A DNA stretch of 64,000 nucleotides. It comes from Malachius bipustulatus (Eukaryota; Arthropoda; Insecta; Coleoptera; Melyridae). Numbering within the stretch: the first letter of the stretch is position 1; the number at the start of each line of letters is the position of its first letter. The stretch covers positions 24,673,144-24,737,143 of the forward strand of contig OU342634.1 in NCBI GenBank assembly GCA_910589415.1. Direction: 5' to 3'. The position numbers and the translations under genes are program-made. Of this stretch, positions 1 to 64,000 are shown piece by piece. The notes under the pieces were generated by a model. It searched no databases, had not been told where the DNA came from, and saw nothing but the letters and a program-made list of their open reading frames with translations.

Positions 1-445
1 AAATTTTTTGTTTTTATTACACATATTTTATAGGAAGAACATGGTTATTTTTAAAGATTAAGAAAATAAATTCATAAAAATAATAATAACACTTTATTAA
101 TTATTTGTTTTAAAAAATATTACATAATAGAATAACTATTTATTACAATTAGAGAGATAAAATGTTTCACTTACCTTATTTATTTATACTAATGTCAGAT
201 ATAACTATTAACATTAATTGTTCTATCGCTCAAAAAACACCAAGAATGCGGAATTCTTGATAATTCTTTGTTTGAAATGTTTGAATTTGGAATTTGTATT
301 GTTGAATTGAATACGTCTCTTTGCCCTTACTTGTATGTATGGTTGCCTAACTTTGGTTGGCAACAAATTTTAGTCTCAAGGGTTCGTCCATTTATATTGT
401 GATTCTAGGTCTATGGTTGTGGGTTGTGGTTTGTGGTGGTCAAGG
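1..445. other. AT-rich intergenic sequence, no gene seen
   Basis: No open frame or recognisable domain is visible. The stretch is AT-rich and lies upstream of the zinc-finger gene, so its right part probably holds that gene's promoter, but I cannot point to a confident TATA or initiator. Confidence 0.5.
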
Positions 446-490
446 CACAGTATAGAGCCAGGTCAGGTCCTGACCTGACTCTATACTGTG
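446..490. repeat. 45 bp near-perfect palindrome upstream of zinc-finger gene
   Basis: The arms start CACAGTATAGAG and end CTCTATACTGTG, and the core is GTCAGG-T-CCTGAC. Only one base pair mismatches besides the central T. It lies 170-210 bp upstream of the zinc-finger ATG, either in the promoter or the 5' UTR. If transcribed it would form a 22-bp hairpin with almost no loop; as DNA it could be a dimeric binding site. CAGGTCAGGTCC also occurs near 61826, which hints at a short repeat. Confidence 0.75.
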
Positions 491-657
491 GTCAAGGTCA
501 TCATTCATTTTTCATTTTTTTTGTGTTTGTGAATTGTGGTTACAATACAAGTGCAAGTCTGCAAATTCAAGTTACAAGTTACAGGACACTCATCAGCAGA
601 CAGGTCTTCCCATTTATTATTTTATTGAGAAATTGAATTTGAAAGCAAAAGTACACC

Positions 658-2322
658 ATGAATTCAAGTGGACCAAATCATTATTTTCAAAATGAGGATG
701 AGGCAAGTGAAACAATGCAAGAGGATGATGGGAATAATTTCACCTTACTCTCAACTTTGAAGTGCGAAGATGAGGAAAAGAATCCAAAATCCCTCCCATT
801 CCCTGAATTAAGAAATGTTGATGCCAATGTGCCGCCTTACTATATAAAAAGAGAACCTGAAGACCTGCAATACGACCTTCAGCTGCAAGCCGAAAATGTG
901 ACACTGAAAAACGATATTGACTGTGAAGAACATAAACCAGGTTGTGCACTGGTAAGGAGTGCTGGAATATTTGAAGATGAACTTGCACCATTTGGTTCAG
1001 TCGAAAGAAATGAGTTGCAATGTTTAGAAAATTCGAGCAAAGAAACTTGTGCCTGTGTGTACTGCCCATATAAAACAAACAGGAAATATGATTACATCAA
1101 GCATTACAATCGCAAACACAATCAGTGTACAGAAATGTACAAATGTAATGAATGTCAGTATGAAACTAAAGTTAAAAGTGACCTTGTCGTACATTTTAAA
1201 AACATTCACTCAAAACGTACTAAAATGCATAAATGTGAAGTATGTTCTTATGAAACGAAATTAAAAACCAGATTGGCACAACATTATAAATACAAACATT
1301 CTAAAGAAGCTAAAGTTTACAAATGTCAGAAATGTCCCTATGAAACAAAAATTAAAAGCTCGTTTATGCAGCATTATAAATATAAACATTCAAAAGAAGT
1401 GGAAGTGTTCCAATGTGAGGAGTGTCCTTTTAAAACAAAAATTAAAAGTAACTTGGCTCCACATTTTAAACGCATACATGCTAAAGAAGCTGAAGTTTAC
1501 AAATGTCAAGAATGTTCTTATGAAACACGCATAACCTATGATCTGACCTCGCATTATAAAGTTAAACATGCAAAAGAAGCTGAAGTATACAAATGTCAGG
1601 ATTGTTGTTTTGAAACAAGAATTAAAGCCAATTTGATCCAGCATTTTAAACATATACATGCTAAAGAAGCTGATGTGTTCAAATGTGAGGAATGTTCCTT
1701 ATTTGAATCACGATATAAAGGGGCTTTGATCTCTCATTATAAAAATAAACATGCCAAAGAAACAGAAGTGTACAAATGTCTGGACTGTTCTTATGAAACA
1801 AGAAGTAAAGGTAATTTGACTGAACATTATAAACATAAACATTCCAAAGAATCAGAACTGTATAAATGTGTTGAATGTTCTTATGAAACAAGATTTAAAC
1901 ATAATTTAACTAAACATTATAAATGTAAACATGGAAAAGAAGCTGAAATGTACAAATGTCAAGAATGTTCCTTTGAATCAAGATATAAAGGAGCTTTGAA
2001 CAATCATTATAAATGTAAACATGCAACCGACGCAGAAGTATACAGGTGTCAGGAATGTTCCTATGAAACGAGGAGGAAAGATACTTTGGCCCCACATTAT
2101 AAAAGTAAACATGGAAAAGATGCTGAAGTGTACAAATGTCAGGAATGTTCTTATGAAACAAAATGGAAAAGTGATGTCACCAGACATTATAATCGGAAAC
2201 ATGCAAAAGAAGCTGAAGTGTTCAAATGTCGGGAATGTTCTTTTGAAACTAAAATTAAATCCAGTTTGATCAGACATTATAAATGTAAGCACATAAAACA
2301 AGAGGAACGTCAAATGTCATGA
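658..2322 (+). CDS. C2H2 zinc-finger protein with 14 tandem fingers, intronless
   Basis: A 554-residue ORF. Residues 1-125 are acidic and without an obvious domain. From about residue 130 come 14 consecutive C2H2 fingers of 29-30 residues, mostly of the form Y-K-C-x2-C-x-Y-E-T-x-x-K-x3-L-x2-H-Y-K-x-K-H, joined by a short K-E-A-E-V-Y/F linker instead of the classical TGEKP. Finger 1 (ACVYC) is the most divergent, and finger 8 has one extra residue. The start fits a good context (caccATGa) and no intron is needed. AATAAA at 2334-2339 lies 12 bp after the stop. The likely role is a nuclear DNA-binding regulator, target unknown. Proteins of this Y-E-T-K style are expanded in some insect genomes, so I assign no orthologue. 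The 87-bp nucleotide periodicity fits growth by tandem duplication. Confidence 0.92.
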   Translation: MNSSGPNHYFQNEDEASETMQEDDGNNFTLLSTLKCEDEEKNPKSLPFPELRNVDANVPPYYIKREPEDLQYDLQLQAENVTLKNDIDCEEHKPGCALVRSAGIFEDELAPFGSVERNELQCLENSSKETCACVYCPYKTNRKYDYIKHYNRKHNQCTEMYKCNECQYETKVKSDLVVHFKNIHSKRTKMHKCEVCSYETKLKTRLAQHYKYKHSKEAKVYKCQKCPYETKIKSSFMQHYKYKHSKEVEVFQCEECPFKTKIKSNLAPHFKRIHAKEAEVYKCQECSYETRITYDLTSHYKVKHAKEAEVYKCQDCCFETRIKANLIQHFKHIHAKEADVFKCEECSLFESRYKGALISHYKNKHAKETEVYKCLDCSYETRSKGNLTEHYKHKHSKESELYKCVECSYETRFKHNLTKHYKCKHGKEAEMYKCQECSFESRYKGALNNHYKCKHATDAEVYRCQECSYETRRKDTLAPHYKSKHGKDAEVYKCQECSYETKWKSDVTRHYNRKHAKEAEVFKCRECSFETKIKSSLIRHYKCKHIKQEERQMS

Positions 2323-2339
2323 ATATTTTTATGAATAAA

Positions 2340-3096
2340 AAAAAAGTTTATTTTGCTGGATTGCTATAACTGAGACCTATACTGGCTGAAGTAATGGAAA
2401 GTGATGTCACGGGAGGTTCCTTTTTTTTGGGCGTATTTTGGATCTTACAGCTATTTTGAAAAGCGTTCAATGATTATGTGATAAAATGTCAGGTTCATCA
2501 TGGCCAAGAAAAGATTAGTGTTGTGCTCTTTGGACAACAAAATCTTCCTCATTCAAGATTAAGATTATTGATTATTGTATTTCATTTATTACATTTTTAT
2601 TATGTCATTAGCTCAGTCTTTTTTGCATATAATGATTATTATAAAACATTCACAGTACTGCACAGAATTCTTTTAATTTTACAAATAAAACTCTATTGCA
2701 GACTTTGTGTCCCTGTTGTGTAGGTACCTATTTATTGGATGTACCCACCCATAATCAGTGGCGAATTTCCGATTAGTCAAGGTAATCTATAGCCAAGGAT
2801 GGCAAATTTTCAAAGACGAAAAATATTTTCGAGTGCTAGGAAATTGCGTGACCTTGGATATTGAAAAAAAAATTGCCTCCCGCGCTTTATCGAGAGGGAG
2901 AAACCGTTCCGGACCCTTTCGAAACCCCGCTTCGCCTTTGAATTCATATTATTTTTGAAGCCAACAAGAACACGGCCTGATTTACCCACAGGCAAATTAT
3001 AGATTCTAAGAAATGTCAGTTATCGTTCCTATTCACAGCTTTGCTCTATTTATCAAATATACAGCTTTTGATTGATCCAAGAGCGGGTATTATTAG
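2340..3096. other. 3' flank and intergenic DNA with a possible finger relic
   Basis: No gene is seen. At 2383-2410, 'gctgaagt' is followed by TGGAAAGTGATGTCAC, nearly identical to finger-13 coding sequence (TGGAAAAGTGATGTCAC at 2164-2180). A degraded or deleted extra finger may therefore persist downstream of the stop. The rest is unremarkable AT-rich DNA. Confidence 0.4.
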
Positions 3097-4012
3097 GGAA
3101 CCTGTATTACCGACACTGACGCCTTAGGGTAGCGCATTCTCATTCTCACAAAAAGTTGGAATGTCAAATTCAACTCCAAAAAAGTCAGATTTTCCATGAC
3201 CGTACAACTGTTTGAAAATTCGTATAATTTGTTATTACGTCGCGTATTTTCTAAAAATGATAAACTTTTGCTGCACTCCTGTAACAAGTAAGTATTGATA
3301 GAGGACTATTAATTATACTGAGTTTAAAATATTAAGAAAGTTACCTATTTACCTAAGTTACTCTATAGAGGGATGTCTTAACAAAATAAAAAGAGGACTT
3401 TCTACTCGTTCGCGTTGATTAAAGGTAACTTTCTTAATATTTTAAACTCGGTATAATAGTCCTCTATCAATACTTACTTGTTACTGGGATTTTCTGGACA
3501 AAATTGCACCTAACCCGATCAGCAGGCAGAGTTATTATGATTGCAGAAAATATACGGAGCTCGGAATTTCCGTATTCCTGAAAGTTTGTCAGGTAGGTTT
3601 TATTACATCGTGATGAATCTTATTTTTAAGGATCAGTATGGGAGGGTCTAATTATAGGGATCCTAAGATCACCATGCCATTCGTGGGTCTACCAAGACCC
3701 TTTTTCTCAGTAACTACGTTAGATAATATCCAGTTAAAAATTACATCCAATGCTAAAAGTCTACATAGCTTCGTAGATCCTATAAACCCGTAATATGTTT
3801 TAATACCCATTGAAAGAGGATTCCTCGATTTCTATTCGTGTTATTATTTTGTTTCATTTTTCAAACTTCGCTTTTTTCCGCTTGATACCTACGTCTGTGA
3901 CCAAAGCTGCCAAAAATATGACATCCAGCTGTTCAAACATAACCGTGTTAAGTAAACGTCATCGAGTGAATGCCCTACCCTAGTAAGCGTTAGTGCCGGT
4001 AATGCAGGTTCC
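3097..4012. mobile_element. ~915 bp non-autonomous DNA element with ~44 bp TIRs and a nested inverted repeat
   Basis: The left end (3097-3140, starting GGAACCTGTATTACCG) matches the reverse complement of the right end (3968-4012, starting GGAACCTGCATTACCG). Both ends share the downstream AGGGTAG..GCATTC. Inside, 3281-3344 and 3423-3484 form a second inverted repeat (GTAACAAGTAAGTATTGATA), probably a separate nested insertion. No coding capacity is visible. The flanks at 3071-3092 and 4058-4080 look alike (GATTG..CAAGAGC..GGTATT), possibly an old duplication. No clean target-site duplication was found, so the superfamily is undecided. Confidence 0.75.
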
Positions 4013-4776
4013 ATAGGTATTCCGTATTATGAATTGCTTTTTTTTCTTTACTAATAGCTGTGATTGGACAAGAGCCTGGTATTGTGACTATTATTATTGG
4101 TGAGCTATAATTTCAATACCTTCGAATAATAATCTTCACAATTCATCCAAAAAGCTCTAATAATAATTGGAATATTATTCAATAAGAGTATAAAAACAAA
4201 TTTGATTCGAAGGCCAGCTAGTAACCGCAAATGGCGCAAATACGTAGAGCTTAAGTTAGCATTAGTATTTAATATTCCCAAACATAATGACTTTGACAAC
4301 TTAATCAAATCCACTTTTACTGTCAAATGTCAGCTAATCGAGTGTCAATTCAATAAAAATTCAAAAAAAAATTAACATTTCAATTTTCATTCTTTTCTCT
4401 TATCAAAAATTTCAATTTCTCTCTGATTTTCTTTTTACAAAAAAGTGTCTCAGAATGTGATGTAAGATATTTTTAAATTTTTATTTATGTAGGTAGTTGT
4501 ACTTGTAATCAAGGAACGTGATGTAAATTACAAATCCCCACAACAGTGATGGTGATTAACTGCAATTTATAGGAGCAGAGGTTTAAATTTTTACAAAATG
4601 TATTTTCCATCAATCGCCAAATACTCTTGATTTAACCGCGGTCTTGATTTAATCATAATTTTTTTGGAACAACTCGTCTGGTTAGCTAAAAACTAAACGA
4701 TGTTTAATAATTAAACTACCATGTCTAATAATGTGTATTAGTGCTAGTGATTAAGAAGAATACAAAAGTCAGCACC
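4013..4776. other. Intergenic DNA and probable 5' UTR/promoter of the zinc-transporter gene
   Basis: AT-rich with no convincing ORF. The segment just before 4777 probably holds the transcription start of the SLC30A9-like gene, but no promoter element can be assigned with confidence. Confidence 0.4.
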
Positions 4777-7700
4777 ATGTTTCCACGAAGTATTTTAGTT
4801 GCAAGAACAATTTATCAAAATGTAGTTAAGACTAAGTTCGACTCTGCGTCAGGAATCCAGATTTGTCAGTTAGGTAAGAGCATAATTATATCTATTTTCT
4901 CTTCTTAATTGGGATATTTTTCATGATTGCAGATAATGTACCGTCAAGATTTTATAACTCACTAACACTGAACAATCGATACGTAGAAGTGGCAACTGGC
5001 AATCATTCTCTTTGTGATAAGTGTTCATTTATCAGGCTCAGGTTCTTCTCCAATAAAAATATTCGGAATGAAAATAAAACAACTACAATTAAACCGGTAA
5101 GTACCTTCAAGAAAACTCCACCGCTGCCACTCCCTCGCCCTATTAAAATTTTCTAAAATCAATAAACTTATTCCCATCCTAGGTTAAGTCTACTTATAAT
5201 AACCAAGGTCAACTTATTTCAAAATATGCTTGACCATGACTTTTTTTAATAAATAATAACCTCTGATACACTAATATTCTCGTCTGTACTCTGAACTCTG
5301 AAAAATCAGTTGAGAATAAAGTTTCTGCGATCGTCATTTATCCTTTTTTCCCCTTCTCATTTATTTGCCTAAACCAGGAAAAGATAAAATTTCATGAGGG
5401 ACGCTTTAATAAAGTCTACTTTTATCAAATTATTAGTACACGTCATAATTATAATGTACGGCGTACGGTACCAGTGTATACTGTATCCAAGATATAAGAA
5501 TAAACAGCAAGGGGATCTTGGAAACCGGGGGAAATAAAGGGTGGGTTAAATGGGGGGGGGGGGGGAGGAAGTTGGGCAACCAGAAGGACAATGCAATGGC
5601 AAAAAGAGATTTCAAATTATTTTGAAAAAACAAAATTTTAATGCTTTCTGAACGACACACTTACTCCAACGGTATGGTGAAGACAGAGACATCGATGTTT
5701 CAATGGTTATTTCCATCTCATCAGTCTGTCACATCACCACCACTAGAGAAGTGTGCCGGTCAGAAAGAAAATCAAAAGCTTTAAGCAAAATGATTTGTCG
5801 GAAACATAGTGACTTGCATGGCAAATGCCATCTGATGACTGAAAAGTACAACTTTCAATGTGTCAATCAGAGATTCTCCCAGAGAAATCTGCAATTTTTC
5901 ACTACCAACGCTGACAGTTCACTGAAAAACCAATTACCTTGCGAATCTCAGTAAACCAATCAGAGATGGAGCTAGCCACAAAGCTGTGTTCCTAGAAAGG
6001 AAGTAGTTTCTATGAAACAAATTGAATAATAATAAATTATTATATCAATTACAGCAATCCGATTGTTGAAAAACAATAATGCTTTCTGAACGACACACTT
6101 ACTCCAACGGTATGGTGAAGACAGAGACATCGATGTTTCAATGGTTATTTCCATCTCATCAGTCTGTCACATCATTACTGAGATTCGCAAGGTAATTGGT
6201 TTTTCAGTGAACTGTCAGCGTTGGTAGTGAAAAATTGCAGATTTCTCTGGGAGAATCTCTGATTGACACATTGAAAGTTGTACTTTTCAGTCATCAGATG
6301 GCATTTGCCATGCAAGTCACTATGTTTCCGACAAATCATTTTGCTTAAAGCTTTTGATTTTCTTTCTGACCGGCACACTTCTCTAGTGGTGGTGATGTGA
6401 CAGACTGATGAGATGGAAATAACCATTGAAACATCGATGTCTCTGTCTTCACCATACCGTTGGAGTAAGTGTGTCGTTCAGAAAGCATTATTGTTTTTCA
6501 ACAATCGGATTGCTGTAATTGATATAATAATTTATTATTATTCAATTTGTTTCAACAAAATTTTGCATATTTTTGTTTTTCTTCATTTCTTTACTATACC
6601 TCAGTCGGCCAAAAGATATAGTAATAAACGTGCGCGGTAAGTTTACAATCCAGGTAGGCAGACCTTATAAACAAGAATTATATACACAAACCTTAGAATG
6701 CCCTTCTCATTGGTTTACAGGAACCAGGTAACCAATAAATAAGGCACTATCTGCCTACAGATGTGACTACTTGGACCTTAAAAGTTTGTGCGCAGTTTTA
6801 TTACTATATCTGTTGGTTGACTGAGGTATAGGAAAACCACATTTTCCTAGTCCTTCTGGTTGTCCAACTTTTTCCCCATTTAACCGACTCCTGTATATCC
6901 TACAAATTTCCGAGATTCCCATGCTGTTCATTCTTGCTTTGGACACAGTGTATTTGCAATTTTACTAAAGTAATTTGAAAAATTGAACCTTCAGTACCTA
7001 CTTGACCAGTCGACAGGTATCATTCTATCAATTTTTTGAGGTGTGGAGCATAATGTGAAATAGGTTGACTTACAGAATAATGGAAAATACAGTCTGGAAC
7101 TCAAATTGTTGAATTAATCGAATTGTCACCTTTCTTTTGTCGCTTACTGTGTAATAACCCTGATTTTTGTGCTACTTCTAGTTGATCTAATTATGTACTT
7201 AGATACTTCTGTCAATTATTTACGTATTTTTACTTTCAGGAGGAGAGTAAACCCATAGATGTAAAGGCGATTAAAGTCGGAAGTCCTGAAGAAATTTTAA
7301 GTGCTGCAAACGACTCTGATAAAAATGAATTAAATTTAGATATAACGAAAACGACAGAGCCAATAAAAGACACTAAAGTTAATAGCGATGGATCGAGTGA
7401 TACAAACGAGGATTGTGAGTAGATTCAGAATTTTCAAACAAGTGTCACTTAATCTCTGCAGTCTGCATGTTATTGCCCTCAATATCCAGATCTGACATGC
7501 AAATTATACCAATTTTTAGTAGATATTTTGGTATCTTAATTGAAAGAATAAATAATTTTTTCACTTTTAAAAGTTTTGTTTTTAATGTAAAATAAAAGGC
7601 CAAAAGTTTTTTTTGACCTTTTTTTATTTATTACTTCTTTATTTATAAGTTCTTTAACCTATATAAGGTCTTATTTAATCTTATAAGGGGGAATTATGAA

Positions 7701-10700
7701 TAAAGTTTTTGTCCTTTAGAGATACTGAGATCTTCATGAAAATTAAGTTTCATTACTTTCATAATAATGATTATACAGGTGTCCAGAAATAGCATCTACC
7801 TAGAAAAGGAAATGATTCTACATAAAAAAGTAACACTTCCTATAAACTTAATGGTGCAGATATACAATTTTCAAGATACAGGTGGTCAAAGTTGATTTTT
7901 TTCAGTTTGTTGCTGATAGCTCGAAAACCATATTATGATATACAATGTTCAGCTCTTATACACACTTTATGCTCAATAAGCCCTGGGTTTTCACTGTATA
8001 TGGTGAAATAAATAAAGGTTTAAAAAAAATTAGTGGCATATATTTTGGCTACGCCCCCAGTGTTCAACCCCCTAACTTCTACACCACTGGAATAAATTCG
8101 ATTTTAAGAAGTGCTTGAGAACCGCTCATGTTTCCCGTACTAAGAATGTATTCTTGGTTAACAGCTCTAAAGTTAATTGTTTCTGAGAAAAAATGCATTT
8201 TATGAGAGAAAAAATTAATTTTAAGAATATCTTTTTATAATACAGTGAAAACCGATTATAACGACATCGTTTAGTACGACGTTCTGGATATAACGACCAA
8301 ATGTTGAAGTCCCAGTTTAGTCTCATAAAAATCACCTTACATAGAAACCGTTTAGTACGACATCGCTTATTGCGACGTATCGGTAATAGCGACGTAGTGA
8401 TCTTGGATTTTTCACGGAATCGTGTCGGTTATAACGACCGACGGATGTTTATGCTGTAAATTCTGAATTTTACGCTTCCCGTCGTCTGCGAGGGCCTGTT
8501 TTTATTTGATTTTTTATTGCGTGATCGGACAATGGAGGTGATTTAGGTATCTCAGAACATGATAAAAAATTAAAATTGTACATACCTACCTGTATCCTCA
8601 AAAATTAATAAATTTTTGGTAGATAAATATGTATTTGAAAATTGTGATGCCTTTATATACGTATTATTTATTTAAACCTCTTAATCCTTTGAATTTACAT
8701 ACATAATATCATGTGTATGTGGTGTCAGTAGTCAGTTAGTAAAAAAATGCATTTAATTGCCTATAACGACTATCGGCTATAACGACCGCATATTGATGGT
8801 CCCCTCAATGTCGTTATATCCGGTTTTCACTGTATTAGCTGTAAGGAGCTGAACATTGTATCTCATATGGTTCTCGAGATATTGGCAAAAAAAAATCAAG
8901 TTTGATTACCTATATCTCAAAAATGGTACGTCTGGGCATATAAATTTATAGGGAAGAAGACACTTATTTTTTATATAGAATGACTTTCTTCTCTAGAGAC
9001 ATGCTCTTTCTATGCACCCTGTATATAGTTTACAAATTATAAATTATGTTTTTTTATTTTAACAATTTACCAATGAAACAATTTTTAGCCACGACTCCAC
9101 CCGCCCAGCAGAGAAAAAGAAAACGAGTCGACCTAATGGCCGAAACTGTAGATAGGAATTTTATAACTCCGGTGAAAGCGATGGCGAATTATATTTTAAA
9201 ACCGTCCGACCTCGAGGGTCTACCTAAAACAAAAAGAAGATCACCTTTTGAGTGCGAACCGCCGATAACGGTCTACTGGCTTAAAGATGTAGAAGCGAAG
9301 GCCTTAGAGGTGTGGAAAAGTAAAGAAAATTTGAAGATAGAACAGAACAAGAGGGAAATAGAAAAGAAAAAGTACCAACAAAGTAAGAACTGTTTTAATT
9401 ATGTGACCATGTTTAGTGTAATGAAAAATTAATGTTTTTGCAGACATTTTTTCGGTCAAGAGAAGATTGAGAGATTACCGCAGAGAAGTGGGCAAGCAGG
9501 ATGACGATATTGAAGCTGGATTGGAAGGAAGATCAGGACGAGTTGTTCTTACAGCTATTGCCGTGTAAATATTTACATGTTTAATGTTTACTAAACCAAA
9601 AACTTCTACAGATTCATTGTATTGTTTCATAAAGTAATCACAACAATTATTCGATGCAACATGTGTACTTTAACATAAACAAACTTGTATTAATCTGTAC
9701 AGTTATATCATTAGGTAAACAGTAGAATCACGATTATCTGGATCACGATTATCCGGAATCTGTGTAATCCAGAAAAAAATTGATTTTTAAAACCGCTGCT
9801 TTATCCGGAATGATCGTGGTTCGAATACGAAATTTGAAAGAAAATTCAAGTCCTCCACTTTATCCAAAACCGCTCCTTCCGTTAGTTACTAATTGTTCCT
9901 TTTATGATTTTCATTTTCAGTTTCAAGTAAGCAATCGTCTTTAGGCAAGTAAACATTCACTTATCCGAAATGGGTCCGGTCCATATTACTTAGGATAATC
10001 GAGCTTCTACTGTATTAGCAAAGTCAAAAAAGTCTTTGATTTTCCAGGTCAAGCAAAATTTCTTGATCCAATATAGGAAAATCTAGATTAAGAGGAACAC
10101 CCTCTCAATAACTTGCCGCCACAAAGCTTCTGAATTTATTAATATTGTCATCATAGAATTATTGTAAAATTTAGATGAGCCTATCAAATTTATTTGTAAC
10201 TTAAACTTAACTTTTTTTCAGGAATGGTGCGAACTTCTTAATAAAAATCGCTGCTTATTGTGTCACATCATCTCATAGCATGTTCTCTGAAAGTATGCAC
10301 TCGTTAGCTGACACAATTAACCAAGTGATCCTGGCTTATGGTATTCATAAATCAATACAGGTATGTGTTCAAGGGTCGGGGTGTGTATGGAGGTTTCTTA
10401 TTTATCATAAATGTTAGACAAATAAGTTTTGTCTCATAACTGCTAATATTAAATTAAGTCATCCTTTATTTATTACATTTACCTATATGCCCAAACTGAT
10501 ATAAAATTTTACCAATAAATCCCTTACATTGTCTCTTCACCCTTTACCGCTGCTGTTATTTAGATAGAATTTCCTCCTACTTTGTCAGAGGATAAAATTG
10601 CCTACCCCACAATTTTGTTTACTTTCCGTTTCACTGTCCCCCTTCTTCATAGCTGTTTGTAGTAAGGTGTGCACCAGAAAGCAAGGAAACATTTTTATTT

Positions 10701-13700
10701 TTGATATGCAGATATGCAGAGTGACTTTTATATACCAAGAAAATAGCTTTTTTGATAGTATAAAAATCATAGGTGTGCTATTTTTCGAAAACTAGTCAAG
10801 ATTTTTACCATTTGATTTTTTATACTGAGTAAATTTCAGCTCACTTGGTAAAGAGAACAAGAAAACATAATATAAATCTAAATTTACAGCTATCTTATAA
10901 TTTTTCATAGCCAAATCATAATTTTGGTCTACTTTTGTCAGAAATGTGTAAACTGATGAAGAGAAAATGCACTAATTTTAAATACTATTAAGAGGATCGT
11001 CTTCAAATAATTAATTAACAGGAGGGGGATTAGAGTTTTAAGTAGCCGTATACAGAAAAATGATTAGTTTTTATAATAAATCATTTCCCTAATAAATTTT
11101 TGATACATTTGGAACAATGTATATGAAGGATGTATTTGAATAAAACATAGCATTTCTGTCAATATAGCGAAATGCGAAGGAATATTTTTTATTTTTGCAC
11201 AAAACTTTTGAAGTTTTTACTGAAAGAAATCAAATTTCCACAAAAAAAGTCTAAAGATTTAAATATTCAAAACATTGTATGTTTTTCACCTTTGAAACTA
11301 TCGATTGAGCTGAAATTGACACATTTTTGTAAAAAATAAAACCAAATCTTCCTTAGTTTTTGAAAAATCGCATTGATATGATTTTTATATTTAAAAAAAT
11401 CCTACTTTCTCAGTAAATAAAAATCACTCTGTAAATCTGATTAGACCAAAATAAGGTTTCAAGCAAGCAATGATGTTTTGCCTTCAAATTTTTTTCGACA
11501 TATCAAAAATACAATTTTTTTGTCGGGCACTGTATAAACACTGCTTACTGGTTTCCAAGACCGCATTATACCTGTGTCCAAGTTAAAAATGCACATCATG
11601 CGGTCTTGTAAACTATGAAGAGATGCAGAATCGGTGAAATAGAAAAATTCGCATTTCCAAGCTCAGTAATTAAAAAAAAATAAGGATAACTCTGAAGGTG
11701 CGGTAGATAGCAGGTAATGTTACAAATAAAAGTTGTAGGCTTGACAGGGGAGGGGTCATCTGTCAGACTGTTTATTAACTACAATAACGTCTTGGTTTAT
11801 TTACGGTAAAGTTTTGTATTTCATTGAACCCCTCTATCTACCGCGCCTTTAGAGCTATCCTCATGATTCCATTAAAATAAGCATATGATAAAAATAACTG
11901 TTGATTTTTAGATTGCCGACTCGAAGCATCCCTACGGATACGCAAACATGAAGTACGTGTCTTCCTTGATATCGGGTGTCGGAATTCTGTGCGTGGGGAC
12001 CGGCTTGTCCTTTTATCACGGCATCACTGGGATGTTTGCAACGGAACCTCCTCCGGATTACTTCTGGGTAATTATAAAGGAACTGATAAATTATTATAAT
12101 GCAAGTAACTTGTTACACTTCTGACAGGCTTTTATAGTTTTGGGGATGTCTCTGGTGTCAGAAGGTGCTACTTGTTATGTCGCTCTTCAGTCTGTCATAA
12201 AGGGAGCTGAATCTTGCAACACAACCATTAAAGATTACAGTAAGTATTTTGTTTTAATTAACTCTCCACAGTACTTGCATGTTTTTTATTAATTATAGTG
12301 TTGTTTATAAGAACGAAATTAATTTTTTTGCAGTTCTTCGAGGACAAGATCCAAGTGTGAATGTTGTTCTGCTTGAAGATTTCGCTGCAGTTATCGGTGT
12401 CTGTGTGGCCAGTGCCTCGCTCTTGCTGTCAACATACCTTAACAGTCCAATGCCGGATGCAGTCGGTTCCTTGATCATCGGTTGTATCCTGGGATCAGTT
12501 GCTTCGTTTATTATTTACACCAATGTTGCTGCTTTAGTGGGAAGGTGAGCTTCTGGTTCCAATTATTTGTGTCTTTTTCTCTAGCTCTGCTCTATTTTCT
12601 AGATCGATTCCAGAGAAAAAACTTAATAAAATCAACAGTGAACTGGAGACTGATATAATGGTGAGAGCGATCCACGATGTTAAGGGAATCGATATGGGTA
12701 ATTACTTGATCAGGTATAAAGCCGAAGTGGATTTCGATGGTAGAGAGCTGACTAGGTCTTATCTAGATAAGCAAGACTTGAACGAGTTGTTGAAGGTGAG
12801 AATAAGTTTTATTGGTTCCTTGATATTTTTGCAATCATTACTTTTTTGGAGTGTATTTCCGTGAAATTACAGATAGATAAAGTAGTATGATATGATGGCA
12901 TTATCCCCCATCACTTTCTATTTGTATAAAAACTCGATAGTAAACACAGCTGATAAGTCTTCTCTAATTCACATGACAATCAATTTTTGTACTTGCTCTG
13001 GTAATAGTCAAAATTGCAATGATTGTTAGCTTTCTCTATTTAACTCTCCAACTGAGCTGTCTTTAATTCGAAACTATACTGACTTTGCTTTGCAACCCTG
13101 GCAGTGCCGTTCAAGATGGATGTTCCTGAACGGTCATTTTTACAAAAAACATTGTGTAAAGTTGATATGATTTGTACAAGTAACTAATAATTTGGCTTAA
13201 TTTTATTTTTTGGTAAGCAGTTGGATACATAAAACGAATTAGAAATCAAATTATGATAATAATAATTTTCATCCTAATATAATTCTTCAGAAAAAAGGTA
13301 AATCAAGAGTTTTTCATTAGTACTGTTTTTCAGTTTATTTGTTTAGCTTTTTGGTAAAAAAAAAACAAACTAAAGCCAAATGCTTAGTTATTTATACAAA
13401 ATCAAGCAACTTTGGCACAGTTTATGGGGGAATTTTTTGACTAAGAAAGTACATAAACAAAAAAAACTGTTATATACAATTTTGACCATCATGATACGTA
13501 TTTAAAAATTACTTTAAAAAATTGTAAAAAAATAAAAAATTTACTAAAGAGTTAAACGTTGGCTTATGGGTGGACAATTATTAAAAAACAAATAAAAAAA
13601 ACTAAAGAATGTATGATCTAATTTATATCCAAATTCAGTTTTCTCAGTATGTATTAATTTTTTCAGGAATTGAAGAAATTGAACAACATTGATGAACTAG

Positions 13701-13884
13701 AAGACTTTATTCTGAAGCACGGAGAAAATATTGTTGATATGATGGGTGGAGAAATCGATAGAATTGAAATGAAATTGAGAGTAAGTTTTTCTTTATTAGT
13801 AATAACCTACCTATTATTGAAAGTTTTAATTTTTTTCAGAAAAAACATCCAGAGATAAGACATTGTGATTTAGAAATTTTATAA
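4777..13884 (+). CDS. SLC30A9: SLC30A9 (ZnT9)-type proton-coupled zinc antiporter, 12 exons
   Basis: Exons: 4777-4873, 4933-5096, 7240-7414, 9089-9382, 9444-9564, 10222-10360, 11912-12067, 12128-12239, 12334-12544, 12603-12795, 13667-13780, 13840-13884. All are bounded by GT/AG, phases join without error, and the product is 606 aa (human protein ~568). Residues ~1-145 are poorly conserved. Exon 4 has a basic R-K-R-K-R stretch and a conserved V-E-A-K-x-L-E-V-W block. Residues ~275-490 form the cation-diffusion-facilitator membrane domain, with the metal-site H310-S-L-A-D314 and, in TM5, L-E-D (433-435) where most CDFs have HxxxD, a ZnT9 trait. The C-terminal cytosolic domain contains K-A-E-V-D-F-D-G-R and L-K-H-G-E-N-I. 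The family is linked to mitochondrial zinc export. Intron 2 (5097-7239) and intron 3 (7415-9088) are packed with transposable elements. Poly(A) candidates: ATTAAA at 13899 and AATAAA at 14159. Confidence 0.95.
5676..5738 (-). ncRNA. Hammerhead ribozyme A (type I, minimal stem III)
   Basis: Reading the minus strand: stem I GACAGA/TCTGTC with an outer GGTG/CACC helix across an internal loop; core CTGATGA (complement of 5718-5724); stem II GATGG/CCATT with a 6-nt loop, closed by a G-U pair; GAAA (complement of 5698-5701); stem III CA-TCGA-TG; then TC, with predicted cleavage between 5688 and 5687. All conserved core positions (CUGAUGA, GAAA, U16.1, C17) are present. Short-stem-III type I hammerheads are known from Penelope-like elements and related repeats. 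The G-U pair closing stem II may weaken activity. Confidence 0.82.
6114..6172 (-). ncRNA. Hammerhead ribozyme B, outer stem I lost
   Basis: This has the same core as copy A, shifted by 438 bp: CTGATGA is the complement of 6156-6162, GAAA of 6136-6139, and the inner stem I is intact. The sequence switches at 6173-6176 into the palindrome arm, so the outer GGTG/CACC pairing is lost. It keeps the catalytic centre but probably not the peripheral contacts that make natural hammerheads fast. Confidence 0.72.
6391..6453 (+). ncRNA. Hammerhead ribozyme C, sense strand of SLC30A9 intron 2
   Basis: Outer stem I GGTG 6391-6394 with CACC 6450-6453; inner stem I GACAGA 6399-6404 with TCTGTC 6442-6447; CTGATGA 6405-6411; stem II 6412-6416 with 6423-6427; GAAA 6428-6431; stem III CA-TCGA-TG 6432-6439; TC 6440-6441, with cleavage predicted after 6441. 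Because it is in sense orientation, SLC30A9 pre-mRNA would carry this motif. In that transcript it competes with pairing to the opposite arm of the palindrome (5639-5954). Confidence 0.82.
6595..6830. mobile_element. 236 bp MITE with ~38 bp TIRs
   Basis: The termini are TATACCTCAGTC and GACTGAGGTATA. The arms continue through AGATATAGTAATAAA.. and TTTATTACTATATCT. There is no coding capacity. A TA target-site duplication would fit Tc1/mariner-type mobilisation, but the family is not identified. Confidence 0.75.
7774..9024. mobile_element. 1.25 kb TACAGG-type foldback, interrupted by a pogo-like MITE (intron 3 of SLC30A9)
   Basis: It begins TACAGGTGTCCAGAAA and ends TTTCTATGCACCCTGTA. Long diverged arms pair, for example TACAATGTTCAGCTC near 7950 with GAGCTGAACATTGTA near 8850. 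It contains no ORF of its own. It is interrupted by the element at 8243-8832. Confidence 0.75.
8243..8832. mobile_element. 590 bp pogo/Tigger-like MITE with TA duplication
   Basis: CAGTGAAAACCG at the left and CGGTTTTCACTG at the right are each flanked by TA. Subterminal sequence repeats TATAACGAC/GTCGTTATA motifs on both sides, plus interior variants (TAGTACGAC, ATTGCGACGTA, AATAGCGACGTA). CAGTG..AAACC ends with TA duplication and reiterated ATAACGAC sites are typical of pogo-group elements. No transposase frame is present. Confidence 0.82.
9720..10012. mobile_element. 293 bp pogo-like MITE (intron 5 of SLC30A9)
   Basis: The ends are CAGTAGAATCACGATTATC and GATAATCGAGCTTCTACTG; the right flank is TA, the left flank is mutated. 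Interior motifs GATTATCYGGA and TTATCCGGAAT are reiterated. This is a different subfamily from the element at 8243-8832. Confidence 0.72.
11685..11859. repeat. 175 bp inverted repeat in intron 6 of SLC30A9
   Basis: GATAACTCTGAAGGTGCGGTAGATAG at the left pairs with the complement of CTATCTACCGCGCCTTTAGAGCTATC at the right. It contains no ORF. A nearby short inverted pair, CAAGACCGCAT/ATGCGGTCTTG (about 11560-11610), suggests further element debris. Confidence 0.6.
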
Positions 13885-13923
13885 ATTTTATTGTTTTTAT
13901 TAAAGTGAGTAATATCTAGGGTG

Positions 13924-13951
13924 TAATAATAATAATAATAATAATAATAAT
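13924..13951. repeat. (AAT)n microsatellite
   Basis: About nine TAA/AAT units lie just downstream of the SLC30A9 stop codon, in its presumed 3' UTR. Confidence 0.9.
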
Positions 13952-14164
13952 GACTTCGTTTCTTTTTTAAGTACTGTAAATAATTTGCAAGAGGTACCTA
14001 CCAAATAATGTAACTTAGTTACAAAAAAACTCAGTATTTCAAGATAAAAAATAGGTAAGCTTTAATTTATTTGTTGTTAATGTAAATTCAGGAAAATATT
14101 TTGTTGCTATTTTCTTAATCATTTATTTGTACAATAATATTTCAAAACATGTATTCCAAATAAA

Positions 14165-14689
14165 TAAAATTTGTAGGTGTATGTGTTTGTTTTACTTAAT
14201 TCAGGGTATTGGTCACATATTACCCGCATACCGCCCACATCTGATTAAAATTAATCAATCATTCTCACAGTTACTTTATCACTTGTCCAAGCACAATATA
14301 TTGAGTAGGTGGTTCTTCAAATTATTAATATTCTGGTCATGAAGGTATCGAAATTTATTAAACATGGTTCAAACTTCATTTGTAACATGTACTGATGTAC
14401 ACTGTACTGTAAGTAGTGCCTAGTGCATTATTAAAATTACTGAAACTTTGAGTGATACCTACTGAATGGCTTGATAAAAATGTTTTGATGACAAAAGAAT
14501 ACGGTAAGCACTGAGCACAATTTGTTCTACTCACACCCAAATTCTATACAAAAGTATTTGTTTCATAGATACATAACAAGTGTTTATTGTTTTTAGATGT
14601 ATCTGCTGACATACAATTAAGTGAGATTAGATAAGTTTTATTTATTTAGGTATTCCTTGGATTTTAGTTTCTTCTGGCTGACATGAAAG
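14165..14689. other. Intergenic gap between SLC30A9 and the arylsulfatase gene
   Basis: About 500 bp with no gene. It must hold the 3' end of SLC30A9 and the promoter and 5' UTR of the downstream sulfatase, which are closely spaced and co-oriented. No specific site was identified. Confidence 0.4.
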
Positions 14690-17422
14690 ATGCAGTATCG
14701 ATTTTTAGCAGTGTTTTTATTGCTTGGTGTAAACAAGGCAATATTTTGCTTAGCTGAAAAATGTCAACAACCCAACATAATATTCATCATAGCTGATGAT
14801 TTAGTAAGTAATTAATTATTGTAAAGTGATTAATAAACTATGTACCGGGTCATTAAGAATGGTCACCAGGAAAATCTCAGAAACTAAGCGTCTTACAGTC
14901 TCAGGCAAAAGCTTTTTTTAAGGGAAGTTGCTCTAAAAAATCGTAAAATAGTTTTGAACTTTTAAAATGACCGCCAGAAGGCGTAACAGCCATGACCAAA
15001 TAAAAAATAGGAATTTTCTCATTATTTTTCAAAATTATGTTATATTCAAAATATCATAAGTGTAATGCTTAAATAATGTCGGTTTTTTTTCATCTTGAAG
15101 TTCTTCAATCACTCCATAGTGGTAGGGGAACGTCCAAAGTTTGTTTATTCAAATGTCGATTATTCCGGCTAACCTCAACGGAATTTAACAAGATTAGTCT
15201 CGTTACAAAGAATTTCTCTTCTTCTGTCGATTGCATTTTACGAAATTTTCATTTTGTTACCACCGCAATCGCCAGAGGGTGTTATGTGGTATTGCAGAAA
15301 GCTAATTTTTTTCCTGCCTATTTGTACATCAAATACATGGAGAAAATTTCAGGGTTGGAATGATTTAGGATTCCACGGTTCAGGACAAATACCAACTCCA
15401 AATATAGACGCCCTTGCTTACTCAGGATTGATCTTAAATAATTATTACGTGAACCCAATATGTACGCCTTCAAGAAGTGCTCTAATGACTGGAAAATATC
15501 CAATTCACACCGGAATGCAGCATACGGTTTTATTCGGTATGGAAGCAAGAGGACTCCCTCTGTCAGAAAAAATATTACCTGCATGAGTATCTGAAAGAAC
15601 TTGGCTACGTGAATCATATAGTCGGAAAATGGCATCTGGGATCTTATCAGAAGGAGTTTACTCCACTTTATAGGGGTTTTGAATCACACCTTGGTGAGTT
15701 ACATTTATTTTTACCTGTGAACTTCTTGACGATGGTTATGATCTGATCAAATTTCAGGAATTTGGACTGGCCATCATGATTATTTTGATCACATTGCTGC
15801 TGAAAAGGGTACGTGGGGCTTAGATATGCGTAGAAATATGAATGTAGCTTTTGATTTGCACGGGCAGTACTCTACGGATGTATTTACTCAAGAGTCAGTT
15901 AAGATTATCAACGAGCATAATACTTCGAAACCATTATTTTTATACCTAGCTCATGTAGCCACGCATTCTGGTAACCCTGATGAACCTCTAAGAGCTCCTG
16001 ATGAAGCAATTAAACGTTTTTCTTACATAGATGATTATCAGAGACGTAAATTTGGAGGTATAAGTGATAATTTCCAAGGTGTTAACGCTTTTTATTGAAG
16101 GGATAAAATTCTAGCTATCTTAAGTAAAATGGATGATTCCGTTGGGAAAGTTGTTGCCACCTTAAACAGTAAAGGGATGTTAGAGAACAGCATAATTATT
16201 TTCACAACAGATAATGGTGGAGCTGCAGCTGGTTTTAATTTAAACGCTGCTTCTAATTTCCCGTTGAGAGGTGTCAAGAATACTCTTTGGGAAGGAGGCA
16301 TTAGAGGAGCTGCACTTTTATGGAGTCCTTTAATTAAAAAACCCAAAAGAACTTCGACGCAGATGATGCATATAGTGGATTGGCTTCCTACCTTATTGTT
16401 TGCTGCTGGAAATAGGAGCGTGAAGTATGTGGGCGAGTTCACAAAATCGATGCACGGTAATACTTATGACTTTTGTTGGTTTCAGTAATTTGGAAGATAT
16501 TGATGGGATAAACTTGTGGAGTGAACTTAGTGAAGATTTGCAATCACCAAGAACAGAAATTTTACATAATATTGATGATCAGTACAGCAATGCTGCTATA
16601 ACGTTGGGAGATTATAAACTACTAGTAGGTAAGTAAAGGGGGATTCCCATGGTACGGGACTTCACAAGCCCGCCTTATGACTATAGCCAAGTCAATCACC
16701 ATACCATGAGTATGGGAAGGCTCATTTTAGGAGCAACGTTTGCTCGGCTTGTAAAACCATTCCCACAAAATGCATGAACTTGTCACTTGGCGAGCTGGCG
16801 GAGTTCATGTTGATTTGAAAAATTAGACACTCCTTTACTATAATTATTTGCTTCAATATAAGCTCAGTTTTATGAATAATATTAAAATACCTTTTTACAT
16901 TTTAAATTTATCTTTATAGGTACAACTTATGGTGGACAATGGGATGGTTGGTATGGTCCTTCCGGAAGGAATTATTCTTACGATATTCCATCGATCCAAC
17001 AATCTGAAGTGGGAAAAATATTGACATCTTTAAACAGATCCGCCACTCCTGATGAAATTTTGCGGTCTCGTAATGCAGCAACAGTGCAGTGCAATAAAAG
17101 CACAAGTACGAGTCAAGATTCCGATTGCAAGCCTTTATTGCAACCATGTTTGTTTAACATTACAGAAGATCCTTGTGAACTTCATAACATTGCGAACGAG
17201 TGAGTGATGGAAAAATGTGTATTTAGAGCAAAATAATATTAGTTTGCTCGTAGGTTTCCTGATGCAGTACAGCGATTGAGAAACAGGCTGGATTTTTTCA
17301 ATTCAACAGCCATTCCGCCAGGAAACTTACCGATGGATCAAAGGGGGAATCCCAAATATTGGAATTATGTATGGACCAATTTTGGAGATTATGATGGGAG
17401 CCCGTCTGTTGAAGTTATTTAA
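14690..17422 (+). pseudogene. Arylsulfatase B-like gene, 7 exons, one frameshift in exon 2
   Basis: Exons 14690-14803, 15353-15693, 15758-16057, 16115-16424, 16486-16628, 16920-17199, 17254-17422. All junctions are GT/AG and in phase. The product would be ~550 aa. A signal peptide (residues 1-~22) precedes the metal-binding A-D-D-L. The formylglycine site is C75-T-P-S-R, followed by T-G-K. Also present are G-K-W-H-L-G, A-T-H-S-G and T-D-N-G-G, the sulfatase fold landmarks. The family desulfates glycosaminoglycans in lysosomes. At about 15583-15588 (tta-cct-GCAT-gag) four extra bases shift the frame between L-P and E-Y-L-K, giving an immediate TGA. Everything downstream stays intact with clean splicing, so this is a very young pseudogene, a null allele or an assembly error. 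AATAAA at 17451. The 550 bp first intron carries repeat debris. Confidence 0.85.
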
Positions 17423-17751
17423 TGAAATATGAGTTCAATGATGGCGTCTTAATAAAAATATATTTTTTATACAATTTATTATTGAATCATTTTTTATGTC
17501 ACAAGACTTCGCTTTTAGATAAACTATAGTCACTTTTAAAAAAATCATTTTAAAAAATATATAAAAGTAGGTAAAACACTAAAAAGTGATCAAAATAATT
17601 TTTTTTTTCAAATTTTGAAACTTTAATTCTTGGAATTAATTAAATTGACAACAGCAAAACCTGGACCATTTTTCAGATACATTTGCATCATTGAAGACAA
17701 AACAAAGACTAGTAAAAAGTATCTTTAGTGCATGAACCCAAGAAAAAAATA

Positions 17752-18506
17752 TACAGGCTGATTCAAAATTCAGTGCAAAGATTTGAAGGGCGTATTTACC
17801 AGCCAAAAATAAGAAAATTTTTTCATATAATCGTATGTCCTAACTTGCTTCGCTTTCTAGATACAGGGTGTAAAATTTTGAAAAAAAAAATCGGTTTTTT
17901 ATTAATTATTCAAAAACCTTTCAGCCGATTTAAATAAAATTTGGTAGGCTTATTTGTCGTTATAAGTAACGTCCTTTGATGGGAATAACATAAATTTATT
18001 AATTCCAGTGGCGTCTCAGGGGGCTACCTACTTGAAACTTATAGGTAAAATTATGGTACGCCACTGCTCTTTTGACAATTTATATTTTTTTTAGATTAAG
18101 CGGTCAATAATGTAACTTTTTTGCCTCTTGAGTTTTACTCGTATCTAGCTTTATTTCCAAGAAAAAAATCAAAATCTGTGCAAGCAAAAAAAAATAATTC
18201 ACATCGATTATTGAGATTCATTTAATTTAATTCAGGTAGTCCCCTGAGACGCCACTGGAATTAATAAATTCATGTTATTCCCATCAAAGGAAGGCCCTTA
18301 TGACAACAAATAAGCCTATAAAATTTTATTTAAATCGGCTGAGGTTTGTGAGAAATTGATAGAAATCGATTTTTTTTCAAAATTTTACCCCCTGTATCTA
18401 GAAAACAAAGCAAGTTAGGACATACGATTCTATGAAAAAAACCTCTTATTTTTGGCTGGTAAATACGCCCTCAAAATCTTTGCACTGAATTTTGAATCAC
18501 CCTGTA
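17752..18506. mobile_element. 755 bp foldback element, TACAGG...CCTGTA ends, ~270 bp arms
   Basis: The left arm (TACAGGCTGATTCAAAATTC) and right arm (GAATTTTGAATCACCCTGTA) pair over roughly 270 bp, through AACTTGCTT/AAGCAAGTT and AATTCCAGTGGCGTCTCAGG/CCTGAGACGCCACTGGAATT. The loop is about 200 bp. There is no ORF. Confidence 0.85.
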
Positions 18507-18739
18507 TAAGCGCCCAAAGTTATTAAAAAGTACTTTTTTATATAGGTACAAAAACCCTGCAGAGATTTGGGATTGTCCAAGCCTAAGAATAACATAAACA
18601 TAATATATAAATAATTATAATAAATAGGTACATAAACTTAAATAATACAAGAGATCACAATAAAAGTAGATAAGCATATAATAGTAATAGAGGTACAATA
18701 AAAACTAATTAAGAAACTATTAAATAATATCATAAAATA

Positions 18740-18900
18740 ATAATTATATCAATAACAGCAAATCCGTTCATAGTATGTTCCCTGAACGAAATAACCTCAA
18801 ATGGTCTGGTACAGACAGAGACATCGACGTTTCGCTGTAGTTTCAGCTCATCAGTCTGCCATTGTCAACCAAGAACACACGTCTCGAATACATTAACCTA
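18740..18900 (-). repeat. Diverged second copy of the hammerhead-bearing repeat
   Basis: This aligns with 6040-6190 over about 130 bp: TTATATCAATAACAGCAAATCCG here against TTATATCAATTACAGCAATCCG, then CTGAACGA, GACAGAGACATCGA, CTCATCAGTCTG. Identity is roughly 70% by eye. AT-rich TAA-like sequence follows in ribozyme sense, as in the first locus. No partner copy or flanking duplication was found. Confidence 0.75.
18808..18870 (-). ncRNA. Hammerhead ribozyme D (type I), best-paired copy
   Basis: Minus strand: stem I GGCAGA/TCTGTC (one G-U) with an outer GGT/ACC helix; CTGATGA (complement of 18848-18854); stem II GCTG/CAGC with loop AAACTA; GAAA (complement of 18830-18833); stem III CG-TCGA-TG (one G-U); TC, with cleavage predicted between 18820 and 18819. 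Stem II here is fully Watson-Crick although its bases differ from copies A-C. That is compensatory change supporting a selected RNA fold. Confidence 0.85.
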
Positions 18901-19279
18901 AGGACCTATCTAATCATACATATTATAAGGTATATTGTCATCTATTCTACACTCTTCTCTCCTGGTGTATTCTTGCTAAATACTGGATAGTTTATACTTC
19001 TTTATCTCTTATTAAAAATGCAGTCTTCTGGTTACAAGATAAATAAAGATGTTTGAGATCATGGATGTACTTTTTGACATCTGCAACAAAATAACTTTCA
19101 TTAATAATTATAATAATAAAAAGGTTAGAATAGTTCATTTTCAACCTATAATATTAGTTTACATTATTAAAAAACGTTCGCGCCTCAATCGCGAAATGAG
19201 TAATTTTTTGTAAATTGTCTCCATTTTTAATAATATAGATAGGTGCCATTCCTTTAAAAATGTACCATAAAATACATTA

Positions 19280-20909
19280 TACAGGTGAGTTTTTTTCAAT
19301 GTTTAGTACAGGGATCTCGTAAACTACTGCAGTTAGAGGAACGGTTAAATGGGGAAAGTAGTGCAGTTTTATGAGCTTAATTCGAAACAGCTTTTGTTTT
19401 TTTGAAAATCTCCATGGCTTTCTAGATATTTAACATAAAGTAAATTTCGCGAATTTCTTTACACCGATATAGCAGTCTTATTATTGGGATTAGAGAAAAA
19501 TTGTAAAAGAAAATATTTAAGACGATTTCATAGACAATAAAACGGCGTTAGAATTTTTTTTGTTTTGTTGTGTCATTTTCGAGCTATGACGTAAACTTGT
19601 GTTTTTTTAAATGTAAGTCATAGTTGGCTATGACATCATTCGATATGTCTTTTTTTTCTAAATACAACGATATAAAACTCGATATCGTTTTTTCTGAAAA
19701 TAAAAAAGTTAGGACGGTTTTTAATTTTATTTCCTCAACTTAATTAGGCGGCCATGTAAGCATAACTGATAGGCCTCAGTTGAATTGGAAATTATAGGTA
19801 CATAGATAATTTTGCAGAATAATTTGTAATCCTCTATGCAAACAATTATACTTAATTAACTACAAATTTTCTAATAGCCATCTAGTAACTCTAGAAAATA
19901 TTATGAAACATTTGAATATAAAAGCTAAAAAGCTATAAAAGTAGGTATATCACGTAACAATGAAAATGAGGGAATAAATCAACTGGAAGTTACAAATGTT
20001 CAAAATGGCCACCAATATTTTGAATGCATAGATTGCATTCTAGTAACTATAATTGTCAAATTTAAAAGTTTCACTGTTTCTGTTACTGTTGCTAAGCAAC
20101 TGTCACATTTTGATATGAATATTTATGCCCGTATTCACAAACGATAATTTCCTAAATAATTACGTAATCAATTATCCCCATCTCATTCTATTGCAAAAAA
20201 ACTGCATATTTCCATCTCACTCATTTAAATAATTACGTAATTATTTAGGAAATTATCGTTTGTGAATACGGGCATGAGTCTACAGTTCTACAGCGTAGGT
20301 AGGTATTGTTACAAAATTTTTGAAAGATTAGAATTAAAATAATTTTTTTTTAAGTTCTCGAAAACTAGCTATCCCGTTGAACTATTAATTCATATAAGAT
20401 TTTCAATTCAAAATTAACTATTAAATTCAGCGCCTATTATACCACGTATTTGAGGAAATAAAATTAAAAACCGTCCTAACTTTTTTATTTCCCGAAAAAA
20501 CGATATCGAGTTTTATATCGTTGTATTTAGAAAAAAAAGACATATCGAATGATGTCATAGCCAACTATGACTTACATTTAAAAAAACACAAGTTTACGTC
20601 ATAGCTCGAAAACGACACAACAAATAAAAAAAATTGTAACGCCGTTTTATTGTCTATGAAATCGTCTAAAAGGTTTTCCTTTACGATTTTTCTCTAATCC
20701 AAATAATAAGACTGCTATCTCGGTGTAAAGAAATCCGCGGAATTTACTTTATGTTAAATATCTAGGAAGCCATGGAGATTTTCAACAAAAACAAAAGCTG
20801 TTTCGAATTAAGGTCATAAAACTGCACTACATTCCCCATTTAACCGTTCCTCTAACTGCAGTAGTTTACGAGATCCCTGTACTAAACATTGAAAAAAACT
20901 CACCCTGTA
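19280..20909. mobile_element. 1.63 kb foldback element with ~450 bp arms
   Basis: It begins TACAGGTGAGTTTTTTTCAA and ends with the complementary AAAAACTCACCCTGTA. The arms pair over 19280-19740 and 20455-20909, including GTTTACGAGATCCCTGTAC and the ATATCGAATGATGTCATAGC block. There is no ORF. A 147 bp MITE (20127-20273) lies in the loop. Confidence 0.85.
20127..20273. mobile_element. 147 bp MITE, GCCCGTATTCACAAACG termini
   Basis: The terminal inverted repeats are about 40 bp (GCCCGTATTCACAAACGATA with its complement), running into TTACGTAATTATTTAGG. The loop contains CATCTCATTC/CCATCTCACTC. A fragment of the same family lies at about 26433-26536. Confidence 0.85.
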
Positions 20910-20924
20910 GAAAATTTTTGCATT

Positions 20925-21130
20925 AGATTGGTCTGTAGTCCAACAGGTTATTAGTCTGTTATGCACGGGTTCGAGTCACAATCTCGCCATGGATGTTTGT
21001 GTTCGTCTATTTAAAAACTATTTTTAAAACGCTATAAATGTGTCTGTAACTGATGAGCTAGCTCTCGAAGTCCAAAAATACCACAGTGATTTTGGGCGAC
21101 TATACGTCTTATCTAACACATTTTTCTTCT
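20925..21130 (+). mobile_element. tRNA-derived SINE, copy 1
   Basis: It has a pol III B-box-like GGTTCGAGTC (20968-20977) and a body shared with 40093-40300: GTTTGTGTTCGT, AAATGTGTCTGTA, GGGCGACTATACGTCTTA. The A box is degenerate. It sits directly after the end of the foldback at 20909. Confidence 0.65.
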
Positions 21131-21433
21131 TTGAATTTTTTTTTTTTGAAATTCGGAAAACTTTCTTCCTATTCTAATTATTTTGTTTTTTTTTATTATT
21201 TTTTGTTTTCTTCCATCTTTCAAAATACATATAGGTACAGAGGGGTTCCAAAAATATAAATTTTTTGATCATTTTAATGGCCATCATGTATAAAACTATT
21301 ACTTTAATTTTTTTCATAAGATACAAAGAAAACAGGAGAGTTAATTAATCTTTTCATAAAGGTAAATACCTACGTATATAAATCGTGCTTTTTATTTTTT
21401 TATATATTTCAAGAAAAAGGTCGTATTTATCTA

Positions 21434-21875
21434 TACAGGGTGTACCATATATCCTTTTCTATATTGCTATCTCGTAAACGCTAAGAGATACAGGGTCGCT
21501 TAAAGAGAAAAGATGCGCAATTTTTTGGCCATCTCGAATCCGTCGAGACATAGGTAGGTACAAGATATCTGTGACCGTTCCTGAAATATATCCTGAAAAA
21601 ACTGATAAATCGAGATTTCTTATTTTCGTCATATCTTTTTTATTATTGGAAATAAGTAACAAAAAAAAGTACCTAAATAAATATACCAAAAATAAGAAAT
21701 CTCGATTTATCAGATTTTTCAGGATATTTCAGCACCGACTGAAAATATCCTAATTTTTTTTCAGATTCTTATTTATCATCAAATTGCGCATCTTTTTATC
21801 TAATTTAACCGATCCTGTATCTTAGCGTTTTAGAGATGGCAATATAGAGAAGGATATATTATGATGCACCCTGTA
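21434..21875. mobile_element. 442 bp foldback element
   Basis: It starts TACAGGGTGTACCATATATC and ends GATGCACCCTGTA. The arms pair almost throughout, for example CGCTAAGAGATACAGG with CCTGTATCTTAGCG, and AATCGAGATTTCTTATTTT with its complement nearer the centre. It has little loop and no gene. Confidence 0.85.
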
Positions 21876-22309
21876 TTTTCAAAAAATCTTAGTCAATTTA
21901 CATGAGATATTTTTTACTCGTGTCCTAATTTGCGAGTTTCCTCGCTAGGACAACCACTGAGACGAATTTTTTGTACTGGTAGCCAAAAAATCTATTACCC
22001 ATTAAAGAAAACTCTATTTAAATAACGGACTTGCTGCCACTATAAAAGTTTGCTCTTTTGAAAATAAGTTTATTTAGCTGCCAAAGACTTGTTTTTAGCA
22101 GCTATAAAAGGCATCACACTTTTATAACAATGAAAAAGTGAATTCCAACTGCCCGAAAAAATATTTTAGTAACAGGGAATAAAATAACATTCATCACCCT
22201 CACCCATGAAAGAATGCCTTTTTCTTCCTAAATTTCATTTGACCTTAATCAGAACTACCTAGGTATATGACAGTTCCAAAAAAGAGCATTTAGCCAATTA
22301 AAAAGAATA

Positions 22310-23249
22310 TACAGGATATCCGGTACCTCCTAATCTCTCGGGAGCATACAGGGGAGGTCAAAATATACCTAGTCTGTCATAAAAAAAACATTCCTAAAGT
22401 GTCCCTAAACGGAGATACAGAGCCCCAAAATGGTACCCTAAGATTTACTTTTTTTGCACTAACTTTTGAACCGAGCTGTATAATTTGATGAAATTTTAAT
22501 TTTTTATAAAGGCCATAAAGACTCATTAAGCCATATCAGAGTAGATGTTTGACGTCCTAAAGGAAGTCAGGAACGGACTTACCACCACACTCATTGTGTC
22601 AAAGTTTTGACAGGTGTCATTTTACAGAGCTGAATACTTATTTTTTAAATTGGCTGGTCATTCATCTTCACAAAAGGTACTCTTAATTTATTTCGATAAA
22701 ACTAGCGGTTCTCAAGATAAATCGACTTTTATGCGAATTTTGATCAAGTTCCGTCAATAGCAATCCATTATGTAGGTAGGTTTATCAACAAAAACCTGAT
22801 TTTCACCTTTAGTTTGTGTTTAGCATTATAGTAACTTTTGACTGTTTCGCAGACCTAAAAACCGATTTATCTCGAAAACCGTCAGTTTTACCGAAATAAA
22901 TTAAGAGCAGTATTAGTAGTATTAGTATTTTAAAGATGTCCCCTGTCAAAATTTTAACTCAACGAGTATGATGGTAAGTCCGTTCCTGACTTCCCTGACG
23001 ACGTCAAAGATCGACTTTAATATGGCCTGATGGCTTTCTGTGGCCTCTATAAAGTGTTTAAATTCCATCCAATTATACAGGTCGGTTCAAAAGTTAGAGC
23101 CAAAAAAGTAAATTGCGGGGCACCCTTTTAGGGCTCCATATCTCCGTTTGGGGACATTTTAGGAAAAAATTTTTACGACAGAGTAGGTTTTTTTTGACCT
23201 CCCCTGTATGCTCCCGAGAGATTAGGAGGTACTTACCGGACATCCTGTA
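22310..23249. mobile_element. 940 bp foldback element
   Basis: TACAGGATATCCGGTACCTC at the left pairs with GAGGTACTTACCGGACATCCTGTA at the right. The arms share CTAATCTCTCGGGAGCATAC and ACCTCCCCTGTATGC, and an inner pair runs through TCAGGAACGGACTTACCA. No ORF. Confidence 0.82.
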
Positions 23250-23424
23250 TTATGACTTTTCTTCAACCACAAAATAGAGCTTTTTAACTCTTGGGAAGTG
23301 ATTGATGTGTGTAGGCTTTCACGGTTGGCTTCTATATTGAAATCGTAATTGATTCCGGGCTGTTGTGCCGTGTGGTTACGTGTGCGCAAGCGATGCTTCC
23401 ACTCCTCGTGTTCACCTTGGAGAG

Positions 23425-23562
23425 TGCTTTTAAGGGTAAAAAAGAACGCTTCAACCCTTGAAAAGCACTTTTGGACCCTTGAAACGCAATTTTTAACTTT
23501 TAAAAAGCACTTTTTACCCCGCACAAAGCACTTTTTAATACTTGAAAAGTACTTTTGAACCA
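23425..23562. repeat. ~21 bp minisatellite, 6-7 units
   Basis: The unit is approximately GCACTTTTNACCCTTGAAAA, seen as ..AACGCTTCAACCCTTGAAAA, GCACTTTTGGACCCTTGAAAC, GCAATTTTTAACTTTTAAAAA, GCACTTTTTACCCCGCACAAA, GCACTTTTTAATACTTGAAAA, GTACTTTTGAACC. Frames on both strands through it are artefacts of the repeat. A short TG repeat follows at 23577-23592. Confidence 0.8.
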
Positions 23563-23799
23563 CAAGAGATTTTTTTTGTGTGTGTGTGTGTGGTGAAAAA
23601 AAGTCGTCTAAGTACATAAGTTATAAGACACAAGTTAGGACGCCAGTTTTTAAGAGAATAATAAGAGCTTAGAATTATATACAGGGTGTTGAAAAACTAC
23701 CATTAAATCCTTAAGTTTTTAGTTTAAAAATAAAAAGAAAAACAAATCTTATAATTTTATAATTTAATTTACTTTCTATTATTGATAAAAAAAAAATTA

Positions 23800-23888
23800 T
23801 ACAGGCTGTTCTATTGGCTCAGTAATGACGTAATGACGTCATTACGTAGATAATGATCTATTTTTTTTTCAATAGAGAACACGCTGTA
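23800..23888. mobile_element. 89 bp mini-foldback
   Basis: TACAGGCTGTTCTATTG faces CAATAGAGAACACGCTGTA. The interior holds the palindrome TGACGTAATGACGTCATTACG. It is the smallest member of the TACAGG-ended group in the window. A lone TACAGGGTG end lies nearby at 23682. Confidence 0.65.
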
Positions 23889-24032
23889 TGTTATTGTATT
23901 TTCATATTTCACGAGAAAATCCAGTAAGAATGGCTTTTACAGTGGAAGTTTAATTTTTTGAATAAGTCCAAACTGTTCAAAAAAATGTTTTTTTCCGCAG
24001 CTACAAAGTAATTTTTCAATGGTTAAAAAATA

Positions 24033-24198
24033 TACAGGGTGATTCACAGTCGATGGTACCTTTGACGTTTACGGGGAAACGAGTCATTGAATTTTTCTGA
24101 AAATTCACTCACTTGAATAATTGGCTCTGCAGAAAAATCCAATGACTCGTTTCCCGTAAACGTCTAAAGGTATACCATCGACTGTGAATCACCCTGTA
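24033..24198. mobile_element. 166 bp MITE, TACAGGGTGATTCACAGTCG ends
   Basis: This is a nearly perfect inverted repeat: TACAGGGTGATTCACAGTCG at the left and CGACTGTGAATCACCCTGTA at the right. The arms run about 65 bp, through AAACGAGTCATTG/CAATGACTCGTTT, with a short loop. It is flanked by TA. Confidence 0.9.
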
Positions 24199-24239
24199 TA
24201 CCTACTTGGTCTTGGTGTAGCGTTAAATAGGTACCTAAT

Positions 24240-25586
24240 GCAGCAGAAAACTTTTTAAATTAAATTTTCTCAGGTGTATTATAGCGGGGTTCAACATACG
24301 GAGTCTACATCCCATCATATCTTAAATTATCGTCATTCTTGCATACTCTAATAATACATTTTAAAATATAAACAAAAAATGACTTCAGTGTACGTACATA
24401 AACTAATAATAAACAAATCCGCCAAAAAAATTATCTACCTACGTCATTATTAAAACACGTTAAGAGCACGTAAGTGACACTAAATAAACATACAAGGTGA
24501 CCCAACGAAAATAAAAGAGCAGGGGACAATGGCGCAGATGTAAAAAAAACCTCATACATTTCCTTTATTGTAATTTGAAAGGGTTTTTTTTCTGCTTGCA
24601 ATATCGTCACGCCCTTCCCCTCCTCAATAAAAGTGTGTGCGGTGAATACTTCCTAAAATTTTTGATAAAAATAAAAGGGTGCATGAGGTCGAGTCATGTA
24701 GGCATGTCATTAGAACACTTTCAATTCTCTAAATATTTCCGTTTTTTTTTTTTTAATTTTGACGAAATGTTTAAAAAAAATATATATATATTAAAAAAGA
24801 ACTAACTTAGCTCAACACTTCCTTTGATCGCATTTAGCTTTTAGTTATTAGCTTTCTTAGAATATTTTTCTTCTGAAAATGTCCTGAAATAAAATTTGGA
24901 CGAAGAGCTAATTCGATATACGTTCAAAGCTATTTTCTATTCAAAGAACGCACTGTTAGGGTAGGTATGTTTCATTACATATCATTTTATGCCCTTGATG
25001 CTATCTACCAGGGGAGGGATGGGATCGCGCTGCATTAATTGTGGAATACTTGAAATATTGCGACAGGGATGTCAAAAATCGCGCTGGGTCACCAACTTTG
25101 ATCAAGTTGAATCGCTGCACATTTGGATATTAGCAAAAGTAAATTTGTGCTGCTTCAAGTGCATTCAGTTTCAATTAACTTGCTATCACGTAATGGAAAT
25201 ATGTTCGGAAGAAACCGTTATGCCAAGAGTAAGATAATTCTTATCCCGTTATCAAATCCCCAAATTTCGACCCAGTTATACCGCACCGGAAGCAAGTTTT
25301 GATGGCACTTTAGGATAGTGATAGGCACAGGTGCCGTCCGGTATAATGCAATGTTTTTCTAGCTTCCGACGTATATGTCTCATTTCGTATTATCTTGCTG
25401 ACGCGGCTGAAATTTGCAGTGGATTCTGCTATATACTATAAGCTATAAGTATTAAAGGTCAATGCATCGCTTTAAACCCTACATGCAATAATTGCAAAAG
25501 CCGAAGACGTTATTCTTGATTCTATACCTACTTAATGTTACTTAATGTACGCATTATTTGATAAAAACTTTTTATAAAACACTCAC
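24240..25586. other. Non-coding stretch 3' of the growth-factor gene
   Basis: This should contain the missing last exon(s) or 3' UTR of the minus-strand PDGF/VEGF-like gene, but no exon could be assigned with confidence. A cysteine-containing plus-strand frame at 24989-25237 has no recognisable family. Confidence 0.4.
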
Positions 25587-28500
25587 CGACACTTTGATTC
25601 ATCCCACACAGTTCCAGTAGTACAGTCTCTCTTTTTCCGACACGTACAAGTGCAACTCGATTGTATCCATTTCGAGTTTCGTTTGGCTTTGCAATTGTTG
25701 GCAGCGTTTTGGTCTTTGCAAACGCATTTACAATTATTTTCGTTAAACCTTTGCACTTCCAAGCATTTGCGTTTCTTTTCGGAACATCCACATTTGCAAG
25801 AAGTGTCTTCCAGGATTTTAATTGTGCTGCAGTCTGATTTTCCCTTTTCCACTTTTCTTACGTAAAATTCAACTTCCCTCGTGCCTGCAGATATGCATTG
25901 TTTGCCACCACATACTCCACCACAACTTTGAATTATTATCGTGTCTGGGAATACCTGTAAGTGTGAAGAAAATTTTATAATATGTGGATACCTATATTCT
26001 TCACACCGGTGTCTTTTAATTTTCTGAGCAAAATAATTTAGATGTCAAAATACTAACTTCTGTAATTTTTTCTAAGAGGGAGCATCGATCTTTAGCTTTG
26101 TAGATAAGACACAGTCGCTTCATTCTGGCAATTTGGCTTCGAGAATTAGCTCATTTAGCCAGACACAAGTTCTGTAAATTCAGCTCGCCTAATTTTTTTA
26201 AATGCAATAATATTTGTTAAGATTGAAGAACTGTTTCTGGTGTCATAGGTAAATTTGAAGTTTATGTAATTTTCGAGAAATTTGAGAAAAAGCTTTCAAT
26301 TTAATTATTGTGACATCATTTTCGTAATTTACTTTAAAATTAAAAAAGAAGAAAATTACGTCACAACGAAAGTGACGTCACAAATTGAAAATGTGTTCCG
26401 ATTTTCTTTCAAAGCGTTTTGGTACGAGAAATAATTAACTGGATGGAGATATGCATAGTTCATATGCATTAAAATGAGATGGAGATATATGATTACGTAA
26501 TTATTTAGGTAATTACTGTTTGAGAATACGCCGGGCGTTAGAATGCTAACAACAGAAGCTGTTTTTCAATCTTATCAAATGACCAATTCTTTCTAAATTT
26601 TCTAAATGATTTCTCTCCAAAACAATTAGGGGAGTCAATATTTCACCGATATCAAGGATATTTACATGAAAATTTTCCATACACTGTGTTGCATAGGAGA
26701 TAACATAGGGGGAAAACACTCGGGGAAACACTACAGTGAATATTATTAAGGAATGAAGCCACTCCTGGTTTAAAAAGTTTCCTAGGAAACTTTGTATAGT
26801 TTCCAAGGGAACTGTGTCTTTTTGAAAGAAGGCCATTTATTTTCAAATTATTGCTGAAATATTCTTTGCACGTATTCCCTATGTTCCATTTTCTATGCAA
26901 CACAGTGTATATTCGGAATATTACTAAAAATTCAAGTTGATAAAATCAGAAAATAATTTTCGTTGATGCTTTAAATTTTAGGAAAATATTTCACTAACAG
27001 CGGGTATTATAAAGGCTCATTAAGTTAACGGGCAGATTTCTGTGGCCATTTCTGAAGAAGGTATCAAGTCCAAGTGGAAATTTTTTACATTTATCTATTC
27101 CCGACATGAAAGTAATTACAATAATGTCAATCAAAGTCATTTGACGTCGATATTAGCTTCAGAAACCAGCAGAGAAATCTGCCCGTTAGCCTAATGAGCC
27201 TTTATAATATTGGCTGTATAGAAATTAACTAAAATGGGAAATTTTTGAAAAAATACTTAATGAAGTACCGTGCGCCGTGTCCGGGAAAATGTGGGAATTT
27301 TCTCGGAATCAGATAGAACATTAAAAAAAAGATGATAAGTTCCCATAATTTTTTTCCTGGCGGCCCTCCTTACGGAGATACGGCCTCCTATAAAGGACGC
27401 CATTGGAAATAAATTTTTCTTGAAAAGCTGCTTAATAAAATTTAATGAAAATTTAATATGATAAACAGTAATAAAGACCTCTTAAAATACTGCCCCTAAA
27501 ACATAAATTAGCTTGTTTAGTTTACCAGGGGCGGACTAGGATGTATATTTTAATGCTTACATTTTTAACACCCTGCATGATAAGGAGTAAAAAAAAACAA
27601 ATTTGGATACCTTGAACATTAAGCTACATAACTCTCTTTTCCTTGTACAGGTACTCTTTTCCTTGTCGATAAAATTAACCGTTTTCGAAAAAAATAAATA
27701 ATAAAAATAATTAATATTTTATTTCTATTAAATTGTAGAACCACGATTTCTATTTTTTTTTATTTGCAACAAAGTGTGATACGAAAGTCAGTAAAAAAAA
27801 CTTTTTTTAAGTACCTAGTTTAAAAGTTATTCAAGAAAAATTGATTTCCAATGGCATCCTTTAGGGGAGCGTATCTCCGTAGGGAGGTCCGCTAGGAAAA
27901 AAAAAATTATGGGAACTTGTCATCTTTTAATGTTCTACATATCTGATTCCCAGAGATTTCCCACATTTTCCCGGACACCCTGTATAACTACGAGTACCTA
28001 CCAAGTTATTTTTTATAGTCCAGTCAATAAGCCGGAAAATACTGTCCCTACCTACCTACAATCTGGAAAAGTGGTGAAACGGCACCGATTGAAAAAAATT
28101 CCTGGATTCCTTAGACCTTCAGGAAAATTCATCACCACTAACCCCTGAATTACATCGAAAAATGATAAAATTGGAGTAATTTCCTCCGTCCCAAAGCACC
28201 CCAAATAGATAGAATGATAAAAAATTCAAAATTCAAAATTTCACCTCGGAAGTCGTGTCAAAGGGAGCTTTTGGGATCGCTGATTACGAATTCGAGGTCC
28301 AAAAGCAAAAGACGGTGGTTCTAACCCTTCGAAACCACCTCAAATAGTAACTGTGATAAAAAATTAATAAATTTAAATTAAAAATTTCACCTCTAAAATC
28401 ATCTTCCGGGAGTTTTGGAATCACGAATCCGAGGTGCAATAACAAGTGAGGGCGGTTTCACAACCCTCAAAACCTCCCAAGAAGCGATATGTTACAAAAA

Positions 28501-29258
28501 AATTAGTATGTCGTCTCGGAAATCGTCAGCTTAAATAAAATTCTTCAGCTTACAAATCAACCAGCATCGAAAACGAAAAAAAATAAAAATTTTATCTGAA
28601 TTAAATCACACATAATGGCATTATCGGGTGTTCAAATTTTTTAATCGGTGCTTTGGGAAGGAGGAAATTACCGTAATTTTCTCATTTTTTCTAGGTAATG
28701 CAGGAGTTAGTAGTGCTGATGAATGTTTCTGAAGATCTAAGGAATCCAGAAAAAAATTTAAATCGTTGCCGTTCCACTACTTTTCCAGATTTTCCGGCTT
28801 ATTTACTAGTAAGAATTTTGAAAAAAAAAACTAAGAATTGACAGCTCAAACAAGTACATTTTACAGATACGAGGAATAAAACTTTCATCACTTACCCTCA
28901 CTCCACCTGGTGTTTCAAGTTCAACAATTCTGTCGCGAGGTTTGCAACCAATATTTTTCCTCACTTCTATTAAAGCTGTTGAATAATTTTTCAAATTACA
29001 AGAAGTAACTGCCTCTGGATGTACAACAATATTTTTCCTTCTTCGTTCATGTATGATGGCAATATTATTGTTATCTGGTAATTCTGGAAGTCTGGACGTA
29101 ACAGAATTGCTTTCCTCGAAGACTCGCATCTTGTAACTTGGAAATCTCAAGATTAGGTCATCAGAATCCTGCATTTTAACCCAATCGTCTTTTTTCTTGC
29201 AACCGACGAGCGAAAACACCACCGAGAGGATTACCAGATATGTTATCTGTTTACACAT
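25587..29258 (-). CDS. PDGF/VEGF-related factor (Pvf-like), two exons seen, 3' end missing
   Basis: Minus-strand exons 29258-28896 and 25954-25587 join in phase (..G-G-V-R | V-F-P-D..). The second ends at a GTGAGT donor with two overhanging bases, so at least one more exon lies at lower coordinates. I chose the ATG at 29258 because it opens a hydrophobic signal sequence; an upstream in-frame ATG at 29309 lacks that advantage. After a pro-region comes the cystine-knot domain: G-C-K-P-R, then P-D-T-I-I-I-Q-S-C-G-G-V-C-G-G-K-Q-C, later C-K-C-G-C. The tail has repeated C-x-C-x-C groups (C-K-C-V-C, C-T-C-T-C), as in VEGF-C-like and insect Pvf proteins. It is a secreted ligand for a PDGF/VEGF receptor tyrosine kinase, in flies acting in haemocyte migration and growth. 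The 2.9 kb intron is filled with foldbacks. Confidence 0.85.
26433..26536. mobile_element. Fragment of the GCCCGTATTCAC MITE family
   Basis: TTACGTAATTATTTAGGTAATTA and TTTGAGAATACGCCGGGC match the right half of the element at 20127-20273. GAGATGGAGATAT-type loop sequence lies to the left. It is in the intron of the Pvf-like gene. Confidence 0.65.
26998..27216. mobile_element. 219 bp MITE in the Pvf-like intron
   Basis: CAGCGGGTATTATAAAGGC at the left and GCCTTTATAATATTGGCTG at the right. The arms extend about 45 bp through GGCAGATTTCT/AGAAATCTGCC. No ORF. Confidence 0.82.
27266..27984. mobile_element. 719 bp foldback in the Pvf-like intron
   Basis: GTGTCCGGGAAAATGTGGGA at the left pairs with TCCCACATTTTCCCGGACAC at the right, then CCTGTA. 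Inner arms share AGATGATAAGTTCCCATAAT/ATTATGGGAACTTGTCATCT and the GGCGTCC/GGAGATACG block. The left terminus is degenerate. Confidence 0.8.
28022..28808. mobile_element. 787 bp diverged foldback adjoining the 3' side of Pvf exon 1
   Basis: AGTCAATAAGCCGGAAAAT pairs with ATTTTCCGGCTTATTTACT. Further pairs are CTGGATTCCTTAGA/TCTAAGGAATCCAG and GGAGTAATTTCCTCC/GGAGGAAATTACCG. The interior holds a loose direct-repeat family around TCACCTCGGAA..TCG. No ORF. Confidence 0.72.
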
Positions 29259-29259
29259 T

Positions 29260-29999
29260 TTAAATAACAGTTCACTGATACCAAACTGTTTTACGAAAAT
29301 CTTCCGCACCGGCTGCTAATAAGAGTGTTACAGTTTAATTGAATCAGCTTTGCTGAGTGTGTAATTTTAACTGAGTTCGCGGATTTTGTCTTTGTATTTT
29401 GGAATATTTATTGTTCTAAAGTAAATGTTTATGGAGTTCAGACGGCATACTTCTGCGTGAGAAACATTAAAAATAAACCGACAATGTCGAAGCTGAGTAA
29501 TATCCTTAATAAACTGCGGTTACGTACGTCGTACGTATATTTTACGTTATCTCTTGTGTGAATTTTCTTTGATTTCAACCGCATTTCCTAGAATGTTCAT
29601 AGCTGGACACAAAGTTACCGTTGATGGCGCTTGATGCAAGGTATTTTATGATTTCTGGTAAGTGGAAAACGCCGATACAGTTAGTAACAATCTATTAAAA
29701 GCAATAGTGCATTGTAATTTTCCGAGGAAAAATTCAAGCAAGCAATTCAATATTATCTTACCACACAAAGTTGACGCAATAAAATCCTTTAGAAAAGTTA
29801 TTGTTCAATATTTCTGACCTAACTTTATTAAGTGAGTAATTGTCGTTAAATATTGTTCTCAGGTTCTCACCTTTTTAAAAAAATTACAATTTTATTACAA
29901 AATATTTTGCAATCGATACATGTCATTCCAAGGAAACAATCTGTCCAGAATAGAACGGAACTGCTTCAGCAAAAATTTTACAATCTCAGTATATAGATA
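29260..29999. other. Probable promoter/5' region of the Pvf-like gene
   Basis: No gene was found. Sequence upstream (higher coordinates) of 29258 on the minus strand should contain the 5' UTR and promoter. No confident core promoter element was identified. Confidence 0.35.
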
Positions 30000-30750
30000 T
30001 ACAGAAAATGAAAGATGTGATTCCTCGCCTCGTTATAAGAAAAAAAGTTCCTATTAAAAAATGCCCGCAAATACCGTTTTCGAAATACAGGGTGTCAAAA
30101 AAAAATCAGTTATTTGACAATATCTCAGGAACCGCGTTTCAGATACAAAACCCGGTTTTTTGTGCACATCTTGTCGTTAATATTATCTACTTTTTACGGG
30201 CGAAATATTTTTTATGTGGCAATAACGAAACAAATCATTAAAAAAATTATCAAAAACAAGTAGGTAGGTACCTAATGTTTTTGTCCACAATAAAACATGT
30301 TGCCATTTTAGGTTTTTCATCATAAAATGCTGTTTTTCTTGAACGCACAGTTCATATTACAGTATTTTTGACCAAGAGCACCTTTTTATGTAGAAAACAA
30401 TGACAGTTTAAAATTTGCTTTCACAATGCCAATTTTTTCAGTATCGTAGAAATTAGGGGCAAACAAATTTCAATTAAGCCTAAAATCCCCGCCGCCACTG
30501 TCATATATGGAGAAGAATTTAGGTAGCGCTCAAAAAGTTAATAATATTAACTAATCTAAGATGTGTACAAAAAATCAGTTTTATATCTCAAATAGTTCTT
30601 GAGATTCGTCAAAAAACTGAAAAAAAATTTTTTTTACACCCTATATCTTGAAAACGGTGGTTTTGCGGACCCATGTTAATAGGAACATTTTTTCTGAACG
30701 CGTCAAGGATTCACTCTCATTTTCCGACACATGTTTTGAAACACCCTGTA
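30000..30750. mobile_element. ~750 bp foldback
   Basis: The right end is ACACCCTGTA. The left terminus TACAG is followed by AAAATGAAAG.., with a small deletion. The arms pair through GTTCCTATTAA/TTAATAGGAAC, ATCTCAGGAACC/TAGTTCTTGAGAT and GTGCACATCTTG/AAGATGTGTAC. No ORF. Confidence 0.72.
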
Positions 30751-30949
30751 TGTATGTTTCCTAATGCTCGTCAAAATTCATTCGAAAACGTTTCCGAAAG
30801 CGAACTCCCCTAATGCGAATTTATGAGACGACCTTTGGCATAATTGAAAATCGATAGGAACCAGAATCGAATAGGTTGATACTTGTAAAACTGTTTTAGG
30901 CATACGGTTTGGGCTCCTTCTTTGAAAAAAGAGTGGTCTAGTAGATACA

Positions 30950-31820
30950 TGCAAGGAGGTGTTCTGTTTTTGGGCTTAAATTTTAAACAGCGATATCTTT
31001 ACAAAATTTTGATGAAATCTAAAAAAAAATCAGAAACACTCTTCTACTTAGGCACTTCAAGATGGCGTTTAGGCAAATTGAAAACCCATGCAGGACCGTA
31101 CATACTTGAAATTAAAAAGTTTGCACTTTTTTGGCAGAAAATCACATTTCCCGATCGACTTTCGGAATAAACGGCATCGTATGCGAAAACTACAGGAATA
31201 ATGCTATGAAATGAGCTTCTCAAATCTAACGGCACCATCGATCAGCTCCATAAAAACATATTAAAGTAAGAACTTGTACCCAACTAAACTTCAATTATCA
31301 ATTTTGCCGTAGAAAATTGTTCTAATGTTCCTCAAAATTCATTTGAAATCATTTCAAACGCTGAGGTACTGATGTGAATTTACGGGATAGCCTATTGTCA
31401 GAATTTTAAATCTCGTAGCCAGGGCCGTACCTGAAGAAATTTTCCGATCGACTTTCGGAAAAAAACGTCAACGGATTCGGAAAGTACAGGGAACATGCTA
31501 TGAAATAAGATTCTTAAATCGAATAGTACACTTCGAACAGCTTCGCCAAAACAGATGAACGTATAAGAGCTTGCATATTGCATTTTACAGTCTGTTTTTG
31601 TGAAGCTGATGCCGTTTTTTCCGAAAGCCGATCGGCAAATGTGCTTTTCTGTCAAAAACGTGCAAACCATTTCTTTTCAAGTAGGTACGGTTCTGGATTT
31701 TCAATTTGTCGATAGGTCATCTTGAAGTGCCTCGGTAGAAGAGTGATCCTGATAAGTTTTGTTGGATTAAACCGTTACAAAGATATCGCCGTTTAAAATT
31801 TAACCCCAAACGTAGAAAAT
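30950..31820. mobile_element. ~870 bp diverged foldback
   Basis: TTTAAACAGCGATATCTTT at the left pairs with AAAGATATCGCCGTTTAAA at the right. Further inside, GGCACTTCAAGATG pairs with CATCTTGAAGTGCC and CCGATCGACTTTCGG with CCGAAAGCCGATCGG. The outer boundaries are uncertain. A solo CACCCTGTA end follows at 31896. Confidence 0.68.
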
Positions 31821-31829
31821 TGTCATTGA

Positions 31830-33375
31830 TTTAGACTTGCCTCGATGGTGCCCTACTTGATGGCATCTATAGCTATGTCGCTTTAGTCATGAATCACCCT
31901 GTAGGTGTGTGCAAGATAGAAAAAAACTTTTGAAACCAAATCAACAGGGTTGAAAGAAAACTACTTGAAATTTGAATTAATGTAATGAAATTTACATTAT
32001 TTTTATTAATAAAGCCAGTGGCGTGGGAGGGAAAAGGGTAAAAATGGCTAAATTTCTCTAACCATTTTTGAGCATATTTTTTAAGGAATTGAACTGAAAT
32101 TTTTACAGTAGACAACTATACGAATACCCTTTAACATTGAAAATTTTGAAGAAGCAAATAATCTAAATTTCAAATTATCGATTTAAAAACGCCCTTGTAG
32201 CTTTACATTTCAAGGTTAGTGCACAAAATTTTGCAGTCTTGTAGAACTTTTGGAGAACTTTCGATTTTCTTTGAAAAAGTTATCTAAAATCGCGTTACTT
32301 CTACAGGCTGTTCCTTCAAAGTTCGAAAAAATCAGTTCTTGTCCCCCCCCCCCATTTCTGGTTGCAGTTTGTATTTAACTTTTGTATAGCACCTGTATTT
32401 GCAAAATAGGGAAGAAATTTTGAAAGTGAAATAACAGGATAGGAAATTTTTTTGAATTTCAAAGCAGTGACGTGTACAGAAAAGGAGCAAAATTAATTTC
32501 AGAAGGCCAATTTCCAAAATAGTGACAACATTCATAAATTGAACGAACGCATAAAAAAACACTATTGATGCGATTGATGCGCCAAAAAGGTATATTTTGT
32601 GTTAGAAAATAAATCCGAGAGACCTAAATAAGTAGGTATAATATAATTTACATAGAACATGTGCTTCTATAATAATTCAACAACCTGTCAGCTTAATCAG
32701 TAGTTATCTACGGTTTATGTCTCTGATTACAGCACATTCTCCTTGGTTTTTTATTGTATGTAATTATTATACAGAATGCTCTAACATTTTGTGAATGCAT
32801 ACATATGCTTGTTATCTTTACAAAAATTGTCGTTCATATAGCCTCAATTATAATGAACTAATTATTATTAAATTTTATATTTTTAATCTCATCACACGAC
32901 ACAACTAAAAACAAAGACATCTTTCGATAGGTAGGTACGTATCTATTTTTATGTTTTCATCTAACGATATCTAATAATATAACAAACAATAATAGAGGCG
33001 AAAGAAAATAACATGTCATGTCCTAGAATAAGAACCTTAATCATTTAAATTTGCAGCGTTTGCCGCGAAAAGGTTATAACGTTTGCGCGAAACTTAGAGA
33101 CTGACATCGATTTTCTCGTACTTAGAAGGGAAAGCGACGATTCGTTTTCCTTATTTTGCAGGGGAGTTACTCATATCCGTCTACCCTTATAGATATTACT
33201 TCCACTAATTTTATATGAGTCTTTTACCTTTAAGCAGTGCAGTTGTCGAATATAATAATGGAGTTTTACCTGTTCTGATTATTGTTCCTCTTCTTAAGTG
33301 AGAAAAAATGTAAGTTTGGAAGAAAAAATTAAGGAAAACGCCGCCTACATTATCGTACATTAGCACAACAGGAAA
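31830..33375. other. Intergenic DNA upstream of the KIAA0930 homolog
   Basis: AT-rich, without a supported gene. It has a C run at 32343-32352. The last few hundred bases presumably include the promoter and 5' UTR of the gene starting at 33376; no specific element is assigned. Confidence 0.4.
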
Positions 33376-41916
<8,541 letters not shown>

Positions 41917-42305
41917 TATTAATTTTCACTTATACTGGCATTAGCGAACCATGGAAGAAGTACCTACATATTAGTAACTTTTCTACCAATTTGAAAGCTG
42001 TATTGTTTCGACAATTCAAACCTAAAAAGTTGTTCATCCAGGTTTGAGCTGTGATATTCATTTTATATCTACGACTTAAAATTGTAATGCTAGATGTTTA
42101 AAAATAAACAAATAAATTTTAATGTTCGCATTTCTTGAGTTTTATCTAGTCCAATTTCCTCTTACACCACCATAGTATATTCAATAATCTAATCAAAAGG
42201 TCAAGACTTATTTTGATTAAACGTCCTTATCTATCGGTTTCAAAGAAGGACGATCACTCATTCGTGAAATAAGACTATTAGTGTTTCTTTTACTTCTCAA
42301 GTAAG

Positions 42306-45300
42306 ATGTGGAAACGGGTCATCTTCCTGTTAATTTTAATTCAGCATTCCCTAGCTTGTTTGAGGGAACCCAGTGTTTATCATTCGAGAGTGGCGAAAAT
42401 AGAAGGAGACAATGGTTTCCAAATTAAAATTAATGAAGACCCTGAAAAATACGTTCCAGGAACAGTTTATACAAGCAAGTATTACAATTTATCTTCAATC
42501 AACGCGACTTAATTACATGAATATTAATTTTAAACAGTGTACCTAACTGGTTCGAGAATTTTTGATAAACTACAACAATTCAAGAGGTTCACGGTTACTG
42601 TCGAGTCTAGTGACGATCCGGAGGTTTTATCACCTCAACATGTTGGATCTTTCCAACTATTCAGCGACTCTTTTTGCAAATTCAATGAGGATTGCATTAA
42701 CACGATATCGGAAATCGGTGACCAACCCAAAACCGAAGTATTCTTTAGATGGACTGCTCCTCCACCTGGTTCAGGTTGTGTCACTTTCAAGTGAGTATTT
42801 ATAGTCTTTACTGTATTATTCCAATTTTAAACAAAACTAATAATAACTTTTGTACAGAGCGATGATATTAGAAGACGCTGACCATTGGTACGCTGATGAT
42901 GGTCGTTTAAGTAAAACTTTTTGTGAAATGACAGATAAAGATATGGCTTACGATCCTGACGATTGTTGCGCTTGTGATGAAGCGAAATATAGTGTGAGTA
43001 TTTCAATTAATATTATGGAGACAAGGTGTGACAATTTATATTCCCCCATCTATTGTTCTTGAAATTTCACATTATTACTGGAGTTCTATGTTATCAATGA
43101 AGACATTTTTTCTTTTAAATAAGGTTAGGAGTGTAAATCAGTTTGACAATGTGCGGTTTGAGAAGATCCGGTCAGCTCAGAATTATTTTTGCAAGGTCCA
43201 GTTTGACAAGGTACGGTTTGAAGAAGCTCGAATTCTTACCTTGGATAAATCGCATTTTCCTCCAAACCTGACTTTCTCATACCCAGGCCTTGCAAAAATC
43301 GCATTTTAGAACTGATCCGAGCTTTAAAAATAATTTGAGCTGACCCGGACCTTGTCAAACTTGACCTTGCAGCAAAAAAAATCTTTAAAAAAAGCCATAA
43401 AAAAATCGATCTTGTCCTGTGTAGAATCTACACTTCACTAACTTTCCGCAACCTACTGGTTTCTTCTACAAATTTCGGACACAATTGGTCTCAACAGGTC
43501 GCAGTGCACAGCTATACAGAAGGCTTCCCATTACGTTCTGTAAAATTTCACCTTCTTGATCTGCAATTCACAAAATTTTCTGTGCAGTAATATTATCAGC
43601 AGAATGAATGAATTCGATACTAGGACAATTTCATCTCTTCAGAGAGTATCTCAATTTCGAACAAGTTATCACTCTGGGACCAAAACAAATAAACAGCAAC
43701 TGAGGAATCTATTTTTTTGGCGAGGGAGGAAAAAGCATTTATAACTGAAAGTCTGGAAAGACATTATAAAAAATTACACTTTTATTAGTTAGCTAATTTG
43801 ACTGATTGCGTTGCTGCAATAATTTATTCACCCTGTATACCTACATTAAAACTTAAGTGAAAATTGTCCACCTTCATACCTACAATAACACTGTTTGGTA
43901 AAATCTGATCTTTTTTTATTAGTTAATCTTCGAAGGTATTTGGTCAAACAAAACTCACCCGAAAGACTTCCCATTTTCTCTCTGGCTAACCCATTTCTCC
44001 GACGTTATTGGAGCTTCTCACGAAAGAAACTTTAGTTTTTGGGGTGAAGGCCAAATAGCCTCTGAAGGTTTCAGAAGCTTAGCAGAATGGGGTTCGGTTA
44101 GGTTGATGGAAACTGAGCTCCGCGCGAAAAGTAAATATTTAAGAACAATTATAAAAGCAGCCGGCCTTTGGTATCCTAATGTCAACAGCAACACGTCTGC
44201 GAACTTCAAGGTTGATAGAAGGCATCATCTCATCTCGCTAGCATCGATGTTTGGTAAGTTTCTTCTAAGATCCTTGTAAGAGTGTCTTACTATAAAAAAG
44301 TAATGAATTTCAAATTATATTTATTTTAGGACCCACCCCCGATTGGGTTGTTGGAGTTAACGGCCTAAATTTATGTTTAAAGAATTGCAGTTGGATTGAA
44401 GACATGATTGTTGATTTATATCCCTACGATGCTGGTACTGATAGTGGTGTCACTTACATGGTAAGTACTTTTTCTGATTCTTGACAGTAGGATTTTTAAT
44501 CAAATTTTCATGTTTATTTTAGTCACCTAACTCAGAAACGGTCCCGAGAGAAAGGATTTATCGCATAACTACAACGTACCCGGAAGATCCCAGAGCTCCT
44601 TTTTACGATCCTACAACGGCAGAAATGCCAGCCTTGGCCAAGCTTTATATTAAAAGGGAGAAAATTATCCCCAAAAACTGTGATGATGATTTCCTCAATG
44701 CTCAAGTCGATGTGAGTGAAAACACTGAAGACACAACAAGAGGTATTTATAGGAATCATTATCATGGTGATTTTAGTGATCTTGAAAACAAGTAAAATTT
44801 TCTGGTGGAATTTCCATTTTGATCTATATTTTTACGATTCCTATTACATATTAATAAAATTTTAATTAAAAATGTTTTTGTCCTTCGCAAGTAGTGTTGT
44901 TTAGTGACCCAAAAATGGGGAAACATGGCCCAAAAATGAGTTTCAGAGACCTTTGCGGATTTCGGAATGTGGTTTGCAGCCTCCGAAAGAGCATCCAAAA
45001 ATCTATTAAGTTTTTAATCTTCTTTCAAATGCCGCAAACCGTATCCCATAATCCCTGATGGTATTCGAGATGCCTACGCATTTTAGTGGCGTCTATGAGT
45101 CGGAAAACACCCGACTTTTTTCAGACGCAACTAAACCACTTTCCTCCCCCGTTTTCGAGGGTGCTGAACACGATGGCGTAGGGCAAATTTCTTTTTCGGG
45201 TTGCGTTCAGCTCCTATTGGCCAAAAACCACCCCCTTTTTTGAAAATCTACGTTCTACTGCCCCCGGGTAAAAAAAAAACGAGTGCAACTCGCTTCTGAA

Positions 45301-48023
45301 GAAGCCTTGTATCTAATGACAACTGCCTGTCACCCTACGCCCATCCCCTTGGCTAAGAACTACCCTCCAAGGGGGTTGAAAATCTGTTTTTTATTAATTG
45401 GACAACCTGCCGCATACCCCCGTTTTCAAGGATGCTGAACACGATGTACACGACGTACACAAGAGTAACAGAAACGTTGTCTCCATATTTTTCCCAATAG
45501 AAAACACAGTAAATTATGATACAAAATAATATTTCTAAGATTCATTATTAAAAAAAAATCAACCCTCTTGGAGGGTGATTTTGTCAATTTAGGGGGACGG
45601 TAGAGGTCTAAGGTAGTGACCATCGTGTTCAGCACCCTTGAAAACGAGGGTTTGCGTCAGGTTGCCCAATTAATAAAAATACACATTTTCAACCCTCTTG
45701 GAGGGTGTTTTACTCGATTTAGGGGGATGAAAACGGGTCGTAGAGGTGTAAAATGGTTACCATCGTATTTAGCATCCTCGAAAACGGGAAAATGCAGAAA
45801 TATTCAGGATTATAAAAAAAAACATTTTCAACCCCCTTGGAGGGTGGTTCTTGGCCAAAGGGGTGGGCGCAGGATGACGGGCAGTTGTCATTAGATACAA
45901 GGCATCCCCAGAAGCGAGTACACGCGTTTTGTTCTGACCCTGGGTCATTAGAAGGGAGATTTTAAAAAAGTAGGGGGTGGTTTTTGGACAATAGGGGGTG
46001 AACGCAACCCGAAATAGAAATTTGCCCTACGCCATCGTGTTCAGCACCCTCAAAAACAGGGGAGGAAAGTGGTTTCGTCTGAAAAAATTCGGAAATTTCG
46101 GGGTTTTTCCGACTCATAGACGCCACTATTTCGCAAAAAAAAAAACATTTGTGGGCCAAATTTTACCTTTTTGGACTATTTTTAACCATTTTTCCAGGGA
46201 AAAGGGCCTTCTCTTCTACACTCGGACTACTAGGCAATATTTTCTGAAAACGTATCAATGAATTCTTCAGTTTCGAGATTTTTTGTCTAATCACTGGAAA
46301 AATGAAAATAACTTTTTATGAAAATAATCTTTTAGTAATAATAATTATTGTATCTTTAAAAATATATTTAATTTCCCTAGCCGAATGCGAAGTAACAGAA
46401 TACACAAACTGGAGCGACTGTTCTGTAACTTGTGGAAAAGGACTCAGGATGAGAACAAGAGAATACCTGAGACCGGACAAAGCACTGATGTTCCAATGTA
46501 ACAGACAACTGGTTTCTAAAGAGATGTGTGTAGCCGCCGTCCCGGAATGCGACAAGTAAGCAGAAATACCAATCCTTGAAATACAATTATGATTTTTCTA
46601 TGCTTCTTAACAGTCAAGAACCAGAAGAACCGTCTGAAGAAATAGGAGAACCTTTGAACAATCTCGGCGAAATGAGCGTTTGTTCTACAACGCCTTGGGG
46701 AAGCTGGTCTGAATGCTCTACAACTTGCGGAATAGGTTTCAAAATGAGAACGAGATTTTTCGTTGACAACATGGGTTTGAAAAAATGTCCTCACATTTCT
46801 ATAGGTAAAAGAAAAAAAGTAAACTCGAATTTGAAAGACCAATTCTATAAATTTTCCAGTTGAGAAAGAGAAGTGTATGGGGCCAGAATGCACGGGCCCT
46901 CCAGAAGTGGTTGACCCAACATGTCCTACAACAGAATGGAGTGACTGGAGTCCCTGCAGCACTAGCTGCGGCAGAGGTGTGAGATTCCGTACGCGACTAC
47001 TTCTTGTGGATCCTGAACTTCAAATATCTTGCAGTTCCCGCGTAGAACTTATGCAACAATCTAACTGCATGGAGGCTCCAGAGTGCACCTTCGATGTTGC
47101 CACTGCAAAAGGTACTTTATGTAATTTATGTACCTGTACCCTGCACCTACCCAGACAGCAGAGACACGTAATTATAACGTCATATTTTACACATAATTAT
47201 TAGTGGTCCCTTATTACCTACGTTTTTTTACCTCCCATAGTATGTTTTTTAAGTCATTGTGACGTCTTTAATTAATTTGGAACTTTTAAGTCGTTTTTTA
47301 CGTGTTTTTTAAATAAATAAAGCATTGAATTTGTGGCATTCCATCTTCATTAAGACATTATTCTCGAGGAAATAAATTCGTCATTCGATGTCCCTGATCA
47401 AGAAAATTACCGCCTTAGTGTCGTTGCTCTGCTACCTTGGTACGATTTCATAGGTAGGAGTTTTACTTTCTTTCATTGAAAGTTTACTAATTATTTATTT
47501 TAATTTCAATTATTATTATTACAGTCGTTTGTATGCAAGAAAGCGCACCTGGACCATGCACCGGATACTTCCAGCGTTGGTACTTCAATTCGAACACTTC
47601 GACATGCGAACCATTCATATATGGAGGTTGTCGAGGTAACAGAAACAACTTCGTTGAAGCTCAAGATTGTTTAAACTCTTGTAAAGTTGTAAGAGGTAAC
47701 AAATATTTCATGATATTATTAAGCTCCTCTCCCATTTCATATTTGTTTTTGTTTTTTTAGATGAGCTTCGGTCGCTTGTTGGAGAGCCAACTGTTACTAA
47801 ACTTTCAACAACAACTGACCTGCCACTTACTTCTGTGGACTGTAAAGTTTCACCTTGGTCAGCTTGGACCGCTTGCAATGTAACTTGTGGAGATGGAGTG
47901 ATGAGAAAGTTTAGGAGTATACTGCAACAACCACAGAATGGTGGAAGACCGTGTCCTGTTAGGATGATCAGAGAAAGAAACTGTCGAAAACCAGCTTGTC
48001 CATATACATTCTACAGTTTATAA
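42306..48023 (+). CDS. Spondin-1/fat-spondin-like secreted protein, 11 exons
   Basis: Exons 42306-42474, 42538-42790, 42858-42993, 43923-44253, 44330-44460, 44523-44742, 46381-46555, 46614-46804, 46860-47111, 47525-47695, 47761-48023; all phases agree; 763 aa. Order: signal peptide (1-~18); Reeler domain (~20-180, with F-R-W-T-A-P-P-P-G-S-G-C); Spondin_N (~190-400, G-I-W-S, W-L-T-H-F-S, G-A-S-H-E-R); three TSP1 repeats (C-S-V-T-C-G-K-G, C-S-T-T-C-G, C-S-T-S-C-G-R-G); one Kunitz/BPTI domain (G-P-C-T-G..R-W-Y-F-N..F-I-Y-G-G-C); a final TSP1 (C-N-V-T-C-G-D-G). The lone Kunitz between TSP1 repeats matches insect fat-spondin. It is an extracellular-matrix adhesion protein; the Kunitz domain may inhibit a serine protease. 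Intron 1 uses a GC donor (A|GCAAGT at 42475). Intron 6 holds an alternative 3' end. AATAAA at 48174. Confidence 0.93.
43160..43352. repeat. Inverted repeat with internal direct copies, spondin intron 3
   Basis: CCGGTCAGCTCAGAATTATTT pairs with AAATAATTTGAGCTGACCCGG. Nearby GTTTGACAATGTGCGGTTTG and GTTTGACAAGGTACGGTTTG form a 60-bp-spaced direct repeat. No gene is seen in this intron. Confidence 0.6.
44743..44858 (+). terminator. Possible intronic polyadenylation site of the spondin gene
   Basis: If the exon-6 donor at 44743 is not used, the frame continues 18 codons to TAA at 44793-44795, and AATAAA lies at 44853-44858. That transcript would encode signal peptide, Reeler and Spondin_N only, without TSP1 or Kunitz domains. 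The donor (g|GTATTT) is weaker than the others in the gene, which would favour such an event. This is inference from sequence only. Confidence 0.45.
45070..46132. mobile_element. 1.06 kb foldback in spondin intron 6
   Basis: TAGTGGCGTCTATGAGTCGG at the left pairs with CCGACTCATAGACGCCACTA at the right. The arms share GTGCTGAACACGATGGCGTA, CCAAAAACCACCCCC and AACTGCC..TCACCC. Inner sequence repeats two motifs several times in both orientations: TTTTCAACCCYCTTGGAGGG and ATCGTGTTCAGCACCCTCG. Confidence 0.8.
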
Positions 48024-48189
48024 CTTCTGCGATAATATTTTTATTATAGTTAATTCAATTCTGTTTTATATTGTTTTTAAGTGTAATCGTAAATGTAAAT
48101 TTAAGTTTTTTCTAGAATAATCGAGAAAATTGTGTAACTATGTGTGTAAAGTGTAAAATAACTATATCTCTATAATAAATAATTATATC

Positions 48190-49113
48190 GACTCTGAATT
48201 TACTTATTGTATAGATGAACAATAACTAAAATGTTGGAATATGTGAAAAAATTATGTAGACATGTTGGGAACGAATAAATGGATCATGCTGGTTTTTAAT
48301 AGAAATATAAAAACAAGATTATCTACTCGCAGGAAAACAATTTTTATAAAGTGACAATGAGTCACAATCCTTTAATTATTAGGTACCTACTTTAAAACTA
48401 TAGACTTATTTTTTACCCTAACAAAGAGATGCAATCCAAAGATAACTTATAACTTTTTAATAGAGTTAATAGGAGCTCATAGGCACTACCTACTCACAGA
48501 TCAAGGAGTAAGCGGCTTTGCTCAAAAGGCAAGGGAAATTCCATAAATATGTCGGGCTCAAATAACCGATATGGCTGTGGCGCTCATTCCATAGCGATAT
48601 TCGACGCTTACTTTTTAGCGGAAATCTACTGACACTTATTATGCTCTTAATTTTGCGCATCTTTGTGGAAAGTCGTTTTCCCTTGGACCTCTGAGTAAGA
48701 ACCCCTTTGACTGTTATGAGGGGGCCTGTAGATGGAAACTTCCGAGACCTTTAACAGAAGGTAGGTACTCTCCATAATGAGAGGTGAAATTTTCATGGGA
48801 GTAAGATATCATTTGAGCAAAATCGCTCAAGTCGTTTCAAAATTGCGGCCATTTGAATTTTTGAAAAAAATTCTATTTTTTGAACCTCTGTATAAGCAAG
48901 AAAACTCAGAGACAGAGAGAGAAAGCTGGTGCACTGAAAATAAAATTTTATTATTATTTTGCAAGGAAGTCATTTGGTTGAAGTAGGTTCACCACGTTTA
49001 ATTCTCCGATTTTTTTTAGTGTTAATTTTTGTCACTGTGTACATTCTCAAAATTCTCTGTTCTAATGATTTGTTAACAGGAATAAATATTTTTGAAGCAG
49101 CTAAGTGCTTTTT
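48190..49113. other. Intergenic DNA, probably entering LINE 5' sequence
   Basis: No gene was found. Sequence immediately left of 49114 is probably the 5' end of the LINE that resumes at 51583, because the 49114-51582 element looks inserted into it. The LINE start cannot be placed. Confidence 0.4.
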
Positions 49114-51582
49114 ACGAAGGCGTAGAAGCGCCACACGAGTTTTATTTTTAAAATTCCGAGTTTAAACTCGGAATTCCGAGTTTAAAGTCGGAATTCCGAG
49201 ATTAAAGTCGGAATTCCGAGATTAAAGTCGGAATTCCGAGATTAAACTCGGAATTAGGGGCGGGCCTAGCAGGTGTGCTATGATTGGCCCGCACGCAGGC
49301 GGCAAGTTCATAGGGGCGGCGGGCGAAGTAAAAATCCAATCATAAATCATAACAATAACAAAAAATATCAAAATATCATGATAGACTTAGTTATTACAGT
49401 GTTTCACAAACATTACCTTTATAGTATTAAGTTCTGAATCCATACTGCACTAAATTTTAAATCCATCAATAGTCACTGGCTTGTTCCCGGCATTATAGTC
49501 ATCCTATGTATTATCTTATGAAAAAGGGCGGATAATTACCAGTCGCCCTTGCGGACGCCGAATATCTTAGGATGGCTCTGGCCGCGGAATAACCCGATTC
49601 AGCTTATTTTATAATAAAAGTTTATAACGAAGGCTTTGACCATATTGAGACCAGATGTTGGCTCTAACGTAACTCCATTCAACTCTACAGGGTGTTTCAC
49701 CAGCAGACCGACATAGCTTAGGTATAGGTATTATGTATAAGTTTTTCAAGTCGATTCGGGATCTGGTATTGAAATTATTCTGAGACCCTTCCATTGGATG
49801 GAATTTAATGAAATTTCGTAGATATGCTCTGCTAATGACACTTAATACCTCGCATTTTTCTTCGATTCGAAAACTGCAGGACCGTACTTAATTTTTCAGG
49901 TCTCTATCGGTTTTCTTAAAAAGTTCACCTGTATTATGCATTTTCTTCAAAGTGTAGTACCATTTTCTACATGAAAAATGCTACAATTGCGATAAAAAAT
50001 TACTTTGCACTATTAAACTGAATTGAGAAGAAAATTAAATTTTTTTAGTTTTTTCAGAATTTCAATCTATGGTTGTTACTAATTTTCGAAAACCAAAATG
50101 TGATTTTTTAAAACTTATGCATTTTGTTGCTATTTCGAATAAATTGGCTTGATCTACAGATTTAGCCAAGATTAGGAACCACTCTAGATTTTTTCGAGCT
50201 AAAAATAAGTTTTAATAAGAAAAACAGCTAAAAGAAGAAATGGTAATTTTGATGATAACCCATAATAACACATAAGCGTATAAAAAATACAATTTTAGCA
50301 CATAAACAAATAAGCGAAACAGAAAGAAAAATATCAAAAAAGTATGGTGGCCTGTTTGAACATTATCTGCACTGAATTGCAGTTTTTCTACCCAAAATTT
50401 GTGTTGATATTTTTCTTTCTGTTTCGCTTATGTACTTATTTGTTTATGTGTTAATGTGCTAAATTGTGTTACTTATACGCTTATGTGTTTGTTTGTCATT
50501 AAAATTACCATATCTTCGTTCAGTTGGTGTTCTTATTAACACTTGAGTTTTTTCTTGTTAAATTAAAACTTATTTTTAGCTCTAAAAAAATCTATAACTT
50601 TCACTAATCTTGGCTAAATCTGCAGATCAAGCAAGTTTATTTGAAATAACTACAAAATATTTATGCAAGTTTTAAGAAATCATATTTGATTTTTCGAAAA
50701 TGCATTAACAAACATGCATTGAAATGCTGAAAAATCTAAAAGTTTTTATTTTGTTCTCGATTCAGTGTAATGGTGCCAGTAATTATTTTTATCGCACTTG
50801 CAGCATTTTTAATGTAGTTTTAGAAAATGGTTTAAACTAAACTTTGAAAAAGTACATGCAGGGTGAACTTTTTGACAAAACCGATAGAGACCTAAAAAAT
50901 TAACTACGGCCCTGCAGTTTTCGAATCGACGAAAAATGCGAGGTATTAAGTATCATTAACAGAGCATATCTACCAAATTTCCATAAATTCTATCAATTCG
51001 TTCAAAATATACTGCTCATAAAAAATTTCGGCAAAATGCATGAATCACCCTGTAACATCGAAACGAAGGGCCTCAGAAAAATTTCAAAACCAGATCCCGA
51101 ATCATTATTATCTTGAAAACCTACACCAACCCTTAAGCTATGTCGGTCTGCTGGTGAAACACCCTATACATATATTGTCCGGTAACGCTAAAATCTACCA
51201 GTATGAATGTTGTTATTGCTTAGTTTAGTGTGATTAACATTTTCGCACTTGTTTTTTCAAAATAATTTCTCGAACCCCCCTGATTTTCGGGGGATATATT
51301 TCGCACCAATAAGCCCCGCGGTGCAGCAAAACTTACCTAATCTAAAATAACGTTTCTATTGGTGTTTAATTTTTACCTACAAAAAATTGGTTTTTGCCCT
51401 CCCATTGGTAGACATTTCTTCTTAAGAGGGGGACGAGGGGCGGCAATTTTTGTATTGCCACGCAGACGGCAAATAATAGGCTAGACCCCGCCCTCTTCGG
51501 AATTCCGAGTTTAAAGTCGGAATTCCGAGTTTAAACTCGGAATTTTAAAAATAAAACTCGTGTGGCGCTTCTACGCCTTCGT
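49114..51582. mobile_element. 2.47 kb DNA element with TIRs containing 20 bp palindromic tandem repeats
   Basis: The ends ACGAAGGCGTAGAAGCGCCA and TGGCGCTTCTACGCCTTCGT are exact complements, flanked by GCTTTTT on each side (49107-49113; 51584-51590 after one extra A). Inside the left TIR are about five copies (49152-49254), and inside the right about two (51498-51544), of GGAATTCCGAGWTTAAASTC, followed by complementary GGGCGGGCCTAGC/GCTAGACCCCGCCC. No transposase frame was found. A foldback (49686-51168) occupies the interior. Superfamily undetermined. Confidence 0.82.
49686..51168. mobile_element. 1.48 kb TACAGGGTG foldback nested in the 2.47 kb element
   Basis: TACAGGGTGTTTCACCAGCA at the left pairs with TGCTGGTGAAACACCCTATA at the right. 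The arms continue through GACCGACATAGCTTA, GATCTGG/CCAGATC and CGATTCGAAAACTGCAGG. A central block near 50270-50480 (AAATATCAAAAAAG, TAAGCGAAACAGAAAG) is also self-complementary. No ORF. Confidence 0.8.
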
Positions 51583-51660
51583 AGCTTTTTGTATTTATGT
51601 CTAAGAAATAAATTGTTCAATTCTTTTAATTCCGAACACTGTACTATTTTATTATTAACA

Positions 51661-52676
51661 ATGCCGAATACCAGTGTGACGATGGGGGAAATTTCGTCTC
51701 AGAAATTATCCTGTAAAAAGTGTAATAGGCATGTACTAAATGGGACAAAATGTGTAAAGTGCGAGAGCTATTTCCACCTTAAATGTGCTAAAAATTGTGG
51801 CTCTGTCAAGTATCTAGATATGGAAAAAAACATCATTGTGTGTTGTGAATCTCAGGATGATGAAGACGCGTTTTTTGATACCCTGGAAAGTCTCAGCGAT
51901 GACAAGTAATCAATGTCGAACTTTTTTGATGTATCATTAAACAGAAGGATGCCTTAATAATTAAGGAATTAAACAACAGAATAGATATTTTAAATGATCA
52001 TGTTGATATTTTGAAGAAGAGAGACAGTAAAATTAAACCTCAGATCGGCAAGACAAAGACGAATAATTGTGATAAGCCCGTTAAACCCAATAATTTAATT
52101 CATTTGCATGATACAAATCGACCAGCCGAAAATATTGAAACGATTGAAGGCATAAAAAATAAGCCGGCTAATAAAAGTAAAAATGACAATGTTGCCATAT
52201 TGACAAAAAAATCCTCAAATGATAAAAATTGTGTATCTGAGACTCTGGATCGGAATGATACTGGGGACAAAAGGGTTGGGGTTGTTAATGGGATGAGTGA
52301 GATGCCAGAGTTGGGGTAAAAACGGTGACTGGGATGTTATCGCAACACGGAAGAAAAGACCGATAGTTGTGGGGTCCAATGATAATGTAAATGTAAATGG
52401 CAAAAAATTGGTTGGTGTTCACAGATTTCATCACTTCATGTGTATAGAACTGATCCTCTCATGACTGCGACAGACCTGGAGGAGTTGCTAAGGACACTTC
52501 TGCCTGAGGTTTCTGTGGAGCTTCTAAACTCGAAGCATCCGAATTTGTATACTTCTTTCAAGGTTAGTGTACACAGTCAGAATTTAACAAAAGCTATGGA
52601 TCCATCCCTCTGGCCAAGTGGTGCCCATATTCGGCAATTTTTTTTCCCTCGTCCAAGGAGAACTGCTCCATCATAG
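51661..52676 (+). pseudogene. LINE ORF1 (PHD-like zinc finger protein), frameshifted
   Basis: 51661-51909 encodes C-K-K-C..G-T-K-C-V-K-C-E-S-Y-F-H-L-K-C-A, a PHD-like finger found in ORF1 of insect CR1/Jockey-group LINEs. The frame breaks at the TAA near 51907. It resumes about 51955-52319 with a coiled-coil and lysine-rich linker, then shifts again to 52440-52676, where R-T-D-P-L-M-T and F-F-F-P-R-P-R-R form the conserved C-terminal RNA-binding-like block. Confidence 0.8.
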
Positions 52677-52780
52677 AAGACGAGGGCTGGTCCGGAAATC
52701 CGGGGCGACAAACAACGGATGTCAATGAGGATGCGGATGTTCTTAAGGTTGGTACTCTCAAGAATGTTCTAGATTATGGT

Positions 52781-53485
52781 GTGTTGAGTTTATTTCATGT
52801 TAACGTGCAGGGAATTGCAAACAAGATCGATCAGCTAAATTTGTTTCTGTCAGAGTATACCTTCAGTATTTTTTGTGTCTCTGAACATTGGCTGTCAGAG
52901 TGCGACTTAAAAAGCGTGAATATTCATGGATATTCTCTGACCTTATATTTCTGCAGGGAAAACCGAGATAGGGGGGGGGGGGTGTGTATTTTTATTCGGA
53001 ACTCCCTCGATGTTAAGGAAATATTGCTTACTTCTTTTTGCGACGAATTAAATTCTGTATTTTGTGCTGTTGAAATATCTAATTTGAAATTAATTATTGT
53101 TGTGGTGTATGGGTCATCATGTTCGAGAGATCTTAACACTTTCTTTGGGAACCTTGAATGTGTGCTGACTGGCCTACTGCGGGGTTCATTTAGGATCATA
53201 GTCGCAGGTGACATTAATATAAACTTCAAGGTTGAATCTGAAAATCTTACCAAGTTTTTAAATTTATGCGACTCCTTCGGATTGCGTCCGACTATAAGTG
53301 ATTACACAAGAGTCACTCAGTATTCTGCTACTTGTTTTGACAATATTGTTACAAATATTGATGAGACGAACAGACAGGAGGGTGTTTTTGAAGCCTGCAT
53401 AGCTGACCATAGAGGACAATACATAGTCTTGAGTCATCAGGTTGGTGATTCGGTCCCTGCAGTGACAGAAAGGAGACATCTCTGA
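52781..53485 (+). pseudogene. LINE AP-endonuclease domain
   Basis: 234 residues with H-V-N-V-Q-G, C-V-S-E-H-W-L, R-G-G-G-V-C-I-F-I-R, V-V-Y-G, V-A-G-D-I-N-I-N-F and the terminal A-D-H-R-G-Q motif: the order of APE-type endonucleases that nick target DNA for target-primed reverse transcription. The usual SDH is ADH here. A G run at 52972-52982 lies inside. The frame ends at TGA before reaching the RT. Confidence 0.85.
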
Positions 53486-54375
53486 GATTGGGTTGAGTAA
53501 GTTTAGATCATCTGTCTGTAGTACTGACTGGTGAACAATTTTAAATTTAGGTGATGAAATGAATGCCATGGCCACTTGGTTAGTCAATACGTACAAATTC
53601 GTGGTGGATTGTTTTCCTTTGAAAAAAAGTACTTCTGTCTCTCCACCAGTGAAATGGTTTAATCAGGAATTAACAAGAAAACGACAATTTTTATCATTGT
53701 TGAAAGTCATATTAGGTGATGTTGGAGGGGATCCTCAGGGGGGGGTCTCTTTAACGGGAGTTGAGGAAGGACTATCGAAAATCAGTTGCATCCGCAAAGA
53801 GAGGAGCCTGGTAAATTTTGAACTCAACAGAAAATCCACTCCCAAAGCTAGCAAATCCCTTACAGCGGATGATTTTATAGTAGGATTAACTTTAAAAAGT
53901 CAGATGTGACGTCTTACTAACCGTCCGAATTAATATTTTTAATTTCACCAGAAAATGTCAAACAGTTAATTGTCAAGTTGTGAACGAGCGTAATTATTAT
54001 TGAAGGAATCATTCAAAAAATGAATTGAACCGCTTACGTCAGTTTGAGAGCCACTGACAACTACATAAAATTTATTCACGTAATGACATTCTATCCTCTG
54101 TGCTTGCATTTAATTCTCATTCAAAACCAATGTTGACGTATACTTATTTATGCGGGATGGAGTGTTTAGACAAACTGGACAGTTACTATAAAAACACGTA
54201 CATGAAACAAAATAAATCGAACCATCAAAAGGATGTGTATTCTTAATCGATACGTATGACTTTTTAGACTTTATTGGATTATAATGACTTTTTTGCTTCT
54301 GTGGCTGCCAATGTAATAAAGAGTATTTCTACTATCTCTGCTCAAAGTAGCGATTTTTAAAAATATCTACCTCCA
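53486..54375 (+). pseudogene. Damaged LINE linker between endonuclease and RT
   Basis: The 53559-53909 frame (W-F-N-Q-E-L-T-R-K-R) still resembles the linker of the LINE ORF2. After 53909 coding potential fades and no frame longer than 60 codons appears before 54376. Confidence 0.55.
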
Positions 54376-55668
54376 GTGAATTTTAACTTTTTTCTGCAGG
54401 GAGTGACCACTAGGGAAGTACATGATGTAATAACTGGGTTGAAGAGATCTTCGGTGGGTGACTTCTATGGCCTGAGTGACATATTTTTAATGGAGTCGGT
54501 CGATTTATTGGCTGAGCCACTTGCATATTTAATAAATTGTTGTTTTACTCAGGGAATTTTTTCAGATGCTTTCAAGTTTGGGAAAATTTTGCCTCTACAC
54601 AAGAAAGGTGACTTAGAAACTGGGCCGGTTTCCATTATTCTTATTTTTTCAAAAGTATTTGAGATTCTGCTAAAGAACAGACTATACAAATATTTTGAAA
54701 AGTTTAAATTATTACATCCTGCCCAATTCGGGTTTCGAAAGAACAAGTCGACAGTCAGAGCTCTTCTGGAGATCGTGGAGAGCGTGGTGTGGGGCTTGGA
54801 GGAGAATAAACATTCTTTGTTGACTATGTGCGATCTTTCGAAGGCTTTTGACTGTGTCTCCCATAAGATCCTGATACAAAAGCTTGAATGTTATGGCGTG
54901 AGAGGTGTGCCTTTGAGTTTGTTTGAGTCCTACTTGAGCCATAGACAGCAGTCTGTTTATATGAGTGGGAATAGGTCCGGGTTAAACAAAATAAAACATG
55001 GTGTTCCTCAGGGCTCTGTTCTGGGACCGCTACTGTTCGTCATGTACATAAATGATCTTTGTTACTACATGCACGAAAAATGTGGGGTTGTGCTCTTTGC
55101 GGACGACACGTCCTTTTCCTGCTCCGGGGCGAGTGTTTCGGAGCTGATTAAGTACTCGAATAATACAATACTGGCAATGGGAGAGGAGTGGTTTTCCGCA
55201 AATAGGTTACAGCTAAATAAAGATAAAACTCAGAGTTTGATTATTTTTAGTAACAATACCATCAGTACGGGCAAGCACTGCAGACTGCTTGGTGTCTCGC
55301 TTGATGATTCTTTAAATTGGACATGGACATGTCATATAAATGAATTAAGGGGGAATTTAGCAAGCATACTGTTCTTGCTCAGACAACTCCGGAAAGTTCT
55401 GAGTTCATTTATGTTAAAGAACATATATTTTGGACTCTTTCATTCTTTGGTCAGCTATGGAGCTACTTTATGGGGCCACTCGGTTCATTCAATTAAGGTG
55501 TTTAGACTACAAAAACGTGCAGTGAGAATTTTAGCTGGGGCTGGGTGTAGGGATCATTGTCGACCTTTATTTAAAAGGCTCAAGATTTTACCACTCCCGT
55601 GTGTCTATATGCACCAGACGCTAGAGGAAATTCACGCAAAGAGAAACTGTTTATCAAAGGTGGTGTAG
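54376..55668 (+). pseudogene. LINE reverse transcriptase domain
   Basis: 430 residues with V-G-D-F-Y-G-L-S, G-K-I-L-P-L-H-K-K-G-D, P-A-Q-F-G-F-R-K-N-K-S-T, D-L-S-K-A-F-D-C-V-S, G-V-P-Q-G-S-V-L-G-P-L-L-F and catalytic F-A-D-D-T-S, the RT blocks of CR1/Jockey-type LINEs. Between G-K-I-L-P-L-H-K-K-G-D and the S-K-V-F-E block the usual N-Y-R-P-I-S-I-L is reduced to G-P-V-S-I-I-L, suggesting a small deletion. The frame is cut at 55664 by the solo LTR. Confidence 0.88.
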
Positions 55669-56021
55669 CGGAAACTCGTATGTTCCGCTTTCGTAAATCG
55701 TAAAACTCGACGCTCGAAGGACCAATTATTAATTATATAACGAAGTTTTAAACAAATAACAAACTGTTTACTTTATTGGAAAACTAACACAAAACAGTAT
55801 TTAAACGAATGAAATAATCGAAAATTTGAATGTATAAAAGTAATAAAAACGTATAATGTTAAATTGTAAATCGTATAATGTAGATCGCATCGAATAGTAA
55901 TGTAATAACGAATGATGAATGTGGAATATTGGAATGATGTACTTCTTTTTGGTAGAAGGGACACGCCGACCGCCCTTCCTTGATCAGTGACGTCATGGGT
56001 CTTCACACAGTGATTGCGACA
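55664..56021 (-). mobile_element. 358 bp solo LTR inserted in the LINE
   Basis: TGTAGCGGAAAC at the left and GATTGCGACA at the right give TGT...ACA ends in either orientation. The minus strand carries AATAAA about 100 bp before its 3' end, supporting minus orientation. LINE coding sequence flanks both sides. No clear 5 bp target-site duplication was seen (GGTGG against TTGCC), so the boundaries or recombination history are uncertain. Confidence 0.65.
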
Positions 56022-56027
56022 TTGCCA

Positions 56028-56299
56028 TGGTTGTCAGACTGCTCTTGCGTAGGTATTCGCAACAGGTGGCTAATGTCCATCAGTATACGACGCGCTCTGT
56101 CACAGAGGATCTGTTACTTGAGCCCCGCTACAGGCTGGTTAAATTAGAGAGGAATTCCCTTGATATAAAACTCTACAATGTATTGCGTACACGGATTAGA
56201 CTCATGAATGATGACTATTTTAATAATTACATAAAGCAATTACTGTTACATCACTGTTTCTATGATTTGGCTGAGTTTTTAACAACAGATTTTGTGTAA
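56028..56299 (+). pseudogene. LINE post-RT C-terminal tail
   Basis: V-H-Q-Y-T-T-R-S followed by L-Y-N-V-L..I-K-Q-L-L-L-H-H-C-F-Y is the common C-terminal region of insect CR1/Jockey-type RTs. It continues the polypeptide interrupted at 55664 by the solo LTR. Confidence 0.78.
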
Positions 56300-56470
56300 A
56301 TGTTAGTTGCCCAGTATCTGTCTGTATATTTTATGTTTACTTCTGTTTTTGTAAGTGTAATATTTGATGGCGTCTGTGTATTACAGACACTTTTTGTCAA
56401 ATTCTCTTATAGTTTATAATATGACTTGCTATACACCATTTTTATATGTGTAAAATATTTAAATAAAGTG

Positions 56471-57171
56471 TCTATTTATCTATTAGTACAAAGCACAACA
56501 TATTGTGGTAACATTATTAGATGGTTATTTTGACCACCTAGAGATTTATTTATTCGACATTTAAAAATACAAATTATGGAATTTGTTCTTATGTGAATTC
56601 TTTTATTATTAAAATAATAAATTAAAGAAAAGTGTTCTGTTTTCATATGCCTAGTCACACTACAGCAGAAACATCAATTTAGGAGATTAAATTAAGTCAT
56701 TTGAGAAAAATAGGCAAAAGGCTCCAAGTTCTTGCCAGTCATTTTAAGCCCTATAAAGGGGTGAGAAGTAAGTCATACTTTTGCGGTTAAAAGGCATTAA
56801 AATTCAATATTGATGGAATAGTCATAAAGTTTATGGTGGGGTTTTGACTTATTAGAAAGTTGAAAGTTTTGATAATCCAAGACTGGTGAAGAAAGGATAA
56901 GTTTTGGAAACAAATTCCAAGACGACCTAGAAAGGATCATTAACAAAATCAGGAAGGAGTTGAGATCTTACTACACAAACTTGTCACTTCATCACAGTCT
57001 AGATGATAGTGATTTTCTTATCACTAATTGGGATTTTTTAGTAGTGATAGGGAGTAGGTCTTATTATTATAGATGGTATGTATTAAATGCAATTACTCAA
57101 CTTATGGTACACAGTAAGAAACTGCATGACAGATATAACATTGCAAATGTTTTGAGTAAAATTTATCACAA
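56471..57171. other. Intergenic DNA, 3' side of the UPF0587 gene
   Basis: No gene is assigned. A plus-strand frame at 56960-57208 has no recognisable domain and overlaps the stop of the minus-strand gene, so I do not call it. Confidence 0.4.
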
Positions 57172-57778
57172 TTACTTAACTTTAACAAACTGGGCTTGCA
57201 GTTCATAAACACCAACAGATTGGCTTATATTTTCATCATATTCAACCCACTCTTTTTCCGATAAATCAATATCATTGAACACTTTTGGACTGTCTTCAAC
57301 TTTGGCGATCCAACCACTGCTCGGAGAAAAATCGATCGGTTCGATTCCGCGACAATCGAAAGTGACTATGCTTTTGAATTCCTCCACGTCTTTATTTGTA
57401 TATTTTCCTAAAAAATTGTAACAGCTGTTTAAAAAAATCATAAACCTTATCATCCAGGTGAAGTCACTCAGGTCAAGAGTGCTGTTAGTTGTGTTGTAAC
57501 TGTAAGTGTAATAAAAAGAAAAACGTACCATTACTTTCTTCCACTATATCCAAATTATTTTCCCGTCCGCATAACTTACATTTAGCTAAATAATGAGTGT
57601 CAGTTTTTCCAGTTTTTGTTGGAAAAGTCTGCGATTCGGTTACATCATGCCACTTCTCAGATATTTCACCACAATTCAAGCATTTCAGCTTTAAAAGATA
57701 AGTGTACTCCGGATGGTTCACGTAGAGTTCTTCGATATTTTCCAATGTTGCTTTAATTTGTAAACTAATCTTTACCAT
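57172..57778 (-). CDS. CZIB: CXXC-motif zinc-binding protein (UPF0587/DUF866), 2 exons
   Basis: Exons 57778-57529 and 57407-57172 (minus) join in phase to give 161 aa, matching the ~160 aa of the human protein (C1orf123). Two CXXC pairs form the zinc site: C-L-N-C (residues ~33-36) and C-K-L-C (~67-70). The second half carries F-D-C-R-G-I-E-P-I-D-F-S-P and W-I-A-K, hallmark family blocks. The fold is a small cytosolic zinc-binding beta-rich domain; the cellular role is not settled. The single intron is 121 bp. Confidence 0.93.
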
Positions 57779-57935
57779 TTTGAATCTTTCCTGTTTCCCT
57801 TAATGCTTTTCTTCTGAGTTCTGAGTATTTTTATTATTACGATTTTGATTTTGATTTTATTAATTTTACAATAATAATGGTAATTTTACTAATTAGTAAT
57901 TTTAATTTTTGTAATATTTTTTTTTATAATATAAT

Positions 57936-58740
57936 GGGTGTGTTTCTAAATAGCCAACGCTGAGCAACAATGCCAACAAACCGTTTCTAAATTAACGTTG
58001 ACGGACGTTGACTCAACGTCAGCAGTCAACTTTCTTGTTTCTAAATCACTGTTTGAAGTCAACGTTGACTCAACGAAGTCAACGCTGGATTAACCTGTTG
58101 AGTTGTTGAGTTGGTACTCAACGACACGTGATCGTAAACTCGTGGACATTAGCATTATAGCGTTTGAAGGTTAAAGTAATTTGTGTTGATAAAAATAAAA
58201 ATAAATTATGAGAAAACTGATTGAAAATGTCGCAAGAAGTTAAGAATAAGGTGTTTTCGGTTGCTTGTGTCAACATTCTATCAACACTTAATTTATTGTT
58301 GAGCAGTAATCAGATGATATGAATAATATGATACTCTCGTCATCAGGGCTCTCCAACCCGCAAGATTCACATCTATAAAGATACGACTCCATTTCATTTA
58401 ATAATCTTTTGATTTTAATTCAGCTAAAAATAATATAAAGAAAACCAAATCAAACAATAACAAAGGGTTTTTTAAAGAATAATAAAACACCATATATACC
58501 AGCAATAAAATTCAAATTATTTTTTTTTGTTTAGGTAACTACATAATTAGGTAATTAGGTAACAACTTCGACTTCATTTTGTGATCAATATGTCAATGTC
58601 AACTGTAAGACGTCATCCGTCATTTCAGTTTGTTTCTAAATAGCAGGTCAACAACTCAACTATCCAACTCAACAGCTCCACAGCTGACTGCTGACTTCGT
58701 TGACTTGTTGTCCAACGTTGAGCAATTTAGAAACACACCC
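57936..58740. mobile_element. 805 bp MITE, GGGTGTGTTTCTAAAT ends, possibly PIF/Harbinger-like
   Basis: The ends GGGTGTGTTTCTAAATAG and AATTTAGAAACACACCC are complementary and flanked by AAT on both sides. A GGG/CCC-type terminus with a 3 bp duplication suggests PIF/Harbinger. Both subterminal regions reiterate CAACGTTGA, GTCAACTTT and TCAACGAAGTCAACG motifs, and TTTCTAAAT recurs inside, as if TIR segments had been re-copied inwards. No ORF of note. Confidence 0.75.
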
Positions 58741-61350
58741 AATGATGGAATCGACAATTTGATTTTGACAGTTGACAGTGTTGACACATTCAACATTGAC
58801 AGCACGTATAATCAAGGAGAGCGATAATAAGAGGAGTTAATCTGTAGTTAAAAATTGATTTCAAAATAGCGCCCTCCTCCAACCTGGTAAGAACTAATCT
58901 TAACCGCCACACTACCTAATACCTATAGATAGGGCGAGTTCTAAATTAATCAGTAAAACCTGATGAAATCAATCAATGATGGGACCATGGGTTATTATTT
59001 GGTCATCACCGATTGAACAATGTGATGTGTCATTACACAAATTATAAAAGAACGAAAAATAAGTTCAAATACTCCATTATTAAATGCAAAATAAAATATC
59101 TTGTGTGGTGTGCCACCGTTTGCAAACAATGGATCATCCAATGAATAAAATAACTGACCCATACTGTGAGCCTGGTACACAAACCGGTCCAATATTTAGC
59201 CTTGATATAAACGTCTATTACAAAATATTCATTTCACAAAGTCAATAAATACCTACATAATAGAAAAATATTAGGTAGGTACTTTTCAACTTCATTGATC
59301 AGATCGACGTGTTTTATCTAAGATCAGATCTGAATGTTATGAACCGCTGCTCTTCTCACGATAGTTCACCCTTCCGTCTTCAGCTCTACAGCCGTTCTGC
59401 TTCTGCTAGACTTGCTAGAAAAACGCTGAATTAAATCATATTAATTGGTAAAGGTTTTTTATACCCCTTTTATGTCTTGAAGTACTCGACTTCTTCAATT
59501 ACTCTCTCAGATGTTGTTATTTCTCCATTAAAAAATATTTTTTCATTTTTTTTTTTCAAATTTAACAATTTTTTGTCTACCTACTCTTTTGTGACGATTT
59601 CCATTTTCTACTACACCGCTATGTCGCCATGTTGGCCATAACGTCAGGTAGTAGCATTGTTAAACAGAGTTCGCCAAACTGTTAAAGGTACCACAATAAA
59701 TCTTTGTTTCTACTTAGTAGTAGTAATTTCTTAAATGGATAATTCCAAATGCAACTAAAGCAAACATTGAAGAGGAAATACAGGCAGTAGATATGAGAAG
59801 TCATTACACTTGCACATTAGAAAACTTATTGATGTTACCTGAGTTGCATCAATAGAAGCACACTCAAACCTCAAGTAAATATAAATATAAATATAAATTT
59901 CAGGTAAAATACCAGAAATAGAAAATGTATGATAGGTTTTGAAATTTGAATAAACATTTTTGAAAGGCCATCAGATCCATACTTGAGAATCAGGCAACAG
60001 TTGTTTACAGATCCTTGAATGTATGAAATTATGACTGACCACATTTCTCAAGTATTGTTAAGTTTGTGCATTTATACGAAAAGATGTGCAATGAAAAGTT
60101 AGTGCTAGAGGCGCAATAATAATAAATTAGATTAGGAAAAAATGTATAGTGTTAAATAAAATAAATTTATTTGCGTACTTATTTTAATGACATGGTGTAT
60201 AAATAGCAGTAAAATATTAAAAGAAACTATTATTACAAAAATATGCCCATAAGTACCAGGGGAAAAAAAACAAGTCATGAAAAATTCGAGTCAAGTATAA
60301 TGCACGTTGTAAAATGTGAAGGCTGCATCTACTACTCCATGATTCTTGAGCAACCCGATAATGCAGAAACAATCAACTTGGTTTTATAAACAACATTCTA
60401 AAAATATTTGTTTACCTCGCTGGTTTTAGCAATAATTATTAATTTTTTGTTTTTTTTGTCTTCTAATTAAAGAATGTTTAAATGTCTTTAAAATTTTACA
60501 CAAGTATTCTACTGGACTAGAATTCGTAACTACCACATTTAAACGCAATACTATAATACACTCACAAAGCTTTTACTTATGTTTAATTTTACACGATACA
60601 TACACAGTTCAATAGTTCTAAGATTGCTTGAAGGATCTCATTTTCATTTGCATTAATTTGAATCAAACAAATTAATCGAAAAACAATTGATAAATCTTCA
60701 GGTTTGCTTGCAGTAAGGTGAGTCATGGTTGGAGAGATTCAGATTCAGAAATGCATAATATACTATTAATTTATGATTATTTAAATTTAAATACATACCT
60801 ACTTGATTATATTAATCATTTAAAATATTGTATTATTAAATACAACCAGTTTAAAATCTACCTATTATAAGTTCACAGGAACCTAAAAAAAACCTAAAAT
60901 TAAAATCTCCTTTTTGATAAGGAAATCACAAAGGTATCATGGTGAACTCAGTGTTCATAAATTGCAAACAGATGAAATAGGCTTAATAATACCACACAAT
61001 ATAATGGTGAAATTTTAGTCAGAGGACGAGAAAGATTGATTATTTGGATCGTTTAGCAACTTAAAAAAAAATATTAGAGAATCATGATGTATAAAACAGA
61101 TATTTACACAATAAAAATAAACTTCAGGTCAGCTGTGTGTGAGTCCTGCTCCACAGTGTACATTTACATTTACATAATGTATTGCATAGTGATGTAACAA
61201 CAATCAGCTCAAAATTATTAAATACAATTGCATAACTTCATTTTATGTATTGCTGGAATCGTGCACGTTGCATATTCATGAGCAGGAAATTTCTGAAATC
61301 ACATGTCATAAGATCAATAAATTTCACACCTGCCTGATAATTGATACAAT
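58741..61350. other. Gene-free stretch, including the probable NDFIP 3' UTR
   Basis: No coding exon was recognised. Sequence just left of 61351 should be the 3' UTR of the minus-strand NDFIP gene. A less AT-rich patch near 59340-59430 (CTGCTCTTCTCACG, TCTTCAGCTCTAC) could be exonic or a promoter, but I cannot support either. Confidence 0.4.
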
Positions 61351-62379
61351 TTAATAGAAAAACAAGAGCCTTTCTTGATGACTCGCCGACAGCATGTGCC
61401 ATCCTCTTTTGATGCTCATGTACTGAAGAATTGCTCTGATGCAGATGATGAGACCTACAAATGTTCAATAAATCATATTAATTGATATTCTTAAATATTT
61501 TGATATTCTTAAATATTTTGAAAACTAAAAATGGTAGCTTGGAAGTTTACACCTCATTTAAGCAATAAGTAGGTACATAAGTCTGTATCTTTTAAAATTT
61601 TATAAGTGATCCAAAAGTATAAAGGAAAAATTATCGAATTTTAAACATTATATTGTTTACAAGTTCACAAACCATAACCATATCATCAATTATTAGCATA
61701 CTATGTGTTATTATTTACATTTACAATAAAGTTTGTGTTTGAGAGCACTTACTGGATGATGACCCAAGATCTTGATATAATAAGGCTATATAATAATATA
61801 CTTTACTCTAATTAGGAGATTTTTCAGGTCAGGTCCTACCATTTGTCCTTCAAGCTATTTTATTATATTAAATTTCACTTCTAGATGAAACTTGTTCAAG
61901 TATCAGTTTAAATTAAAATCAAATATTGTTGCGCCTGATAGTTTTTTCCTTTTTTTAAATGTTGCTCTCGTTGCTCATTTGTTCCAAACTTTAAAGTGCT
62001 GGAAAATTGCACAACCTCGAATTTTTTTAAAATTACCTGCGTTTATCCCTCTGACCTGACCTGACGGTCGACACCTGAATCTTCCCTGTTCTGCCGGCCC
62101 CGTTTTGAAAAGATCCCAATACTTGTAAATGAAAATGCATAAACTTCCAATAATAATAATAATAATAATTCTAAAAAATGATTTATCGCTTACCAAATGT
62201 CATTATCAACCACCACAACCAGCTGTTGTCCTTCGACGCCAAATCAGTCGAGTGCTGAACTATGAAAGTCCATTTTGCTAGAGACAGGCCAAAACCTGAG
62301 AGAGCACCGTAACGAGACGCGATTGTGTGACAGAAGCACATCAACAACAGGAAACCAATCCAGTTGAAAATGAACGCCA
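61351..62379 (-). CDS. NEDD4 family-interacting protein (NDFIP1/2-like), last two exons
   Basis: Minus-strand exons 62379-62194 and 61454-61351 join in phase and end at TAA (61353-61351). The first encodes A-F-I-F-N-W-I-G-F, R-Y-G-A-L-S-G-F-G-L-S-L-A-K-W and W-L-W-W, the second and third membrane segments of NDFIP proteins. The second encodes the short tail R-A-I-L-Q-Y-M..E-R-L-L-F-F-Y, ending in the family's conserved aromatic residue. These Golgi/endosomal adaptors recruit and activate NEDD4-type ubiquitin ligases through PPxY motifs in the N-terminal part, which must lie at higher coordinates. I did not find the preceding exon between 62380 and 64000. Confidence 0.87.
62144..62170. repeat. 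(AAT)n microsatellite in the last NDFIP intron
   Basis: A run of AAT units lies in the intron between the two NDFIP exons. The remainder of this 739 bp intron shows no other element, apart from CTGACCTGACCTGAC at about 62051, similar to the palindrome core at 446-490. Confidence 0.8.
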
Positions 62380-62649
62380 CTGAAAGAAAGCATTTCAACA
62401 GTTAGTGAGCCAAAAATGTGTTCATATTTTCTAGAAAAGCAGAAAAAGCTAAAAATGATGAGCATCTGAGACATTTTGAGACAGTTTTGCTAAACCAACT
62501 CAAAAGGAAAGGACGGAGAGAGAGCATTAGAGCAAATAACTTTTTTTAATTTTCAAGGTGAAGAAAAGAAACATTTCTCACTATGAAAAATTTATAATAA
62601 CAATAAAAAGAAAGAAGTAGTGGTCATAAATAATACAAGAAGGCTGAAG

Positions 62650-63690
62650 TTAATGAAATAATAAAACCATACAATAATCTTCCAACATGAGATGCTCAAA
62701 GACATGTGATATTTATTACATAAAGCATGGCCATTAACTGAAGGTGAAGTCTAAAGCGGCCTTAATTACAATAAGTGGTCTGGGCCTTATCAAAACACAC
62801 AAAATTGGCGAAACATGAGAACTAAGACATGTGGTAATTTCGACATAAAGCGTGATTATTACCTGAAGAGGGATATGGCCTTAATGACAACATGACCTCT
62901 CTAAAAAAAATCAAAAACAAAAAGAAATAAGCCCTTTATGACCTTATTTTTTAATAAAGTGACCTGGCCATGATGCAATAAGAAAACATACCATTACACA
63001 TAACAAGCTCAAAGACATGTGTTTTTGTAAAGTGGCTTTAATTACAAATAGTGGCCTGGCCTTATGAAAACAGACAAGTTTGGTGAAACGAGAGAAGCTT
63101 AAACATGTGATAATTACGACATAAAGCGTGGTTATTAACTAAAGCGTAAGTGGCCTTAATGACAAAATATCCTACAAAATTTAGGAACCACAAGGAAATG
63201 GGCCATTTATGACATTATTTCGAGATATTTTAAAGTGGCCTGGCCTTGATGAAATAATGGAACCATACCACATTTCTATGACATATGACAAATTCAAAGA
63301 CATGTGATATTTATTAAGCACGTTCATTAACCGAAGGTGAGTGTAAAGTGCCATTAATTACAACAAGCGGCCTGGCCTTATGAAAACACACAAGTTTGGC
63401 GAAACACGAGAAGCCTAGACATATGATAATTATGACATAAAAAAGCGAAATTATTCAATAGGGTAAAGTGGCCTTGGTGACAAAATCCCTGCTACAAACT
63501 TTAGGAACCACAAGGAAATGAGCCATTGATGACATTTTGGCAAATAGTGTCCTGGCCTTGATGAAATAAATAAATAAACCACATCTCTATGACATATGAC
63601 AAGCTCAGACATGTGACATTCATTACATAGATACATAAAGCATAGTCATTAACTGGAATTGTAAAGTGGCATTAATAAAGTAAAGATATT
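62650..63690. repeat. Tandem array, ~300 bp period with two related half-units
   Basis: GACATGTG followed by AT-rich sequence and ATAAAGC recurs with spacings of about 312, 286 and 309 bp (62701, ~63013, ~63299, ~63608). Each unit also contains a second related block: RACATGTGRTAATTWCGACATAAAGCGTG, at about 62826, 63114 and 63418. Shared lines are GGCCTTAATTACAA, GTGGCCTGGCCTTATGAAAA, AGTTTGGCGAAAC and TTTAGGAACCACAAGGAAAT. About 3.4 copies, probably inside an NDFIP intron. Confidence 0.82.
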
Positions 63691-64000
63691 TTCCATGTAA
63701 AAAAAGACAAATAAAAATCTGAATTGTTATCCTGGCCATAGCATAATTGAAACAGAAAATTTCAGGTTCAGGCAAGAAACATTTAGATTGAGTTAGGGAG
63801 ATGGGTTTAGTTAGTTTAGGGTGTAAGTAGTCTCAAGGAAACAGCTGTCAGCTGTCACAACTGGCCAAGAATCGAAACACATTACAGAAGAAAGGTTAAA
63901 TTAAAACCTTATGATGAGGTGATTGGGGGAAACTTTGTTTTATTTTCTAATAGCAGAATTTCCCTACAGGAACTGCTGCCAATCGTAAACTAATTAAACC
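63691..64000. other. Right window edge, no feature seen
   Basis: No frame, repeat or domain was recognised in the last 310 bases. It is presumably NDFIP intron or upstream sequence. Confidence 0.35.

Follow-up and report, generated by a model that had tools for sequence, protein, structure and literature searches.

What kind of element carries three hammerhead ribozyme motifs on opposing strands within a single repeat, and how did it enter the genome? The question is raised by a locus in a 64-kb stretch of DNA from the beetle Malachius bipustulatus (the window, numbered from its first letter), and it bears on a wider problem. For the movement of animal retrozymes, LINEs or Penelope-like elements (PLEs) have been named as candidates, with PLEs a strong candidate (PMC7229834), and reviews similarly name PLEs/Terminons (PMC7761336) and LINEs or PLEs (PMC11722881). 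PLE-type enzymes have long been suspected, rather than shown, to move animal retrozymes, and the copies left by insertion bear on the identity of the mover. The insertion of PLEs is itself incompletely known (PMC11167929), and retrozyme copies constitute a natural record of both the mover and its mechanism.

Hammerhead motifs in the window

A sequence-only reading of this DNA had placed three complete hammerhead cores, with stems I and II paired, in the window. The core pattern CTGATGA-N6-36-GAAACATCGATG matches the window exactly at these three sites, 5690-5724 (-), 6128-6162 (-) and 6405-6439 (+), with identical cores, and gives no match in 100 dinucleotide-preserving shuffles. Direct reading of the window sequence agrees that the core is complete and that both stems are paired. 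Stem I is formed by GACAGA/TCTGTC plus GGTGA/TCACC and, in the two complete copies, runs on into a long imperfect hairpin; stem II pairs GATGG with CCATT, with a G-U pair at its base; and stem III (CA-TCGA-TG) consists of two pairs and a UCGA loop. The conserved boxes CUGAUGA and GAAA, the A15.1-U16.1 pair and the cleavage triplet GTC (GUC in RNA) are all present, and the cut that had been predicted after 6441 on the plus strand is correctly placed. The two minus-strand cut sites, after 5688 and 6126, are 438 nt apart. The copy at 6114-6172, whose outer stem I is shortened by the 6174/6175 junction, folds less well alone. In minimum-free-energy predictions for the two complete copies, stems I and II appear but the core is paired otherwise.

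Rfam, which had been suggested as a check on the motif, gives no match at the gathering score across the 64 kb and no hammerhead at E values up to 10 in the interval 5000-7400. When a 76-base stretch is searched alone, sub-threshold matches appear to RF00008 (14.3 bits) and RF03152 (13.6 bits). Taken alone, the Rfam criterion would fail the hammerhead finding. Because Rfam is silent on the window hammerheads, the motif was judged instead on its core, pairing, copies and fold, and by these features the three-hammerhead observation is confirmed, the motifs being putative active ribozymes.

An older, divergent copy of the same superfamily lies elsewhere in the window (Table 1) and reaches 19.1 bits with RF02275, under the cut-off. 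An alignment of the superfamily's hammerheads holds 38 rows (37 distinct) drawn from 40 candidates, the two omitted being L139 and L148, whose fetched pieces showed no core. Most of the 38 aligned copies have an old, decaying appearance. Covariation among them is modest, with 8 cells showing double changes versus 4.1 in shuffles (a value reached by 18 of 500), and 86.9% of cells are paired versus 85.9% when shuffled (23/500), falling to at most 55% when slid.

Anatomy of the insertion

The three motifs belong to one insertion, in which 1.2 sense units on the minus strand are joined head-to-head to a partial unit on the plus strand (Table 1). The proposal that a single repeat element holds all three ribozymes is thus upheld, although its head-to-head tandem-unit structure and its recurrence across the genome had gone unseen. 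The ends previously given to the element, 5640 and 6554, are right to one base, with the two copies of a target-site duplication (TSD) bracketing 5640-6553. Among random boundary pairs drawn in the window with the same slack, duplications of 11 bp or more occur in 7 of 20000.

Table 1. Positions of the insertion, its parts and a related sequence in the window
Feature	Position	Strand	Description
Whole retrozyme insertion	5640..6553		914 bp, head-to-head: minus arm then plus arm
Left TSD copy	5629..5639		11 bp, AACAAAATTTT
Right TSD copy	6554..6564		11 bp, AACAAAATTTT
Arm 1	5640..6174	-	535 nt, a 438-nt unit and a further 97 nt; outer end = site X, unit position 97
Arm 2	6175..6553	+	partial unit, 379 nt; outer end = site Y, unit position 161
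Full unit	5737..6174	-	complete repeat unit of 438 nt, numbered from 6174 as unit position 1
Head-to-head junction	6174..6175		meeting point of the 5' ends of both copied strands
'Tail'	6490..6553	+	stretch between X and Y, found at just one of the outer ends, a trait shared with Penelope-like elements
Hammerhead, type I	5676..5738	-	complete; predicted cut after 5688, minus-strand reading
Hammerhead, type I	6114..6172	-	core complete, outer stem I shortened by junction; predicted cut after 6126
Hammerhead, type I	6391..6453	+	complete; predicted cut after 6441
Older divergent copy	18710..18861	-	same superfamily, 70% identical; fourth hammerhead core

The 438-nt unit has a GC content of 37% and a sense strand that is predicted to be highly structured. 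Folded as a circle, this strand reaches -137.5 kcal/mol versus a mean of -98.7 for dinucleotide shuffles (sd 5.3, n = 100; z = -7.4), and the antisense strand folds at -113.0 kcal/mol. In a listing of frames of 90 aa or more, the longest within the element is 100 aa from stop to stop. There are no terminal direct repeats in the element beyond the tandem unit, and sequence reading finds no poly(A) and no tail repeat at the window copy. The insertion appears to be nested in an older MITE-like element, represented by imperfect inverted repeats at 5496-5589 and 6850-6935.

The window has other contents as well. LINE fragments occupy 52568-55668, where RVT_1 scores above and Exo_endo_phos below the cut-off, and exons within 57172-57799 encode a CXXC zinc-binding protein that matches proteins of Onthophagus taurus (76%, the best named match), Popillia (71%) and Tribolium (70%), which places the host among the beetles.

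A dispersed family of non-coding copies

Across the genome searched (544 Mb in 52 contigs), the exact core pattern together with the cleavage site matches 925 times, 487 on the plus and 438 on the minus strand, and the reversed-pattern control matches nowhere. A search with the unit yielded 1383 first-look candidates, of which the best 40 places were scored. These 40 loci are spread over nine contigs and hold 198 matches, most among the matches listed being 98-100% identical. Thirty-eight were fetched in full or nearly so; the other two (C13:39.70M and C13:44.85M) were read by their ends only and are left out of the variant, inner-end and trimmed-end analyses, which use the 38. The ribozyme is unchanged in 104 of the 112 units that span it.

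Copies of the family are short and non-coding and number in the hundreds, and many are young, with ends that can be read. Its multiple copies, their TSDs and their dispersal bear out the earlier view of a non-coding, ribozyme-bearing retroelement of the host that is no isolated accident. The accompanying suggestion that the repeat may be undescribed holds only in part. The element has the sequence features of published retrozymes, so that its kind, the animal non-LTR retrozyme, is already described, whereas this particular family was not found in the open-access papers searched. Phage records contain no match to the element. In viral contigs, a shorter form of the core pattern marks 13 loci, 4 of which also match a tighter hammerhead regex.

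Orientation, duplications and outer ends

The head-to-head arrangement is the rule in this family. Thirty-eight of the best 40 loci have a minus arm followed by a plus arm, two are single-armed (L036 and C7:44.77M, the latter also designated L076) and none is tail-to-tail; the plus arm of one of the 38, L037, is only 21 nt long. A score-independent sample was formed from the 925 core matches by taking the 100 listed first, which all lie on contig C1 and make up 75 loci. Each of the 17 loci in this sample that have ribozymes on both strands is head-to-head. The remainder comprises 55 loci with a single exact core, for which arm arrangement is not resolvable by the core pattern, and 3 with cores on one strand only.

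Exact TSDs of 10-15 bp (median 12) flank 36 of the 40 loci, the exceptions being L057 (whose left end is interrupted and lies outside the fetched piece), C7:44.77M, C16:3.35M (L078) and C13:39.7M. Random boundary pairs from the fetched loci reach at least 10 bp in 55 of 3000 cases, including some pairs with both points inside repeat copies. A logo of the target sites is AT-rich with no sharp motif, and the insertions do not sit in (AT)n runs.

The outer ends of the arms cluster at two unit positions. In windows drawn after the data were seen, both raw outer ends fall in X (95-113) or Y (155-171) at 32 loci, and all 32 combine one X end with one Y end; if each arm took X or Y independently and with equal chance, X/X or Y/Y combinations would be expected at about half of them. 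Once trimmed for the TSD, the ends of the 31 such loci fetched in full lie at 92-110 (X) and 158-168 (Y). Eight of the 40 loci are without two canonical ends. Among them, L024 (Y, ~75), L064 (~67, Y) and L063 (~393, X) have a clean TSD, and L036 is a clean single-armed insertion that ends at Y and has a TSD; C16:3.35M (182, X), C13:39.7M (Y, 329) and the single-armed C7:44.77M (X) are without one, and the eighth locus is L057.

Comparable ends occur in a second family of the same genome. The Rfam type I model RF00163 has 74 matches over the cut-off elsewhere in the genome, and the 14 of these places that were fetched all belong to a different hammerhead family with a 320-nt unit, which shows no significant sequence similarity to the 438-nt element. 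Among its best 40 places, all 16 loci with matches on both strands are head-to-head, as judged from the 150 matches listed out of 264. End mapping excluded matches with a length of exactly 35 nt, which represent an internal hairpin echo. The five two-armed loci at which both ends are canonical (L090-L093 and L157) all end at 107-111 and 255-257, and they have TSDs of 12-17 bp. Two loci have a non-canonical left end (L159, ends 320 and 108; L094, ~30 and 107), and five of the 14 are single-armed (L019, L158, L160, C1:2.2M and C1:8.35M). Of the other places examined, L156 is cut by the fetch and L014 is an old copy.

Shared ancestry of the two arms

Among 67 rare substitutions at sites covered by both arms, 10 are present in both, compared with 0.46 expected if the arms were independent; this count excludes indels, substitutions found in more than 4 of the 38 loci and those within 12 nt of a segment end. 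Nine of the 10 shared variants are found in every covering unit of both arms. At position 416, both arms of the window insertion itself have C, a state shared by L022 and L034, and T occupies this position in all or nearly all units at the other 35 of the 38 loci. Rare variants common to both arms point to one RNA, or one RNA lineage, as their source.

The other 57 of the 67 rare variants are confined to one arm, mostly to one unit, and look as later mutations would. Two loci are more complex. In one arm of L071, a set of three variants is carried by only 2 of the 4 units, a pattern that is unexplained by a single monomer circle and that later mutation or duplication would explain. At L077, the common variant 70A is present in the plus arm and absent from the minus arm. 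Neither locus fits a single monomer template unless further events occurred.

Arm lengths and inner ends were counted at 35 two-armed loci, with L036, L037 and L076 excluded. Fifty of the 70 arms exceed one unit in length, and none of the 70 inner ends falls at positions 46-53, the expected start of a linear RNA cut by the ribozyme (the nearest is at 45, in L072). These lengths and ends fit a circle or an uncut multimer.

Penelope-like elements of the same genome

The genome contains 150 scored matches to the GIY-YIG profile, and neighbouring pairs of these within 9 kb are head-to-head in 23 cases and tail-to-tail in 2. Its PLE proteins include frames of 833-848 aa. One family, here called PLE family A, has a frame with RVT_1 and GIY-YIG, together with a minimal hammerhead. 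All three of its head-to-head insertions with both ends readable have one outer end each in the intervals 2626-2628 and 2667-2670, a spacing of about 40 nt; a fourth insertion (L101/L102), whose left end is interrupted, was left out of this two-site count. The TSDs of PLE family A are unreadable because the ends lie in (AT)n runs, and two further PLE families show dinucleotide-shift matches at their ends. Since the retrozymes lie outside such runs, none of these PLE families is an obvious partner for them.

The 438-nt unit has short matches only (best E 0.09) to the pLTR regions of six PLE families, and the CTGATGA core was not found in five of the six PLE regions compared. The 320-nt unit has one 34-base, AT-rich match to the PLE regions (E 8e-4), which was attributed to low complexity. 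A partner PLE was not identified by sequence among the six families compared.

A proposed mechanism and its alternatives

The insertion anatomy, the two-site rule, the TSDs, the shared ancestry of the arms and the recurrence of the same rule in three PLE insertions are shown by the sequence comparisons. In our judgement it is probable that a PLE-type enzyme reverse-transcribes the retrozyme RNA, which is probably circular, starting on either side of a staggered break in the target DNA. Tandem units would first be transcribed, successive hammerheads would cut out a 438-nt RNA, and this RNA would probably be ligated into a circle; the cutting and the circle are proposed by analogy with published animal retrozymes. 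A PLE-type protein combining reverse transcriptase and GIY-YIG nuclease, acting in trans, would then bind the RNA close to two fixed start sites separated by about 60 nt, and we infer that PLE proteins are the agents of this step. AT-rich target DNA would be cut on both strands, about 12 bp apart, after which both 3' ends would serve as primers, with reverse transcription beginning at X from one of them and at Y from the other. The template could be traversed repeatedly, up to several times, and the 5' ends of the two cDNAs would be joined. The product would be a head-to-head insertion that has one X arm and one Y arm, together with a duplication of 10-15 bp.

Published work on PLEs bears on several of these steps. 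The PLE protein of Anolis cuts and extends both target strands and starts inside the RNA, and two internal start sites bound an optional 'tail' of 30-40 bp (PMC11167929). The inverted repeats of rotifer PLEs are most often head-to-head, with a tail that is optional on one inverted end, and several copies have TSDs of 8-10 bp (PMC3846280). The retrozyme copies described here display all of these insertion features. In vitro, however, the Anolis protein showed no difference in start site between the strands, and ribozyme cutting was unneeded (PMC11167929), a result that counts against the proposed model.

A more general proposal seems to us about evenly balanced between true and false. Animal retrozymes could be the 'SINEs' of PLEs, with the enzyme, perhaps as a dimer, holding one circle at two fixed sites, cutting both target strands and carrying out two simultaneous rolling-circle reverse transcriptions, with one strand always started at X and the other always at Y. 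The obligatory pairing of one X end with one Y end would then be the normal mechanism of PLE insertion, read more cleanly from retrozymes than from PLEs. The rule of two start sites, one per strand, in arms that share RNA ancestry is testable and can be checked in other animal genomes that bear retrozymes.

A variant of the preferred explanation, compatible with it, is that PLE-type insertion proceeds from an uncut multimeric transcript and that the ribozyme acts elsewhere or late. Such a template is consistent with the use of uncut RNA by a PLE protein in vitro, where the ribozyme was dispensable (PMC11167929), and with variants that occur in only some units of one arm, as at L071; arms exceeding one unit are also expected from an uncut multimer. 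On the other hand, nine of the 10 shared rare variants are in every covering unit of both arms, and published animal retrozymes are abundant circles (PMC7229834). We regard this variant as possible, if rather unlikely.

It is improbable, by comparison with PLE-type insertion, that a LINE moves the retrozyme and that the inversions arise by twin priming of the L1 type, with the second end of the cut DNA priming at an internal position of the RNA. LINE fragments are present in the window at 52568-55668, and twin priming also yields 5' inversions with TSDs of similar length, which counts in favour of this route. In twin priming, though, the inverted piece starts at scattered places, inversion is a minority outcome, and there is a 3' poly(A) or similar tail. 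Here, by contrast, two arms are present at 38 of 40 loci, 32 of which have a fixed outer end on each strand, the window element is without poly(A), and PLEs of the same genome show the same pattern. Twin priming was rejected as the main mechanism on the fixed two-site ends.

Self-priming was proposed in 2013 for head-to-head PLEs with palindromic junctions (PMC3846280). In this scheme, cDNA made on an antisense template would fold back and copy itself to give inverted halves, which would put the inner ends side by side, whereas at only 2 of the 35 junctions are the inner ends within 20 nt of one another on the unit, with 3.3 expected by chance. It also leaves two different fixed outer ends unexplained. 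Self-priming was rejected as the main mechanism on junction positions and outer ends, and we consider it very improbable. Least credible of all is a satellite or fold-back DNA element shaped by DNA-level rearrangement, with ribozymes as relics: satellites often contain tandem units and inverted repeats, but 36 of the 40 loci, on nine contigs, have their own TSD of 10-15 bp, the ribozyme is unchanged in 104 of 112 units, and the sense strand has a strong predicted fold. A PLE-type enzyme acting on retrozyme RNA thus provides the preferred explanation.

Comparison with known systems

By its sequence features, the element is an animal non-LTR retrozyme. Like published members of this group (PMC7229834), it has in each unit a type I hammerhead with a short stem III, is non-coding and consists of direct tandem units of a few hundred bases, apparently bounded by ribozyme cuts. 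It also shares with them a TSD of more than 4 bp, low GC and a highly self-paired predicted circle (PMC7229834). Its unit is 438 nt, compared with published animal retrozyme RNAs of about 170-400 nt and repeats of 150-450 bp (PMC7229834). The insertions described here are head-to-head with two fixed ends, whereas the words 'inverted', 'inversion', 'head-to-head' and 'opposite' are absent from the main text of PMC7229834, and inverted retrozyme insertions were not found in the passages of PMC6431247 and PMC11722881 consulted. Searches of the open-access literature found neither head-to-head retrozyme insertions nor a hammerhead retrozyme in Coleoptera. What is new here is the two-ended, two-site mode of insertion, which for retrozymes was not found in the open-access papers searched.

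The Dolichopoda pDo500 satellite likewise places a hammerhead in a non-coding insect repeat, a likeness drawn by description alone (PMC2837043). Plant LTR retrozymes have type III hammerheads in their LTRs and 4-bp TSDs, unlike the type I motif and 11-bp TSD of this element. LINEs and SINEs have one fixed 3' end and a poly(A) or simple-repeat tail, unlike the two fixed opposite-strand ends of this family. The 320-nt family is like the element in its head-to-head mixed loci, its type I hammerhead and, at the five canonical loci, its two fixed ends and TSD; it is unlike it in matching RF00163 over the cut-off and in its dissimilar sequence.

In its mode of insertion the element resembles PLEs, with which it shares head-to-head copies, a short TSD, a one-ended 'tail', tandem units and a hammerhead upstream of the start sites (PMC3846280, PMC11167929). 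Unlike PLEs, it has no reverse transcriptase or GIY-YIG gene, and its hammerhead is canonical rather than minimal. The element works like a PLE insertion and is no PLE.

Genomic setting of the retrozyme insertions

The imperfect inverted repeats about the retrozyme in the window look like those of a MITE-like element, which, judging from the sequence, would have served as the target of the retrozyme insertion. L065, another retrozyme insertion, has flanks that on both sides weakly match an older related retrozyme, into which it seems to have inserted. The divergent copy elsewhere in the window is a member of an older superfamily, for which a genome search returned 374 first-look candidates.

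Two separate insertions, L067 and L077, share an identical head-to-head junction (unit 220/276, with a 3-bp overlap), and their variants differ despite this common junction, which is perhaps a microhomology hotspot.

Features of the window and of related elements
Feature	Position	Strand	Basis or content
Imperfect inverted repeat pair flanking the retrozyme	5496-5589 and 6850-6935		
Second imperfect inverted repeat pair, near the retrozyme	6590-6644 and 6781-6835		
Divergent retrozyme copy with fourth hammerhead core	18710-18861	minus	older superfamily member
LINE fragments	52568-55668		Exo_endo_phos-like (below cut-off) and RVT_1 frames
GTTG...CAAC-type hairpin, Penelope-like element (PLE)	L084 2628-2667		by eye
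GTTG...CAAC-type hairpin, 438-nt retrozyme	unit 98-116		by eye
GTTG...CAAC-type hairpin, 320-nt retrozyme	320-nt unit, near 69-88		by eye

Relation to Penelope-like elements

Matches to GIY-YIG of the Penelope-like type extend over nearly the entire 84-kb contig C11 of the beetle genome, with 6 on the minus strand followed by 18 on the plus strand, at a period of about 3327 and with 833-aa frames intact in many. Small GTTG...CAAC-type hairpins, spotted by eye, lie close to the proposed reverse-transcription start sites in the PLE and in both retrozyme families.
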